From Phorcus lineatus (taxonomy: Eukaryota > Mollusca > Gastropoda > Trochida > Trochidae), in NCBI GenBank assembly GCA_921293015.1, contig OV121086.1, positions 27,204,254-27,268,253 of the forward strand: a stretch of DNA of 64,000 nt, in the 5' to 3' direction. Position 1 is the first letter of the stretch. Every line of letters starts with the position of its first letter. The notes beneath the pieces were generated by a model. That model saw only the letters and a list, made by a program, of their open reading frames with translations, had not been told where the DNA came from and did no database searches. Below are positions 1 to 64,000 of this stretch, piece after piece. The translations under genes were made by a program, and so were the position numbers.

Positions 1-157
1 GACGCCATCACTGCCAAATCCATTCTGTGTCCAAACTGCTGTCAGATGACGAAAGTTCCTCGACCTCAAGAACCAGTGGATCAGTGGTGTGAGCAGTTCA
101 AGCCAAGTTTCCTCATACAAGGTCTTCTGGATTCGTTTGTGTCCCAGGAAAGTGGAG
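1..157 (+). CDS. TRIM-like E3 ubiquitin ligase copy A, first coding exon (partial)
   Basis: This is the distal end of a RING exon, open from base 1 in frame 1. It encodes the last RING cysteine pair (CPNC) and the linker ending QESG before a GT donor at 158. Comparison with copy B shows that 46 codons, including the first RING ligands, lie left of the window. The exon ends in phase 1 and joins the acceptor at 3637, giving a Glu codon across the junction. RING domains recruit E2 enzymes for ubiquitin transfer. The coding match with copy B is nearly unbroken (one visible change after the last ligand, Cys for Arg), so it looks functional, although its start cannot be seen. The open frame runs past the donor to 252, but that part reads as intron. 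Confidence 0.85.
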
Positions 158-731
158 GTAATTTTATCCTCATACACACCAACAAATATCCTACATCCCT
201 TACAGACTATCTGTCTCCTCCTTTAACTTCTTGTTATCATTTAACATCTTGAAGGACATTCTACCATGATTTTTAACATCCATTACTATAACTGCATTGC
301 CTTTATCTGCTTCGTTCAGTTTGATTATAGACGTGTTATTTAATTGGTTGATATATGGAATGTAAGTGCAGTCGTGGTGGGGATTATCTTTTTGGAGTTA
401 GTTATTGTGAGGAATAAAGATGAGATGTGAGCTAATTTGTGTGAATGGCAATAGCAATGATTAGGTGATAACAAGAATTGCTTATCATGTCATTGGTACG
501 TTGGTGGGTTCATGATAATGAGTGGAGGGGTTTGGGTGGTAGCTGTGGGTGTTTGGAAGGAGTCTAGTTTCTGTATGAAATATGTACAATTTGTATTTAT
601 ATATTATTTTTAGAATTGCCTTAAGTATACATAGGAGTTAATGTCTTTCATTACCAGTTGAGTGGCCAATATAGATATGAAAAAAATGTAATGAATATAT
701 ATTTCAATATTGTATTTATTGGATATTGTAT

Positions 732-733
<2 letters not shown>

Positions 734-802
<69 letters not shown>
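734..802. repeat. (CT)n microsatellite
   Basis: About 69 bases of uninterrupted CT dinucleotides in the copy A intron. Open frames across it on both strands (poly Ser-Leu and poly Arg-Glu) are artefacts. Copy B lacks this tract. Confidence 0.97.
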
Positions 803-805
<3 letters not shown>

Positions 806-834
806 CTCAGAATATGTTCAAGAGTGATGCAAAC

Positions 835-1070
835 GTCACAGTAAAAGTTTAAAGTAATGTTTAAGGGAGGCAAGATTTCATACAAACAATACTAGTAGTT
901 CTAAAGAGTGGTTTTCAAATTTATTGGTACTTCTAACAGGTAAGTGCAAAACATGTCCGTGTAACTTTGCAAATTACAGTGAAAATCTATGAACAGAACA
1001 GAAAATATAGATTTTATGTGCGCCCTTGCTTTGATTGTGCGGCAAAATAGGTCATTTAGATAATTCTGTG
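835..1070 (+). repeat. Intronic duplicated block, left copy
   Basis: A stretch running from the sequence around CACAGT and AAAGTTTAA to GCGGCAAAATAGGTCATTTA reappears in diverged form at 2911..3130 in the same intron. The intron of copy B carries only one version, near 21540..21740. The duplication is therefore specific to copy A or was lost from copy B. Confidence 0.7.
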
Positions 1071-1263
1071 AAAAGTGTGATCTAATGAATATAGTACGAC
1101 TGGCTATTTTTTTTTACTTCGAGAGCATACATGTAAGTCAGGAATGCAAGAATTATTTGTACATAAATTTATATATCAACATTCCTACCTTTACGATGAA
1201 TCCAATTATTTTATTTTTTCCTAAAAAAAGGATATTTGCCTTTTCTTGTCGGGTATCGAATTA

Positions 1264-2739
1264 TACTATCCAAAAAAAGAAACGCATAACCAGATTTGTT
1301 AAGAGAAATTGTCGTATTTTCAAACGCATATAAATTCAAAGGGAATGAAGTTAAAAGTGTGAATTTTTACATCAGATTTAAGGTGATATCAATTAACAAA
1401 ATTACGTAAAAACATTAGATATGGCTTTCACAATATTTCACAGACGTCCGCTTAAAGTCAGTATCTGTTGTGGCCATTTTGTGCGTTGATGACAGTTCTC
1501 ACCCGCCTCAGCATTGATTGGATTAGACGCTATATGGTTGGTTTTGGAATCGTCTGCCACTTTTGCTGCACAAAGAGTTGTAGAGTTTGTGGCTGTTGTT
1601 GACGCTGACGAAGACGTCTATCAAATTCATCCCAAAGATGCTCAATTGGGTTCAAATCGTGGTAACGAGACGGCCATTGGAACTGATTAATGTTGTTTCT
1701 GGCGAGGAAATCCCTAGTGACTCGTCCAGTATCTAGCCTGGCGTTGTCCTCCTGGAACAGTTCACGTTAGACGTCAGTAACGGGCAGGAGGTGTGGCTGC
1801 AGGATGTTGTCTCTGTAGCGTACGGGCGTCAAATTTCCCTGAACGTGGATTATATTGATGCCACCACTGTAGGACATCGCCGCTCACATCATAACGCTGC
1901 TTCCACCAAATCTGTCCACCTCAAGAACACAGAAAGGGGCAAAACATTCATTTCGACGTCAGTAAACACGGTTTCTACCATCTCCCCTCCGCAATGGGAA
2001 CCTGGATTCATCACCGAACCAAACTCGGCGCTAGTTTCGAAGATTCCAAACACCCACTATGTTACACCAACGAAGTCGATTGACACGGTGTTGACGACGT
2101 AGAGCGTTGCCAACGTAGGGTCACCTGGCTATCAATCCATGCTCCCTCAACCTGTTCCGTAAAGTCTGGCTTGAAATTCTTCTCAGTCCTGGTTTGTTGC
2201 CTGCAGTACTCTCGGCAGTAGTTGTGCGATAACGCAAATGGATGCCCCGGATGTAGCAATCTTGAGCTGGTGTTGGTCAGGAAAAACCTGGCGAAAAGTC
2301 TTGAAATGGTGCTCTTGCTAAGAATGAGACGTCTTGCCACCGAATATTGGGACTCTCCAGCTTGAAGTCTTGCGATGGTGATGTTTCTTGTTGCAGCGTC
2401 AAGACGTGGCACTATGGATTGTTTTATAATCAATCTCCAAACAAGTGGCAAATCCGGATGGGTATCCCTTTTTATAGCCACAAACTGCTTGCATTTTCCA
2501 CAAAAGTTTCACGTGCGTAATTGCACGTGTTGCGTTGAGGCGAAACGTTTTTTATTTATCCTTAAAATGTTCACCAAAGTCAACATTTCCATGCAAGATC
2601 CATTTTTGGAAAGGAAAACGAAAGCAACTTGTCAGTATCATCAATATCATTAGATTTTTGGACACTACAAATAATACAAATAAAAATATTTCGATTTCAG
2701 TTATGAAAAATCACCTATGCCTAACTTTTTGGGATAGTA
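1264..2739 (-). mobile_element. Tc1/mariner-type DNA transposon, inactive
   Basis: The ends are imperfect inverted repeats: TACTATCCAAAAAAAG on the left and, read inward on the other strand, TACTATCCCAAAAAGTTAG on the right. TA dinucleotides flank both ends (1262-1263 and 2740-2741), as expected for the TA target duplication of this superfamily. The length of about 1.48 kb fits Tc1 elements. The interior carries a degenerate transposase on the minus strand. It sits in the intron of TRIM copy A and is absent from copy B, so it probably inserted after the gene duplication, or copy B lost it. Confidence 0.88.
1438..2481 (-). pseudogene. Tc1-like DD34E transposase remnant
   Basis: Reading the minus strand from 2481 gives an N-terminal helix-turn-helix (RNITIARLQAGESQYSVARR), then, after frame breaks, a catalytic core. 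FGDESRF holds the first Asp, QEDNAR the second, and DLNPIEHLWDE the Glu, with 34 residues between the second Asp and the Glu (DD34E). The reading ends at a TGA at 1438-1440. At least one stop replaces a Trp in the core and the frame shifts several times, so no active enzyme can be made. Transposases of this family cut and paste at TA dinucleotides. The + strand open frame at 1791..2102 is only its antisense shadow. Confidence 0.88.
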
Positions 2740-2910
2740 TAAATCGATAGAAAAATACTTCAATAGTGAGAAGGAAAGACAAATCTGAAAACAATTGATA
2801 TTGTATAGTCACCTCAAAACCCACTCAATCTAGATATGTTCAAAAGTATCATACACAACAGGATATCCTCATGTTTGATGAAAAAATGTGCAAAGAAATT
2901 AATGATGAAA

Positions 2911-3130
2911 ACGCCACAGTCAAAGTTTAAGTTATGTTTAGTAAAGACAAGATCTGACACAAACAGTACTTCTAAAGAGTAGTTTCGAAATGTAACAGTG
3001 GTTCTAACAGTGGTAATTGTGGAAAATGTGCGTATATATTTGTAAATTTCAGTATAGATTCATTAAAAGAAACGAGAGATTTTATTTGCGAATTATCATC
3101 GTGCCGCAAGGCAGGTCATTTATGTAAGGG
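2911..3130 (+). repeat. Intronic duplicated block, right copy
   Basis: Diverged second copy of the block at 835..1070. Shared landmarks are TTCTAAAGAGTNGTTT and GCGGCAAxxNAGGTCATTTA. The Tc1-like element lies between the two copies, with unrelated sequence on each side of it. Confidence 0.65.
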
Positions 3131-3636
3131 TGACAAGGGTGTTCAGATGAAAATATGAGACGAACTAATAAGACACAGAAGTTCGAATTCTTAACACGTG
3201 TAGAGCCGTTCTCCGATTATCAATGAAAACAATAAACATAATAATTTTGGCATTTAAGAGAATAAGATGCAAATGGGAGGCGATTTTTACTTATAAAATG
3301 AGTTTTGCTTTCACTTAAGCCACATAAAAAATCATGAAACATATGCTTTGTCATTTCAACGGTGTACTTATATTTCAAATAAAAAAATATTACTAGTAAG
3401 TTGATTAGTACTGTCACTGTTTTAAAGTCTTGTTAAAAAGTCCACAGCAAGTGTGGTAGGAAGATTTATGAATACCATCCTCAAACTAAAAGGTTTTATT
3501 AAGAAATAAAATGTATTATCTAAGTCATCAAATTTTATTGATTTAAAGATACGAGTCCATATGACTCTTTTCTAACATCGTAAATATTATTAATCACTAT
3601 ATTAAGTCAAACAAGAGTGATTTTTCCCTCTTTCAG

Positions 3637-5282
3637 AGTCCATCCGAAACTTTTGCGTTACATGTCAACAAATCGGGAAGACAACATATGCCAAATCAGT
3701 ATGTGAAGATTGCAATATCATGTTCTGTGAAGTTTGTGCTAAAATGCACAATGGCATTCCTCTAACCTCAGATCATGTGATTACAACTCCTGGAGCTGGA
3801 TCAACTCAACAACTAAAGAAACGCAAAGTTATGTGCAAGGAGCATAACTGTTTGGTTGAGTTTTGTTGCAGAGATTGTCAAAAAGCTGTTTGCCACAAAT
3901 GCTGTATCGTCTACCACAGAAAATGTAACTCTGTTGTCTCCCTCGACTCAATGATTCCTGAAATGAAACAAGTACTTCAGCAGAACTATGATGATATAGA
4001 GTTGTGTCGACAACAAACAGGAAACACTTTGAAGAGAAAGAGATCAGAAGTGGAGGAAATCACAAAACACAAATATTCTCTGCAGTCAGAGATCAGAAGA
4101 GTCAGTCAGCAGGCCGTGGATCTGATCAGAAGAAAGGAAAAGAAACTCCTGGATGAACTGGATACGCTCACTGAAAAGCAGACTGGAGAACTGAGAGGTC
4201 AGATAAAATCTGGAGAAATTGACCTGCAAACATATCAACAGTACACAGAGTTCATCAAACAAGTCCTGCAATCAAACAGTCCCATGGATCTGTATGATAT
4301 GTACACGCTGTGTCAGTCAGGGGGGATAACTGCAGAAGTACAAAGGCATGATAGGCTAGTAGGCAAAATAAAGAAAGTTGAATTTGAATTACAGTTCGAT
4401 CGGAATGTAATTGACAAGAGTTTACAACTTGGTTATATGAAAATTGTAGAATATTCCAATATCCTGGACACATCTATGCTTCTGTCAACAGTGAGTACTA
4501 AATTGAAAGATGATAAAAAAGAACCAGATCCCTGTGACATTGAAGTCTTGATTATTGGTGGTACAGAAACACTTGTTATCATTGACAGTAACAATGCAAG
4601 TGTCAAGTCTTGCTACAGAAAAAGTGGTAAACCTCACTGCTCTTACATAAAACGTAATGAAGAGCCCATTTCATTAACAAAGATTAGCCAGGACAGAGTA
4701 GCTGTATCGCACCACTCACACAACAGTATTGCAATAATCAAGCTGACTCCTGACCCAGTCCCTATTACCACAATCAAAACAAAGAAAGAGTCCACATGTC
4801 TCACGGCTCTCAGTGACACGACTCTGGCTGCAGGTTGTAGAGATCCTTCCAATATCGACGTCCTGGATCTTTCAGGGAGAGTCCTGAGATCAGTGATCAC
4901 ACCCAGCACTGGTCAGCAGCTGATACAGAGACCATGGTACATGTGTACAACACGTCAGGGTCACATTGTAGTGGCAGATGGCGGGTCAGGTTATGTCTAC
5001 TGTGTAACACAACAGGGGGAGGTTCTCTACACATACAAGGTAACAGGTTCATGTTTGACAGGTGGTGTAGCAACTACAGACACTGGTTCTGTTATCGTGG
5101 CTGATTACTTTGGCAACAGAATCGTCCAGCTGACTGAGAGAGGGGAGTATGTGAAAGATATTCTGAATGAACAAGATGGAATTGTTAGTCCACAGGGTAT
5201 ATGTGTACACGGGAACAAACTGTTTCTTACAGAACAGGACAGAGAACATGTCAAGATATTTCAACTGTCAGTCTGCGATTGA
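3637..5282 (+). CDS. TRIM-like E3 ubiquitin ligase copy A, second exon (B-boxes, coiled coil, beta-propeller)
   Basis: A single large terminal exon entered in phase 1 after CTCTTTCAG and ending in TGA at 5280-5282, with 547 complete codons. The order is B-box 1 (FCVTCQQ to the SDH histidine), B-box 2 (CKEH ... CCRDC ... CHKC ... YHRKC), a long charged coiled coil from about IPEMKQVLQQ to FIKQVLQSN, and a C-terminal region of repeated beta-strand units (VLIIGG, VAVSHHSHNS, VVADGGSG, VIVADYFGN, LFLTEQD) typical of an NHL-like six-bladed propeller. Such proteins are cytoplasmic RING E3 ligases that dimerise through the coiled coil and bind substrate or RNA with the propeller. In copy A the residue after the last B-box 2 Cys is Asn where copy B has His. 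Which residue binds zinc there is uncertain. A downstream Met at 3720 is not the start, because the frame is open back to the splice site. Confidence 0.9.
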
Positions 5283-5642
5283 AAGTGTTGTTGATCGTGA
5301 GATCAAATTCGGACAGACAGTCCAGTCATAGTGAGATGAATATCTTCATGAGTATGCTTCCTTGCTTATGATAACCTTGCAGCGGTAACTGTCAAAGATA
5401 TTTTCAAAATTAAAAAGTCATGATAAGAATCGTTTTTTTAGGTCAGTGGTTACTAAATCGACGACGATCTTAAATATCAAGCCCATTTAACTTAAACCAA
5501 CATCAATTACCTCTCCAGGATATCAAAACTTATATTGGGCATTGTCAACCACCAGCAATTAAAATAAAAGATATATTTGCTGGACTTACCATTTTGATTA
5601 TAAAACATTGTCTAGATATGGAATCATGTAACCAAGAAATGA
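5283..5642 (+). other. 3' flank of TRIM copy A with a polyadenylation signal
   Basis: AATAAA at 5563-5568, about 280 bases after the stop, is the best 3'-end signal. The segment just after the stop, with CAGACAGTCCAGTCATAG at about 5315-5332, is the uninterrupted counterpart of the site where the LTR element sits behind copy B. Confidence 0.5.
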
Positions 5643-6205
5643 ACATACATACTTACATACATGTACATACATACATACATACATACATAAAAATACTTAT
5701 ATAGCGCTAAAACCATAAAGCTGCCCTGAAGCGCTGTAATGAACTTAGGAAAAAGGCAGGGAGTCAATCAATTGCAATATTAAAATAGTGTGTTTGTTTT
5801 AAGTCCGGAAGTTAATCTGTGTCTTAAGGTTTTGAGGAAAGTAATTCCTTAGAGAAGGGCCGGCGACTTGAAATGCGCGATCACCAAATGTTTGAGTTCT
5901 GGATGAAGGTACTTGAAGGAGTTTACTATCGGAAGATCTAAGGCATCGTACGGTTCATAGATCTGAATGGGAGCTTGTAGATATTCAGGAACTTGTTCAT
6001 TTAAACACAAGGAACAAGAGTTTGAACTGTATTCGATATTTAAAGGGAAGCCAATGTATTTTCTACAGTACAGGTGAGATGTGGTCATGTCGCTTGGTTC
6101 CAGACACTAAACGAGGGGCAGAGTTCTGGACTCTCTGCAGGGACTTTATGCAGTGGGATGGTAGACCATAAAGAAGACTATTACAGTATTCCATGCTCGA
6201 TAACA
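5643..6205 (-). mobile_element. Non-LTR retrotransposon 3' fragment (L2/CR1-like) with CATA-repeat tail
   Basis: On the minus strand the segment from about 6205 reads SMEYCNSLLYGLP, LQRVQNSAPRLVSGT and HDHISPVL, then CLNEQVPEYL. These are the standard C-terminal thumb motifs of CR1/L2-type reverse transcriptases. They are followed by a non-coding end, AGCGCTATATAAGTA, and a TATG/CATA microsatellite (5643..5690) that forms the 3' tail. Frames are broken and the element is 5' truncated. The equivalent flank of copy B lacks it, so it arrived after the duplication or was lost there. Confidence 0.82.
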
Positions 6206-6874
6206 CATATGCATGGATTAATGAAAACGCAAAATATAGGAATATAACTTATTTCAAATCATCGATTGCACATATGCTCTAAGGATTATGTTTAAAGTAA
6301 TCATTTTTTTTCTTTTGTTTGACATGTTGATACAAGATATCTGCCACAATGTACAAAAGAAATAGTCACATGCTTGATTGTAAAAATAGTAGTTAGGTAG
6401 TTAGATGATAAAATCATTACGTAAAGAATTTGTGACAGGACGAAAACATGTTGAGTAATTACCTTAATTACATTTAAAAAAATAAGTGAATATGTAAATG
6501 TCATTCAAAATTTGAAAGCCATTTTGAACAATAACCTTTGTCTCATGAGTCGTCTAGATCATCCGCCAGTAGGAAATAGTTAAATATATAGTCCTATAAG
6601 CACCATTAAGCCTTATATTTTTCAAACAGTCTTTAGTCCCTCGTATCTCTGGTATTCAAAATTGTCAGTAATTATATTTTCAAATCATTGGTGTAATAAA
6701 AAGATGTTTCACATTATGACTTTCACTGTTTTTGACAGACTCGCCAAAAACTACCGATGAAGTTGGAAAACCTAAAAGTACATGTATATATGCTGATCTT
6801 ACAGATTTTGACAGACTTTTTCTTTGAAACCCAAAACAACACATGTAGATTGACCGTGATCCTCTTAATAGGTC
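6206..6874. other. Duplicated 3' flank of TRIM copy A, no gene
   Basis: AT-rich sequence similar to 27550..28215 behind copy B; shared landmarks include AAGGATTATGTTTAA and CATGATACAAGATAT-like blocks. No coding signal was seen. Confidence 0.55.
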
Positions 6875-7012
6875 TTAAAGGTGCAGTAGCACGTTTTACA
6901 TGATATAAAACTGATCTCACAAAAACGAAAATGAACATTTTCCAATTGCAAGACACCGATTTTGTTAATAAAAAGAAGCAGTTTTCAAACGAACGTACCA
7001 TGATTGGTCAAA
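6875..7012 (+). repeat. MITE-like family member, 5' part
   Basis: Starts CTTAAAGGTGCAGTAGCACG and continues with the family interior (GATCTCACAAAAACGAAAAT, then AACGAACGTACC). The 3' half seen in other copies is missing. The same truncated unit occurs behind copy B at 28216..28352, so it was present before the duplication. Confidence 0.65.
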
Positions 7013-8504
7013 GACGTTCCGAACGTTTTTCAGTGCGCATCTTTTCGCGCATCCGTAAAAGTGCCGCTAACAAACTCAAGTTGTGTAAACGTTGTAGAAA
7101 AATAACACTGAGGCTCTATCGATGTCCTTAAATAAATGAAATTTTAAAAATGATGAGTTGTCTATTATTCCATCTATGCCCTTTTGGTAATAGATATTAA
7201 AAATCAAATGCATATGCATTGGTCATAATCGGTAGAGATGTTCTGAAACAAATGTTGGTAATAATTAGATTGCGGCTTTCCAAAATGTACTCCAATTATT
7301 ATTTTGCAACCGAGAAAATGTCACCGATGACATTTATATGTGTTTACATTCGGCATAAAACCGATTATTGATGAAATAATACAAGTTATCCGTTGCAATC
7401 ACTTTGTTGAACATTGTTGAAATGACGTCATTGACACACGAAAATATGTTCGTGGTCTGGTCGGTTCATGAAGTAAATCAAAATGATATGATTATATATT
7501 CATCCTGGAGAATGAAAAAATAAAATTCGAAACTCTTATTTGATATCATCTCAAGAGTATGACTTAATTATGAACGTAAGCACCGAATGCTTCCCGAACC
7601 TTCACGAAACGGGCCGACTTGATTGAGGTCTATTCCTCGTCGTAATAGCTCCGCAAACTTGCGGCGCTTGCACGCGGTGTACTTTTATCGCGCAAGTAAT
7701 AGACCTTTTGAGAGGAAGTTTTGAGGTTAAATCTTTATATTTTGTGACCAACCTTATTATCCCACTATCTGGAACATACATCTATGGCCACTCAAAGTTT
7801 GAAAAACTTAAATCATTTACAAATACATGTAGAAAACATTTGTCATATTGAAAAGATGAGTTTTTTAAATTTATTGTGAATACTAAGACTTTGTTCACAC
7901 GTGATGTGACCAAAGGCAATGAATGTCATTTGACAATTCAAACATTTCATGACAATGACCTTCGAATGTCATGAAATACTTTGAAACGGGATAAACTGTG
8001 TTGTTACATGAATTATCTTTCAAGGTAAATGAAGAGTTACCTCCCCTTATGAGTTTGTTCATAAGTAATTTTAACTTCAGCTTAAAATCTCTCGGAAGAT
8101 AGGTCCGTGACAAATTCAAATTATTTCTTTTCAATATGTTTTATTCTATCTAAATCGCATTTTAATTATTTTTCATTTATTTTTATTACTGAACGCGTCT
8201 TTTGAAGCTATTTTTATAGCCATCATCATCGAAATTGTATCTTTAATATTTGCATATAAGTTACAAAAGACAAAAAAAGAAGTACCAGACATCAATTTTC
8301 TATTACATTATCATCTCATTAATCGGAAAAAAAGTAAACTGAACGCTAAATGTTTTTATTTTTTGTTTTAAAGATTAAATAAGCAAAATTGGACATTTCC
8401 CCATTTTATTAAACAAACCCGTCAAAAATCATCATTTCTCTGAAAAGGAAGGTCCGTGACATGACTTTTTTATTTTTGAATATTGAAGAATACATATTCA
8501 GCTT
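7013..8504. other. Intergenic, no gene seen
   Basis: Only short open frames without splice or codon support. It holds a CRE-like octamer TGACGTCA near 7425, a perfect 11-base inverted repeat (7944..7954 and 7967..7977) and one GAGTTACCTCCCC motif at 8034. Confidence 0.5.
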
Positions 8505-8783
8505 TCACCATGCAAATTTACAGCAATTTTTCATTTATTTTGTTTATTGGTACGAACCTCTCTAAGGTATGGGAATCGATTTCCCGACCTCCATAGATTA
8601 TAAGGTGTCAACACAAAAATAGCCGCCAATGATTTTTCCTTGATACTTGATTATTTCTTCTTCGACTACGGATGATCGGGTTGAGTAATTAGATGTTTGA
8701 TCCTCGGAAGATTCTTGCTTAAAGTTATTGTGGAAATTCTCAAACAAAAATAAATCTGTTCAAAGTTTGCTACTGCCCTTTTG
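8505..8783 (+). repeat. MITE-like family member, 3' part
   Basis: Contains the conserved interior (CACAAAAATAGCCGCCAAT, GACTACGGATGATCGGGTTG, AATTAGATGTTTGATCCTC) and the right end GTTTGCTACTGCCCTTTTGA. The left end is not clear. Confidence 0.6.
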
Positions 8784-10092
<1,309 letters not shown>

Positions 10093-10469
10093 TTCTATAC
10101 CAACATTTACAGATTCTTTCTTCCCTTTTGACATTCATAAATATTCCCTTATCAATTAACAGATAATCACGTAATCAACGGAACCAAGCTAAAGATATCC
10201 AAAATTCTTAATATTAACACATGATAAACCATGTCCGCTTAAATGTTAGTTTTTAAGATATCGGTAATTAATGCATTTTGCAGATGTTGGAAATGTCTTA
10301 AGAAATATTGATGGAAATTTTCTTCATACCAACAATTGAAAACATTCCCAAACAGTGTCATTATAGTAACATCATATTGTAAAAAATTGGCAAAATATTG
10401 GATGGCATTCTTTCAACTTCATACAATATCTTAAATTGACTCTGATTTGAGTAAATGAATTTTCGTAAA

Positions 10470-11480
10470 TGATGGTTTTCACAACATAACTTCTTTAATG
10501 TTAACTGATGACATTTCTAATGTGAGAGACAGCGTTGGAAAACTACAGAAACACATCGACTGTGATAAATATGAAATGAAGATCAATTTAAATAAAACTA
10601 AAATAATTGTATTCAGCAGATGTGGCATTAAGAAAAGTAAAGAAAAATGGCATATAATATCACTGGCAATTGAAACAGTCAGATCATACAAATATCTCGG
10701 AATATGCTTCACACCAAAGCTTTTTAACATCAAGCAGAGAAAGCTATGTATCTTATCCTGATTTTAAAATAATGAATTAACTGAAAACTAAGGATTCTCT
10801 TTTTCTATTTGATAAAATGATTGTTCAAGTACTTAAAATCGCTGCAGTAATTTGAGGTTACGAAGAATCATACTTAACAGAGAATGAGCACTTAAAATTT
10901 TGCAAAAATGTTTTATCTGTTAATCAATTACTAGTAATTTCGTCATTTATGTTGAACTTTGTTGGTCAATTGTATAGAACGCTAAACTTTTGGTTTGAAC
11001 TACTTGTCGTGCCCAGCAACAGGTATCCTAAAGCATGTTATTTCCATGCGGTGTGGTTTTGATGATGTTGCAAGAAAGTCATGGACTTCATCAACCAGAC
11101 ATCTGCTCGTTTCATACGGCTTTGGCATTGCGTGGGATGATCAAGGAGTTTAAGATAAATCTCTGTTATTAAACTTATTCAGACACAACGTTACTCATTG
11201 CTGGAGACAACATTGGTCAGCCACGGCAACTGAATGTAGTAAACTACATCTTTGCTGCAAATACATTAATCATCTGTTGAAATGGAAAAATATGTAATTA
11301 TGATACAATTGCCAGATACAAAACAGCGCTTACATGATTCTGAAATGTTAACCGGGTTTAAAGGAGAATAAAGATTCTGGAAGTTTTGTTTGTCTGCATT
11401 TAATAGACGTGTACTTGACGATGAGATACACTTTCTCATCACTTGCCCACCTCAACCTCATCAAATATCTATTCACTCTG
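10470..11480 (+). pseudogene. Non-LTR reverse transcriptase remnant
   Basis: A readable frame at 10498..10761 encodes LTDDISNVRDSVGKLQKHID, MKINLNKTKIIVF and VRSYKYLGICFTPKL. These match the region just after the polymerase Asp-Asp in non-LTR reverse transcriptases (KTK.VF, then YLG). Broken frames continue with HLKFCKNVLSVN near 10890, HLLVSYGFGIAWDDQGV near 11100 and HFLITCP-like sequence near 11430, all usual for the C-terminal part of such ORF2 proteins. Several stops and shifts make it inactive. The upstream finger and palm, the endonuclease and the 3' end were not found. The clade is uncertain. Confidence 0.75.
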
Positions 11481-11547
11481 ATTTGTGAAGATGAAATGAA
11501 CCGGGCTCCGTTACCCCTCAAATTTCGGCATCATGATTTAAAATCGG

Positions 11548-11850
11548 TGAGGTGAGGTGGTATGGGGTTTAACGCCACTTTGAAGAGTATTTCACTTATA
11601 TCGGGGCTCCTAGTATTATTACAGGGAGAGAGCCCGCAACACCAATGTGGTGAAAGCTGGGAGCATCGGCTGGAACTAGCGAACCATGGGTGGTACTGCA
11701 ATGAAATTCAGTGTAGCATTGCACCCAAACCTTACTGCGTGTAGAACAGTTCTCTACTGCAGACAAAGTTGCCGAGCCCCTGGCGGCATTCGAACCACGG
11801 ACCTCTTGATCCGAAGCCGAACGCGCTAACCACTGCGCTATTCCGCTCCC
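11548..11850 (-). mobile_element. tRNA-derived SINE (family S1), near full length
   Basis: On the minus strand it begins GGGAGCGGAATAGCGCAGTG, with a pol III A box (TAGCGCAGTGG) and B box (GGTTCGAATGC). The S1 body follows, then the 3' end GGCGTTAAACCCC and a CACCTCACC tail. A perfect 12-bp target duplication ATTTAAAATCGG flanks it (11536..11547 and 11851..11862). Not a working tRNA gene. Confidence 0.92.
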
Positions 11851-11862
11851 ATTTAAAATCGG

Positions 11863-12366
11863 GTAACATCAAATATTCTGAAAACGATGTCAAACTTAAT
11901 CTCTTCCTATCTTTAAAATTCTTATATATATAATTTTTCCGAAAATCCCATGCTTGAATAGAAGCATATTTTGCATATACACCTATTTATATTCAGAAGT
12001 AATTTCTATGTTGTAGCCTTTATTTTACCAATTATCTGATTTTTTAATTTCCATTCCTTCTTGATTTTTTTGGGCGTTTTATCCATAGTACCAGTAAGGA
12101 AGACTCCATTACAATATTCTATTAATTAATTGATTTGTATCTGAGCCCATGAACAGAACTTGATATGAGAACAATGTCATCTGAAAACAATACACCATTT
12201 AATTATCGATTTCAGCTTTAATTAATTTGAGAAAAGTCAAGTTGAAGTCAGATCATTTTAAAGAAAATTATTGTTTTGGGAAACTTAAGTGCTTTGGTTG
12301 CATTGATAATAAATGATATCTGATGATTTTTGCGTCAGTTATCCATCATTTCTATCATTTCCCTCA
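11863..12366. other. Intergenic, no gene seen
   Basis: AT-rich sequence between a SINE and a MITE-like copy; nothing recognisable. Confidence 0.4.
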
Positions 12367-12720
12367 TTTAAGGGGGAAGTAGCATTTATACGTTTACATA
12401 AATAAATTGATCTCACGAAAGGTAAATATTGCGAATTGCATATCAATGTTTTTTGATAAAAAAGAACAGTTTTGAAACAAGCATATTATCACTTAGGCTT
12501 TGCGAATCGATTTTCACACAACAAACGATTAAAAGATGTTTACACAAAAATGGCCGTCTGTGGTTTGGCTTGGTACTAAATAATTTCCCATGAGGACATC
12601 GGAAAATCGGGTTGAGTAATAAAGATGTTTTGACCCTCTGAGTGTATTTGGCATAAACCTATATTCATTCATGAAAATGTGAAGAAATATATGTTTAAAA
12701 AATCGTGCTACAGCTCATTA
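12367..12720 (+). repeat. MITE-like family member, nearly complete
   Basis: Left end TTTAAGGGGGAAGTAGCATT, right end AAAAAATCGTGCTACAGCTC, which are roughly inverted repeats. The interior holds GATCTCACGAAAGG, ACACAAAAATGGCCG, ATCGGGTTGAGTAAT and TTTTGACCCTCTGAG, all shared with the other copies in this window. About 350 bp, no coding capacity. Confidence 0.7.
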
Positions 12721-14482
12721 TCTTAAGCAGTCCTATACATTAATAAGATGTTGTATGTTGATGTCAGTAAGCTAGTGTAGGTGAACGGAATTGTGGCACG
12801 TTGAATGTTTCTAATATAAAAACGTGGTACATTATCTTTAACGGATTTCTGCATATCAAGAATTGAGGAGTTCTTTGTTTAGCCGTTATACAGTATCATC
12901 TGTTTTATTCAAAGGATGAATTGGACTTAGGATAACATTCCAAGCGAGAAGATTGAGCTATTCACTTGTAATTATTAGAGAAAATAATTGGAAACTTTAA
13001 GCAATATATAAAATGAGAAACAAATAGATTTTTTAACAAGTATTATGTAACATCATTCTTTTTACCAAAATAGATTGATGACCTTTGGTCAATGCTCACA
13101 GGCGTATTATAACGTTCCGTCATGTATTTTTCGGTGAATGAAATATCTTTTTTTCTTTACTTATTTAAAACATTATAACAATAAATATATAAACAGATTT
13201 ACACAGAATTTACACACATTTATAAATGATAAAACTTATTAACAATTTATTGTGATGCAGTAGCAAGGCTTTTCACACTCGTAGCGCCGATGAAAGGCTT
13301 CACTTCGCATCACTGTATTTTTTTACTGAATGTGAGCTCTTATTTATCAAGTTGTAAAATCCATCAAAAAGGTTATCCAAAGTAATATATTTCAACCCGG
13401 TTATGTTATAATCATGTACCAATACCGTAATCGTATAAACGGGATAGTGCCTTTGAATTTCGTTTTTCCACAAAAAAACGGTAGGACTTTCCATTTATCT
13501 CAGACTACAAGCTTTAAATGGATCAATTGAAGCTGCATTAAACAACAAGGTCTACAACATGGAAATTGACCTAAAATAAGACAGGAATCGAAATACCACT
13601 TGTTACATACAACCGCAACTCTAGGGTAGAAGACATTTGAAAAGAATGAGATATATTCTTTTTCTGCAGTCGGTCAGAAAATAAATATTCACGGACGGAA
13701 GGCCGATCGAAAGATGGAAGGAAGATGAATAACTGGTTGACACTCTATATATATCAAGCTAAATACAATCCCTTTCAAAATGATACGTGTGTTAAGTTCA
13801 TATTTGAAAGTGTCAAACTTTCCTTTGATCTTGTGATAAAATCAAGACAGGCAGTAAGTTCACATGAAACTTCAATGCAAAACCTTAACTCTCTTTCAGT
13901 TAAAATAACTTTTTATGTTCTCATTAGATTCTCTTTGGGACCTGAGGTTTTAAATATTGAATAACATTTTAATTATCATTTGCATATTTTGATTTGTACC
14001 TGTTATATCAACTACAATTAATTAAGAACTTATCACGGGATTGTCACGACCATCACATAACAACTAAGACCGATAGAAATTTATATAGATAGGAATTTAC
14101 ATAACGGAAGTTCAGTACATCATTGAATTTTCAAAGCACGGAATCACTTTAACTTATTTTGACATGACCAGTTTTGTGCTTCAAGAATTCAATGAATAGA
14201 GGTCAAAATAAAAAAAAAACGTTTTGTAAGGCTTTAATTTTTGTATCTTCCCCCCTCTCAAGTCATTGAGATTATGAATTTTGTCAGGAAAAGAACTTAA
14301 TTTGTTCAACTCTAGTGCCAACACATAAAAAATACCATCTTAGCGACTTCTTTGAGAAGAATTTAGGATAGAGAACAAAGGATTTCTTTATTGCAGGATA
14401 GCAACGTTTCGGTGTAGATACTGACACAAAGATGTCAATGGACACACTGAATCAAGAGAAAACTTATAGTGTTATCTATGGA
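12721..14482. other. Intergenic, no gene seen
   Basis: AT-rich sequence with short open frames only; no domain or splice structure recognised. Confidence 0.4.
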
Positions 14483-14785
14483 AGAAACAGATCATTAACA
14501 TCAAACTGATAAATTTTCAGATAACACTCAGATGACTTAAGTGTAAAGGGTGGAGGGAGGATAGCATAGTGGATAGCCTGTGGTTCGAATCTCGCCAGGG
14601 GCTTGGCAACTCTGTCCGCAGTAGAGTACTGTTCTACATGCTGTAAGGTTTGGGTGCAATGCTACCCTTTAGGCTTCAATGAGGAAACAATGAAACCTAA
14701 GAAAACAAACTTTTTGTGTACTTTATAGAAACGGACCATTAACATCAAACTGTTAAATCTCCTTTATTTAATAACTCTCACATGA
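14483..14785 (+). repeat. Direct duplicate (about 55 bp) flanking a SINE fragment
   Basis: GAAACAGATCATTAACATCA at about 14483 and GAAACGGACCATTAACATCA at about 14728 start two similar blocks, each ending in AATAACTCxCACATG-like or GATAACACTCAGATG-like sequence. The SINE fragment at 14551..14668 lies between them. Confidence 0.5.
14551..14668 (+). mobile_element. SINE family S1 fragment
   Basis: GGAGGATAGCATAGTGGATAG (A box region) runs, after a short deletion, into GTGGTTCGAATC (B box) and the S1 body, with TTTGGGTGCAATGCTAC near the right break. The 3' half is absent. No target duplication was found. Confidence 0.8.
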
Positions 14786-17700
14786 ATGAGCAATACTATT
14801 TTCTTAATGACAGATTATCAATTCCCTACTACAAATGCTTTGAAATGAAATTTGAACAAACCGATAAATTTATATACCTTCCAAAAGACCTGAAGATCAC
14901 ACAATTTCAAAAAAATACCAGAAGAACTGCTTATTTTGCAATCGGGAAGTTACCACATGTAGAAAATTTTAAAAAGTTTTAAAAGAGGGATTGACAAATT
15001 AAATGTAAGACCAATCAATTAACTTCCCCATATAAGAAATTTGTGTTATTAAACATTAAACCCTTATAGGTATTCCTCTTGAAAATAAGGGAGCAAAAAT
15101 ATCTCTTGCAGAACATTTGTTTTCTTTACCAGCCTCCTCAGTAAGTCCATTTTTTTCTTTTAATTACAAACGACCCTAAGGAGATGTACAGGCCCTAAAC
15201 GCAGTGGGATATGAGTTATAGGTTCAACCGATTTCAATGAGATTGATGAATGCTTCTCAATACATGCATAGAGACGTCTTCTGAAACGTAACCATTATGA
15301 CCGAGTGTCTCTGGGGAGTTGTTACCCCAGCATATACGAGCGTTCAGACCTCTGTAGATCCCTGTAGATGTCACTTGACTTGTTAAACAATCCATTTAAT
15401 GTACATTATCTTTCAAGAAATCAATAACTTAAACCATTTATTTGATACAGACGACGTCCGGAGATTTGATCAATTGATTGCTGCACTGAAGTTGCACCCT
15501 TTGGCTTGATCTAAATTATCGTTACTTAATAGGACAATCCTATCGGGTTATTTTTTGTGCAAACAAAATTCATGGGGACATCCCAGGTTATACATGTATG
15601 TTATCAGTAATTCATTACATAAACATTACCCAGTCCAAACATGGTACTGAGGATAACATTTTGGTTGATTTCGATTTTACAACTAGATATTGAGAACGCA
15701 CACACGGTAAAATAAAACAAGAATGAGAAGTGAAGCTATTCATCAGCGCTACGAGCGTGGTGAGCCTTACTGCGGCATTACAAGGCATTGTTGATTAGTT
15801 TTATTATTAATCATTTGTTAATTGTGGAAACTCTATCCATACATACATTTTTGAAACTGTTGTGAAATTAGTAAGATACATCGCCCTTTTTCTTGCCATT
15901 TTCCCTCAAAACAACATGGCGGACCGTAACCGATAGGCAGGCCTCTTTAAGCAATCTACTCAACACTGGATTTGTTTGAGGAATAATGAATTTGAATACA
16001 GGTTTACAGTTTCATTTTCAAAAGAGGTACGTTTTTCATATTCAAATTTCATTTCATTGACATTACACACTGAAGAGATACTCACGAACAGTTCTACTAA
16101 GCAACGGTCGCTGGGTCGATGGTATGCGACAACCCCAGTAATCGTACACTGTTAATTCTAAATAGCCAATACAACTTTATCAAAAGGTGAATTGTTGACG
16201 TTGATCTTCCTGTATTCACATGAAGTCAATGTAGGCAACCAGTTGAAACATTGAAAGGATTTAAGACACATGCAATATCTTCTCCCATTTGATTGGTTCA
16301 TTGAAGTCACATGATCATCTGACCCACAGTTTTTCCCAGACTGAAACCTCTGTTCTGATGACTCGACAGGATTGATATAGTGCAACAAATTTGAATAATT
16401 TGGAAGGAAAATCAAGCAGGGTACGTACCTATGTTGAAGGAGTAAATAGTACAGCCCTCTGTCATGTGCATTCATTTAGTTATTTAAACTCATCTATTTT
16501 ATTTGACAGTGTTATTTTTCAAAACCTTCTTTTATTAGATACCATGGTACCGTTTTATAATCCTCTTTGGAATATTGTAGTAGCTAATCATTCCTCATTC
16601 AAAATCCTCTATCATAATAATTATGATCTCAAAGTTACTATTCAAAACAGTGATGTTCGAATGTATTGGATCGATCATAGTTCATTATTTGTCATTGGTT
16701 CAAACATTCATACATACAGCTGCATACCAAAAGTTTGTTCACATACCTGCGTAACGTAGTACAAATATCATAAAATTTGGCATGTCTTTGTGGCATCGTA
16801 GCATTGCGAAAAAGGAAAGGATAATTTTGAAATTTAAACGCAGAAGAATATATTCATTTCACATTTACGCAATCGTTTGCCATATCCAACTGTTAATCGT
16901 AATAGTTTTGGCAGGTCACTGAAGTGACCAGGGGTCAAAATTTTGAAAACAGTAATTTTTCTCTCTACAAAAACCTTAATTAGTGATCAACGGCTTCAAA
17001 CACAAGTCATGTTTGTTCGTTTGCATCAAATCAATAGGATTTTGCTGATTTTGTTCTCAGAGAGTCGAAATGGAATATTTTAATCGAATTTTTAGGAAAT
17101 CTGAATTTCGAAAATGTGACCCCTTCTGTCTATTTAATCATGCCAAAATTCGAATTATTTCACGAGAGACGTGATAATCAAACAACAAATTGGAAAATGG
17201 CTATATTACACATTGACAATTGGAGATCCTTTGTGAGATCTGCTGAAGTTATTTTATTGATGTTCAAACCAAACCCAAATTACATGATATTTGCACTAAG
17301 ATACAGTAGTAAGTGAACAAACTTTTGATATGCAGCTGTATATACATAACCTATTGGAAACACAATAAATCTAGTACATCATCTAACCAAAGAATTTGAA
17401 ACTTGCATGAAAAACTCGTGCATGCATCGTTGCGATTTAAAGAGTATGTCTACCTCAGTTTTCATATATCGAGACTGAGTAATCTTGGATGAATTCTGCA
17501 TAGAGAATTCAGACTATGGAGCAAATGGCGATGGGTACGGGTCCCGCCATGTGACGTGTGAAAATTTTAACTTTATATAGTTTTCGATCATGATTGTTTG
17601 ATAGGGATTGAGATATTAATTTGTTGGTCGGTCACCTGCCATCCCGGGGTCTTACATGTCACATCCCGGGGATTAACAAGTCACATCCCGGGCAAAAGAA

Positions 17701-19836
17701 TGATACCATTTGATACCATCTTGAGAAGGCTTTTCTGAAATCTAGTATTTAAGGTGAGGCAGGTTGTTAGTTAAGCTAAATTCTTAGGTAAATTATTAAC
17801 AGAGAAGTAAACTTCTGTGAAGTAAGTATGATAAGCATCCTTCACCAATAATGATTACTACAAGCATTATGAAAATTGTTTAATTTTTACTTAATGTTTT
17901 GGTCAAAGTTTTTTTTGTTTGCTTCTGTATTAAGTAATTCGTGGTATGATTTCAAACTTAAAAATATATTTCTTCGTTCAAAAATAAATAGTTATAGAAG
18001 CTTCATTGCTAATATTGGTAACTGAAAACATAAACTTCAAATTAGATTACTTTTCTATATTCTAAGTCGTGTGGCCTACATATTCCTGTTATCGACAAAA
18101 GGTATTAAAACTAACACAAAAGACTGACCTTCTTCACGTTTAGTCGCTATAATCGTGTAATTTAGCACTCATATGTTTTTTAGGATTGTCTTGAGTGCAG
18201 GGCCTTATAAAACTAATGTCTAATGTCGTGACTGAAGTTGCTTTTGTATTTGATAACATAACAGAGGGCTAGAGAAGGGGTCGACGAGACTCCAAAACAA
18301 GTACTTGAAAGTTGTCGGCAAGTAACTGTTGAAATATATAGTGGTACGACATTTTAGTATTTAATTAATAAATAAACTGATGAATGAGTAAATCTTTGAG
18401 GGTGGGACATCATCTGATGAAATGGTACGCAACTTCTCCAAAACGTCGTGAATTCCACAAAAAGGTAGTCTTAAGATCTTACATATAAATGAGTAATATA
18501 CAATGACTTTGTTATTTATCTTACTTCATGACTCGCCACAACCTGAAACCAGCTAAATAACTATAACGATGCGTTGATAATATTATGAGAACACAGCCAA
18601 TTTAAGATAGTCAATATTTAATAGTATGTTACCGAGGGGGGTAGTATTTTCTACACTTTATATTAATTTAGAAAGTAGTAATTTACAATCTCTTGTGGAA
18701 GAGAATACTGTGTACCAGATTTTTAGGGTATAGATAAATATTTTTTGAATATTTGCACAACTCGTTAAAACGGCACCCCTTTAAAATTCCTTTTTAATTT
18801 TATAAACGATTATGATTCTCACAATATTTTTAAAAATTCTACATGGATTTTTCTGACTCACTTATACTCAACGAAATACATAATTGCAGAACATCAGAGA
18901 AATAAAATAAAAGAAAAGACTACATGTAGATTCAAATTTCATTCGTTTCAACCTATTGGGAGACATCGCAAATATTACATCTATTTATAGTACTTGACCT
19001 AAGTTGATGTTTCCCTACCTTGAGTTCGAACCATTGTAGTGCACAGTCAGCCGTAGGTGTCACTTCAAGCAGGAAGTTATCAAGGTTTTTCCAGGTGTTA
19101 CACTCAGAGTTAGTATTTGACTAAGGGAAGTTTAAAATTAAAAAATTATTATAATTCAAAATGCACAACCTATCGACAGCTATCTCAGGCATCAGCTAAA
19201 TTCGCTTCAATAAGATTGAATGTCAGAGTTGAACTTTGCCAATAAATAATTTCTAATTTAATCTCTTTAAGTTAGGGTAAGCTTAGTGAAATGCATGATC
19301 CAAGGGAATTATAAAACCTCTATTTGATGAACAACTTATACAAGTGATAGAAGCAGAGAAGAAAAAAGTTGCTGCTTGCAGTAACGTTTGCATGTAATGA
19401 ATTAATTTCATTCATAAAACTAGAATGATATTTTCCTTACATTCAATGTTTTAAAGAAACCAAAACGACTAGGCCTAAACTAGATTATCGATTGACACCA
19501 AGGGAGGTAACTCTTACTTTACCTTTTTGCCTAGCATAAAAAATAATACCAAATCATATAGGTCATTTTGTTTCAATTACACTACTTTAAAAAAACAACA
19601 ACACTTTTTCTACAGATTTGTAGCATAAGATAAATGAAAAAAAAGTATACATTAACATTACTTTAGGACACAGATTTTTCTTTATACAAAATAATATCCG
19701 CATCTACTCAAAGAGTGTCAAGATCAGAAAAGTTATGTGCAAACAAGAATTTGAATTTAAAGCTTTTGACTCCATCATCATTTATTATGCACTGAAACCT
19801 CGGATATAAGTCAGGTGTTTTAAATTCTGATTTCAG
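14786..19836. other. Intergenic and upstream region of TRIM copy B
   Basis: No gene recognised. It holds 22-bp CCCGGG-containing repeats at 17640..17692 and one GGGAGGTAACTC motif at 19502. A pyrimidine-bearing acceptor (TTCTGATTTCAG) directly precedes the copy B start codon, so a non-coding 5' exon should lie somewhere in this stretch. It was not located. Confidence 0.45.
17640..17692 (+). repeat. 22-bp tandem repeat with CATCCCGGGG core
   Basis: Two and a half units of CATCCCGGGG followed by a TTAACAAGTCA-like spacer. The GC-rich core stands out in an AT-rich neighbourhood. Confidence 0.75.
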
Positions 19837-20131
19837 ATGGACGCTCTGACGAAATTAAACGAACATTTTCTGTCCTGTACCATCTGCACAGAGACCTTCA
19901 AAGACCCTTGTACTCTAGGCTGCTACCATACCTTCTGTAGGGAATGTCTGACCAAGTTTACAACAACTCGAAGAGACGCCATCACTGCCAAGTCCATCCT
20001 GTGTCCAAACTGCCGTCAGATGACCAAAGTTCCTCGACCTCAAGAACCAGTGGATCAGTGGTGTGAACAGTTTAAGCCGAGTTTCCTCATACAAGGACTT
20101 CTGGATTCATTTGTGTCTCAGGAAAGTGAAG
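19837..20131 (+). CDS. TRIM-like E3 ubiquitin ligase copy B, first coding exon (RING)
   Basis: Starts at ATG 19837, immediately after an AG that looks like a splice acceptor, so the 5' UTR is probably spliced. Ninety-eight codons plus one base are followed by a GT donor at 20132. The RING is a complete C3HC4 type: Cys14 and Cys17, Cys29 and His31, Cys34 and Cys37, Cys56 and Cys59. RING domains of this type bind ubiquitin-charged E2 enzymes. The remaining linker ends PSFLIQGLLDSFVSQESEG. The exon agrees almost fully with the partial exon of copy A. The frame stays open to 20310, but bases after 20131 read as intron and run into a repeat. Confidence 0.92.
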
Positions 20132-20214
20132 GTGATTTCTTCCTAATACACACCCATCACTATCATACATACCTCGTAGATTACCTGTCTCCTAATAACT
20201 TCTTTTATCATTTA

Positions 20215-20530
20215 CCACCACTTGACTCATTACCATATCCTGGTGTGGTGGTTTGCGTGCTTCAGAGACCTCAAGAGCTATGCCGGGCGGAGCGTAAATG
20301 CTCCTGGTAGGGGCACCCAAGCTGGACAGGTCGACGGGTAGAAGCCAGAGCAAATTTGAGTCGTTCTTATACCTGCTATCTCTCGATATTCCTTTCTTTC
20401 CGTCTTTTCCCTCATCCTTTCGATCCCTTTTCCCGATCTGTCCACTCTCGTTTGGATGCTTGTCATCCTCCACGTGTTTATTGACTGAAATATTGTTCAA
20501 AACACTATAAACCCCAACTCACTCTCTCAC
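20215..20530 (+). mobile_element. Short retroelement family S2, plus orientation
   Basis: About 316 bp from CCACCACTTGACT through GTGGTGGTTTGCGTGCTTCA and GCACCCAAGCTGGACAGGTC to the 3' end TGAAATATTGTTCAAAAC, ACCCCAACTCACTCTC. The 14-bp target duplication TCTTTTATCANTTA lies at 20201..20214 and 20531..20544 with one mismatch. The copy A intron has the uninterrupted site. No clear pol III boxes, so this could be a SINE or a LINE-derived deletion product. Confidence 0.82.
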
Positions 20531-20729
20531 TCTTTTATCAATTAACATTATAACAAAATTGCATCATCCATTACTATAACTGCGTGGCCTGTATCTACTT
20601 CTTTGACTATGACTAATGATTTGTTATTTAATTGCTGGCTATTGGATGTAAGTGCGGTTATATAAGTGATAAAAGTATGATGCGTGCTTATTTGTGTATT
20701 TAAAGGATGGCATTATGTCTTATGATTGA

Positions 20730-21055
20730 GTTGAGTTGAGTTGAGTTGGTTGGGGTTTAACGTGCTTTGAACATTATTTCAGTTATTAAACACGTGGATG
20801 ACAAGCATCCAAAGGAGAGTGGATTTATAAGGGAGAAAGGGATCGACAGGATGAGGGAAAAGACGGAAAGAAAGGCATAGTGAGAGATAGACAACAGGTT
20901 TAAGAACGACTCAAATTTGGTCTGGCTTCTACCCTTCGACCGCTCCAGCTTGGGTGTCCCTACCAGGAGCATTATACGCTCCGGCTGGCTTAGCTCTCGG
21001 GGTCACTGAAGCACGCAAACCACCACACCACGATAAGGTATTTAGTCAAGTGGTG
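20730..21055 (-). mobile_element. Short retroelement family S2, minus orientation
   Basis: Second copy of the S2 unit, inverted relative to the first and about 200 bp away. The 3' end carries repeated CAACT units as a tail (20730..20750). A perfect 13-bp target duplication GTCTTATGATTGA lies at 20717..20729 and 21056..21068. Confidence 0.88.
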
Positions 21056-22010
21056 GTCTTATGATTGAATATCTTATGATTGAATGTATATAGCAATGAG
21101 ATATTTATGCTTATCATGTCATTGGTAAGTTGGGTGGTTCATGATAATGGGAGAAGGGGTTGGGGTAGTAGCTGTGAGTGTTTGGAAGGAGTGTTAGTCT
21201 AGTTTCTGTATGTAACATGTTCAGTCTTGTATCTAAACGTATTGTTGTTTTTAGTATTGTTGGTTTGGGTTAGCAATATAATTTTAATTTTAATTTTATG
21301 TATTATGATATTGTTTTTGGTGACACAATATCAATCTCCATATACCAGCTTTCATTGTGGGATGCAAAGGCAACGTGCATCTATAGAAAACAAACTTAAC
21401 AGCCAGAACAAAAGAGAAATGTGAAACAATTGATAGTAAGGTCAACTCAAAACAAACTCAATCCAGATATGTTCCAGAGTATAGGACAGAATTACATATT
21501 CTCATGTGTGATGAAAAACTGCAACATAATTAATAATGTTGATTAAACAAAGGCAAGATTTGACACAAACAGTACTCCGAAAGAGTAGTTTCCAAATGTA
21601 ACAGTACTACTATCGGAATTAATTGTGGAACATGTCCGTATATTTTTGTAAATTGCAGTATAAATCTATAAACAGAACCGAGGATTTAATGTGCACTTTA
21701 AATTTGATTGTGCGGCAAAGAAGGTCATTAATGTCATTTTATGGCAACGTATTCAGATGAATATATGGGACGACCAGAGCGCCTCCGAGACAGAATTGTG
21801 TTCATTAAAATGTAATTTAAACAGTTTACTGCTACAATATTTGAAGTTAGTATATTAATATTTTTTAATACAATCCTCGAAAACAAAAGGTTTTATATAG
21901 AAACAAATTATATATTACATAATCATGAAATCGTATTGATTTAAAGATATGAATTCACATGAATCTTTTCTAACATTGTTAGTTTTATAAATCTTTGTAT
22001 TGAGCCAAAC

Positions 22011-23260
22011 CCCCGTGGGGTTCTCGGGTCAGATTGGGGCCCCAGCATCTCCAAGGCGGTCGTACAAGGCGGTCTGTTTGCCGTGGACTGGGACCTGTGT
22101 CGTTGGTTTTTGAGGAAGGCATAGCTAAATAGCTTACACTGACCAATATCCCAACTTTGGCCACGACTTCATCTAGACAGGAGGCCAGATTGGCAACGAC
22201 GGGCCAATCGTCTGGTCATGCCAAGCACTTGGTTTCTTACTTCTTTCCTATCCCTCTCCTTTTACATATCATCCTTGCTTAGCTGAACCAATTTCAAACC
22301 CTTTTCTACACCTCTCTTCTCAACTTTTTCTCACATCTTTCCTATCCTTCTCTTTTCATTCTACTTCTTTCCTTGTACAGACATTTTTACTTTGCTTCAA
22401 GATAGGGATGGCTAATTGGTCAATCTTGTTATGAATTGGCAAATCATAGTGGGAGCATATCACCCTTGTATCCTCGATGCTGCTAGCTGGAGTCACGCTG
22501 GCATGTAGCACTGCTCTTGTTGGAGCTCCGTGGGTGGTTGGGGACCCTGGGTGATGAATCCATATTACCTTATTATGTGTCGAAAAGGAAAACAGAAGCG
22601 AACATGTTCAACGGATGATAGTCCTGGAGTAACTGCATCAACAGCATCAACATCAAAAGTAACAGCATCAACATCCAAAGGGATTTCTAACTCTCAATCA
22701 TGAACTAGCTGGCCAAGGTTCTTGTTAATGTTCATAACATCAGTAGATCAAGAACCACTACGAATGAATCCCTTTGACACCGCCAAGACCATTCTAGGAC
22801 TCGCTGGTGATGTCCAGAATGAAGGGAAAATAAGGAATGGGTACCTTCTTGTTGACTAAACAACAATCACTCCCTCTAAAAAAACTAGTCAATACACCTG
22901 TTAAAGTTTCTCCACATTCACACTTAAAAGCCGAGATAGGGATTGTTGTCTCAGAAGACTCTCCATCGTGACTTCAATCTATTAAAAATTGCAAAAGTGT
23001 CACTCAATTATCAGGAATGTCATTCATGATGCATTTCTCCAAAGACAGGGACTTTTTCATCAATTCGGTGACCACCGAATTTTAGATAATCTAAAGGCAC
23101 TCAATCTTTTTGATAAGTACTACTAGAATTTAAAATTTTCTCAACTTTTAACCAAATTGGTAAAACTTTGCTAACTGTTTCTATCCCATTAAATTTTCTC
23201 GCCGCTAATGGCTAAAATATTGCCCATGCGGTGTTAATCAATAACTCACTCACTTATTAG
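22011..23260 (+). mobile_element. Internally deleted non-LTR retrotransposon (I/Nimb-like ORF1 remnant)
   Basis: The 1.25-kb insertion is bounded by GCCAAAC at 22004..22010 and 23261..23267, while copy A has the uninterrupted site just before its acceptor. The left end is GC-rich (CCCCGTGGGGTTCTCGGG). The middle has broken ORF1-like frames: a start at 22575 reading MCRKGKQKRTCSTDDSPG, then NPFDTAKTILGLAGDVQNEG and KIRNGYLLVD from 22763. That pattern resembles the nucleic-acid-binding ORF1 of I-group elements. No reverse transcriptase was found. The right end, GGCTAAAATATTGCCCATGC then GGTGTTAATCAATAACTCAC, is shared in part with SINE families here. It ends only 40 bp before the copy B exon 2. 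Confidence 0.68.
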
Positions 23261-23300
23261 GCCAAACAAGTGTGATAATTTATATTATTTCCTCTTTCAG

Positions 23301-24949
23301 AGTCTATCAAAAACTTTTGCGACACCTGTCAACAAATTGGAAAGACAACACAGGCCAGATCAGTATGTGAAGATTGCGACATCATGATATGTGAAGATTG
23401 TGCTAAAATGCATCTAGGCATCCCTGTAACTTCAGATCACATGATTTCACGCCTTGGAGCTGGATCAACTCCACAACTCAAGATACGCAAAGTTACGTGT
23501 AAGAAGCACAACTGTTTAGTTGAGTTTTGTTGCAGAGATTGTCAGAAAGGTGTTTGCCACAAATGCTGTACTGTATACCATAGGAAATGTCACCCTGTTG
23601 TCACCATCGACTCAATGATTCCTGAAATGAAACAAGTACTGCAGCAGAACTATAATGATATAGAGTTGCATCTACAACAAACAAGAAATACTTTGAAGAG
23701 AAGAAGATCAGAAGTGGAGGAAATCACAAAACACAAATCTTCTCTGCAGTCAGAGATCAGAAGAGTCAGCCAGCAGGCCGTCGATCTGATCAGAAGAAAG
23801 GAGAAGAAACTCCTGGATGAACTGGATACGCTCACTGAGAAACAGACTGGAGAAGTGAGAGGTCAGATAAAATCTGGGGAAATTGACCTGCAAACATATG
23901 AGCAGCATACAGAGTTCATCAAAAAAATCCTGCAATCAAACAGTCCCATGGATCTATATGAAATGTACATGCTGTGTCAGTCAGGGGAGATAACTGCAGA
24001 AGTAAAAAGGCACGATAAGCAAGTAGGGAAATTAAAGAAAGTTGAATTTGAGATTCAGTTCGATGGGAGTGAAATTGACAACAGTTTACAACTTGGTCAT
24101 TTGAAAATTATAGAGGACGGTTCAAATATCCATGACACATGTAAACCTCTGTCAACAGTCAGTTGTAAATTGAAAGATGATAAAAAAGAACCAGATCACT
24201 GTGACATTGAAGTCTTGCTTATTGGTGGTAAAGAAACACTTGTTATCACAGACTATAGCAATTCAAGTGTCAAGTCTTGCTACAGAAAAAATGGTAAACC
24301 TCACTGCTCTTCCATAAAACTTATTGAAGAGCCCTTTTCATTAACAAAGATTAGCCAGAACAGAGTAGCTGTATCACATTACTCACACAACAGTATAGAA
24401 CTAATCAAGCTGACTCCTGACCCAGTTCGTATAAACACAATCAAAACAAGGAAGAAGTACAAATGTCTGACCGCTCTCAGTGACACGACTCTGGCTGCAG
24501 GTTGTAAACTTCCTCCAAGTATTGACGTCCTGGATCAGTCAGGGAGAGTCCTGAGATCTGTGATCACACCAAGCACTGGTCAGCAGCTGATACAGAAACC
24601 ACTGTACATGTGTACAACACGTGAGGGTCACATTGTAGTGGTAGATGGAGGGTCAGGTTCTCTCTCCTGTGTAACACAGCAGGGGGAGGTTCTCTACACA
24701 TACAAGTTGACAGGAGATGGATGTTGTTCATCTGGTGGTGTAACAACTACAGACACTGGTTCTGTTATCGTGGTTGATGGCTACAAGATCGTCCAGCTGA
24801 CTGAGAGAGGGGATTATGTGAGAGATCTGCTGACTGATCATAATGGGATTTGTACTCCACGGGGAATACGTGTACACGGGAGCAAACTGTATGTAACAGA
24901 AGATGACAATGAACATGTCAAGATATTTCGATTATCAGTCTGCGATTGA
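23301..24949 (+). CDS. TRIM-like E3 ubiquitin ligase copy B, second exon (B-boxes, coiled coil, beta-propeller)
   Basis: Entered in phase 1 and ending in TGA at 24947-24949; with exon 1 it gives about 647 residues. B-box 1 uses Cys105, Cys108, Cys121, Cys124, Cys129, Cys132, His136 and His145. B-box 2 runs from Cys165 and His168 through Cys176, Cys179, Cys184, Cys187 and His192 to Cys195 or His196. A charged coiled coil covers roughly residues 204 to 315. The C-terminal third is a propeller of repeated strands (VLLIGGKETLVI, VAVSHYSHNS, HIVVVDGGSG, GSVIVVDGYK, LYVTEDDNEH). The domain order matches TRIM2/3/71-type ligases in outline, with two B-boxes and no visible filamin domain. Compared with copy A the coiled coil is very similar and the segment just after it more diverged; small in-frame length changes occur in propeller loops. 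It is intact and probably functional. Confidence 0.92.
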
Positions 24950-25002
24950 AAGTGTCAAAAGTCCCGTTGATCCTGAGATCATATTCAGGCAGACAGTCAA
25001 GT

Positions 25003-25552
25003 TAACGCAGCTTGAAATACAATACATATGTTTCTCCACTGAAAGTGGCAAGCCGGTTATAAAAGATGACAAACAAGAAGACGTTGTGTTTTTCTTCTGT
25101 ATTTTCTGCGGGAGGTTTTCACCAGAACTTTTACAATAATGGCGTCCACAGGCGAGAGAAGTCGGGGATTGTGTCACGCCGTAGCTGCGACTCCGAACCT
25201 GTCTGCCTGGTTTACGCTATGGACGAGCCTTTATAGAATATGGACAATAGGGTCATTTAACATCAAAACTACACACCAGATGTCAGTTTGAAACTGTTGC
25301 AATATGTCAAGTCCGGAGAACAGCGGCCGTTCAATTACTGCATCGGGCTCTGATTAGCGTGGCGAGGGGATGCTTTGATCCCTGCCGACGTGCTCTGATT
25401 AGCGTGGTGAGGGGATGCTTTGATCCCTGCCGACATAAGCCACTTCACTGGGAGCGTGGCAAGGGGATGGTTTGAACCCTGCCGACTTGAGACACTTCAC
25501 TGAGTATTTATCATGAAACAGAAAATTATATATAAACAGTTACGCTATGACA
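25003..25552 (-). repeat. LTR (3' LTR in element orientation)
   Basis: 550 bp, apparently identical to 26779..27328. Read on the minus strand it starts TGTCATAGCGTAACTG and ends GCTGCGTTA rather than the usual CA. A TATA-rich stretch (TTTATATATAA) lies near its minus-strand start. Confidence 0.93.
25347..25486 (+). repeat. Three hairpin-prone repeats inside the LTR
   Basis: Three units of AGCGTGGNNAGGGGATGNTT followed by GANCCCTGCCGAC; the first two are spaced 45 bp apart. Each can fold on itself through GGGAT/ATCCC-type arms. The same array is present in the other LTR at +1776. Confidence 0.85.
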
Positions 25553-25567
25553 AATTCCTCCGCCCCC
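25553..25567 (-). other. Polypurine tract of the LTR element
   Basis: GGGGGCGGAGGAATT on the minus strand directly precedes the TG of the downstream LTR, as expected for the plus-strand primer of reverse transcription. This fixes the orientation of the element. Confidence 0.75.
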
Positions 25568-25733
25568 GGTGAGACTCGTCCTCGAGTCTCCTAATCGGGT
25601 TTGCGCTATGCCGTCGATTATGTTGAAGATGTGTCGAGTCCAGCACAAGTTGGGGGTATTACATCAGGAATCTGCCAGCGGGTTGATGGACATAGCTTGT
25701 GGTCAACATGAGAAGATTTATGACTGTCATGCA

Positions 25734-26585
25734 TTATCTCCAATGGTAATTGTGGTGGTGAAAATTTGAAGAATTCTGATATTGTTGGCATTTAAATTCT
25801 AAACTTGTTACATATAAATTGAGTCTTGATATTTCCTGATTCTGCCGTAGGAAAGCATCTTTTTGCACCAAATTTTCTGCGAGAAGATCTTGGATTTGTG
25901 TTTGTAAAACGTTTATTTCAGTTTCTTTGTCTTCAATATTTGCCATATTTTCAATATGTAATGCTTCATTCTCACGCATTAATTCTTGGTTCTCCTCCTC
26001 TAGCAAAGAGACTTTGTCTGTTAACCTACTTATGGCATCTAACAGCGGACCGGTTGTGCTAACACAATCGAAAAATGATCTAATTCCTATGTTCGAAAAG
26101 GGTAATTGTCTAGCCAAATATTTTCTAACATGGAAGTCTAATTTTCGAAATGAATCTCTTTCGTTTCTTTTTGAAGATTTAGTATTGCGCTTTGGAGAAG
26201 ATTTTGTTTCTAGTTTCTGATTTTGGCTTCGATTTTGTTTTTGATTTTGATTTTCGACTTTAAGTGCATTTACGGCAGAAGCATGATGGCCAGAAGAGGG
26301 TGTCTTACTTGTAATTGAACTGCGCCCTACGGTAGGGTAATTTCTAGGTTTTGAAGGTGAAAAATACAAAGGGGCATCAAAACAACAAACAGTCAAATGA
26401 CCAACCTGACCACACAAGAAGCAGTTTTTGAAATTAGCATGACAGTCAACTTCCTGATGAGAAGACCACTTACCACATCGCCGACAGCGGTGATCCTGGT
26501 GTAGATCATTGTGTTGGTCTTGCCACTGACGTTGACGGCTTGCAGTCTGTCTCATCCTCCAGTGAGATGGGAAGAAGGCTGCCAT
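25734..26585 (-). CDS. Gag-like protein of the LTR element (zinc knuckles plus coiled coil)
   Basis: 283 codons starting at ATG 26585, chosen because an in-frame TGA lies three codons upstream. The N-terminus has two zinc-binding motifs: Cys34-x2-Cys37-x5-His43-x4-Cys48, and a classical CCHC knuckle Cys55-x2-Cys58-x4-His63-x4-Cys68. A basic, Gln/Asn/Lys-rich linker follows (about residues 105 to 140). The C-terminal part is a heptad-like coiled coil around residues 190 to 270 (SLLEEENQELMRENEALH). CCHC knuckles bind nucleic acid in retroelement Gag proteins. No capsid-like domain was recognised, and the knuckles sit at the front rather than the back. A further open stretch upstream of the ATG (LSGIPVPGGVPPAVRKGRG) ends at the TGA and may be a leader peptide. 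Intact, hence probably young. Confidence 0.72.
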   Translation of the reverse strand: MAAFFPSHWRMRQTASRQRQWQDQHNDLHQDHRCRRCGKWSSHQEVDCHANFKNCFLCGQVGHLTVCCFDAPLYFSPSKPRNYPTVGRSSITSKTPSSGHHASAVNALKVENQNQKQNRSQNQKLETKSSPKRNTKSSKRNERDSFRKLDFHVRKYLARQLPFSNIGIRSFFDCVSTTGPLLDAISRLTDKVSLLEEENQELMRENEALHIENMANIEDKETEINVLQTQIQDLLAENLVQKDAFLRQNQEISRLNLYVTSLEFKCQQYQNSSNFHHHNYHWR

Positions 26586-26760
26586 GTCTGCTCATCTGTG
26601 TTGGTCGGGAAGATCCTTGACTCTGCCGGAGGTAGAAGTTTCTTCTCTGGGGGTGATGAAACAGAATGTAGTTTCTCCAAGAAGTCCTCGTCCTTTTCTC
26701 ACAGCAGGGGGAACTCCACCAGGTACCGGAATACCACTTAACTTTAAGAAAAGCTAAGTA

Positions 26761-26776
26761 CCTCTGTTCAACACCA
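26761..26776 (-). other. Candidate primer-binding site of the LTR element
   Basis: TGGTGTTGAACAGAGG on the minus strand, two bases inside the upstream LTR, begins with the TGG that pairs with a tRNA CCA end. The tRNA was not identified. Confidence 0.5.
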
Positions 26777-26778
26777 AT

Positions 26779-27328
26779 TAACGCAGCTTGAAATACAATA
26801 CATATGTTTCTCCACTGAAAGTGGCAAGCCGGTTATAAAAGATGACAAACAAGAAGACGTTGTGTTTTTCTTCTGTATTTTCTGCGGGAGGTTTTCACCA
26901 GAACTTTTACAATAATGGCGTCCACAGGCGAGAGAAGTCGGGGATTGTGTCACGCCGTAGCTGCGACTCCGAACCTGTCTGCCTGGTTTACGCTATGGAC
27001 GAGCCTTTATAGAATATGGACAATAGGGTCATTTAACATCAAAACTACACACCAGATGTCAGTTTGAAACTGTTGCAATATGTCAAGTCCGGAGAACAGC
27101 GGCCGTTCAATTACTGCATCGGGCTCTGATTAGCGTGGCGAGGGGATGCTTTGATCCCTGCCGACGTGCTCTGATTAGCGTGGTGAGGGGATGCTTTGAT
27201 CCCTGCCGACATAAGCCACTTCACTGGGAGCGTGGCAAGGGGATGGTTTGAACCCTGCCGACTTGAGACACTTCACTGAGTATTTATCATGAAACAGAAA
27301 ATTATATATAAACAGTTACGCTATGACA
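26779..27328 (-). repeat. LTR (5' LTR in element orientation)
   Basis: 550 bp, no difference from 25003..25552 seen by eye. It is followed by AAGT and then the resumed 3' flank of TRIM copy B (CATAGTGAGATGAAGATC). Confidence 0.93.
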
Positions 27329-27332
27329 AAGT

Positions 27333-28215
27333 CATAGTGAGATGAAGATCTACTTTCCTTTGACAATCGTGTAGCGGTTAGAGTACAAAATATTATTCTT
27401 TTAAAATGAAAACATCATAAAGAATCATTTGTTATTTTGGGTCTTTATAATTTTTGCTAGACTAAACAATTTGATTTAAAAAACTGTGTTAGAAATGGTA
27501 TAATATAATCAAGAAATGATGGAAAGATTTAGTAAGATTGATATAAATTTTAAATCAGCGTTTGCATTGTAAGGATTATGTTTAATTTAATCATTTCTTT
27601 TCCTTTTGTACATGTTTATACAAGATATGTGTCACAATTGTACAATAGAAGTAGTCACATGTTTGGACATATTGACTTTAGAAATGGTAGTTAGGTAATT
27701 AGATGAAACAATCGTTATATAAATAGTATGTGGCAGGACGAAAACATTTTGGGTATTTACCAGAATTACAGTTCCAAAAATATTTGAATATATAAATTTC
27801 ATTCAAAATTTGTACATTCTGAATAACAGTCTTTTCCAATGAATTGTTTCAATGAAAATAAGCAGAGTCGTCTATATCCTCCGCCAGTAGGAAAAAATTT
27901 AATATATAGACTTATGAAAACCATTAAGCCCTATTTTCAACCACTATTTTTAGTCATTCATATTCCAAATTGTTAGTTATTATATATATTAGTGTAATAA
28001 TACTATAATTGTTTCACATTCTGACTTTCATTTCTTTTCAATAGAAACGCCAAAAATATCCCATGAAAATTGAAAACCCTAATGGCACAAGTACACATTA
28101 AGATAAATCTTACAGATTTTGAGTTTTGTTTTGGAAACGAAATGAAAAGTTTATCTTTGAAAACCCAAAACATCACATCTACACACGTAGATTCATATTG
28201 ATCCCCTTACTAGGT
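27333..28215. other. Duplicated 3' flank of TRIM copy B, no gene
   Basis: Resumes the paralogous flank and matches 5327..5430 and 6250..6874 behind copy A, without the LINE fragment found there. No clear AATAAA was seen near its start, so the 3'-end signal of copy B is uncertain. Confidence 0.55.
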
Positions 28216-28352
28216 CTTAAAGGTGCATTAGAACGTTTCATCTATGAAACAATGTGATTCTAGCGAAAACGAAAATGAATGTTTCAAATTGCAATTTAAT
28301 GATTTTTGATAAAAATAAGCACTTTTAAAACCAACGTACCATGATCGGTTAA
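28216..28352 (+). repeat. MITE-like family member, 5' part (paralogue of 6875..7012)
   Basis: Begins CTTAAAGGTGCATTAGAACG and ends near ACCATGATCGGTTAAGA, after which the similarity between the two TRIM loci stops. Confidence 0.62.
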
Positions 28353-28779
28353 GATTTTACAACAGTAGAATATTGAGGGGCTTCCTTCCAATATACACTG
28401 GTCATACGTTTTTTGTATTTCGGTCGCATTTACCCCTTCTTTCGTGAGAAACTTGATACCCGCACGATGCTTTCCATCATTGCAGGAGGGTACTTATGTT
28501 CAACAGAATGTAAATCTCAACTAAATGATCGAGAAGGGTTTTTTTCTGTCTTTAAACTGTCGTCAGATGGCCTAACTCAATAATAACCAACGATTATGTC
28601 TTATCGGGTGTATCAATGTTCAATTCTATGAATATATTGGCTTCTTATATTACCTTATATCTGACAGAAATGTTTATGTTTTCAAATGGTGTGGCTATAT
28701 GAACCTTACTCTCTGAAATATTCTAATATTCTTATGACTTGAAAACGACGTTAAAGGATTTGAGTCATTTCCCCGCATA
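28353..28779. other. Intergenic, no gene seen
   Basis: No feature recognised until the last 30 bases, which belong to the target repeat of the following transposon. Confidence 0.4.
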
Positions 28780-28788
28780 TCTTTAAAC

Positions 28789-28869
28789 ATCTTCCTACGC
28801 AAAACTTAACTATCGCCAGTCTCGAACTGTCCAAGTTAACCCTTGCTGCCATCCTAAGACTTTTCTGGC
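28789..28869 (+). repeat. Left terminal inverted repeat
   Basis: Pairs with 29810..29889 on the other strand, with about a dozen mismatches. Confidence 0.82.
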
Positions 28870-28967
28870 TTGATACCAGCGCCCCCTCTGGCGATTTTTA
28901 GTAGTCTCCAGTTACCTTCCTTGCCATTGCCAATCGACGACGCTATGTCATTTGCGATATAATCAAA

Positions 28968-29117
28968 ATGGCCGCGCCCATTGCACGTGACCTGTTTGAT
29001 CAGATTACAAAGAAGTTTGGCATTGCGAACATTTCCAACAAGAAGATTGAGTTTATAAATGCATTGAGGGACAAAAAAGATGTTTTTGTTGTTATTAGGA
29101 CCGGTTGTAGGAAATAA
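28968..29117 (+). pseudogene. RecQ-helicase-like N-terminal fragment inside the transposon
   Basis: A 49-codon frame starts in a good context (AAAATGGCC) and ends in TAA. It reads LFDQITKKFGIANISNKKIE, then FINALRDKKDVFVVIRTGCRK. This follows the pattern of animal RecQ-type helicases just before motif I: a Phe-Gly helix, a Q-motif-like segment, then KDVFV and the Walker A loop (normally PTGxGKS). The Pro, a Gly and the Ser of that loop are altered or missing, and the frame stops right after it, so no helicase activity is possible. It may be captured host sequence or the remnant of a transposon-borne helicase. The match is from memory of family patterns. Confidence 0.55.
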
Positions 29118-29809
29118 TTAACGTATGAATGCGCTCCTATATTGTTCATAGGCAAGTACAAAGGAGGTCCCTATTATCGTGGGTCTTCCAATTATACATG
29201 TACATTTCCATCCAAATTTACACATTGATTTTTTAAAAGCTGTATAATTATCCTGACAATTACGTGAAAATTACATTTAGCAGGGGAGAATTTGTTAGAC
29301 ATAAAATGAAACGTTTTTGTCTATGCAATGTATTTGAACAGATGTGTCCCTATTATCAGGGTAATCATAATTTAATGATAAATTAATATCTGTGAACGAA
29401 ATAAAGTAATATTATCATTAAAAGAAATTAAATTAAATTTTTGTTCATATTAAAATTTGATAAAGAATTTTCAAAACTAGAAAAAAAATTCGGTGCTACA
29501 AATCATGGTCTATATTCTAGCTGAGTTTGATTAGTTTACCGAATCATTTAAAGAAAACATCCTTTGACAGGCCGCTGTCCGCAATGGTGTTATTATAGCA
29601 GGATACTTACGCTAATTGACTATAAACATGAATGAGCTTGAATATATTGTTCTTTGCTTTACAGGCGGCTCTTTCTCTTACAAATCTTTCAGGCGACGGA
29701 CTGTGACATGGAGGCCGCCATTTTTGTTCGAGTCCCCGGATGAACCTTTTGCCAGGAGCTTTCTGATTGGACTATCTAATTCCTTTGCAGTAAGCTAAAG
29801 CGCAAGCAC

Positions 29810-29889
29810 AGAAAAGTCTTATGTCGGAAGCAAGGGTTAACTTGGGCAGTTCGAGACTAGTGATGGTTGAGCTTTGCGTAGGATGATGG
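29810..29889 (-). repeat. Right terminal inverted repeat
   Basis: Inverted partner of 28789..28869. Just inside it is CCTTTGCAGTAAGCTAAAGC. Confidence 0.82.
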
Positions 29890-30020
29890 TCTTTAAACTG
29901 CACCAATCTCTATCACTGGCTAATATATTAACCTTGCTGTTAAGTTGCAAACCCGTCAAAATTCGTGTTTTGTGTCCAGCAGCTATCGTGATCCGTCGCA
30001 GCAGCCTGAATGACAAGAAC
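29890..30020 (+). repeat. Dispersed repeat that served as transposon target, right part
   Basis: CTTTAAACTGCACCAATCTC, TATCACTGGCTAAT and GTCAAAATTCGTGTTTTG match the minus strand of 31795..31985. The left part of the same repeat is 28760..28788. Confidence 0.6.
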
Positions 30021-31014
30021 AGAAAAGTTGAGGAATGTCAGCAAGGCCTATCTTGAATACCTAATCAACCGATAATCAACCCACGTAATTTCTATATCAG
30101 CCACTGTATTCTTTCATTTGATGAAAATATCTTAATGTTTCGCAGAAAAGGTAAAAGGTACAGATTTTGTGGGTATTAATTACACAATTGAAATATATGA
30201 TAGCATAACATCATAAAAGGATAAAGAGAAGTTCAAATTACCATTAAGGTATAAATTTGCACATTTCGTTAGACAATCTGAGGAAAAGATTCTTTTAAAG
30301 ACAGATTTGAGAAATGATCTAGCGAGCTCAATAAGTACATTTTAAAATTAGATTCAATACCTAAGCTCTTGTTTTTATTAAAATGATTTAAAATTAAGAT
30401 TAAAATGAGTTAACACCTTTGTCGACACAAGAAGACACAGACCAAATTTATCATTTCATTTCTAACATCCCATTTTATAATGACCCTACCTAAATATTTC
30501 AACTATTGAGTCGTAACTCAACAACTTGTACATTAGCAATTCTTTGTTTGTTTTCATGAACAGTTGGAAAGATTATAAGCTAATTATAATGTTACCTCCG
30601 ATTTCACGCTTGGCACGTGCACACATTCCTCTGTAAGCAGTCTTTTCCCACGTTTCTGTTCTTAATTAAGGTTGCATGTGTAATTAGGACTTTGAAGGAG
30701 CAGATGATAAATCACGGGATGCACGAGCCGCACGTACTACACGTGTTGCGTGTCAGTTTCATTTACTGAGATATTGTTCTTTTCACTCACGAAGGCATCA
30801 ATGTAAAGTCATCTGTTGATGTGTTACAAGCTTGTTGATGAAGAAATCGTGAATTGTTATTGATAAACTACATGCATTTGCTAATGATCAGAAAAAATTA
30901 TTTACCGCAGCTCTGCTGAAACCGGTTGAGGTTTGATTTTAGAATAAGAGACAAACACACATAATCAACCATTGTGATGAGATGCACACCAGCTTTCGTG
31001 TTATTCAAATCAGA
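30021..31014. other. Intergenic, no gene seen
   Basis: AT-rich sequence without recognisable features up to the truncated SINE. Confidence 0.4.
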
Positions 31015-31247
31015 GGTTCGAATCCGGCCAGGGGCTCGACAACTTTTTCTGCCGTAGAGAACTAGTCTACCCGCATTAAGGTTTGGGTGCAATGCTAGAC
31101 AGAATTCCGGCGCAGTACCATCCAGCCGATGCCCGCATGGTTTCACCGCAATGCATAACCACAATGGTGTTGCGGGCTTTTTTGCAATATACGTGAAATA
31201 CTCTTGAAAGCGGCGTTAAACCCAAGATCACCTCACCCCACCCCACC
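31015..31247 (+). mobile_element. SINE family S1, 5' truncated
   Basis: Begins at the B box (GGTTCGAATCCGGCC), continues through the S1 body and ends GAAAGCGGCGTTAAACCC with a CACCTCACCCC tail. A 10-bp target duplication TCAAATCAGA flanks it (31005..31014 and 31248..31257), so truncation happened at insertion. Confidence 0.9.
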
Positions 31248-31257
31248 TCAAATCAGA

Positions 31258-31794
31258 CGAGATTATAGAACACTGAAAAAAAAGTAAAACATGACACACA
31301 AAATCAAAGACTCCCAGAGATGTACTTCTCGATCTCCCCTGAGTTACGTTCCCTCTTCTGAGATTATCATATTTGGAATGTTACTCCTGGCAAAAGAAAA
31401 ACAGTTTAAAAAAATTAAAAGATCCAAAAAGAAAATAATTGCATGGTGTGTAATTCCGTATTTGGTTTAGAGTATACAATGTTTAAAGTATTTATTAACC
31501 ACTGGGGTATCGAGCATTAGCAAGATTACACGGCTGATTTTACATGGAGGTCACAAGGAGGTCACACTCGGAAGAAAGAATTGCAACACCAACTTTTCTT
31601 TTAATTCTGAAAGTGTTCTGAAACCCAAAAACAAAAACGGAATGGAACAAATGACCTTACAACTTCAACGTTTTGTCCAGTCACAAAGGAGATTTTTTGC
31701 GACAACCTTTTGAGGCAGTCTGATTAAAATTCCGTGGAATAGAATTCTTAAAAACTTTACTGTAGCGGGATAAGAACTCATTCTTTCAGGAATC
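31258..31794. other. Intergenic, no gene seen
   Basis: No recognisable feature. Confidence 0.4.
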
Positions 31795-31985
31795 TTTCTC
31801 TCCAGAACGGTCTGAAAGCAGCCTCATTGCCCGTACGTCTGAAGTAACATCAATCCAAACCTCTTCGCCGATGAGGTCGCTGCACTCAAAATACGAAATT
31901 TGACTGATTAGCCAGTGATAAAGACTGGTGCAATTTAAAGCCGTGCGGAGGAAGATGACCCACATCGGTTTATTGCTCTACATAT
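31795..31985 (-). repeat. Dispersed repeat, uninterrupted copy of the transposon target
   Basis: On the minus strand GGGTCATCTTCCTCCGCAC, then GGCTTTAAATTGCACCAGTC, then TATCACTGGCTAATCAG. These join the left and right flanks of the transposon at 28789..29889 without it. A minus-strand frame reads YFECSDLIGEEVWIDVTSDV, which may be decayed coding sequence of unknown type. Confidence 0.6.
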
Positions 31986-33289
31986 GGAGGGTGAATAATT
32001 CATAGAGTTTCACTGAGGAATTTTGGTCGTAATCAAATCAAGAAACGACTTACGTGATTGTATACGCAACACACATAAGAGATATGATACTTCTTGGGGA
32101 AAGCATTACCTTGTCCTCTGAGGGTGCGCGGTATTATCGGTATCGCATGAAATAAAATTCACAATTTTCTTTTAAAATTGCAGAAAAGTATAACAAAAAA
32201 AACGTGAATTTAATGAAAGTTGAAGTGTGAACTCGCAAAGTGAAAATAACACAGACATGTTTCAAGTCCGAAACCAGTCATTGAATTATCTCTCTTTACT
32301 AAACTAGCCAGTTGAGCATTGCCCGCTGTTCTGATGAATGTTACTTAGTCAAGAGATCATGGCCAAATTAGAATATGAAAAGTACCAATATATTGCAGTA
32401 CGTAGTGCAATACGCCTCTCAATATCGCCATATATGTGACACGGAAATGAGTATCGATACCGATACCTATCTCAGTACACATACATTTTATATTTGTTTG
32501 TTCTTTCTATTTCTGGCCGACAACAGTGCAGCGTCAGATGGACCCTTTTTATATCCTGAATTGTAATAATTTGTTCTAAGCAAAGAAGTAACTAAATCTA
32601 CTTCTATTCGGTAAAGGCATCGAATCACTTCTTGAAAATAGAATAATCTCCCGAAAAGGAAATAGAATGATACCAATTGCAAGAAAAAATGCTAAAAACA
32701 ATACAATGTATTCGTTTACGGGCGTCCCAAATTCGTTTGGGCTACGTGAATCCATTTTAGTGTGAACATCTTTAAATGAATTGACTCGCGTAGTTTAATT
32801 TTCTGCAGTGTTTTCGAGTGTTGTTTTGCTTTGTCTTTCATTCAAAATTGAAAAATTTATGTATCTATGTATGACATCCGTCCAAAAGCATGAGTGTAAT
32901 TGTATGTCATCAAAACTCATAGAAAAACAAGTTAAGTGTTACTATTGTTATATGTGAACAACTTAGATTGTAAGACAACTTCTAGAAAAATATTTTCATT
33001 TCCGAAATGACTTTCAGATGACTTTCAGGTAGTCATAAAATGAAAATCAGGTATCAGGAATTAAGCATGTTTATATAAAACTTACGGGCATGTAGGATTA
33101 GGATAGCTTTGTTGAATTGATCAGCTTAAAGATTTAGGAAAAGTTCGAATGAAACTTAAGATGTCCATTAGATATTTATAATCAGTTTACGAATATCTAC
33201 TTTTCTTTATCATCATATAGAGAATGTTAACCTTTTACAATATAACAGCTACATGTTAAAATGACAATCCTTGAGCTGTTGCTTATGTT
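31986..33289. other. Intergenic, no gene seen
   Basis: Short open frames only. Confidence 0.4.
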
Positions 33290-33448
33290 CTGAAGGCAGT
33301 AGGACGTTTTTTCAAATGAATAAAGTTAAGTTATGGAATCCATTTGCCTACCTCAAATGACTAAAAAGTGTTTACACAAAAATATGACTGCCAATGTATC
33401 TTGTATGATACTTGATAATTATATATGCAAATTGTTCATTGCTGCTCC
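33290..33448 (+). repeat. MITE-like family member, internally deleted
   Basis: Left end GAAGGCAGTAGGACGTTTTT, interior AAAAGTGTTTACACAAAAAT and GACTGCCAAT, right end TTCATTGCTGCTCC. Shorter than other copies. Confidence 0.5.
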
Positions 33449-34640
33449 GGTAACCGTTTTAGACTGTAGAACTCGACTGCGGTTTTGCAAGGCTTACTTC
33501 AATTAGAGTTATTACAATGATAAACTTAGTAATGACTGAAGGAGCAGTTGATTTTCAAATCTCAAAACATGCTTGAACCATAGAGAAACACTAGTCTTTA
33601 ATTTGAATCGAATCCATATTAACTTAAATCATTACAGTCATTGAAAAAGCAGCCGTTGCAATACTTTATTGAAGGTGTATGAAATTCATGTAATATTGTA
33701 TCTTGTTTAAAAAAAATTCGTTCAGAAATTATAATTTGTTACATTGTGTATGTATAAAGAGTACACCAAGAATAAGCAACGTGTATGTTCCTTATACAAG
33801 TAATTGACTATCCCATAATTCATCCAACTGATAACCTCGGTTATGTCAACCTTATAGATAACCAGAGGAGTGTTGATCAACCTACTTATCTGACTTTCAC
33901 TACCCAAGAGAATGGATGACGTATTTAAATTCTCATCCTCACGAAACAAAACATTGTTATGGAATGAGATTAGCTGATGTTTTGATTCCGATCGGTAATA
34001 GAACTAGCATTAGTTTCAAATTAAAAACAAACTGCCTTTTCAGCATTATTTACATATTTTTCCCCATAAATTGAAAACTGCATATTACAGACAACTAAGG
34101 GACCGACCAAAGCGACCATAATATGCAGGTAGCAGTTATTTAGAGGTTTTATCGATGGATTGAAGGAGCGTTTAGGTTTTCACCATTCAGCGAAGATATC
34201 TTGTTCGAGGGAATGGGATGATATGGCGAATATTTGGGTTGGTCAAAGCACTACAAGGTATGTACACGTAGCTATATAGGATAGAATTAGTACCGCCGAC
34301 CATCCCAACCAAACCAGGTGTGATGTATGGTTACCAGGGCCCTGAATAGGCCAATGCAAATGATCGGTTTACCATAAGTTTGGCCAGCCCAGAGTTCGTT
34401 GATCGTTTTGAACTCGCACTGAATGTTAACTGGTATGTATAATTATGAGCATTCTGGGAGAATTTCGTCTGCGTTTACTAACGTCACTGTACTGTATACA
34501 CGGGGAAAATTTTGGCATTCTAGGATACTTATATCATGGCGGCTAGTACCACTTAGTTTTGCAGGGGAGAAGACAGCAACGACATTAAATGCTATATATT
34601 TCAGTGAAACCTTAGCTTCGTCTTGAATTAACAATCATTA
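33449..34640. other. Intergenic, no gene seen
   Basis: Nothing recognised; open frames around 34423..34634 overlap on both strands and lack support. Confidence 0.4.
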
Positions 34641-34689
34641 AGTCTTGACCCGAAGCCGAACTCCCGGATGACTGCACTATTCCATCACA
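34641..34689 (-). mobile_element. SINE family S1 head fragment
   Basis: On the minus strand GGAATAGTGCAGTCATCCGG runs into GAGTTCGGCTTCGGGTCAAG, a decayed S1 tRNA-like head without body. Confidence 0.6.
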
Positions 34690-36067
34690 TAGGTCATGTG
34701 AAAAATACTTATATGTTGCGTATCGTGGTTAGTCATTGCTTGTCTTTGGTTTATCACAGAACAATACAAAATCAAAAACAAAATCTTTTATCATTTGTTC
34801 AAGCGGCCTAGTATTCTTCTGTTGTTTTTCTCAAAGTTTAGAGAACTGTTAGATATCACTGTATGTGAAAAAATAGATTTACTTACTGAATGAAATGCCG
34901 ACATTCTGGAAAGAAATAACCGACCATAGAGATACAAATGTAATTGATATATAAGTAAGTCATCTTCAGTAAATACCTTCTTTCTCTCCTCACTGAAGTG
35001 TTCTTTAACTATTTCCCTTGCCCTTGCTCTTAACATATTGTCCCTTGTGAACGCGTTGTATTTTCGTATGTAAGCCTCAGGTCATTACTCTCCCGTTGAA
35101 GAGACTGCCATTTAATAAATCTACAATGTTATTACACATTGTTTTATAATTTCGTATGCTAATCGACGTCACATGACATCACAATCTTAAGTACGACGTC
35201 ACAATGTAAACTGCGCTTTAGCAATGGTAATCTTGGCGAATCTGTTGCTTTTTTTGGATATAATTCTGCGAGTAATGAATAGAATACTAAACTCAGTTCC
35301 GTTTGATTACATTTTTATGAAACTCGTGAATGGTATCGTTATATAACTCGGACGGGACGTCGTTTAATAATCTATATGTATCTATTGTGATCTTCGTAAT
35401 GATTCTTAAAAAGATTCATTCCGTCATAATAGAGAGACAAACAAGAACTCCAATCTCTTCAATCATCAACCAAAACAAAACAGACCAGAACTGAATTATA
35501 TTTCACATGAAAGCCACATAAAATGACAAAGATAAAAAGCAGTTAAAGAAAAAATGTTTTCAACAATTTAAAAACAAATTTCAAAAAACAAAAGTATTAT
35601 GATTAATTAAAAGCGATTAAATTTTGTAATCAATAGTAAAAGTTTAAAAGGCTTCAAAAGTTATCAAACATATAGGATTACTCCTTCAAATATCCGAATG
35701 AATGCTTGTCTTATATTAACAACACACACGAGTTATTAATTTCTCTATGTAATTAACATCACGTAAATCATAGGCTGGCAGTTAATCAACTTCATCCGTA
35801 AGAGGTTCACAATGGGAATGAGACACTCCTCTAAGCTAAAAGCGAAATAACTAGAGACACTCCCTGTTTGTTTTGGTAACACGCAGTTTCCAGGCTTACA
35901 TCAGTGACTGAAATAAATTATTGATATATCATGATACTGGTGAAATACATTTTATTTATTGAAAACAATTTATTTCGCGTTATTTACCATGAAGTCTTGA
36001 TAACTGTTTGTAGCAAGGTTGGGAAACAGTACTCGTTACAAACTATACGTTGAATAAAGGTTTAGTT
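34690..36067. other. Intergenic, no gene seen
   Basis: Contains two GACGTCAC sites exactly 30 bp apart (35165..35172 and 35195..35202). Otherwise featureless. Confidence 0.4.
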
Positions 36068-36081
36068 CATTTAAATATTTG

Positions 36082-36399
36082 GGGGCGGGATAGCGCAGTG
36101 GTTAGCGCGTTCGGCTTTGGATCAGGAGGTCCGTGGTTCGAATCCCGCCAGGGGCTCGGCAACTTTGTCTGCAGTAGAGAACTGTTCTACACGCAGTCAG
36201 GTTTGGGTGCAATGCTACACTGAAATTCAGCGCAGTACCACCCATGGTTCGCTAGTTCCAGCCGATGCTCGCAGGTTTCACCGCAATGCATAGCCACAAT
36301 GGTGTTGCGGGCTTTCTCCCTGCACTAATACTAGCAGCCGCGATATAAGTGAAATAATCTTGAAAGCGGCGTTAAACACCAACTCACCTCACCTCACCT
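36082..36399 (+). mobile_element. tRNA-derived SINE (family S1), full length
   Basis: The best S1 copy, about 318 bp: GGGGCGGGATAGCGCAGTGG start with A box, GGTTCGAATCCCGCC B box, a tRNA-unrelated body, and the 3' end GAAATAATCTTGAAAGCGGC, GTTAAACACCAACTCACC with a CACCT repeat tail. A perfect 14-bp target duplication CATTTAAATATTTG lies at 36068..36081 and 36400..36413. Transcription would be by RNA polymerase III. Confidence 0.95.
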
Positions 36400-36504
36400 C
36401 ATTTAAATATTTGATGTCCGGAATCAAAACTGCAAAACTAAGCGTTACTTGGTACATGTAGACAATGTAGCCTCTAATCAAGGCTCCTAATTGTTAATAT
36501 AAAC

Positions 36505-36730
36505 AATCATTTGATTATATATATCATATATATAATTATTCATTATTTATAATAATATCTAATATATGGTTATTAATAATAGTATCATTATCAAAATATA
36601 ATAATATATAAATATCATATATCTGTATATTTATATATAACAAAAATTCTTTATAATTTTTTATGTCTTAATTATTATATATAATATCATAGTATAATTA
36701 TCTTATATAAAATTATATGATAATATATCA
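36505..36730. repeat. AT-only low-complexity tract
   Basis: About 225 bp almost purely A and T with many short palindromes (TATATATCATATATATA). Likely an unwinding-prone or expanded repeat. Confidence 0.8.
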
Positions 36731-36977
36731 TGTAACCTAAAATGTGACCTACGACCTAGAGTGTATCAAAGTCTCGGATTCTATGCAGAGCCATTTAGCA
36801 GGACTAGATTTTGAATTAAATCCAGGTATGATCAAAGACGCTTATTTTGTCCTGGTTTGATTGGGAAAATGACGAATAGACTGTCCTTGTCTACATAGTA
36901 TGTATATTACTTGTTCAGCTAATCTAAACCGAGGCATTGTATGATCGACCTTTATTTTTAAATCTCATTTCTTCGAA

Positions 36978-37020
36978 CGCCGTTAATGGCTGAAATATTG
37001 CTAAAAATCTACTTACTCAC
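36978..37020 (+). mobile_element. 43-bp LINE/SINE 3'-end micro-insertion
   Basis: CGCCGTTAATGGCTGAAATA then TTGCT ... ACTTACTCAC is the shared retroelement 3' end. It is flanked by perfect 13-bp duplications TCATTTCTTCGAA at 36965..36977 and 37021..37033. Confidence 0.82.
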
Positions 37021-37033
37021 TCATTTCTTCGAA

Positions 37034-37664
37034 TCTCCTTTCATTCATTTTAAATTTTGGTATAAATGAATCCAAAAGTTTCATTAACAGAAACCTCTGG
37101 GACCGAATCCCAGTCTCGCCATAGCAAAAGTGTTTTGAAAATGGACAAGCCGCTCCCTTGCAATATTTCATGGACAGAACAACATTGTCACTGGATCTTT
37201 AATGTGAGTGGCTGAAAAAACTAATTCCCAAGGTAATTATTTCAGGCAATAAAGAGTTGTTATCAACTAATTATATCCTTTGAGATTGAATTTTGTTTAG
37301 AATAATATTCTAGGAATTACCTGGATCAACTTGTGATTTTTCTTCACAACGAAATGTTTAGATACGTAGAAGATTGTTTACTGTTTTGACCACATCTATT
37401 TGTTTACTTTGTGAAAAGGCCTTGATGATGAAAGCAGCTGTGAGAAGGAAATGGAAGCGCATTTATATCGCGTTCAACTCAAATGAACTAATCGGGTTTA
37501 GACTTTAACATATCCAACACTCCTACGGTGAGTATTAACGGACAGATAATGGATCTTTTGAGGGATGGAACGACGGAGAGAGATAAAAGCTTTCTAACTC
37601 TAAGTTGCCGTGATGCGATCACATGAAAGTAGTTTGTTTACTGTTTACCTCGAGAGGACAGAAA
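37034..37664. other. Intergenic, no gene seen
   Basis: No recognisable feature. Confidence 0.4.
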
Positions 37665-37898
37665 GGTGAGATGGTTTAGGGTTTAACGCCGCTTTCAAAA
37701 GGTATTTTACTAATATCACGGCTGTTAGTATAACGGCAGGGAGAAGGCCTACAACACTAATGTGGCTATAATTGCGATGAAACCTACAAACAATAGCTGG
37801 AACTAGCGAACCATGGTTGGTACTGAGCTGAAATTCAGAGTAGTATTGCACCCAAATCTTACTGCGTGTATTCGAACCCCGGACTTCTTGATCAGAAC
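37665..37898 (-). mobile_element. SINE family S1, diverged copy with internal deletion
   Basis: The minus strand contains GGGTTCGAATACACGCAGTA (B box joined directly to the later body after a deletion), CAGTACCAACCATGGTTCGC and the 3' end CTTTTGAAAGCGGCGTTAAA. The A box is absent. No exact target duplication was found. Confidence 0.85.
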
Positions 37899-39802
37899 CC
37901 GCCGAGAGAAAGTCTTTTCAGTTGTCAGTTGTCAGGTGTCTATGTTATGTACTGTTTACATTGTCTTAAAGATGAGTGAGATGTAAATAAAATGATATGT
38001 CTGTCTGATTGTCAGTCTTAAGGACATATTCATGAGGGTCAGGGACCAATCGTAAAACGTCGTAGTAAAATGTTTTACGCGCGCACTTTATAAACAAGTA
38101 CTGGAATCTTAACTTCTACAACGGAAGGGAATTTTAGACTTTTATTCAGTCTCAGATTGATTATCAAAAATGATTATTTTATCAAATATCAGAGTGAAGT
38201 CTCTGAGAATAGTTGAATCCAGAACTAAACTTCAAAAGCTTATGTAAAGATCAGTCTGTGTGACTAGAAAAATATGTACAAGTACTTGTTTATTCCTTAA
38301 CTGAAAAGAAGCATTTAGTTTATTGATATCAGTATCAGTTCATTGAAAAACGTATGATTCTATACTATCACAATACAAACAGGTTTGAAATCATCAAGTA
38401 AAAATCATTTTATTTTATCATCAAAAGATTACTGACAATTTGGTTAATTAAGCTAACCTTATTTACAATAAAATTAACCTCTAGTTTAAATATATTCTTT
38501 TAACTTTACTGACTTTTCGTATCATTTGTCTTTTTTAACGTAAAAGATCATCTTTTATGAATAAAAATGATTGATTATTAAGAAATAAAAAAACTAAAAT
38601 GTTCACTCTGGCACGTTGGTACAGTATATATGCGAGTTATCTCCCTTAGACCATTTATTACACTATATGACACACCTTCCTTGCGTACGATAAAAGAATG
38701 TATGTATCATTATCACCTATTCTCCGAGACTTTAGCTAACAAAGGCAGGCGAATTTTGATATTTAAAATTTTCTGTATTCAAAATATACCATTTATGTAT
38801 AAAATCAATTGCTGTAAAATGTAATGAAAGGTGATTTACTGGTCAAAATCACAAATAATTATCATATTAATTTTTATTATACTTTCATTACAATCGATAT
38901 GACTATGACAAATACCAACACACATGATTCATTAGTCGAAATCAACATGTCAAAACTTTCAAATAGATACATTCTGTCATAAATTGAATGGCAATTTTAC
39001 AACACGCGCTAAATCATGCAGGAATCAAAATCAACCTGTCACCAACATGTATTTCAAATGGACCAATTTAGTAATAAATTGATGTAATTATCACAAACAT
39101 GCTAAATTAGCACTTCTCTTTTTATCTATTTAATGACAATCATTGTGTCAAGTCATTGGACCGTATCAGTTTATCAAAGGTCATTGACTCCTATTAGAAT
39201 GACAAAGCATATAAGGCTTGCAGCGTGACTATTATTTGGTTCAAGCAATGTCTAAAGGCAGCAGAATTTAAGCGACGATTCTGGGTATTTTTATGGAAAC
39301 CAAATTTGATGGGACATTCCTGTTTATACATAAATGCATCCTCGATAATCCAGGGTAATATTTGTATTATCGGAACTTTTACACTGAAGTATCGAGGATG
39401 ACACACCTGTCATGTAATCAAGACTTGATTATTTTCCAATCAAATTGTAATATGTTCCTGGTTGGTATACTTTTTCTACTTTAGATGTGAAAATTTGATC
39501 TCAATCACCATTCGTTCATATCTACAAATGATCAGATGTGAGCCAAGCCTTTCTTCAGCGCGAAAAAATATTTTTGCCTTCCAAACATTCATTATTTGTA
39601 TATATGAACATTTGGTCAATATAAATAGTTTTTCATGAACATTGAATAGTTTAAAGTATAAACGATCAAGTTATGTGAACATGTACATGTATAATCAAGG
39701 AAAGCAATACGTTTTCACTGTGAAATACAATGTACTGTACAGATGAATCGGATCTATAACATTGATACAACATTATTTGTTATTCTAGTGGCTTTATTGG
39801 AA
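37899..39802. other. Intergenic, no gene seen
   Basis: Contains one GAGTTATCTCCCTTA motif at 38634..38648. No coding signal. Confidence 0.4.
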
Positions 39803-40040
39803 AACTTTTGAAGGGGCATTAGCATGTTAAGAAAGATAAATTATGTGGTCTCACAAGAACGAAAATAACGATTTCTAATTGCAAGAAAGCAAGCATAAGC
39901 TATGCGTATAAATTTCCCTACAGCAAATGATTAAAAGGTGTTCATGAAAAAGACAGCCAATAAATTTTGCTTGGTATTTCATCATTTCCTTTAAGTAAAC
40001 GTATGATCTAGGTAAGTTAAATCTTTTAAAATACGTTCTA
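39803..40040 (+). repeat. MITE-like family member, 3' diverged
   Basis: Left end TTTTGAAGGGGCATTAGCAT, interior GTCTCACAAGAACGAAAATA, GATTAAAAGGTGTTCATGAA and TTTTGCTTGGTATTTCATCA. The right end is decayed. Confidence 0.6.
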
Positions 40041-41196
40041 TACTGTCTCTGTAGCTGTAGCGGTTTTGAATATACGATATTCCAAGAATACAATGAAATA
40101 ACAGGGTTTATCTCTTGAGTTTGTTTTGGGATAGTCAACATCCAATATAAGTCATTCAAACACTTTGATTAATCTTATAGCAGGATATAAACTCTCGAGA
40201 TTTAAAAATCCTTATTACGTTTTAAACTTCTTGAACTCTTATCTTACTACACGCTCCTTAATTTTGATAATGGTTTTATCGTTCATCCGGTTAAGCTTCA
40301 GTTATCATATAAAAGCCGCCTCGGGAGCATTGAGGTATCCTCATGAAGCAACGTATATTTGCCTAAAAAAATACAACATGAATAATAAATAGGTCATTGT
40401 TACATTCGAAGTTAAATACGATTGTAAGCTGTATCATGTATTTTGCGATATTTTATTTTTTTTAAAATTTTGCTCATTAAATGTATTTTTTTCTATATAA
40501 TTACTCTTTGTGGTACATGGACATAACAGTTACATGTTTGATATAAGTTAATGGAAAATACGTATTTTTCAGAGGGTGAAACATCTCATTTCTAAACCAT
40601 TTAATCCATAGTTGGAGAATAAGGTGGCACGAATCAAGCGAAAGCTGCATTGGGCAAAATTTGTGTGAAAACCTTTTATTCATTCGTCTAAGAATAATAG
40701 ATTCGAGTGGCTTATTCGATTCGTACGTTCATATGAGAAATTCGTTTACTTATTAACAAATTTGATTTAAATTAGTTACATTTCATCACCTTTTCATGAG
40801 TTCTTTAATTTCCGCAAGAAAACGTAATATTACTGAACACTATCAATCACCAGCCTTGGTAGCATTTCCGTGAGATATTTTGATGTTGAATGCTAGTGAA
40901 TGATTAGCGTAATATGAAAATACAAAAAATATTAATGTAATGTTCAGGTTACTAAATGAAAACATTGTCATGTTCAAAGGTGAAATCCTTTGAAAATTTG
41001 AAAGTTTGAAATTATCAAATGAGTTTCACCTGAATTTAATATCGAAGCAAAATCAACCTCAGAAAGTGTATGATTTTCCGGTTTCTTCTTGGTATTAATT
41101 CATTTACATAGGATAATGTCACAATAAAGAATTGAAATAAAAATATAGTTTACATCTAATGACATAGGTATATGCATATATAAGGTAAAGCTCCAA
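40041..41196. other. Intergenic, no gene seen
   Basis: AT-rich, no feature. A TATA-like GCATATATAAGG lies at 41174..41185 just before the candidate exon. Confidence 0.4.
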
Positions 41197-41281
41197 ATGA
41201 ATATTCGTGTCGTTGAGCCCATAATGACCACTGACCAATACCAGGACGTGGCACTTTACAATGGATACAGAATGGGTAAAG
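41197..41281 (+). CDS. Candidate first coding exon, unknown protein
   Basis: Twenty-eight codons plus one base from ATG 41197 to a good donor (AAAG|GTAAGA). The peptide starts MNIRVVEPIMTTDQYQDVAL and has balanced composition unlike the surrounding AT-rich noise. A TATA-like GCATATATAAGG lies 12 to 23 bases upstream of the ATG, too close for a long leader. No downstream exon was identified and no family recognised, so this could be chance. Confidence 0.22.
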
Positions 41282-42657
41282 GTAAGAACTGAATTGTTAC
41301 TGTGGCACAGTAATGTAATCGTTTGAAAATTGATGAAGAATATGGAGTATAGTAAGTCTTTGTTAAAAGTGTTTTTAACGAATTTCCTAACATATTAATC
41401 AAGTTTACAAAAATGAAATGGACAGTTCATATACATTCATACAGAAAGAAAGGACCTGGAACCGTTATCATTTTCATAATGCAATATTTGTATAATCCTC
41501 ACCCAAATATCAAAATACAGCACGTCTAAACAGCTACAAATTCAGTATGAAAATGAATATCTCTGGATCTTAATTCATATACAGTTTTAAAGTTTTGAAA
41601 TATCCCCAATTATTTCAAAGACAACTCCTAACTGAATGGTATAAAGCACTCCTGAGAAGGCGTCATTTGAAAATCTTCTTGTTTGTGACTAAGCTAATAA
41701 TATTTTTTCTTACCAGAGATCAGATATACAAGTGTTCCTGGTAGGTTATATTTATAGCTTCGTAAATAACTTAAGTATATAAAAGTTAAAAGGGGCTATT
41801 TTTAAAATCCCAATACATATTGGAGGAAATAGCAGATAACCATCAACACTAACTGCAAATGAAGTGTTATTATTTAAACCGCGCACCGTTTCAGAGTTGT
41901 CATTGATTATGTTTGATGCATTATAAATAGAATACGTTAATGACATACCAGATTTTTTTTCTAATGATGTATTCATCATCAATAATATTATGACCAATAT
42001 GATCGTTAACAACTGAACTTTGAGTTGATCATTAACCTTTTCGTTTAGTCTACAGTCAACTCTGGAAACAATGACCGATTGTGTGTGACTCACCTGATGA
42101 ATGCGAATTATTTTGGAAACACGACCAGAAAGGGAAATGTATTTTTTCTATCTAACATTCTATTTTAGTTCTTACAATCCTCAAAACTATATTATGACTA
42201 AGTTCAGCAGATTGAAAATTTACGAAATACGACTTAAAAGGAAATATATCAGTTTTGTATAACCTATCTTATTACAAATTCTTTAACAAAAACGTATAAG
42301 GAAGAAATTGCAAGATATAACGCTTAGAATATTACAATGAATATTTTGTATTACTAACCACCAATCTCATTAAAATGATATCTAAAATGCTCCTATAATC
42401 TGCTTATCGTGGTGCAGCAATATTATATTTTATTTAAATGAGATTGCACTAACCACCAAAATTAACTGGGAAGTGGCTGAAGTTCTAACGTCTTTGAATA
42501 TTGTTTCTTAAATAAGTTATAGAAAGCTTCAGTTCATTGTTCATATGTGTTACTGTTTTCACGCAGCATTCAGACATAATACTAATGAGGTTAAGTGAAG
42601 TGCCAGTGGAAAATACGATTATGTATCATAAATTTACATACTATATCAAATAAACAT
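41282..42657. other. Non-coding, no gene seen
   Basis: Open frames on the minus strand (41752..42093) lack any recognisable domain. Confidence 0.35.
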
Positions 42658-43225
42658 ATTGATACCATTGATTTCATTTTTAAATGAAACAAAACCCCAT
42701 TGTTGCTCTTTGCTGCTTTAAACTGCTCCATGGTTGTGTTTCAATAGGAGCCTTTCTTACAGTCAATGCCCTTATTCAGCAAATTCATTCAAGTATTGAC
42801 TAACCAAGTGCACAATAAAACTGAAAGGCTTTGGAATGAAATTCTTTTTAAAATTCATTAGCTTACAACAGATATTTCACAGTCTATATTAAGTCTTCTT
42901 CCTGCTTAAACCTAAATAGATGAACAACATTTTACGAAATCAAGACTGTGGCATAGATCTCCTCCGTTTGATACCACTGATTTCATTTTTAGATGAGACA
43001 AAAACCTATTGGTGCTCTTTGCTGCTGAAAACTGCTCCATGGCTGCTTTTAAAATGGGAGCATTTCTTACAGACTGCGTCCTTATTCAGCAAATTCACAG
43101 TAAATGTATTTACTAAACTAAAAGTACGCAATGCAAATGAAATTAGTTTACATCAAATATTTCACATTTTGTATTCAAGTCTTTTTACTGCTCAAACCCA
43201 AATAGATGAACAACATTTAATATAT
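42658..43225 (+). repeat. Diverged tandem duplication, about 308-bp period
   Basis: TTGATACCATTGATTTCATT at 42658 and TTGATACCACTGATTTCATT at about 42968 begin two copies. Both run through TGCTCTTTGCTGCT and ACTGCTCCATGG to AATAGATGAACAACATTT. The open frame 42920..43282 lies in it and is not a gene. Confidence 0.8.
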
Positions 43226-43280
43226 GAATATAAATATGGAACTTTTAATATCAGAGCACGAATTTATGAATTTAACAGGT

Positions 43281-43490
43281 AGATTTGCCCAATGACTTAT
43301 TAATTGATTCAATTTTCTGCATTACTGGGAAGTGTTGTATTTGTAATGATCTTTTGGCGTTTGTATATTCATATATATACAGATTTGCCAAATGACTTAT
43401 TGGTTGATTAGGATTCAATTTCCTTCATTAATTGCATTTTTGTATTTGTAATGAACTTTTGCTATTGTGTATACATATATCAAATATTGT
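43281..43490 (+). repeat. Tandem duplication, about 100-bp period
   Basis: AGATTTGCCCAATGACTTAT and AGATTTGCCAAATGACTTAT head two copies that end in CATATATATAC and CATATATC. Confidence 0.7.
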
Positions 43491-44251
43491 AAAATATGAT
43501 ATGTACTATATTTTGTATATTGGAGCGGTATTCACATAGGCCTACATATACATTAGCTTGTTTACAAATCCAGTTCTTCATTGAAATAAATATGTTTAAA
43601 CCAGCAACATTTAATGAACTCAAGAGGCATAGATCTCCTCCGTACGCCGGTTTGAGCTGGATCGTGGCAGACTTGAAAACAAAGAAGAAAAATAATGCGA
43701 TGATGTGTTCCTAATTTGGGTAATATCACGGATGTTGGACAGAACTGTCATACTTAGACTGTGTTTTATAGAATATCTAAATCCATCACAATCAATATTG
43801 TATTCGTGAAATTATCCATTTGTCCCGAAGCGGAGTAAGTAGTAAGTAGTGTACGTGCCATATGCAAAGACGTAAGTAAAAAACGTTTGATGTTTTAAAA
43901 AACGCTCCGTGAATTTCATGATAATTATATTTTATTTGGATATCATTCGTGTCTAAATACCAATTGCGATGATATGCATACAAAAACGGCGCATATAACA
44001 CCCAAAATGCGAAATACATGACAAGTATTATTTCAATAAAAACCAGACGACACATCATGTCTGTGTCGAAACCAAAATAAAACGTACCATTTAAATGGAT
44101 ACTTGTTAAAAAAATTTTTTAGAATAAACCTTTAAACACTAACGAATGAAATATTATTTTCTTAACTAAGTTCCCAAAATTACGTTTGACTACTTGGTGT
44201 GAGTCACTGTCCGATTTTCAATCAATATTACGACTTTATACCTTTGTCACC
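43491..44251. other. Intergenic, no gene seen
   Basis: No recognisable feature. Confidence 0.4.
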
Positions 44252-44463
44252 CGCCCGCCTGTCTGCCTGTCTTTCTGGCTGCTTGTCTGTCTGTCTATCT
44301 GCCTGCCTGCCAACCCGCGTGCCTGTCCGTCTATCTGTCTATGTGTCTGCCTGCCCACCAGACTCTCTGTCTGCTTGTCTGTCTGTCTGATCGTCCGTCT
44401 GCCTATCTGTCTGTCTGATCGTTCGTCTGCCTATCTGACTGCCTGTCTGTCTGTCGGCCTAAC
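44252..44463 (+). repeat. Imperfect (CTGT/CTGC)n microsatellite
   Basis: About 210 bp of tetranucleotide units CTGT, CTGC and CTAT. The Cys/Leu/Ser/Val-rich frames across it are artefacts. Confidence 0.92.
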
Positions 44464-45360
44464 CTAATGTCCATTCAACAACTTTAACCATGAAGTTTCT
44501 ACTTGTTTGTTTGCTGAATTAAATATGATTCTATGAATAGGATAACTTCATTGATAATACTTTATCAACTTTCTTAAAAAGGCAATCATTTCCGATACTT
44601 CAAATAGAAAATGAAATCCTTATTAAATGTGGCACTTCTCATGCTCAAGTTTCAATTTTTCTTCAGTTCTCAATGTTATTGTTAGCCTTGTAAGAAGAAG
44701 GACATTGTTGATGAGACATATCAGAATAAGAAGGAAATCACGAATGTACGAAAATAGCTTGGACTTAACAGAAAGTTGTTGTTGACTGGCTTCCGGTTCA
44801 TTTCCTTCCGCTTTATAAGTATAGAATACATCAAATGCAATACGTGAATCCGGTTTTAATCATCATAAAGGGAATCTAATGAATTTGTAAAATATTTTTT
44901 CCCTATCATCAAAAACATCGGGCTGACAGATAATGTGACATGGTTAATATACTAAAGAACGACTTGCTAAGCATAAAACAATGTATTTTTTGGAAATTAA
45001 AAAAAAAAATCTTTTAAAAAACGTGCTACTGCTCCTTTAAACCTTCGGTCATATTCTAATGAGTGTTTAAGTATGACCTGACTATACATTTAAGACCAGG
45101 GCATCCTGGTCTATGATATAAAAATCAACTAAAAAGCATCGTTCAAATACTTGAAAAAACATTAGAGCTTCAAGGTGTTCTTTCCAAGCATTCTGCTTCA
45201 TCAGTGTATTTATATCATTGAATTAGCTTTACGCAGATATATAAATACGCTGTAGCAGGATGGTTTCCTAGATGAGCCAACGACTGTACATGTAGATCGG
45301 AAGGACAACCTCTTTTAAGCGTCTTCTGTGATTTCCTTCTCAACACGGTCAGACACCTAT
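44464..45360. other. Intergenic with a possible MITE end
   Basis: AAAAACGTGCTACTGCTCCT at about 45018..45037 matches the right end of the MITE-like family, but the interior was not found upstream. Nothing else recognised. Confidence 0.4.
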
Positions 45361-45772
45361 CTACTTCATATATACCTACTTAAAGGCACTAGTGCACGCT
45401 TTTACGGTTTAAATTGGCTATTTTAAGGTTAACGAGGATTTATGCATTCACTTAAACTTTCTATCGATGAAAAGAAATACTAAACATTCTTTACAATTTA
45501 CCTGCAATCAACAATGAAAACGTTAAGACAGCCGCTGTCGGCTTGCAATTGGACGTATAAAAATCTACTTCATATATACCTACTTTAAGGCACTAGTGCA
45601 CGCTTTTACGGGTTAAATTGGCTATTTTAAGGTTAACGAGGATTTATGCATTCACTTAAACTTTCTATCGATGAAAAGAAATACTAAACATTCTTTACAA
45701 TTTACCTGCAATCAACAATGAAAACGTTAAGACAGCCGCTGTCGGCTTGCAATTGGACGTATAAAAATCTAT
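45361..45772 (+). repeat. Recent tandem duplication, 204-bp period
   Basis: Copy 1 at 45361..45564 and copy 2 from 45565 are almost identical, with only one or two differences seen (ACTTAAAGG against ACTTTAAGG, CGGTTT against CGGGTT). Each starts CTACTTCATATATACC and ends GACGTATAAAAATCTA. Confidence 0.93.
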
Positions 45773-46212
45773 AGTTAACTGTGCACAAAACGGATAAATT
45801 ATTGATACTTGGAAACGGCTGAACTAGTACTGTGTGCAGCTATTAAATTTACCTAAACTCTGAACTGAGAACAAATCATGACATATGTTTTAAGAGAGCA
45901 ATGTTGTTAATTAACCGATTTAATAACACAATATTAGCATTGTTATTAGATTAACCATAGCGACTGCCGTTTCCGCTTTTCTGGTTATGAGCAAAATTTT
46001 AATATTTTCGATATCGTAGTTCATACGGATTTAATGTAACGTACAGTGTAACATTAAATACTTCCGGCCCCCACTTTACTACCTGAATACGTAAATGTTT
46101 GTTAAATAACTTTTAAGGTAGATTACTTGAGCGAGGATAGTGAGTAATATCGAGAGATATGCAATATCTGTGCATTCGCTGTGTTTACGAAATATCGGCG
46201 TGCACTAGTGCG
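45385..46212. mobile_element. Candidate non-autonomous DNA element with GCACTAGTGCACGC ends
   Basis: GGCACTAGTGCACGC follows TTAAA or TTTAA at 45385 and again at 45589, and its inverted partner GCGTGCACTAGTGC occurs at 46198..46211, followed by GTTTAA. A TTAA-type target is possible. If real, the left end was duplicated by the 204-bp tandem event. No coding sequence was seen inside. Confidence 0.45.
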
Positions 46213-48359
46213 TTTAATATTAACAATATATTTTACATGATAAGTTTGTTCTTTACCTAAAAACGATTGCATTTTGAACGAGTTCCCGGTGTAAGGTGCA
46301 ATTTAAATTGTTCAAGTACCATGTAAAATCTGGTTTAGTATCAACTTACTCCTTCATCCTGTTCTTTCAATCTCCGTACTGATGGTAACTGTCTAAAACC
46401 TTTTGATAGACACGACAGTAGAAGATGCAGATATTAACAATGAAGACGACTCGTGTGATGGTTCGTGTATGAGTTACTGAAATATCACAGAAGTTAATTA
46501 ATATTTACACAGTGTTATGTGTAAAACAGTTATTTTCATGTGATAACAATCAACCATGTGAATGTGTATTTGCAAATTTGTTCCTAAACAGACCTTGAGG
46601 TATTCTACATTTTCTAATAAGGGTAAAAGTATGGCAGGACAATATTTAATATCCGGACATTCTGGTCTACGACATAAATAACAGCTTGGAAACATCGTTT
46701 ATAAAAGTCTAGATATCAATAAATGATAAATCATAAATTAATCTTTTCACTATTTTTTAAACTGGACAGGACACGTCTATGTTCACGCAATGTTCATATG
46801 AAATCATAAAGTCAATACAGTTACTTTTAAAATTCTTTCAAAAATATTTTTGGTTGTTCAGGAAAATTTCAAGTTGAAGAAATACATGGAGTTTTGGTTA
46901 TAAAAGCTTAGTCTTTATAAAGGTAAATGTAAACAACTAGTTGTTGGTATGAATAGACAAAGGCTTTGATTAATTGTAAACATCAACCAAGCTGTCAATA
47001 GGTACTTTGTCTGATGTTGCGTGGTGTCTGAAATGATTGTATCTTCCAAGGTAAATCGAGGAAAACCAAAGGGGAGCCTTTGGGCCGGTAAGCTTGATAT
47101 TGGCGTTGTACAAAATGAATGTATGAAAAAAATTTCAAATCGATATGTCAACACAGTACTAGAGGCCGATTGAACATATAATGTCTGCTTTATGAACATT
47201 TCCCTGATAGGGTAAGGTAAATGAAGTAAAGCATGTGACATTTAAAACGATTGAAACAAAGGCAAAATATAATTTTAAATGGTAGCATTACACATCACAT
47301 TATGAAAGGAAATAACAACATGTGTGATTCATGTAATTTACAAAATAAAAATGCCTGTATAACTTGTAGTTTGTTTTCTTTTCTGCTTTGCTTTGTAAAA
47401 GCATTCATTTTCAGATGGTAACAAAAAAGCACATTGTTTTTTATGTTATCGCACCTTCTTATAAAAAATATTACAAATATCCGATATATTAGCTTTCAAT
47501 TATCTATAACACAGATCGGGTATATTTTTAGTACAAACGTTCTTTCGAAATATGAATTATAAGTACACGTTAAAAAAGGGAATACTTTATATCATAATTG
47601 CTACATTCCATCAAACACAGTGTACATGTATGAAGGAAATGCTAAAGTAGATCACGAACTAAAACGAACAACCTCTCCTAGGCAGCGGATGCATCTGGCA
47701 ACACACAGATCCGGCTTGTAATGATACGCAATTTGGGAAACTGTCAATTCAAAATGACATTGAGTATGTATAATAAAATTTCAATTGGTTTTCATACTAC
47801 CAAAATACTATATTTGTTCATTTGATTTTAGTTTAACACTGAAATGCCATTTTTATGACAGTAAATGATTTTCAATGCAATTCTGATAGTTCTTATATGT
47901 TTGCAGAGGTTAAAATAAAACATCCCAATTAGATGTATACCAATCTGAAACCAGAAACGTCAATCTGTCTAATTGTCTGCCATAAATGAACATTAACTTT
48001 AGTTAACTTAAGAAGCGGTGCAATGTCCGTTTTGCGATCAAAAACTGTAGGGATGTCATTAAACCGAACCAATGATAATATATAACCTTTTTTAGAAATT
48101 ATATTTGTTGGTGAAGTTGATGTTTCTAAATCTGTAAAAAGAAACCAACATCAAACAAAACCATAAAGGCAAAACCCTTATTTCAAAGTTGATGCAGTCA
48201 AAATATTTCGTTCTTCGTTTTATAATGCATTTTGAAAAAGACATACTAATACTGAAATAGGTTTTGAGGCGTTTGAAATGATATTTCAACAAAAAAGAAC
48301 TTTATAAACAAACAGGAAACACATTGAGTCGAATGTTACATGTATGTAATCTATATTCC
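46213..48359. other. Intergenic, no gene seen
   Basis: Only unsupported short open frames. Confidence 0.4.
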
Positions 48360-48810
48360 TACAACAAGTATGCACACAGTACAATAACACCCACCAATGG
48401 CAAACTTAAACACACTCATAGCACAGTGAAACACATTTACACACAGTAAAACATACTTAAAGCACAGTGAAACACATTTACACACAGTAAAACATACCCA
48501 AAGCACAGTGATACACATTTACACACAGTAAAACATACTTAAAGCACAGTGAACACATTTACACACAGTAAAACATACCCAAAGCACAGTGAAACATATT
48601 TACACACAGTAAAACATACTCAAAGCACAGTGAAACATATTTACACACAGTAAAACATACTCAAAGCACAGTGAAACATATTTACACACAGTAAAACATA
48701 CTTAAAGCACAGTCATACACATTTACACACAGTAAAACATACTCAAAGCACAGTGAAACACATTTACACACAGTAAAACATACTCAAAGCACAGCGAAAC
48801 ACACTTAGAC
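48360..48810 (+). repeat. 41-bp minisatellite with dimeric unit
   Basis: About nine or ten units. Each joins two related halves, CACAGTGAAACACATTTACA and CACAGTAAAACATACTTAAAG-like. Variation is mostly at a few fixed positions (TT/CC/TC before AAAG, ACA/ATA). Confidence 0.93.
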
Positions 48811-49445
48811 AGTTAAATATACACATAGCAAAGTGAAACACACTTTGACACAGTACAAAACACTCATAGTAAATTTACACACTTAGACACGGTAAAACAC
48901 ACTCATAGTAAAGTGAAACACACTTACCCACAGAAAAATATATTCATAGCAAAGTGAAACATACGTAGACACAGTACATTATACTCGTAGCAACGTGAAA
49001 CACACTTAGACGTCATACTCGTAGCAAAGTGATCCACGCTATTGACATGGCACATGTAAACAACCTCAAAGCAAACTGAAGCAATCACTGGCACAATGAA
49101 ACACCTTAGCACAGACACAATCACAGTAAAGTTTAACACACTCAAAATAAAGTTTAACACACTTAGACACAGTAAAACACACTCATAGTAAAGTTAATCA
49201 CACTTATAGTAAAATATACACACAGCAAAGTGAAATACACTTAATAACAGTAAAATATATTCATAGCAAAGTGAAACACACTTAGACACATTAAAATAAA
49301 CTCATAGCAACGTGAAACACACTAAGTGTCTAAAGTCTAAAGACGTCATACTCCTAGCAAAGTGAAACGCACTATTGACATAGCACATGTAAACAACCTC
49401 AAAGCAAAATGAAACAATAAAACACTTTAGCAAAGACACACTCGT
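48811..49445 (+). repeat. Degenerate extension of the minisatellite
   Basis: Decayed CACAGTAAAACACACTCATAG and AGCAAAGTGAAACACACTTA units. A longer block (GACGTCATACTC to CAACCTCAAAGCAAA) occurs twice, near 49010 and 49340, suggesting a higher-order period. Confidence 0.8.
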
Positions 49446-51629
49446 AACCACACGGGCGTGAATCGCTGAGAAATATACATAGAAAGACATATGGCTCACT
49501 CATAGTAACGAAATAAAACACATACCAATGGCAAGATCTTCTATCGTAGGTTTAGTTTTATCTGTCAAGCTCACGGAGATTCAGGGACAATATATTTCAA
49601 TGCATAAAACATTATAAAAACCAACACGGTTTACCTACCATGTCCAACTAGGTTTAAAATACATGCAGAAATGTAAACATAATATTTGTTTTGATAAAAA
49701 TAAGTAATAATACCGCTAAAAATGTCCTCTTTGGAAAAAAACTGTAAATACTTATAATTGTTTGTGTAAATAAACAACCAAGATAATATACGGCATAAAT
49801 AAATCTATACAATGTTCCAGTTCTTGATTGTTATTTTTCATATTCATATTGTATAAGAGGAAATTATGTTATATTTCCTTTGTTGTCAACTGAAATCTAA
49901 ATTTAATTGTCTAGTTGTACAAACAAACAAATATCAATTGTGCTGATAAAATTCAGTTTTTACTTCAATAAGAAGTGTTGAGCAAAAGTTACAACAAATG
50001 TGATATATTCAATCTTATATTTACTGATTAATATAAAATAATGTTGCCACTATAAATGTAACGTATTCCTACGTTGTATCGTGAGTTTCCCATCGTTCGA
50101 TTTGGGCGAGTTACCTCCCTTACACCGCCATTTTAATATTTGACTCATCAGCGAAATTAGATTCCTTAGTATCAACGAAGCCGGAAAATCTTCGTGTAAA
50201 CCAGTCTAAACTGTTTATATCTTGAATTATTGATTGTGCGCAGTGGTAATGCAAAACTTGAACCCGTCATGAGATGTGAACTTGAGGAAAATAAACAAAG
50301 CGGTTTTTAACGAACCTCATATAAAAAATCAATTTTTCCTGTTTACCGTTTTTCCAACAACCATAGATTCTTTTTGTATAAATGTAGACTTACAGTATTT
50401 AATTAGTGATAGAAGAGTTGTTTTGTGTAATTAATTTGTGTAGTTTTCAACTTTTTTACATTGAATTTCATTTTATACATCACACAAAGGTGAAAATCTA
50501 TTTTGATATAAAATCTGAATTGGATGTACGTTTAAATTTGTTATTTGTTTTGATATCAATGTTTAAAATAATTTTTTAAAAACTTCGATATTATAAAGAA
50601 GTATATTTATTGTATTTCAACATATGCATAACCTCTTTGTACGGTGGAATGTAAGTTAGCAACACGTAAGAAACGCGTCTGAAAAAAAATATTTCAAGTA
50701 TAGTTCGTTGAAAGTTGTTTGTTTTTATAACGGATTTGTCAATGAATTAGAACCAGAGACAAGTGAAGATGATGACATTAAAAATGTAATGCCTCTTATA
50801 TCTCATGCAATGTATCTTATGGTAATTGATATAACTAATGTTCCTTATACATAACTTCAAACATAAACTTTCCCAGATAAAAAGTACGAAGCATGTTTTG
50901 CAGAATTTTGGTCTTATGAGAGTTTTATGTACTTATACTACTTAGTTACTAGGTTAATTCAGGTAAATCATATTACTGCAAATTTACTTGACATCTTTTT
51001 AAGATTAAGTAAACAAATAACACATGTTGATCATAACACTTCAATTCAGTTTGAGGAATATCTCAATGTATGTTTATCAAAAACATAAAAACCGAAGACA
51101 CCCCACCTTGTTACATATGAAGGTCATAAACATCAAGAAATCATTAGCAACATTTTGATCGCACCTATCCTGAATATTTCTTCTATCATATTCAGATAGG
51201 CGCACCGATTGCATGATTAGTTTTCCAGTGCAATTTCCGTGTTTATGTCAGTTATATCACCTGTGGCAGCCGAAATGCGTCTCAAATTCCATTCCAAGAG
51301 AGCACTCGCACGCGCCTCCAAGGAGAAAAATATTTTCCCACGGTATTTATTCCTTCTTGTAAGTTCGTTATCTCATTAGAAATTGGCAAAGGCGGAACTT
51401 ATCGGCAGACGCTGAATTAGCGAATATCAGTACACTCAAGTAGCGACATGCGAGGTTGGAAACACGAGAATTACGGGCGGCGCGTGCGTGCTGTGGTTGA
51501 TTTCATACAATTTACAATTTGTTTATTCTACGCAGAATGCCACACATATTTTGTGGATTGAGATGATGTTCATTTCCTGCATTTTAAGAGCGTATATACA
51601 GTCAATGTGTACTGAGAAGTTACTTTCTA
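49446..51629. other. Intergenic, no gene seen
   Basis: One GAGTTACCTCCCTTA motif at 50108..50122. A locally GC-richer stretch near 51250..51500 has no recognised feature. Confidence 0.4.
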
Positions 51630-51870
51630 ATACGTGAAAAGCGTGGAATAAAGTATATTTTATGAAAAATCGTGAAGTAGAGTGTGAATAATGTTAATTT
51701 CATGTTAAGTGAAAATTTTGGCGTAGAGACAATGTTTATTCAAATGCACGTGAAAAGCATGATGTATAGACGATGCTTATTCCAATGATGGCCTTTCATA
51801 CACGTGGAAAGCATGGTGTAGAGAATGTTTATTCCATTGATGTTTATTTCATGCACGTGAAAAGCGTAAT
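51630..51870 (+). repeat. Degenerate tandem repeat with ACGTGAAAAGC motif
   Basis: Four to five units of roughly 60 to 70 bp containing ACGTGAAAAGCNTNNTGTA, AATGTTTATTCCA and TTTCATGCACGTG-like blocks. The open frame at 51773..52000 partly reflects it. Confidence 0.65.
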
Positions 51871-52774
51871 GTCTGTTCTGATAAAACTTATCTTCTCAAT
51901 GTCAGAAATGAACATGATAGACGCGTTAATTTCAACTATGATGGTTCTTTTGAAAAGTGGTCAGTTATACACAAAATGTATTGTGCATCGGTTAAATTGA
52001 GTAAAATAAATATTATGCATACTGATACTTTTTTAAACGGGAGGTCCCCGAACTGTTCATTTCATCTTTATTTATATTTTTGCGAAAACTTTTTCAAGTT
52101 ATTTAAACGTTTTTTATCTTTAATTGTTGGCGCTTGAACATACATTCCATAATGGATTGATGCAAATTCAATGTTTAACATAGGAATGTTATTGCAGATA
52201 CAAAGATAAACATAACGTTTGATGTTTTTGGATAATATAAATTTTCATGTACCTGGTGGCTAGTACGTGTAATATTCTGCGGAATGTTGCACATAAAATG
52301 CATACACTGCGCTAGCTCATGATGATGTTCCAGGTTTACCTGAGGAATCTGCCTGCGGTTGGCATACCTTAAGCTGATGTTTTATTTCATGAACATTAAG
52401 AACGTCTAAACGAAATTGTTCCGAAATGAATGCAGGATAATTCATTAACGATGCGTGCTAACCTATTTCGAACCTTAACAGCCACCGGAAGTTATTACCT
52501 CTATTTAATTACTACGTGTAAAAGTAAATGAGGCGCTGAGATCAAAGGAAAGGTGTCCAGCCAAGTTACGAAGATGTGTACATGTACGTAATATATAACG
52601 AGCTTTATGCCACCCACAGTCATGTGTAAAGGGAGCTAATTCAGTAAGATTTCCAGTTGGAGTGGCATTTTCTGCAGTGATAACTCTACCTTAACAAGAG
52701 GGATATATCCGCTTCCGGTCCGCCATCTCGTTTTTGTATTTTTGTTGTTGCAAACTTTCCCATATCACTCTATA
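51871..52774. other. Intergenic, no gene seen
   Basis: A short CCGCTTCCGGTCCGCCATCT stretch near 52709 resembles ETS/YY1-type sites; no gene found near it. Confidence 0.35.
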
Positions 52775-53130
52775 GCAGCTGCTATTACAACATTACCCTG
52801 AGTTCAAATGGATTTGTGTCACTATCATAGATCAGCGGTATAGATGATAAAACTGATTGCAAGAAAATACAATGATTTCTAAACGAACGTACAAAGTTCG
52901 GTAATCTACGCAAATCCATTCCTCAACCGATTTAGATATTCACACTAAAATGGCCACATGCAGATTTCGCTTGACGCGTGACACCTAATTCTCCGACTAC
53001 GGATAATATTTTTGTGTCAATAGATATTTTACCCTCCGATTGAAACATATATATGTCGTATAAACAATGATTTAATGTGCGAAACTAGAACAAATGGAAA
53101 CATTCAAAATAACGGTCTACAGTGCCCTTA
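52775..53130 (+). repeat. MITE-like family member, diverged full length
   Basis: Interior AAACGAACGTACAAAG, CACACTAAAATGGCCACATG, CTCCGACTACGGATAATATT and TTTTACCCTCCGATTG follows the family order. The right end is GGTCTACAGTGCCCTTAATT. About 355 bp. Confidence 0.65.
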
Positions 53131-54153
53131 ATTAAAGTACACCTATCTTAATTCCAGATGGAAAGGAAACCATTTCTCAAGACATTACAAGGCAGATCGG
53201 GTCAGCTGTCAGCTTCTGTCATGTGGAAACGTAGCTCTAACATACATTAGCTGTTTTGTTCTCATTTAGAACTTTGTATGTGTCCTCATTTGTTTCGTGT
53301 ACTTTTGTAAAATGTTGCTGCAAACTATCACTCCACAACTTCACGTTTCACAAATTTCATTTGAATTAAATCGCTGTTGAACGCTTTAATTCCTCTTACC
53401 GCGTTCTGTTTAATTTCCTTTTTTTCCAAATACGCCATAAAGTTGACAATAGTTGTCTTTACGCATGCAATTCAAACAATCGCGATCGATTCAGGAAAAA
53501 GTTGTCAATGCGCATGGAAAGCTTTCTATGGTGTTCTTTCAAACTATTTTCTACTTTAAATAGAATTATCATTATTTGTTTGGTTGATATGCTCTTACTC
53601 ATACATATCTTTTTTAAATTTAGCAAATTAGAATAATAAACATTGTATGTAAGTTTCATTTGACTAATTTTAAAACATTTAAAACAATAATAATAACATA
53701 ATTATAGATACCAAATGCTTATCAACCACACATGACATTCCAGACATATATCCCTTTTTGATCTATGATAATCAGATTTCTGATGAGAGTGGCCTAGTAC
53801 ATTTCGATTTGTTTGAGGTTGAAAGTAATTATCAAATGTTTTGCATGAAATATATAGCGATAATATCTAACTTCCATGCACGTGAATTTGGGATTCGTTC
53901 AAAGCACTCCTGCTTTCTGTTAATTTGTTGTGAAACAGAAGCCGACCGATGGCCATAAATAGAGGAAGAGCAGGAAATGAACAACCATCGGCCAAGGTCC
54001 GTATTCCGGCTTCAGATAAATCCAATAACCTTGAGACGCAGGGCCATAGACTGGTCGGGGCAGTTCTTTTAATCTGCAAATGTCTTCTCATCTCTATTTA
54101 CCCGTTAATTTTTCAAATATTCTCACAAATCTATACAATTAGTATTAAATGGC
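53131..54153. other. Intergenic with an unexplained GC-richer patch
   Basis: Base composition rises at about 53940..54085 (ACCGATGGCCATAAATAGAG, ACAACCATCGGCCAAGGTCC). Both strands are open there, but no domain was recognised. Confidence 0.35.
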
Positions 54154-54430
54154 CTTTAAAGAGGCAGAGGCATGTTCTTTTAGATAAATAAAGTGATCTG
54201 ACGAAAATGAAAATAAATGTTAGAAGCTGCAAGACATGTACAGTTAAGCTATACGAATCCAGTTCACTCCCTCTTATGATTAAAACGTATTCACACAAAA
54301 TGACCGACAGTGGCTTTACATTGATACTAGATGATATTTTTCTACGATTGCGTATAATCAGGTTGAGGTTTGAGATGTATTATCCGCAATTCACTGGGTA
54401 AATTTAAAAAAAGAGTGCTATTGCCCCTCA
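54154..54430 (+). repeat. MITE-like family member
   Basis: Left end CTTTAAAGAGGCAGAGGCAT, interior GATCTGACGAAAATGAAAAT, CACACAAAATGACCGACAGT and ATAATCAGGTTGAGG, right end AAAGAGTGCTATTGCCCCTC. About 277 bp. Confidence 0.68.
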
Positions 54431-55862
54431 CAAGAGACGCCCAGAGTGCCAGTACAAACTTGTTTTGGCAACATATACAAATGAAACTTCCCCGCTACAC
54501 GTGCACATTTCACTTACTGGCTATTTCAACTTATAAATTGTGCAAACTTGTCTGTGCCGGCTCTTCTTGCTACTGCAGTTTTATATTATCAGAAATGTAC
54601 TTGAATCAACATATCACCGAAGCAGGCTCTGCCCTCAAACAGATAAACTCGGTTGTAATGCAACAAGACTTAGAGTGGCTAGCGACTGAGGATAGCGCAA
54701 TCATTGCCTTGCAGTTGAAGTTGAAATAACGATAAACATAGCTAAACATACATATCAGCCATATCATGACACGTCCATTGATTTTGATAATACAACTGCA
54801 TAAGTAATTGAATTGCAGAGCACCTAAAATTTCGATTGACCGATAATGTTGCCAAATATATAACATTGATGCATCTTATGAAATCGCATTGTGCAGTTCA
54901 ACTAAAAGTCACTTGACTTATACCTAAATAATTAAACTGTACTATGGGCCACTGAGCCTTAAACACTGACTAAACATGTGTGTCTGTCTGTCTGTTTGAC
55001 ATGGAATACAATAAGAATTTCGAATTTCGAACTTAATCTCAGAAAAACAATTTGCCCAACTGTGGATACATAATTAAAGAAAGTGCAATCGATAAAGGTT
55101 GCTAAACTTTATCATTCTTTTGTAGCCCATGCTATAAATCACAATGTTTTATGCGGAAAATAATCGGATATAAAACATGACATATTACTGATGACATTGA
55201 CGAAATAGGGTCATACACAGTAAGTCACTAAATTGTTGAGTCACTGATAAGACGAGTATTACGTGTGCATTCTCTCGTATTGTGGAATATCTTGATCATA
55301 ACAACATCTGCTAAATTCTTAAGGAAGACGCTGATTTAATCACATAACATTATTCAATGCTTTTAACATTTTAAAAATTTCAGCGGCGTTAACTCGGTGT
55401 TGTGATACTTCTTCTATAAAGAAACAATGTTTTATCATCTACATAAATTATTACCTTTTACCTCTTGTATTTGACATGAACCTAAAAATTTTTTTTCATT
55501 TTTCATAAATTCAAATTAAATTATGTGTATATTGCTGCTAAAATTACATACCACTTAGTATTTAAGTAAATGTCTATCCCATTCAACAACATTTTTAAAT
55601 TCCCAAAAATGCCAGTTTACACTAAAACTGCAGCGTGTCTATTTTGAATGAGGCGAGTTGTGTATTCCAACGTTATGTTTTAACAAATGGGATGCTACAA
55701 GACGTGTTTGACTTCTCGGTGGCTCTTCAACATTGGATCATATTACTAACACACAAACATTAGCATGTTTGTCTCGTGGCTTTACAAACGTGTGCACAGG
55801 ACACACAGACCCTCATTCACAAGGACTTGCTATCCACGCTTGTTTGCATTATTTGTTTACCC
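54431..55862. other. Intergenic, no gene seen
   Basis: Short unsupported open frames; a short CTGT run near 54980. Confidence 0.4.
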
Positions 55863-55998
55863 CACGTGACGTCAGTGCATAGAGGTCATTTCCGGGGTCA
55901 CCGGAAATGCCAACACTTGACTTTCTGTAGGCAGTTACAAGGATTAGACTGTGCAGTTGCATTGGCTTGTTGTTCTAGAACGGGGAAGCTTTATAAAA
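55863..55998 (+). promoter_or_regulatory. Promoter-like cluster: E-box/CRE, ETS palindrome, TATA box
   Basis: CACGTG and TGACGTCA overlap at 55863..55874. A perfect inverted repeat CATTTCCGG-GGTCA-CCGGAAATG follows at 55887..55909, carrying two ETS cores. TATAAAA lies at 55992..55998. The order and spacing resemble a TATA-containing promoter reading rightwards. No transcript is known from the sequence, and the + strand open frame 55776..56006 crosses it. Confidence 0.3.
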
Positions 55999-58439
55999 AC
56001 TTTTGAGTGTTAGTGTTAAAGACATGCGTTTATTTTGAAGTTACAATTTATATGAACTATCAATGTTGTTCAAATACAGTGGCTTTTTCAGTAATTGATA
56101 GCACGAGTTTCCATTGATCCTTGACTGTACTCCTTTATTTTGACGACAAGATTTACATTAGAGTAGGAGTACGTTGTTTATGTTTTTCTTAACTTAAAAA
56201 TTATTGAAATTTTTAAAATTCAGTATGTACAATTTAAAAGACGAATTGGTAACATATGATTGTTAGCATTGTCCATTATTGTATCTATACACAGTGACTT
56301 TAGTTTTATATTTTGCGAAGGGGAGTAAGTTCTACAAGGTTACAAGCGGAGTATGTTAGCAATTGATACTTCGAGTGCTTACAATGTATATCGATACATA
56401 CAGGATACATAGTGAGAATCAAACGAGCATTGTCAAAATCTTAAACATCCCGATTCGCTGATTTGAACTTACTTACAATCATTCACTGCATCTAAAAAAT
56501 CAGAACACTTACAATCAGTTTGTTGAGTAGTCATCAAGTTGCCAGGAATTTTTTTATATGAGTGTAACTGCATCTTGTACAATAAAAACTTCGTTAACGT
56601 CAAATGAGAAAATAGTTGAGGAATACTTGTATTGAATCAAAGCAAAAGCCAAAATGTTTATTCAACGAAGTCAGTAAAACCGACTTGGCCCAAAATTGCA
56701 ACTTGATGGAGCGGCAGCAAAAGAGTTAAGGGAATAAGCAGAGTGTTGACCCTAGAAAATAGTACAACAAGGAGAGCGACAGTAAGTAACATGTAACATC
56801 TATTTGTCAATGGCACCACAAGGGTTAAGGGAGTTTGGCCCCTAGTGAATACATCACAGTCATTCTGACATATAAATTTGCCTAATTTCCAAGAATTGTC
56901 CGTTATTAAGAATAAGTGTTGAAGGGTTAATTCCTAACTCCAGGGCAGGGATGACATTTTGAAATTGTTTTCAATTGCATCATGGAAATTCGGTACGGGA
57001 AACTTTATGTGTCAAAAAATGTGACACACTTCCTGTGCTAATTACAACGGAAACGGAAATAGTTCGATAAAAATTAACATTGCCGTGAGGGTTTGCTTTA
57101 GAACTGATTTACAAGAGCTGCCTTTTTCATGTTTTGTGACGCGTGGTTCAAATGTAAAGTTCTAAAATGAAAGCCGCTATTTTGTTTCAAGGGTTTTTCA
57201 AATTGTGTTTCAGGTATTAGATATCGTCTTTGCCACTCTGTCATTTGACGAATAGTCCATGCATGACCCCAGTGACTTGAATCATAAACAAGCATAAACC
57301 TGTGTTAAGACATATTCATGATTATGATTATTACAAATGACGTGAGGCAAATAGCCAATGCCTTATGTCAGGACAATGAATTATGTACATTCAAACACGC
57401 CTGTGTTCATGATTATTATCAATTATTTGAGACATAAACAGTGACATTTTTTATACGTGAACATATGCATTTTGCCTAGCAATGATTGTTTCAGCGTCGG
57501 TTCCAGTATTTAGTCGTCTGTGACGTAATTTATCAAATGTTCGTGACGTCATTGAAAATGGCATATGTTTATGTGATCTAAAGTAATAAAACGGTTAATG
57601 AAGACATTATCACACTGGAATGTGTATCACATTACGCAAACTCGAACATAATTGTGTATAACCCTATCACTCGCTCTCCCTCGGGTTATGCAAAAAATGC
57701 GTTAAAAAGGCCTCAACAGTGCCTAGAGAAAAACGATCCGTTGAAATACAAGATTTTCAAATGTGGACCACTTATAAACGTGCTTCAAACACTCACTCAC
57801 TCTAAGCAAATCATGAAATCGTTATCAAAAGCACTTTTGAAGTGTCTGAGAGTTAGTTTAATAGAATGACCTTGACCCTCACTGACCTTGTGTCGCTACA
57901 GAATGTTTTCTATGCTGCGGTCTTGGTGAGCCGGTTTGTTTACTTGTGCCCAACCAAAACAGAACCTGTAAACAAGAAAGACGTTCGTCTCTACTTTGAA
58001 GGAGTGAATGAACTCCCTTACACGTTATCATGACACCAGTTTACGTCAATCCATCAAAAGCATACATAGCGAAGCCATGCTACTCCTCTTGTTAAGAGTC
58101 CGTTTTACCTTTCAGTGTGTAAAGGCTGTCTCTAATGACGTTTTCTTGGTATTCTGTTATGTTATTCCATATGCCGATCCTAGGGGACCTTACACAAACT
58201 ATATAACAGAATTAGTTTACTAAGCTTACCTCTCCATCAAAATCATCCAGGGATTTATATCCATACAGTCATACATCTAGACTATATAGGCCAAAAATAT
58301 TTTTTATATCCATACTAGTGGATGTACTTTTTACTTTTATGAAGACTTAATAACGATTTGACAGACTTATATGCTACACTTTAGTAATTCAAGTCAAAAG
58401 TATAATGAATGTAGTTTATGCAAACTGTATGGCATTTAT
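55999..58439. other. Intergenic, no gene seen
   Basis: Two CRE-like sites lie close together: TGACGTAA at 57521..57528 and TGACGTCA at 57544..57551. No exon recognised. Confidence 0.4.
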
Positions 58440-58675
58440 ATGTTTTCTGCATATGCAAATGTTTATTACGATTAAGTTTGAAACTTAGCTATGAAGCATA
58501 CCAATGTTTGTTACCATTCAGTCTTAACTATGAAACAGACCAATGTTTGTTACCATTCAGTCTTAACTATGAAACAGACCAATGTTTGTTACAAGTTAGT
58601 CATGACTTTGAATCATAGTCTTAGCCATTAAGCATACCAATCTTTGTTACGATTTTTAACTACGAAGTAGACCAC
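58440..58675 (+). repeat. 39-bp minisatellite
   Basis: About five units of CTTAACTATGAAACAGACC followed by AATGTTTGTTACCATTCAGT; the central two are near identical. The period is 13 codons, which creates the open frame at 58418..58618. Confidence 0.88.
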
Positions 58676-59602
58676 TATCCATATTTTCAGTTCCGAACTC
58701 TGTCTGTGTAGAACAGTTGTGGAAGAAGCTCTGAAAATTCTTCAGAGGGTAAATGTTTAAAAAAGCAAAACATATCTTAAAAATGTTGTTCCTGATTCTA
58801 AATATAAGCCTTATGACGTCCCTAGAATGATCTTCAGCGATTAGTTGGCTAATCTCCGAATTTTCATAGACTCTGACGCAGTGTTCTTTCTCCAAGGAGC
58901 TGCAAGGAAGATTCGAATCTCCGAACACCTGTCGTGGGCGTGAGAACTCTTCACTCTGCGTGTTTTTTTCACGCCTCCGTTCTATTCTTATCTATTACTT
59001 ATATCCTTATTTCCCCCCGAAACGTATCAAATGAGCTGATAAAAATTGCTGGCACTTTCAACTATCCTAATGGAAATTAAACAGAGGGGATGATTTTCGG
59101 AAAATGTTAATTACGATTCTTATTCATTGTCATTCGATTTAAGGCAAGGAAGTCTAAGCAGGTACCTATTACAATTTTAATTGTTTTATTAACATGTTTG
59201 TGGCGTTTCAAGATGTACATGAGCTGAATTTGAAGTTGTGGTTGTTATATGTTCATGTAAATGGTCTTGGTATGACGAAATGAAACATTATTTTCCGAAA
59301 TGCGAATCTGTAATTTTCATTCTATTTCTAACGTTGTGCATTCTCCGTATTAATATGATACTCAAAAAAACTTATATCACACATAATCAAAGATAACACT
59401 TTTAAAGGTTTATCCAAATACATTATTGAATCAAGACAGCCTGGCGAAAACGTAAAATCTGAAGGATGATGTGTTCATTTGATGAAAATCGCCCACCTCT
59501 CTCCCCTTGAAGCACAAGATGTCCAAAAATAGGTACATCAGCAGACTCTTCAAGAGGTTTGATGTCAGAACGACAAGGAAAGTATATTTTTACCCACTCG
59601 AA
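58676..59602. other. Intergenic, no gene seen
   Basis: No recognisable feature. Confidence 0.4.
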
Positions 59603-59672
59603 ATGCGGTACAGAACATCTGGCTTCTCCCCCTCCTGTTTCTCCCTTCTCGTTTTCTTCTCTGGAGTTTCAG

Positions 59673-59821
59673 CCGGAAGTTCCCACGACGCAGACGCGTG
59701 GGTGTTGAGTCCATTTGGAAGACGATCTCTTGTGCGTTGTATACGGGAAGATGTCTTCACTTTGTTCCCCCCAGATGCGGAAGTGTTTGAGAAGTACTTT
59801 AAAGAAATGATAAAAGTGTAA
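59673..59821 (+). CDS. Candidate terminal exon, unknown protein
   Basis: A GC-rich open stretch ends in TAA at 59819-59821. A long pyrimidine tract with CTGGAGTTTCAG precedes 59673, a strong acceptor that would enter in phase 1. The peptide contains SSHDADAWVLSPFGRRSL and ends DAEVFEKYFKEMIKV. Alternatively the frame continues back to ATG 59603 without splicing. The apparent hydrophobic leader would then be the translated pyrimidine tract, which makes that reading suspect. In either reading GRR after WVLSPF resembles an amidation and dibasic cleavage site. No family recognised, no upstream exon located. Confidence 0.33.
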
Positions 59822-60115
59822 TGAAGAGAAAGGGAGAAAGAGAGAGGGAGACAGAGAGAAGGAGACAGAGACAGAGACAGAAAGAGAGAGACAGAGAGAG
59901 AAAGACAAACACAGCAAAAACTGAGAGAAACATAAATAGAAAGAATGAAAGAGACGGACATAGAGACTGACAGACACACAGAGCCAGAGAGAGATAAATT
60001 TGAGATAGACAAACAGACAGTTAGACACTGTCAGATTGTGAGACAGACAGATACAGCGAAGGTCGGAAGAGACTGAGAGACACACAGAGGGAACTAGAAA
60101 TACTGCAGACAAATT
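59822..60115 (+). repeat. Purine-rich (AGAG/ACAG)n repeat
   Basis: About 290 bp of AGAGAGA and GACAGAGA units. Leu/Ser/Val-rich frames on the minus strand are artefacts. Confidence 0.9.
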
Positions 60116-61099
60116 CCCTATGAAATAGAGAGAAAAATCAATGTGACACTGACTTACTTAACATTGAGATTCACAGTTATTATTTGAAAAAATTGTTTTG
60201 AGCCACAAAAGTTTTCAGTGTTAAAGTACATGATCGTATTCAGCAATTCATATAAAAGTGAATTTTATAAGTACCATACTTCATATCTTCATATCAACAT
60301 GAACACATTGATGTATATTTGTTTACATGAATTTAAACAAAATGAGATCCTCTGTAACTGTGGTGCTACTAAACTACTAAATACTGCAAGAAGTTGTGAT
60401 TTTTAAAACCAATAACTACATTTGTACGCTTTTTTCAGACGTTTTTTTTTGTGGGGCTAGACTAACAATTAGAAGCTGAAATGAAAATTTGGACAATAAG
60501 TAAGCGAAATGAGAACAAATATTAATTAAAACTAAAAGTGGACTGAAATTTCTTCATTTCTGAAATTTTCTTATAGACGTACCTGCTGAGGCCTCTATCT
60601 TAATCTAAGGTCTGCCTGGCAAACTAATTCTTTACAGACAATGACTTGGATATTTGACAAATATTTGATTAGTATCTAATCCCTTCATTAAACCTATTTC
60701 ACTTAACAAACAAGAGACACAAACACTATATATCTACATTGAGATAGGTATTGATTCGTTGCCCAATTAACCGAGTTCTCGTAGACACACCGAGTGTTTG
60801 GGTCAAAAGCATAGACACTGGTCATCTGTGATACACTGCACATGTAGAACATTTGGAAATACAATCAAACCTTCCATAGCGGCCACCTCTATGTAAAGGC
60901 CAATGGCTTGATGCTTGGTTCGACAAAGCGTCCATTGAAGACTTACACTAAGTATCTGAAAAACATTCTTAAATTGTATTTAATATAAGCAGAGGAGCCT
61001 CAGAGAAATAACTCTTTCAAATGTCGTTGACTTCAACTCTAGCCTAGTCCTGCTTCATGACTGTATATAAATAGGAGCCTTTCACTGCGTGAAAAAATG
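60116..61099. other. Intergenic, no gene seen
   Basis: No recognisable feature. Confidence 0.4.
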
Positions 61100-61565
61100 A
61101 TATTTAAAATCTTGTAAATATCTATTAAAATTGTTTTTTACAAGATATTTACAAAGATTAAAATACTTCTTTACAAAATAATAAATATATTAAATGTCAT
61201 CTTTAAAAGATATTTTCAAGATATTTAATCCCTTTGTAAATATTTGAAAAGGTTTGTAAAGTTTTGTAAAGTTTTGTAAATGTTTTTAAATATCATTTTT
61301 AATCTGAAATAAATATTTTTAAATATGATGATTAGTTTGTAAATATCATCTTTAATCTGCATTAGATATTTGTAAATATCATCTTTAATCTGCATTAGAT
61401 TATGTAAATTACATATTTAATCTGCATTAGATATTGAAAAATACATCTTTAATCTGCATTTTGATATAGAAAATTACATCTTTTATCTGTATTAGATATT
61501 GTAAATAACATATGTATAAAATAGTGTCAATAAAAACTTTAATCTTTATTAGATATTGTAAAGAA
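61100..61565 (+). repeat. AT-rich minisatellite, about 33-bp period, with inverted units
   Basis: Units of TTTGTAAATATCATCTTTAA followed by TCTGCATTAGATA at 61337..61510, five to six copies. The 5' part (61100..61330) holds related units in both orientations (CTTGTAAATATCT and ACAAGATATTTACAAAG). Confidence 0.82.
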
Positions 61566-64000
61566 CATCTTTTTTGTCGATATAAAAAATGTTAATCTTT
61601 TTTTAACATTGAACTTAGATTCGTATAGGTTTGTACCTTGGTGCCTTGCTTATATCATTGAAAGAGAATAAGGAGATATCTGATAAATAAAGTTACTTTG
61701 TAATGAAAGATATTGATAAAAAGTTTCGTAAATTTGATAGCATTGCCTTTGGAATGGGATGATCAACATTCTTTTATTCCCTTATCTTCTAAAAGTTTCT
61801 AAGATGGATAAAAGATGAACGGTAGTTAAAATGGAAATCTGATGGAATTTGCATGATTTTTCACAAAGACTCATATACAGCGAGGTTAATAATATTATTC
61901 GTTTTGCTCCTTTTTAAAATTCATTACCATCAATATTTTATTTAAATATACTGCTCCTAAATACTCTTACAGTTATGTTAACTTACTGACTGGGATTACC
62001 TTTGAATATAAAGTGCATTGATTACAATACCACTGTATTTGAATTTTTTAAATATATTTGATTTTAAGAACTATTCCACAATTAATATGAAAAAAAATAA
62101 TTATCTGCATTTTGACGGTCATTATAACTAGTTCTATCGAATCAAACGGCATACAAAGTCACTCATGGTTAGATGAAAACCCTTTCTTTTAAAAGTTATA
62201 ACAATAATTCAAAATTAATATTGTATAAATCTAGCGTCCTTCTTAAAATCAGTTTTGACAATATATGTGGTAAATCTGACTTGAAAAAACCCTTTGTAAA
62301 ATGACCTACCTCAGACACTGATATATATTATCCATTCTTGTAACTTGTATATCCTTATACACAATGTAAGCTACAACAGTTTCCATTCAGCACTGAGCAT
62401 GCACAGTGTTAATCTGACAGCTTGGCATGAGAACGAGAGATTGGCATTGAGTCATAAATGACAAACAGTAATTAGTGGGCACCACTTGTGACTGGTGTAT
62501 GGCTAAAACAACATACACAGATCTCGGAATGGTCCATGTTGTTTTAACAAATTGGGCCCTTTTTGCATTGATCATGTAGATACTTTAATGAATAGAAAAA
62601 ATTGTTTAAGTTTTAAACATCATCTTGAATGATATTTTATATGTTTCGGTCCAATGTATGTCACATACTTGCACAGCTTACAATTCGACCTGCTTATCCT
62701 TATGGAAATGTACAAATTACCAGTACTATGTAATAAAATACTAACATTTTGAAACTAAATGTTATGTTCCTACATGTAAATAAAATCAATTTTAGTATGA
62801 TACATGGCTTCAAGAATCTTACAAAGGTATATACGTCGGTCCCATTTTGAAATTTTATCAGTTTTGACTCAAAACGCGTTTAGTCTATTGACTAACGTTT
62901 TGAAACTGAAATACATCTCTATAAGGTGTTCTATTTATCAATGGAAATACATTTAAGCAAACAAAGATTCTTACTCTAGCCACGACTTTGAAGTGCCACG
63001 CGTTTTTTTCTCAAAGATATATCAAAAATATTGTAAAAGATAAGTGACTAAAAGGTATAATACTTGCACTTTCAGTGAGTGAAATGTTAACTCCCGCTTC
63101 ACAAATTGCATGTGTTTCATGAGTCTTGATAATCTTCTCTGAATTGGTCATATTTAAGAATTCAAGATTCAACTGTCTGGTGACATATTTTTATTGAACA
63201 AGTTGATAATGTGGGATGGGCAGGATAGGGTGTTTCTTGAAGGAGGAACAAATTGAGACGTCTCACCCCTGGCTAATGCCATATTTTACAGCCCCGTTCA
63301 TTACATAATTATTGTCGTAAAGACTCTTCGATCCTTATGATCTCAAGACTAATTACAGGAAAGGCTAATTAGTTGGCTCCAATCAGTCTATTGGGTCTTA
63401 TCGCAGGTGCACGGATGTACTTGTCTTGTGGAAGGGGAGAGTGTTAGGCAATCAAAAGTTCAGGAGACATGACATGTGACAATATATTAGCTTGAACCCC
63501 TTACAATTGGTCAAAACATAGTATATAACAAAATTTAAAGAACTGGATTTACGACTCTTGCTCGTGTGTTGGTCAAGATTCAAGAACTCCTCTGGTGAGT
63601 AACTTAATATTTTTTGTTGGGATTTCATCCTTGTTATTGATATAGGTATACAAGGTAAGTGAGATCTACATGAGGTATGGAAGGATTTACTCATGTCATC
63701 TTGGTTAAAACAATATCTATTTCAAAAATGAAAAGGATGTCATGTCAATTTTAGTATGTTTTTACTGAACTTATTTACGTGAATCTGGCATTCATTGAAC
63801 ACTATACCAGGATAAAATGTTATCCATAATTCAGTAAAATAAATATTATATAATATAACATGCGGACTGATTAGTTTGGTAATACAATTAACGCTCATTT
63901 AACAAGATATATAAAATGGTTATGTAAATATGTAATATGAATATTAATATGTACACTCGATGTATTGTAACGATGTATAAACAAAAGACTACAAATGAAT
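61566..64000. other. Intergenic, no gene seen
   Basis: AT-rich; open frames at 62387..62575 and 63452..63694 on the minus strand have no recognisable domain or splice context. Confidence 0.4.

Follow-up and report, generated by a model that had tools for sequence, protein, structure and literature searches.

A short pol-less LTR retrotransposon family of Phorcus lineatus that encodes a zinc-knuckle and helical protein and probably relies on a gypsy helper

We analyzed a 64,000-nucleotide stretch of the Phorcus lineatus genome (GCA_921293015.1, contig OV121086.1, positions 27,204,254 to 27,268,253 of the forward strand; hereafter the window, part of contig C11). On the minus strand, positions 25003–27328 of the window hold an LTR retrotransposon whose two LTRs, of 550 bp each, enclose an internal region of 1226 bp (Table 1). 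Aligning the LTRs gave 0 differences over 553 bp, three shared edge bases being counted in, which bears out the identity over 550 bp claimed in an original prediction made from this sequence. In the minus-strand reading, the LTRs of the window copy begin and end with TGTCATAG...GCGTTA, not TG...CA. No pol was found within the 2.3 kb of the element, again as predicted. The element was classed as an LTR retrotransposon on its direct-orientation LTR pair with a target duplication, its polypurine tract and its tRNA-complementary primer site, the last of which rests on an 18/18 match in 2 of 17 copies, the window copy matching at 12/18. It is not a TRIM, because its internal region codes for a 283-aa ORF whereas the interior of a TRIM is very short and non-coding. 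A search of positions 24900–27450 against Rfam returned no match up to E = 5, and ARAGORN gave no useful result on the window.

Table 1. Features of the short element in the window, with the signature shared with its candidate helper
Feature	Position in the window	Strand	Basis
Target-site duplication AAGT, left copy	24999–25002	.	sequence and empty site
3' LTR, 550 bp, with three copies of a ~46-bp repeat inside	25003–25552	-	identical to 26779–27328
Polypurine tract CCGGGGGCGGAGGAATT	25553–25569	-	sequence
Perfect inverted repeat GAGACTCG-AGGA-CGAGTCTC, adjoining the polypurine tract	25571–25590	-	read by eye
Sole long internal ORF, 283 aa	25734–26585	-	ORF scan and open family copies
Basic motif and long helix (probably coiled coil), residues 140–271	25773–26168	-	single-sequence model; similarity to L063
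Two CCHC-type zinc knuckles, residues 34–68	26382–26486	-	sequence; sub-cut-off Pfam zf-CCHC
Primer-binding site TGGTGTTGAACAGAGGTA	26759–26776	-	position behind the 5' LTR, 2-nt spacer; tRNA-Ala match 12/18
5' LTR, 550 bp	26779–27328	-	identical to 25003–25552
Target-site duplication AAGT, right copy	27329–27332	.	sequence and empty site
Helper-type signature, TRTC...TGTTA ends with TGTTAAATTGGTGGAGAATC			agreement of helper and short element in ends and leader

The predicted intact target duplication was found as AAGT on both sides, and an uninterrupted insertion site, ...AGACAGTCCAGTCATAGTGAG..., lies in a ~19.67-kb paralogous duplicate within the same window. This empty site differs from the joined flanks of the element by one substitution, at the target. 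Since the duplicate retains the empty site, the insertion was probably later than the paralogous duplication. Because its LTRs do not differ, the element looks recently inserted; gene conversion could equally yield such identity, and no rate was applied. The description of the element as very young draws on this LTR identity. The empty site comes from a diverged segmental duplication (positions 1–7011 and 19975–28352, ~70–90% identical, period ~19.67 kb), each copy of which holds an open frame of ~520–560 residues. The neighbors of the element may be B-box/NHL-like genes; the neighboring gene gave nothing above cut-off in Pfam. Elsewhere in the window, positions 48360–49439 are an array of ~41-bp tandem repeats.

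Next, we searched the genome (958 Mb, 74 contigs) for relatives. The LTR search gave 44 matches, and 40 of 109 candidates were scored, hence the counts of copies are lower bounds. Two LTRs were present in at least ~20 of the loci cut out, some of them damaged, and solo LTRs were also found. Where aligned over their length, the middles of two-LTR copies were 92–99% identical to that of the window copy. The further copies that the prediction had called for thus make a multicopy family, with 15 loci in which the ORF is open. Neither of the two outcomes that it had named against itself was seen: the element is not a single pol-deleted copy of a related full-length element, and other copies share its structure. 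Between the two LTRs of a copy (11 copies compared) there were 0 mismatches in the window copy, L009, L010, L020 and L016 (the last with a truncated 5' LTR and 164 gap columns), 1 in L015 and L017, 2 in L018 and L028, 7 in L014 and 11 in L011. Gaps are the main difference among LTR variants; the short-element LTR reads TGTCATAG...GTGTTA, with GCGTTA in the window copy. Where the outer ends could be read, 13 of 16 two-LTR copies were flanked by a 4-bp duplication (all except L010, L016 and L040), as were 7 of the 9 solo LTRs inspected (all except L022 and L026); left out of this count were L034 (none shown), L055, L056 and an array at L030. The commonest insertion target was ATAT. The polypurine tract was unchanged in 9 of the 11 copies displayed, L028 having one substitution and L011 a deletion, and the adjoining inverted repeat was altered in L010 and L011. 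Decayed remnants with 70–85% DNA identity (L064–L066) suggest that the family is old. At L030 (positions 1001–6418 of the locus; C11, 50.326–50.331 Mb), short-element LTRs and middles form a tandem array, part of which is repeated with identical LTR-search scores.

The primer site was compared with the tRNA genes of the genome by means of a search pattern that combined a tRNA-Ala with the primer site. It gave 76 matches, with 75 falling in a single C9 array (34.67–34.71 Mb), and the reversed control gave 0. The matches are tRNA-Ala(AGC) genes, most ending in GATACCCGGATTCTCCA; the array consists of ~75 such genes in tandem, mostly 295 bp apart. The complement of the tRNA-Ala(AGC) 3' end plus CCA is TGGTGGAGAATCCGGGTA. 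Primer sites were scored in 17 copies (21 rows, from which three were dropped as second loci of one copy and L044 as a false site): the match to tRNA-Ala was 18/18 in two (L017 and L048), 17 in one, 16 in one, 14 in one hybrid, 12 in 11 (the window copy among them) and 11 in one. In the window copy the 12 matching positions are scattered. Over at least the first ~16 positions the tRNA type has six differences from the resident allele. The last four bases, GGTA, are common to the tRNA type and the window-type site, and fewer than 18 positions may therefore have been copied from the tRNA. Judged from the sequences, two alleles and a hybrid at this site are what tRNA-primed replication would be expected to leave, and the alleles in sister copies would record which sites are tRNA-derived and which template-derived. 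The 12/18 allele may be primed either by the same tRNA with mismatches or by another tRNA. The alleles and the hybrid fall exactly on the primer site, with flanking bases unchanged in most copies, which supports the minus orientation given in the prediction. The minus reading also provides the polypurine tract, matches to tRNA-Ala and a helper-like LTR end. We rejected a plus orientation, suggested by a copy (L020) whose pol opposes its LTRs, as the plus reading has no primer site or polypurine tract.

A candidate helper was found on C2 (L036), a Ty3/gypsy element with gag (PF03732) and a pol that comprises reverse transcriptase, RNase H, integrase and chromodomain; two of its frames match Baculo_F (baculovirus-F-like env). 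Its 5' part, used as a query, had 42 matches, with 40 of 167 candidates scored; the survey covered some of the gypsy families of the genome. The helper LTR reads TATCCCC...GATGTTA and was flanked by 4-bp duplications (ATTC and GTTT) in the two copies whose ends were examined. The LTR is followed by AAT-TGGTGGAGAATC, and the primer site behind this AAT spacer, TGGTGGAGAATCGATTCC, agrees with tRNA-Ala over 12 nt. In the short element, the LTR is followed by AT or AAT (AAT in 5 of 17 copies) and then, in L017 and L048, by the full tRNA-Ala complement. Helper and short element thus have in common the LTR ends TRTC...TGTTA, a 4-bp duplication, the spacer and a tRNA-Ala primer site. Their LTR bodies showed no significant similarity, and the short element, which also lacks pol, falls outside the helper family in LTR body and pol. 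The prediction had looked to a full-length partner sharing the LTR; the gypsy candidate shares the LTR ends and primer region with unlike LTR bodies.

Judged from coordinates, helper LTRs are ~1.5 kb long, or ~0.45 kb in a shorter form. The long LTR (L070, L071 and L036) carries a 40-bp sequence twice, the first followed by AG|GTGAGT and the second preceded by the pyrimidine-rich TTTATTTTCTAG; the shorter form lacks the stretch between the repeats, and either intron loss via spliced RNA or recombination between the 40-bp repeats could have produced it. At the L036 locus (positions 634–9900, together with L016; C2, 11.289–11.300 Mb), the helper is flanked by two inverted, identical short-element LTRs, with inner flanks AATT/AATT and outer flanks CAGC/CAGC. 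This arrangement fits neither plain insertion nor plain inversion, and misassembly is possible. We do not claim it as a second chimera: a helper copy lies 8 bp from one short element, between inverted short-element LTRs.

One copy, L020 on C39, combines the two elements. Its two LTRs are of the short family and do not differ from one another; it is flanked by a 4-bp duplication (GCTT) and retains 273 bp of the short-element middle, on the polypurine side, at 99.6%. The rest of its middle is ~6.2 kb of a helper relative in antisense, with 81% identity to L036 across 5 kb. In this piece gag is partly missing; a piece of a helper LTR lies at one end and, as read by eye, ~40 bp of such an LTR at the opposite end. 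At one junction lies AAATTGAGTC, a microhomology found in both parents. Such a replacement, with microhomology at a junction, suggests that the template was switched between nucleic acids packaged together and that the product integrated by means of short-family ends; a DNA rearrangement after insertion is also possible. L020 is not a full-length master of the short element, since its gag-pol is antisense and derives from a family with its own LTRs; among the loci found, it is also the only short-LTR relative that bears gag.

A protein search of the genome with the ORF product gave 32 matches, of which 15 loci were open end to end and the others partial, broken or distant, two of the distant ones being C2:495104 and C12:626112. 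Four of the open loci (L045, L046, L047 and L049) reach 324–326 aa with a different end, and nine of the 15 have a frame that stays open for 56 codons further upstream, a stretch without ATG. As predicted, two zinc motifs lie near the N-terminus with a helix behind them. By eye, knuckle 1 is C-X2-C-X5-H-X4-C (residues 34–48) and knuckle 2 is C-X2-C-X4-H-X4-C (residues 55–68). Pfam zf-CCHC scored 12.1 bits on the product, below its cut-off of 20.8; nothing in Pfam exceeded cut-off, and no gag family (matrix or capsid) appeared even below it. In a single-sequence AlphaFold2 model, residues 140–160 and 165–271 (~107 residues) are helices. Mean pLDDT was ≥95 in blocks from ~191 to 260 and mostly <50 over the first ~165 residues; as the model shows disorder elsewhere, the long helix is its sole trustworthy part. 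The helix in residues 140–271 is probably a coiled coil, as modeled, and this half also bears the basic motif RD..RK.DFH.RKYLARQLPF. Foldseek found no fold match to the model in the PDB (best E = 2.8), the best PDB sequence match, a Gag nucleocapsid at E = 0.41, was not useful, and phage tblastn gave no useful result. By its sequence, the product is not a recognizable Gag; it appears to be a nucleocapsid-like piece followed by a different helical domain. The suggestion of a gag-only element thus found no backing in the profile search, and with neither matrix nor capsid detected nothing is demonstrably reversed in the domain order, as had been proposed.

The two halves have different relatives. 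The knuckle region can be aligned to the C-terminal end of the helper Gag, an upstream P-HW included; the score against the helper nucleocapsid was reached by 22 of 5000 shuffles that kept the zinc ligands and by 0 of 5000 full shuffles, a weak similarity confined to the knuckle region. The second half matches L063 (C19:9647880–9648614), an open frame without knuckles, at 29% identity over 161 alignment columns, with the basic motif nearly unchanged. Searching back with L063 returned 29 matches, of which one was L063 itself, 18 lay in the short-element family and 10 were short pieces of its own terminal ~75-bp repeat. The second-half domain therefore occurs once outside the family at the search threshold. 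No short-element LTRs lay within 1.5 kb on each side of L063, and Pfam gave nothing above cut-off on it. The ~75-bp tandem repeat (positions 1940–3417 of the locus) starts within the 3' end of the open frame and continues to the end of the locus. From these sequences, the domain may have been either captured from the host or donated to it.

Collectively, the LTR ends, the 4-bp duplications, the primer region match and the chimera support helper dependence, and we consider it quite probable that the short element depends on a gypsy family of the L036 type, whose proteins would do the work. Several points count against it: 11 of 17 copies (the window copy and ten others) match tRNA-Ala at only 12/18, the LTR bodies are unlike, and the helper piece in L020 is antisense. 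The helper might instead be another gypsy family, the primer-region agreement then reflecting a shared primer tRNA only and L020 an unrelated rearrangement. Besides the last two of these points, this explanation can draw on many families sharing primer sites (as outlined in PMC10886601) and on the partial survey of gypsy families. We nevertheless think it unlikely, given that the unusual TGTTA LTR end, the AAT spacer and the primer site coincide, rather than the site alone, and that L020 lacks the short element's middle and the complete helper LTRs that a plain nested insertion would leave.

What the ORF contributes is a separate question. In an equally helper-dependent element it could be a passenger, a captured gene piece that has stayed open by chance and plays no part in mobility. 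The selection signal is indeed weak: among the variants in the 15 copies, 111 change an amino acid and 49 are silent (p = 0.064 for a neutral expectation of 0.75, not significant). Over all alignable codons, singleton variants were neutral (55/74 amino-acid), and variants shared between copies changed the amino acid less often than expected (64/97; p = 0.03, uncorrected), a pattern that would weakly fit a protein used in active lineages whose copies decay after landing. L028 and L020 have young LTRs (2 and 0 mismatches) and lack an intact ORF, hence a copy may not need its own protein in cis, provided that the ORF losses preceded insertion. The relative of the second half outside the family also suits a passenger. 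On the other side, 15 loci are open end to end, whereas for the more diverged of them the chance of the frame staying open under random substitution is 0.03 to 0.2 (the tests are not independent), and the knuckle segment has 6 silent against 4 amino-acid variants; we therefore regard a passenger as doubtful. A diverged or pared-down Gag that assembles its own particle and needs only pol in trans, as in a TR-GAG or semi-autonomous model, would account for the two knuckles, the weak similarity to the helper Gag C-terminus and the PDB match to a Gag nucleocapsid. This we consider very improbable, as Pfam yields no capsid or matrix family, the model contains helix and disorder only (weak evidence from a single-sequence model) and no PDB fold match fell under E = 2.8. 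On balance, we lean towards a helper-dependent element with its own RNA-binding, oligomerizing protein.

The short element resembles several known systems in part. TR-GAG elements of plants are short LTR elements with one ORF that has a recognizable Gag domain and no pol. The short element is likewise short, multicopy and pol-less with one ORF, but Pfam found no Gag (capsid) domain in the 283-aa product, and we therefore rule out that it is a TR-GAG. By analogy, and as far as the published description goes, a better and indeed the nearest precedent is the set of non-autonomous RLG_Sabrina variants of wheat (PMC9744471): multicopy, gypsy-type and pol-less, with gag-protease replaced by unrelated segments for short proteins and with partner families identified. 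The wheat variants, as described there, are 6.6–8.3 kb long with thousands of copies, whereas the element here is animal, 2.3 kb long and present in tens of copies; here too a coding segment seems to stand in the place of gag, but only the protein here, on that description, keeps nucleocapsid-like knuckles. Helenus elements, which are animal TRIMs, are summarized as having 4-bp duplications and a tRNA primer and as being mobilized by gypsy elements with a common primer region and unlike LTRs (PMC10886601), the same kind of link as here; the Helenus LTR holds a tRNA-like sequence, by that account, whereas Rfam found none in the short element, which also differs in its 283-aa ORF. The biv-TRIM of bivalves, reported with a 77–80 bp internal domain without ORF and 202–218 bp repeats (PMC6934838), is likewise small and non-autonomous, and its LTRs too occur in solo and tandem forms. 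BARE2 of barley, with a disrupted gag and its other genes intact, relies on a partner's protein (as summarized in PMC9744471); the short element would share this dependence, but it lacks pol and keeps one non-Gag ORF. Titles and abstract openings of the open-access literature yielded no LTR element of an animal that lacks pol and carries a knuckle and coiled-coil ORF, which does not prove absence in print.

If the element is helper-dependent, the odds that its protein serves as an adaptor are about even. The most likely role of the ORF product would be to bind its own RNA and bundle or tether it for entry into helper particles, building no capsid itself. A transcript would be initiated in the LTR, and the knuckle-coil protein translated from it would bind this RNA and oligomerize. 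The element RNA would then enter helper particles, where tRNA-Ala, as the primer-site sequences suggest, would prime reverse transcription by the helper enzyme. Integration would follow with a 4-bp stagger, as the 4-bp duplications show. More tentatively, the ORF may be an in-element fusion of a gypsy Gag nucleocapsid piece with an oligomerizing domain, taken from or later given to the single-copy gene L063, that acts as a non-Gag packaging adaptor and gathers element RNA into the particles of a gypsy helper whose LTR is unrelated.

In wheat, LTR elements that lack pol and code for other proteins in place of gag were already known. The family described here would add a compact non-plant case: its primer tRNA has a name, its genome also holds a candidate helper and a chimera of helper and short element, and its protein has a single-copy relative. 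It also raises a testable question, namely what a parasite gains from keeping one protein when its helper could supply the rest.
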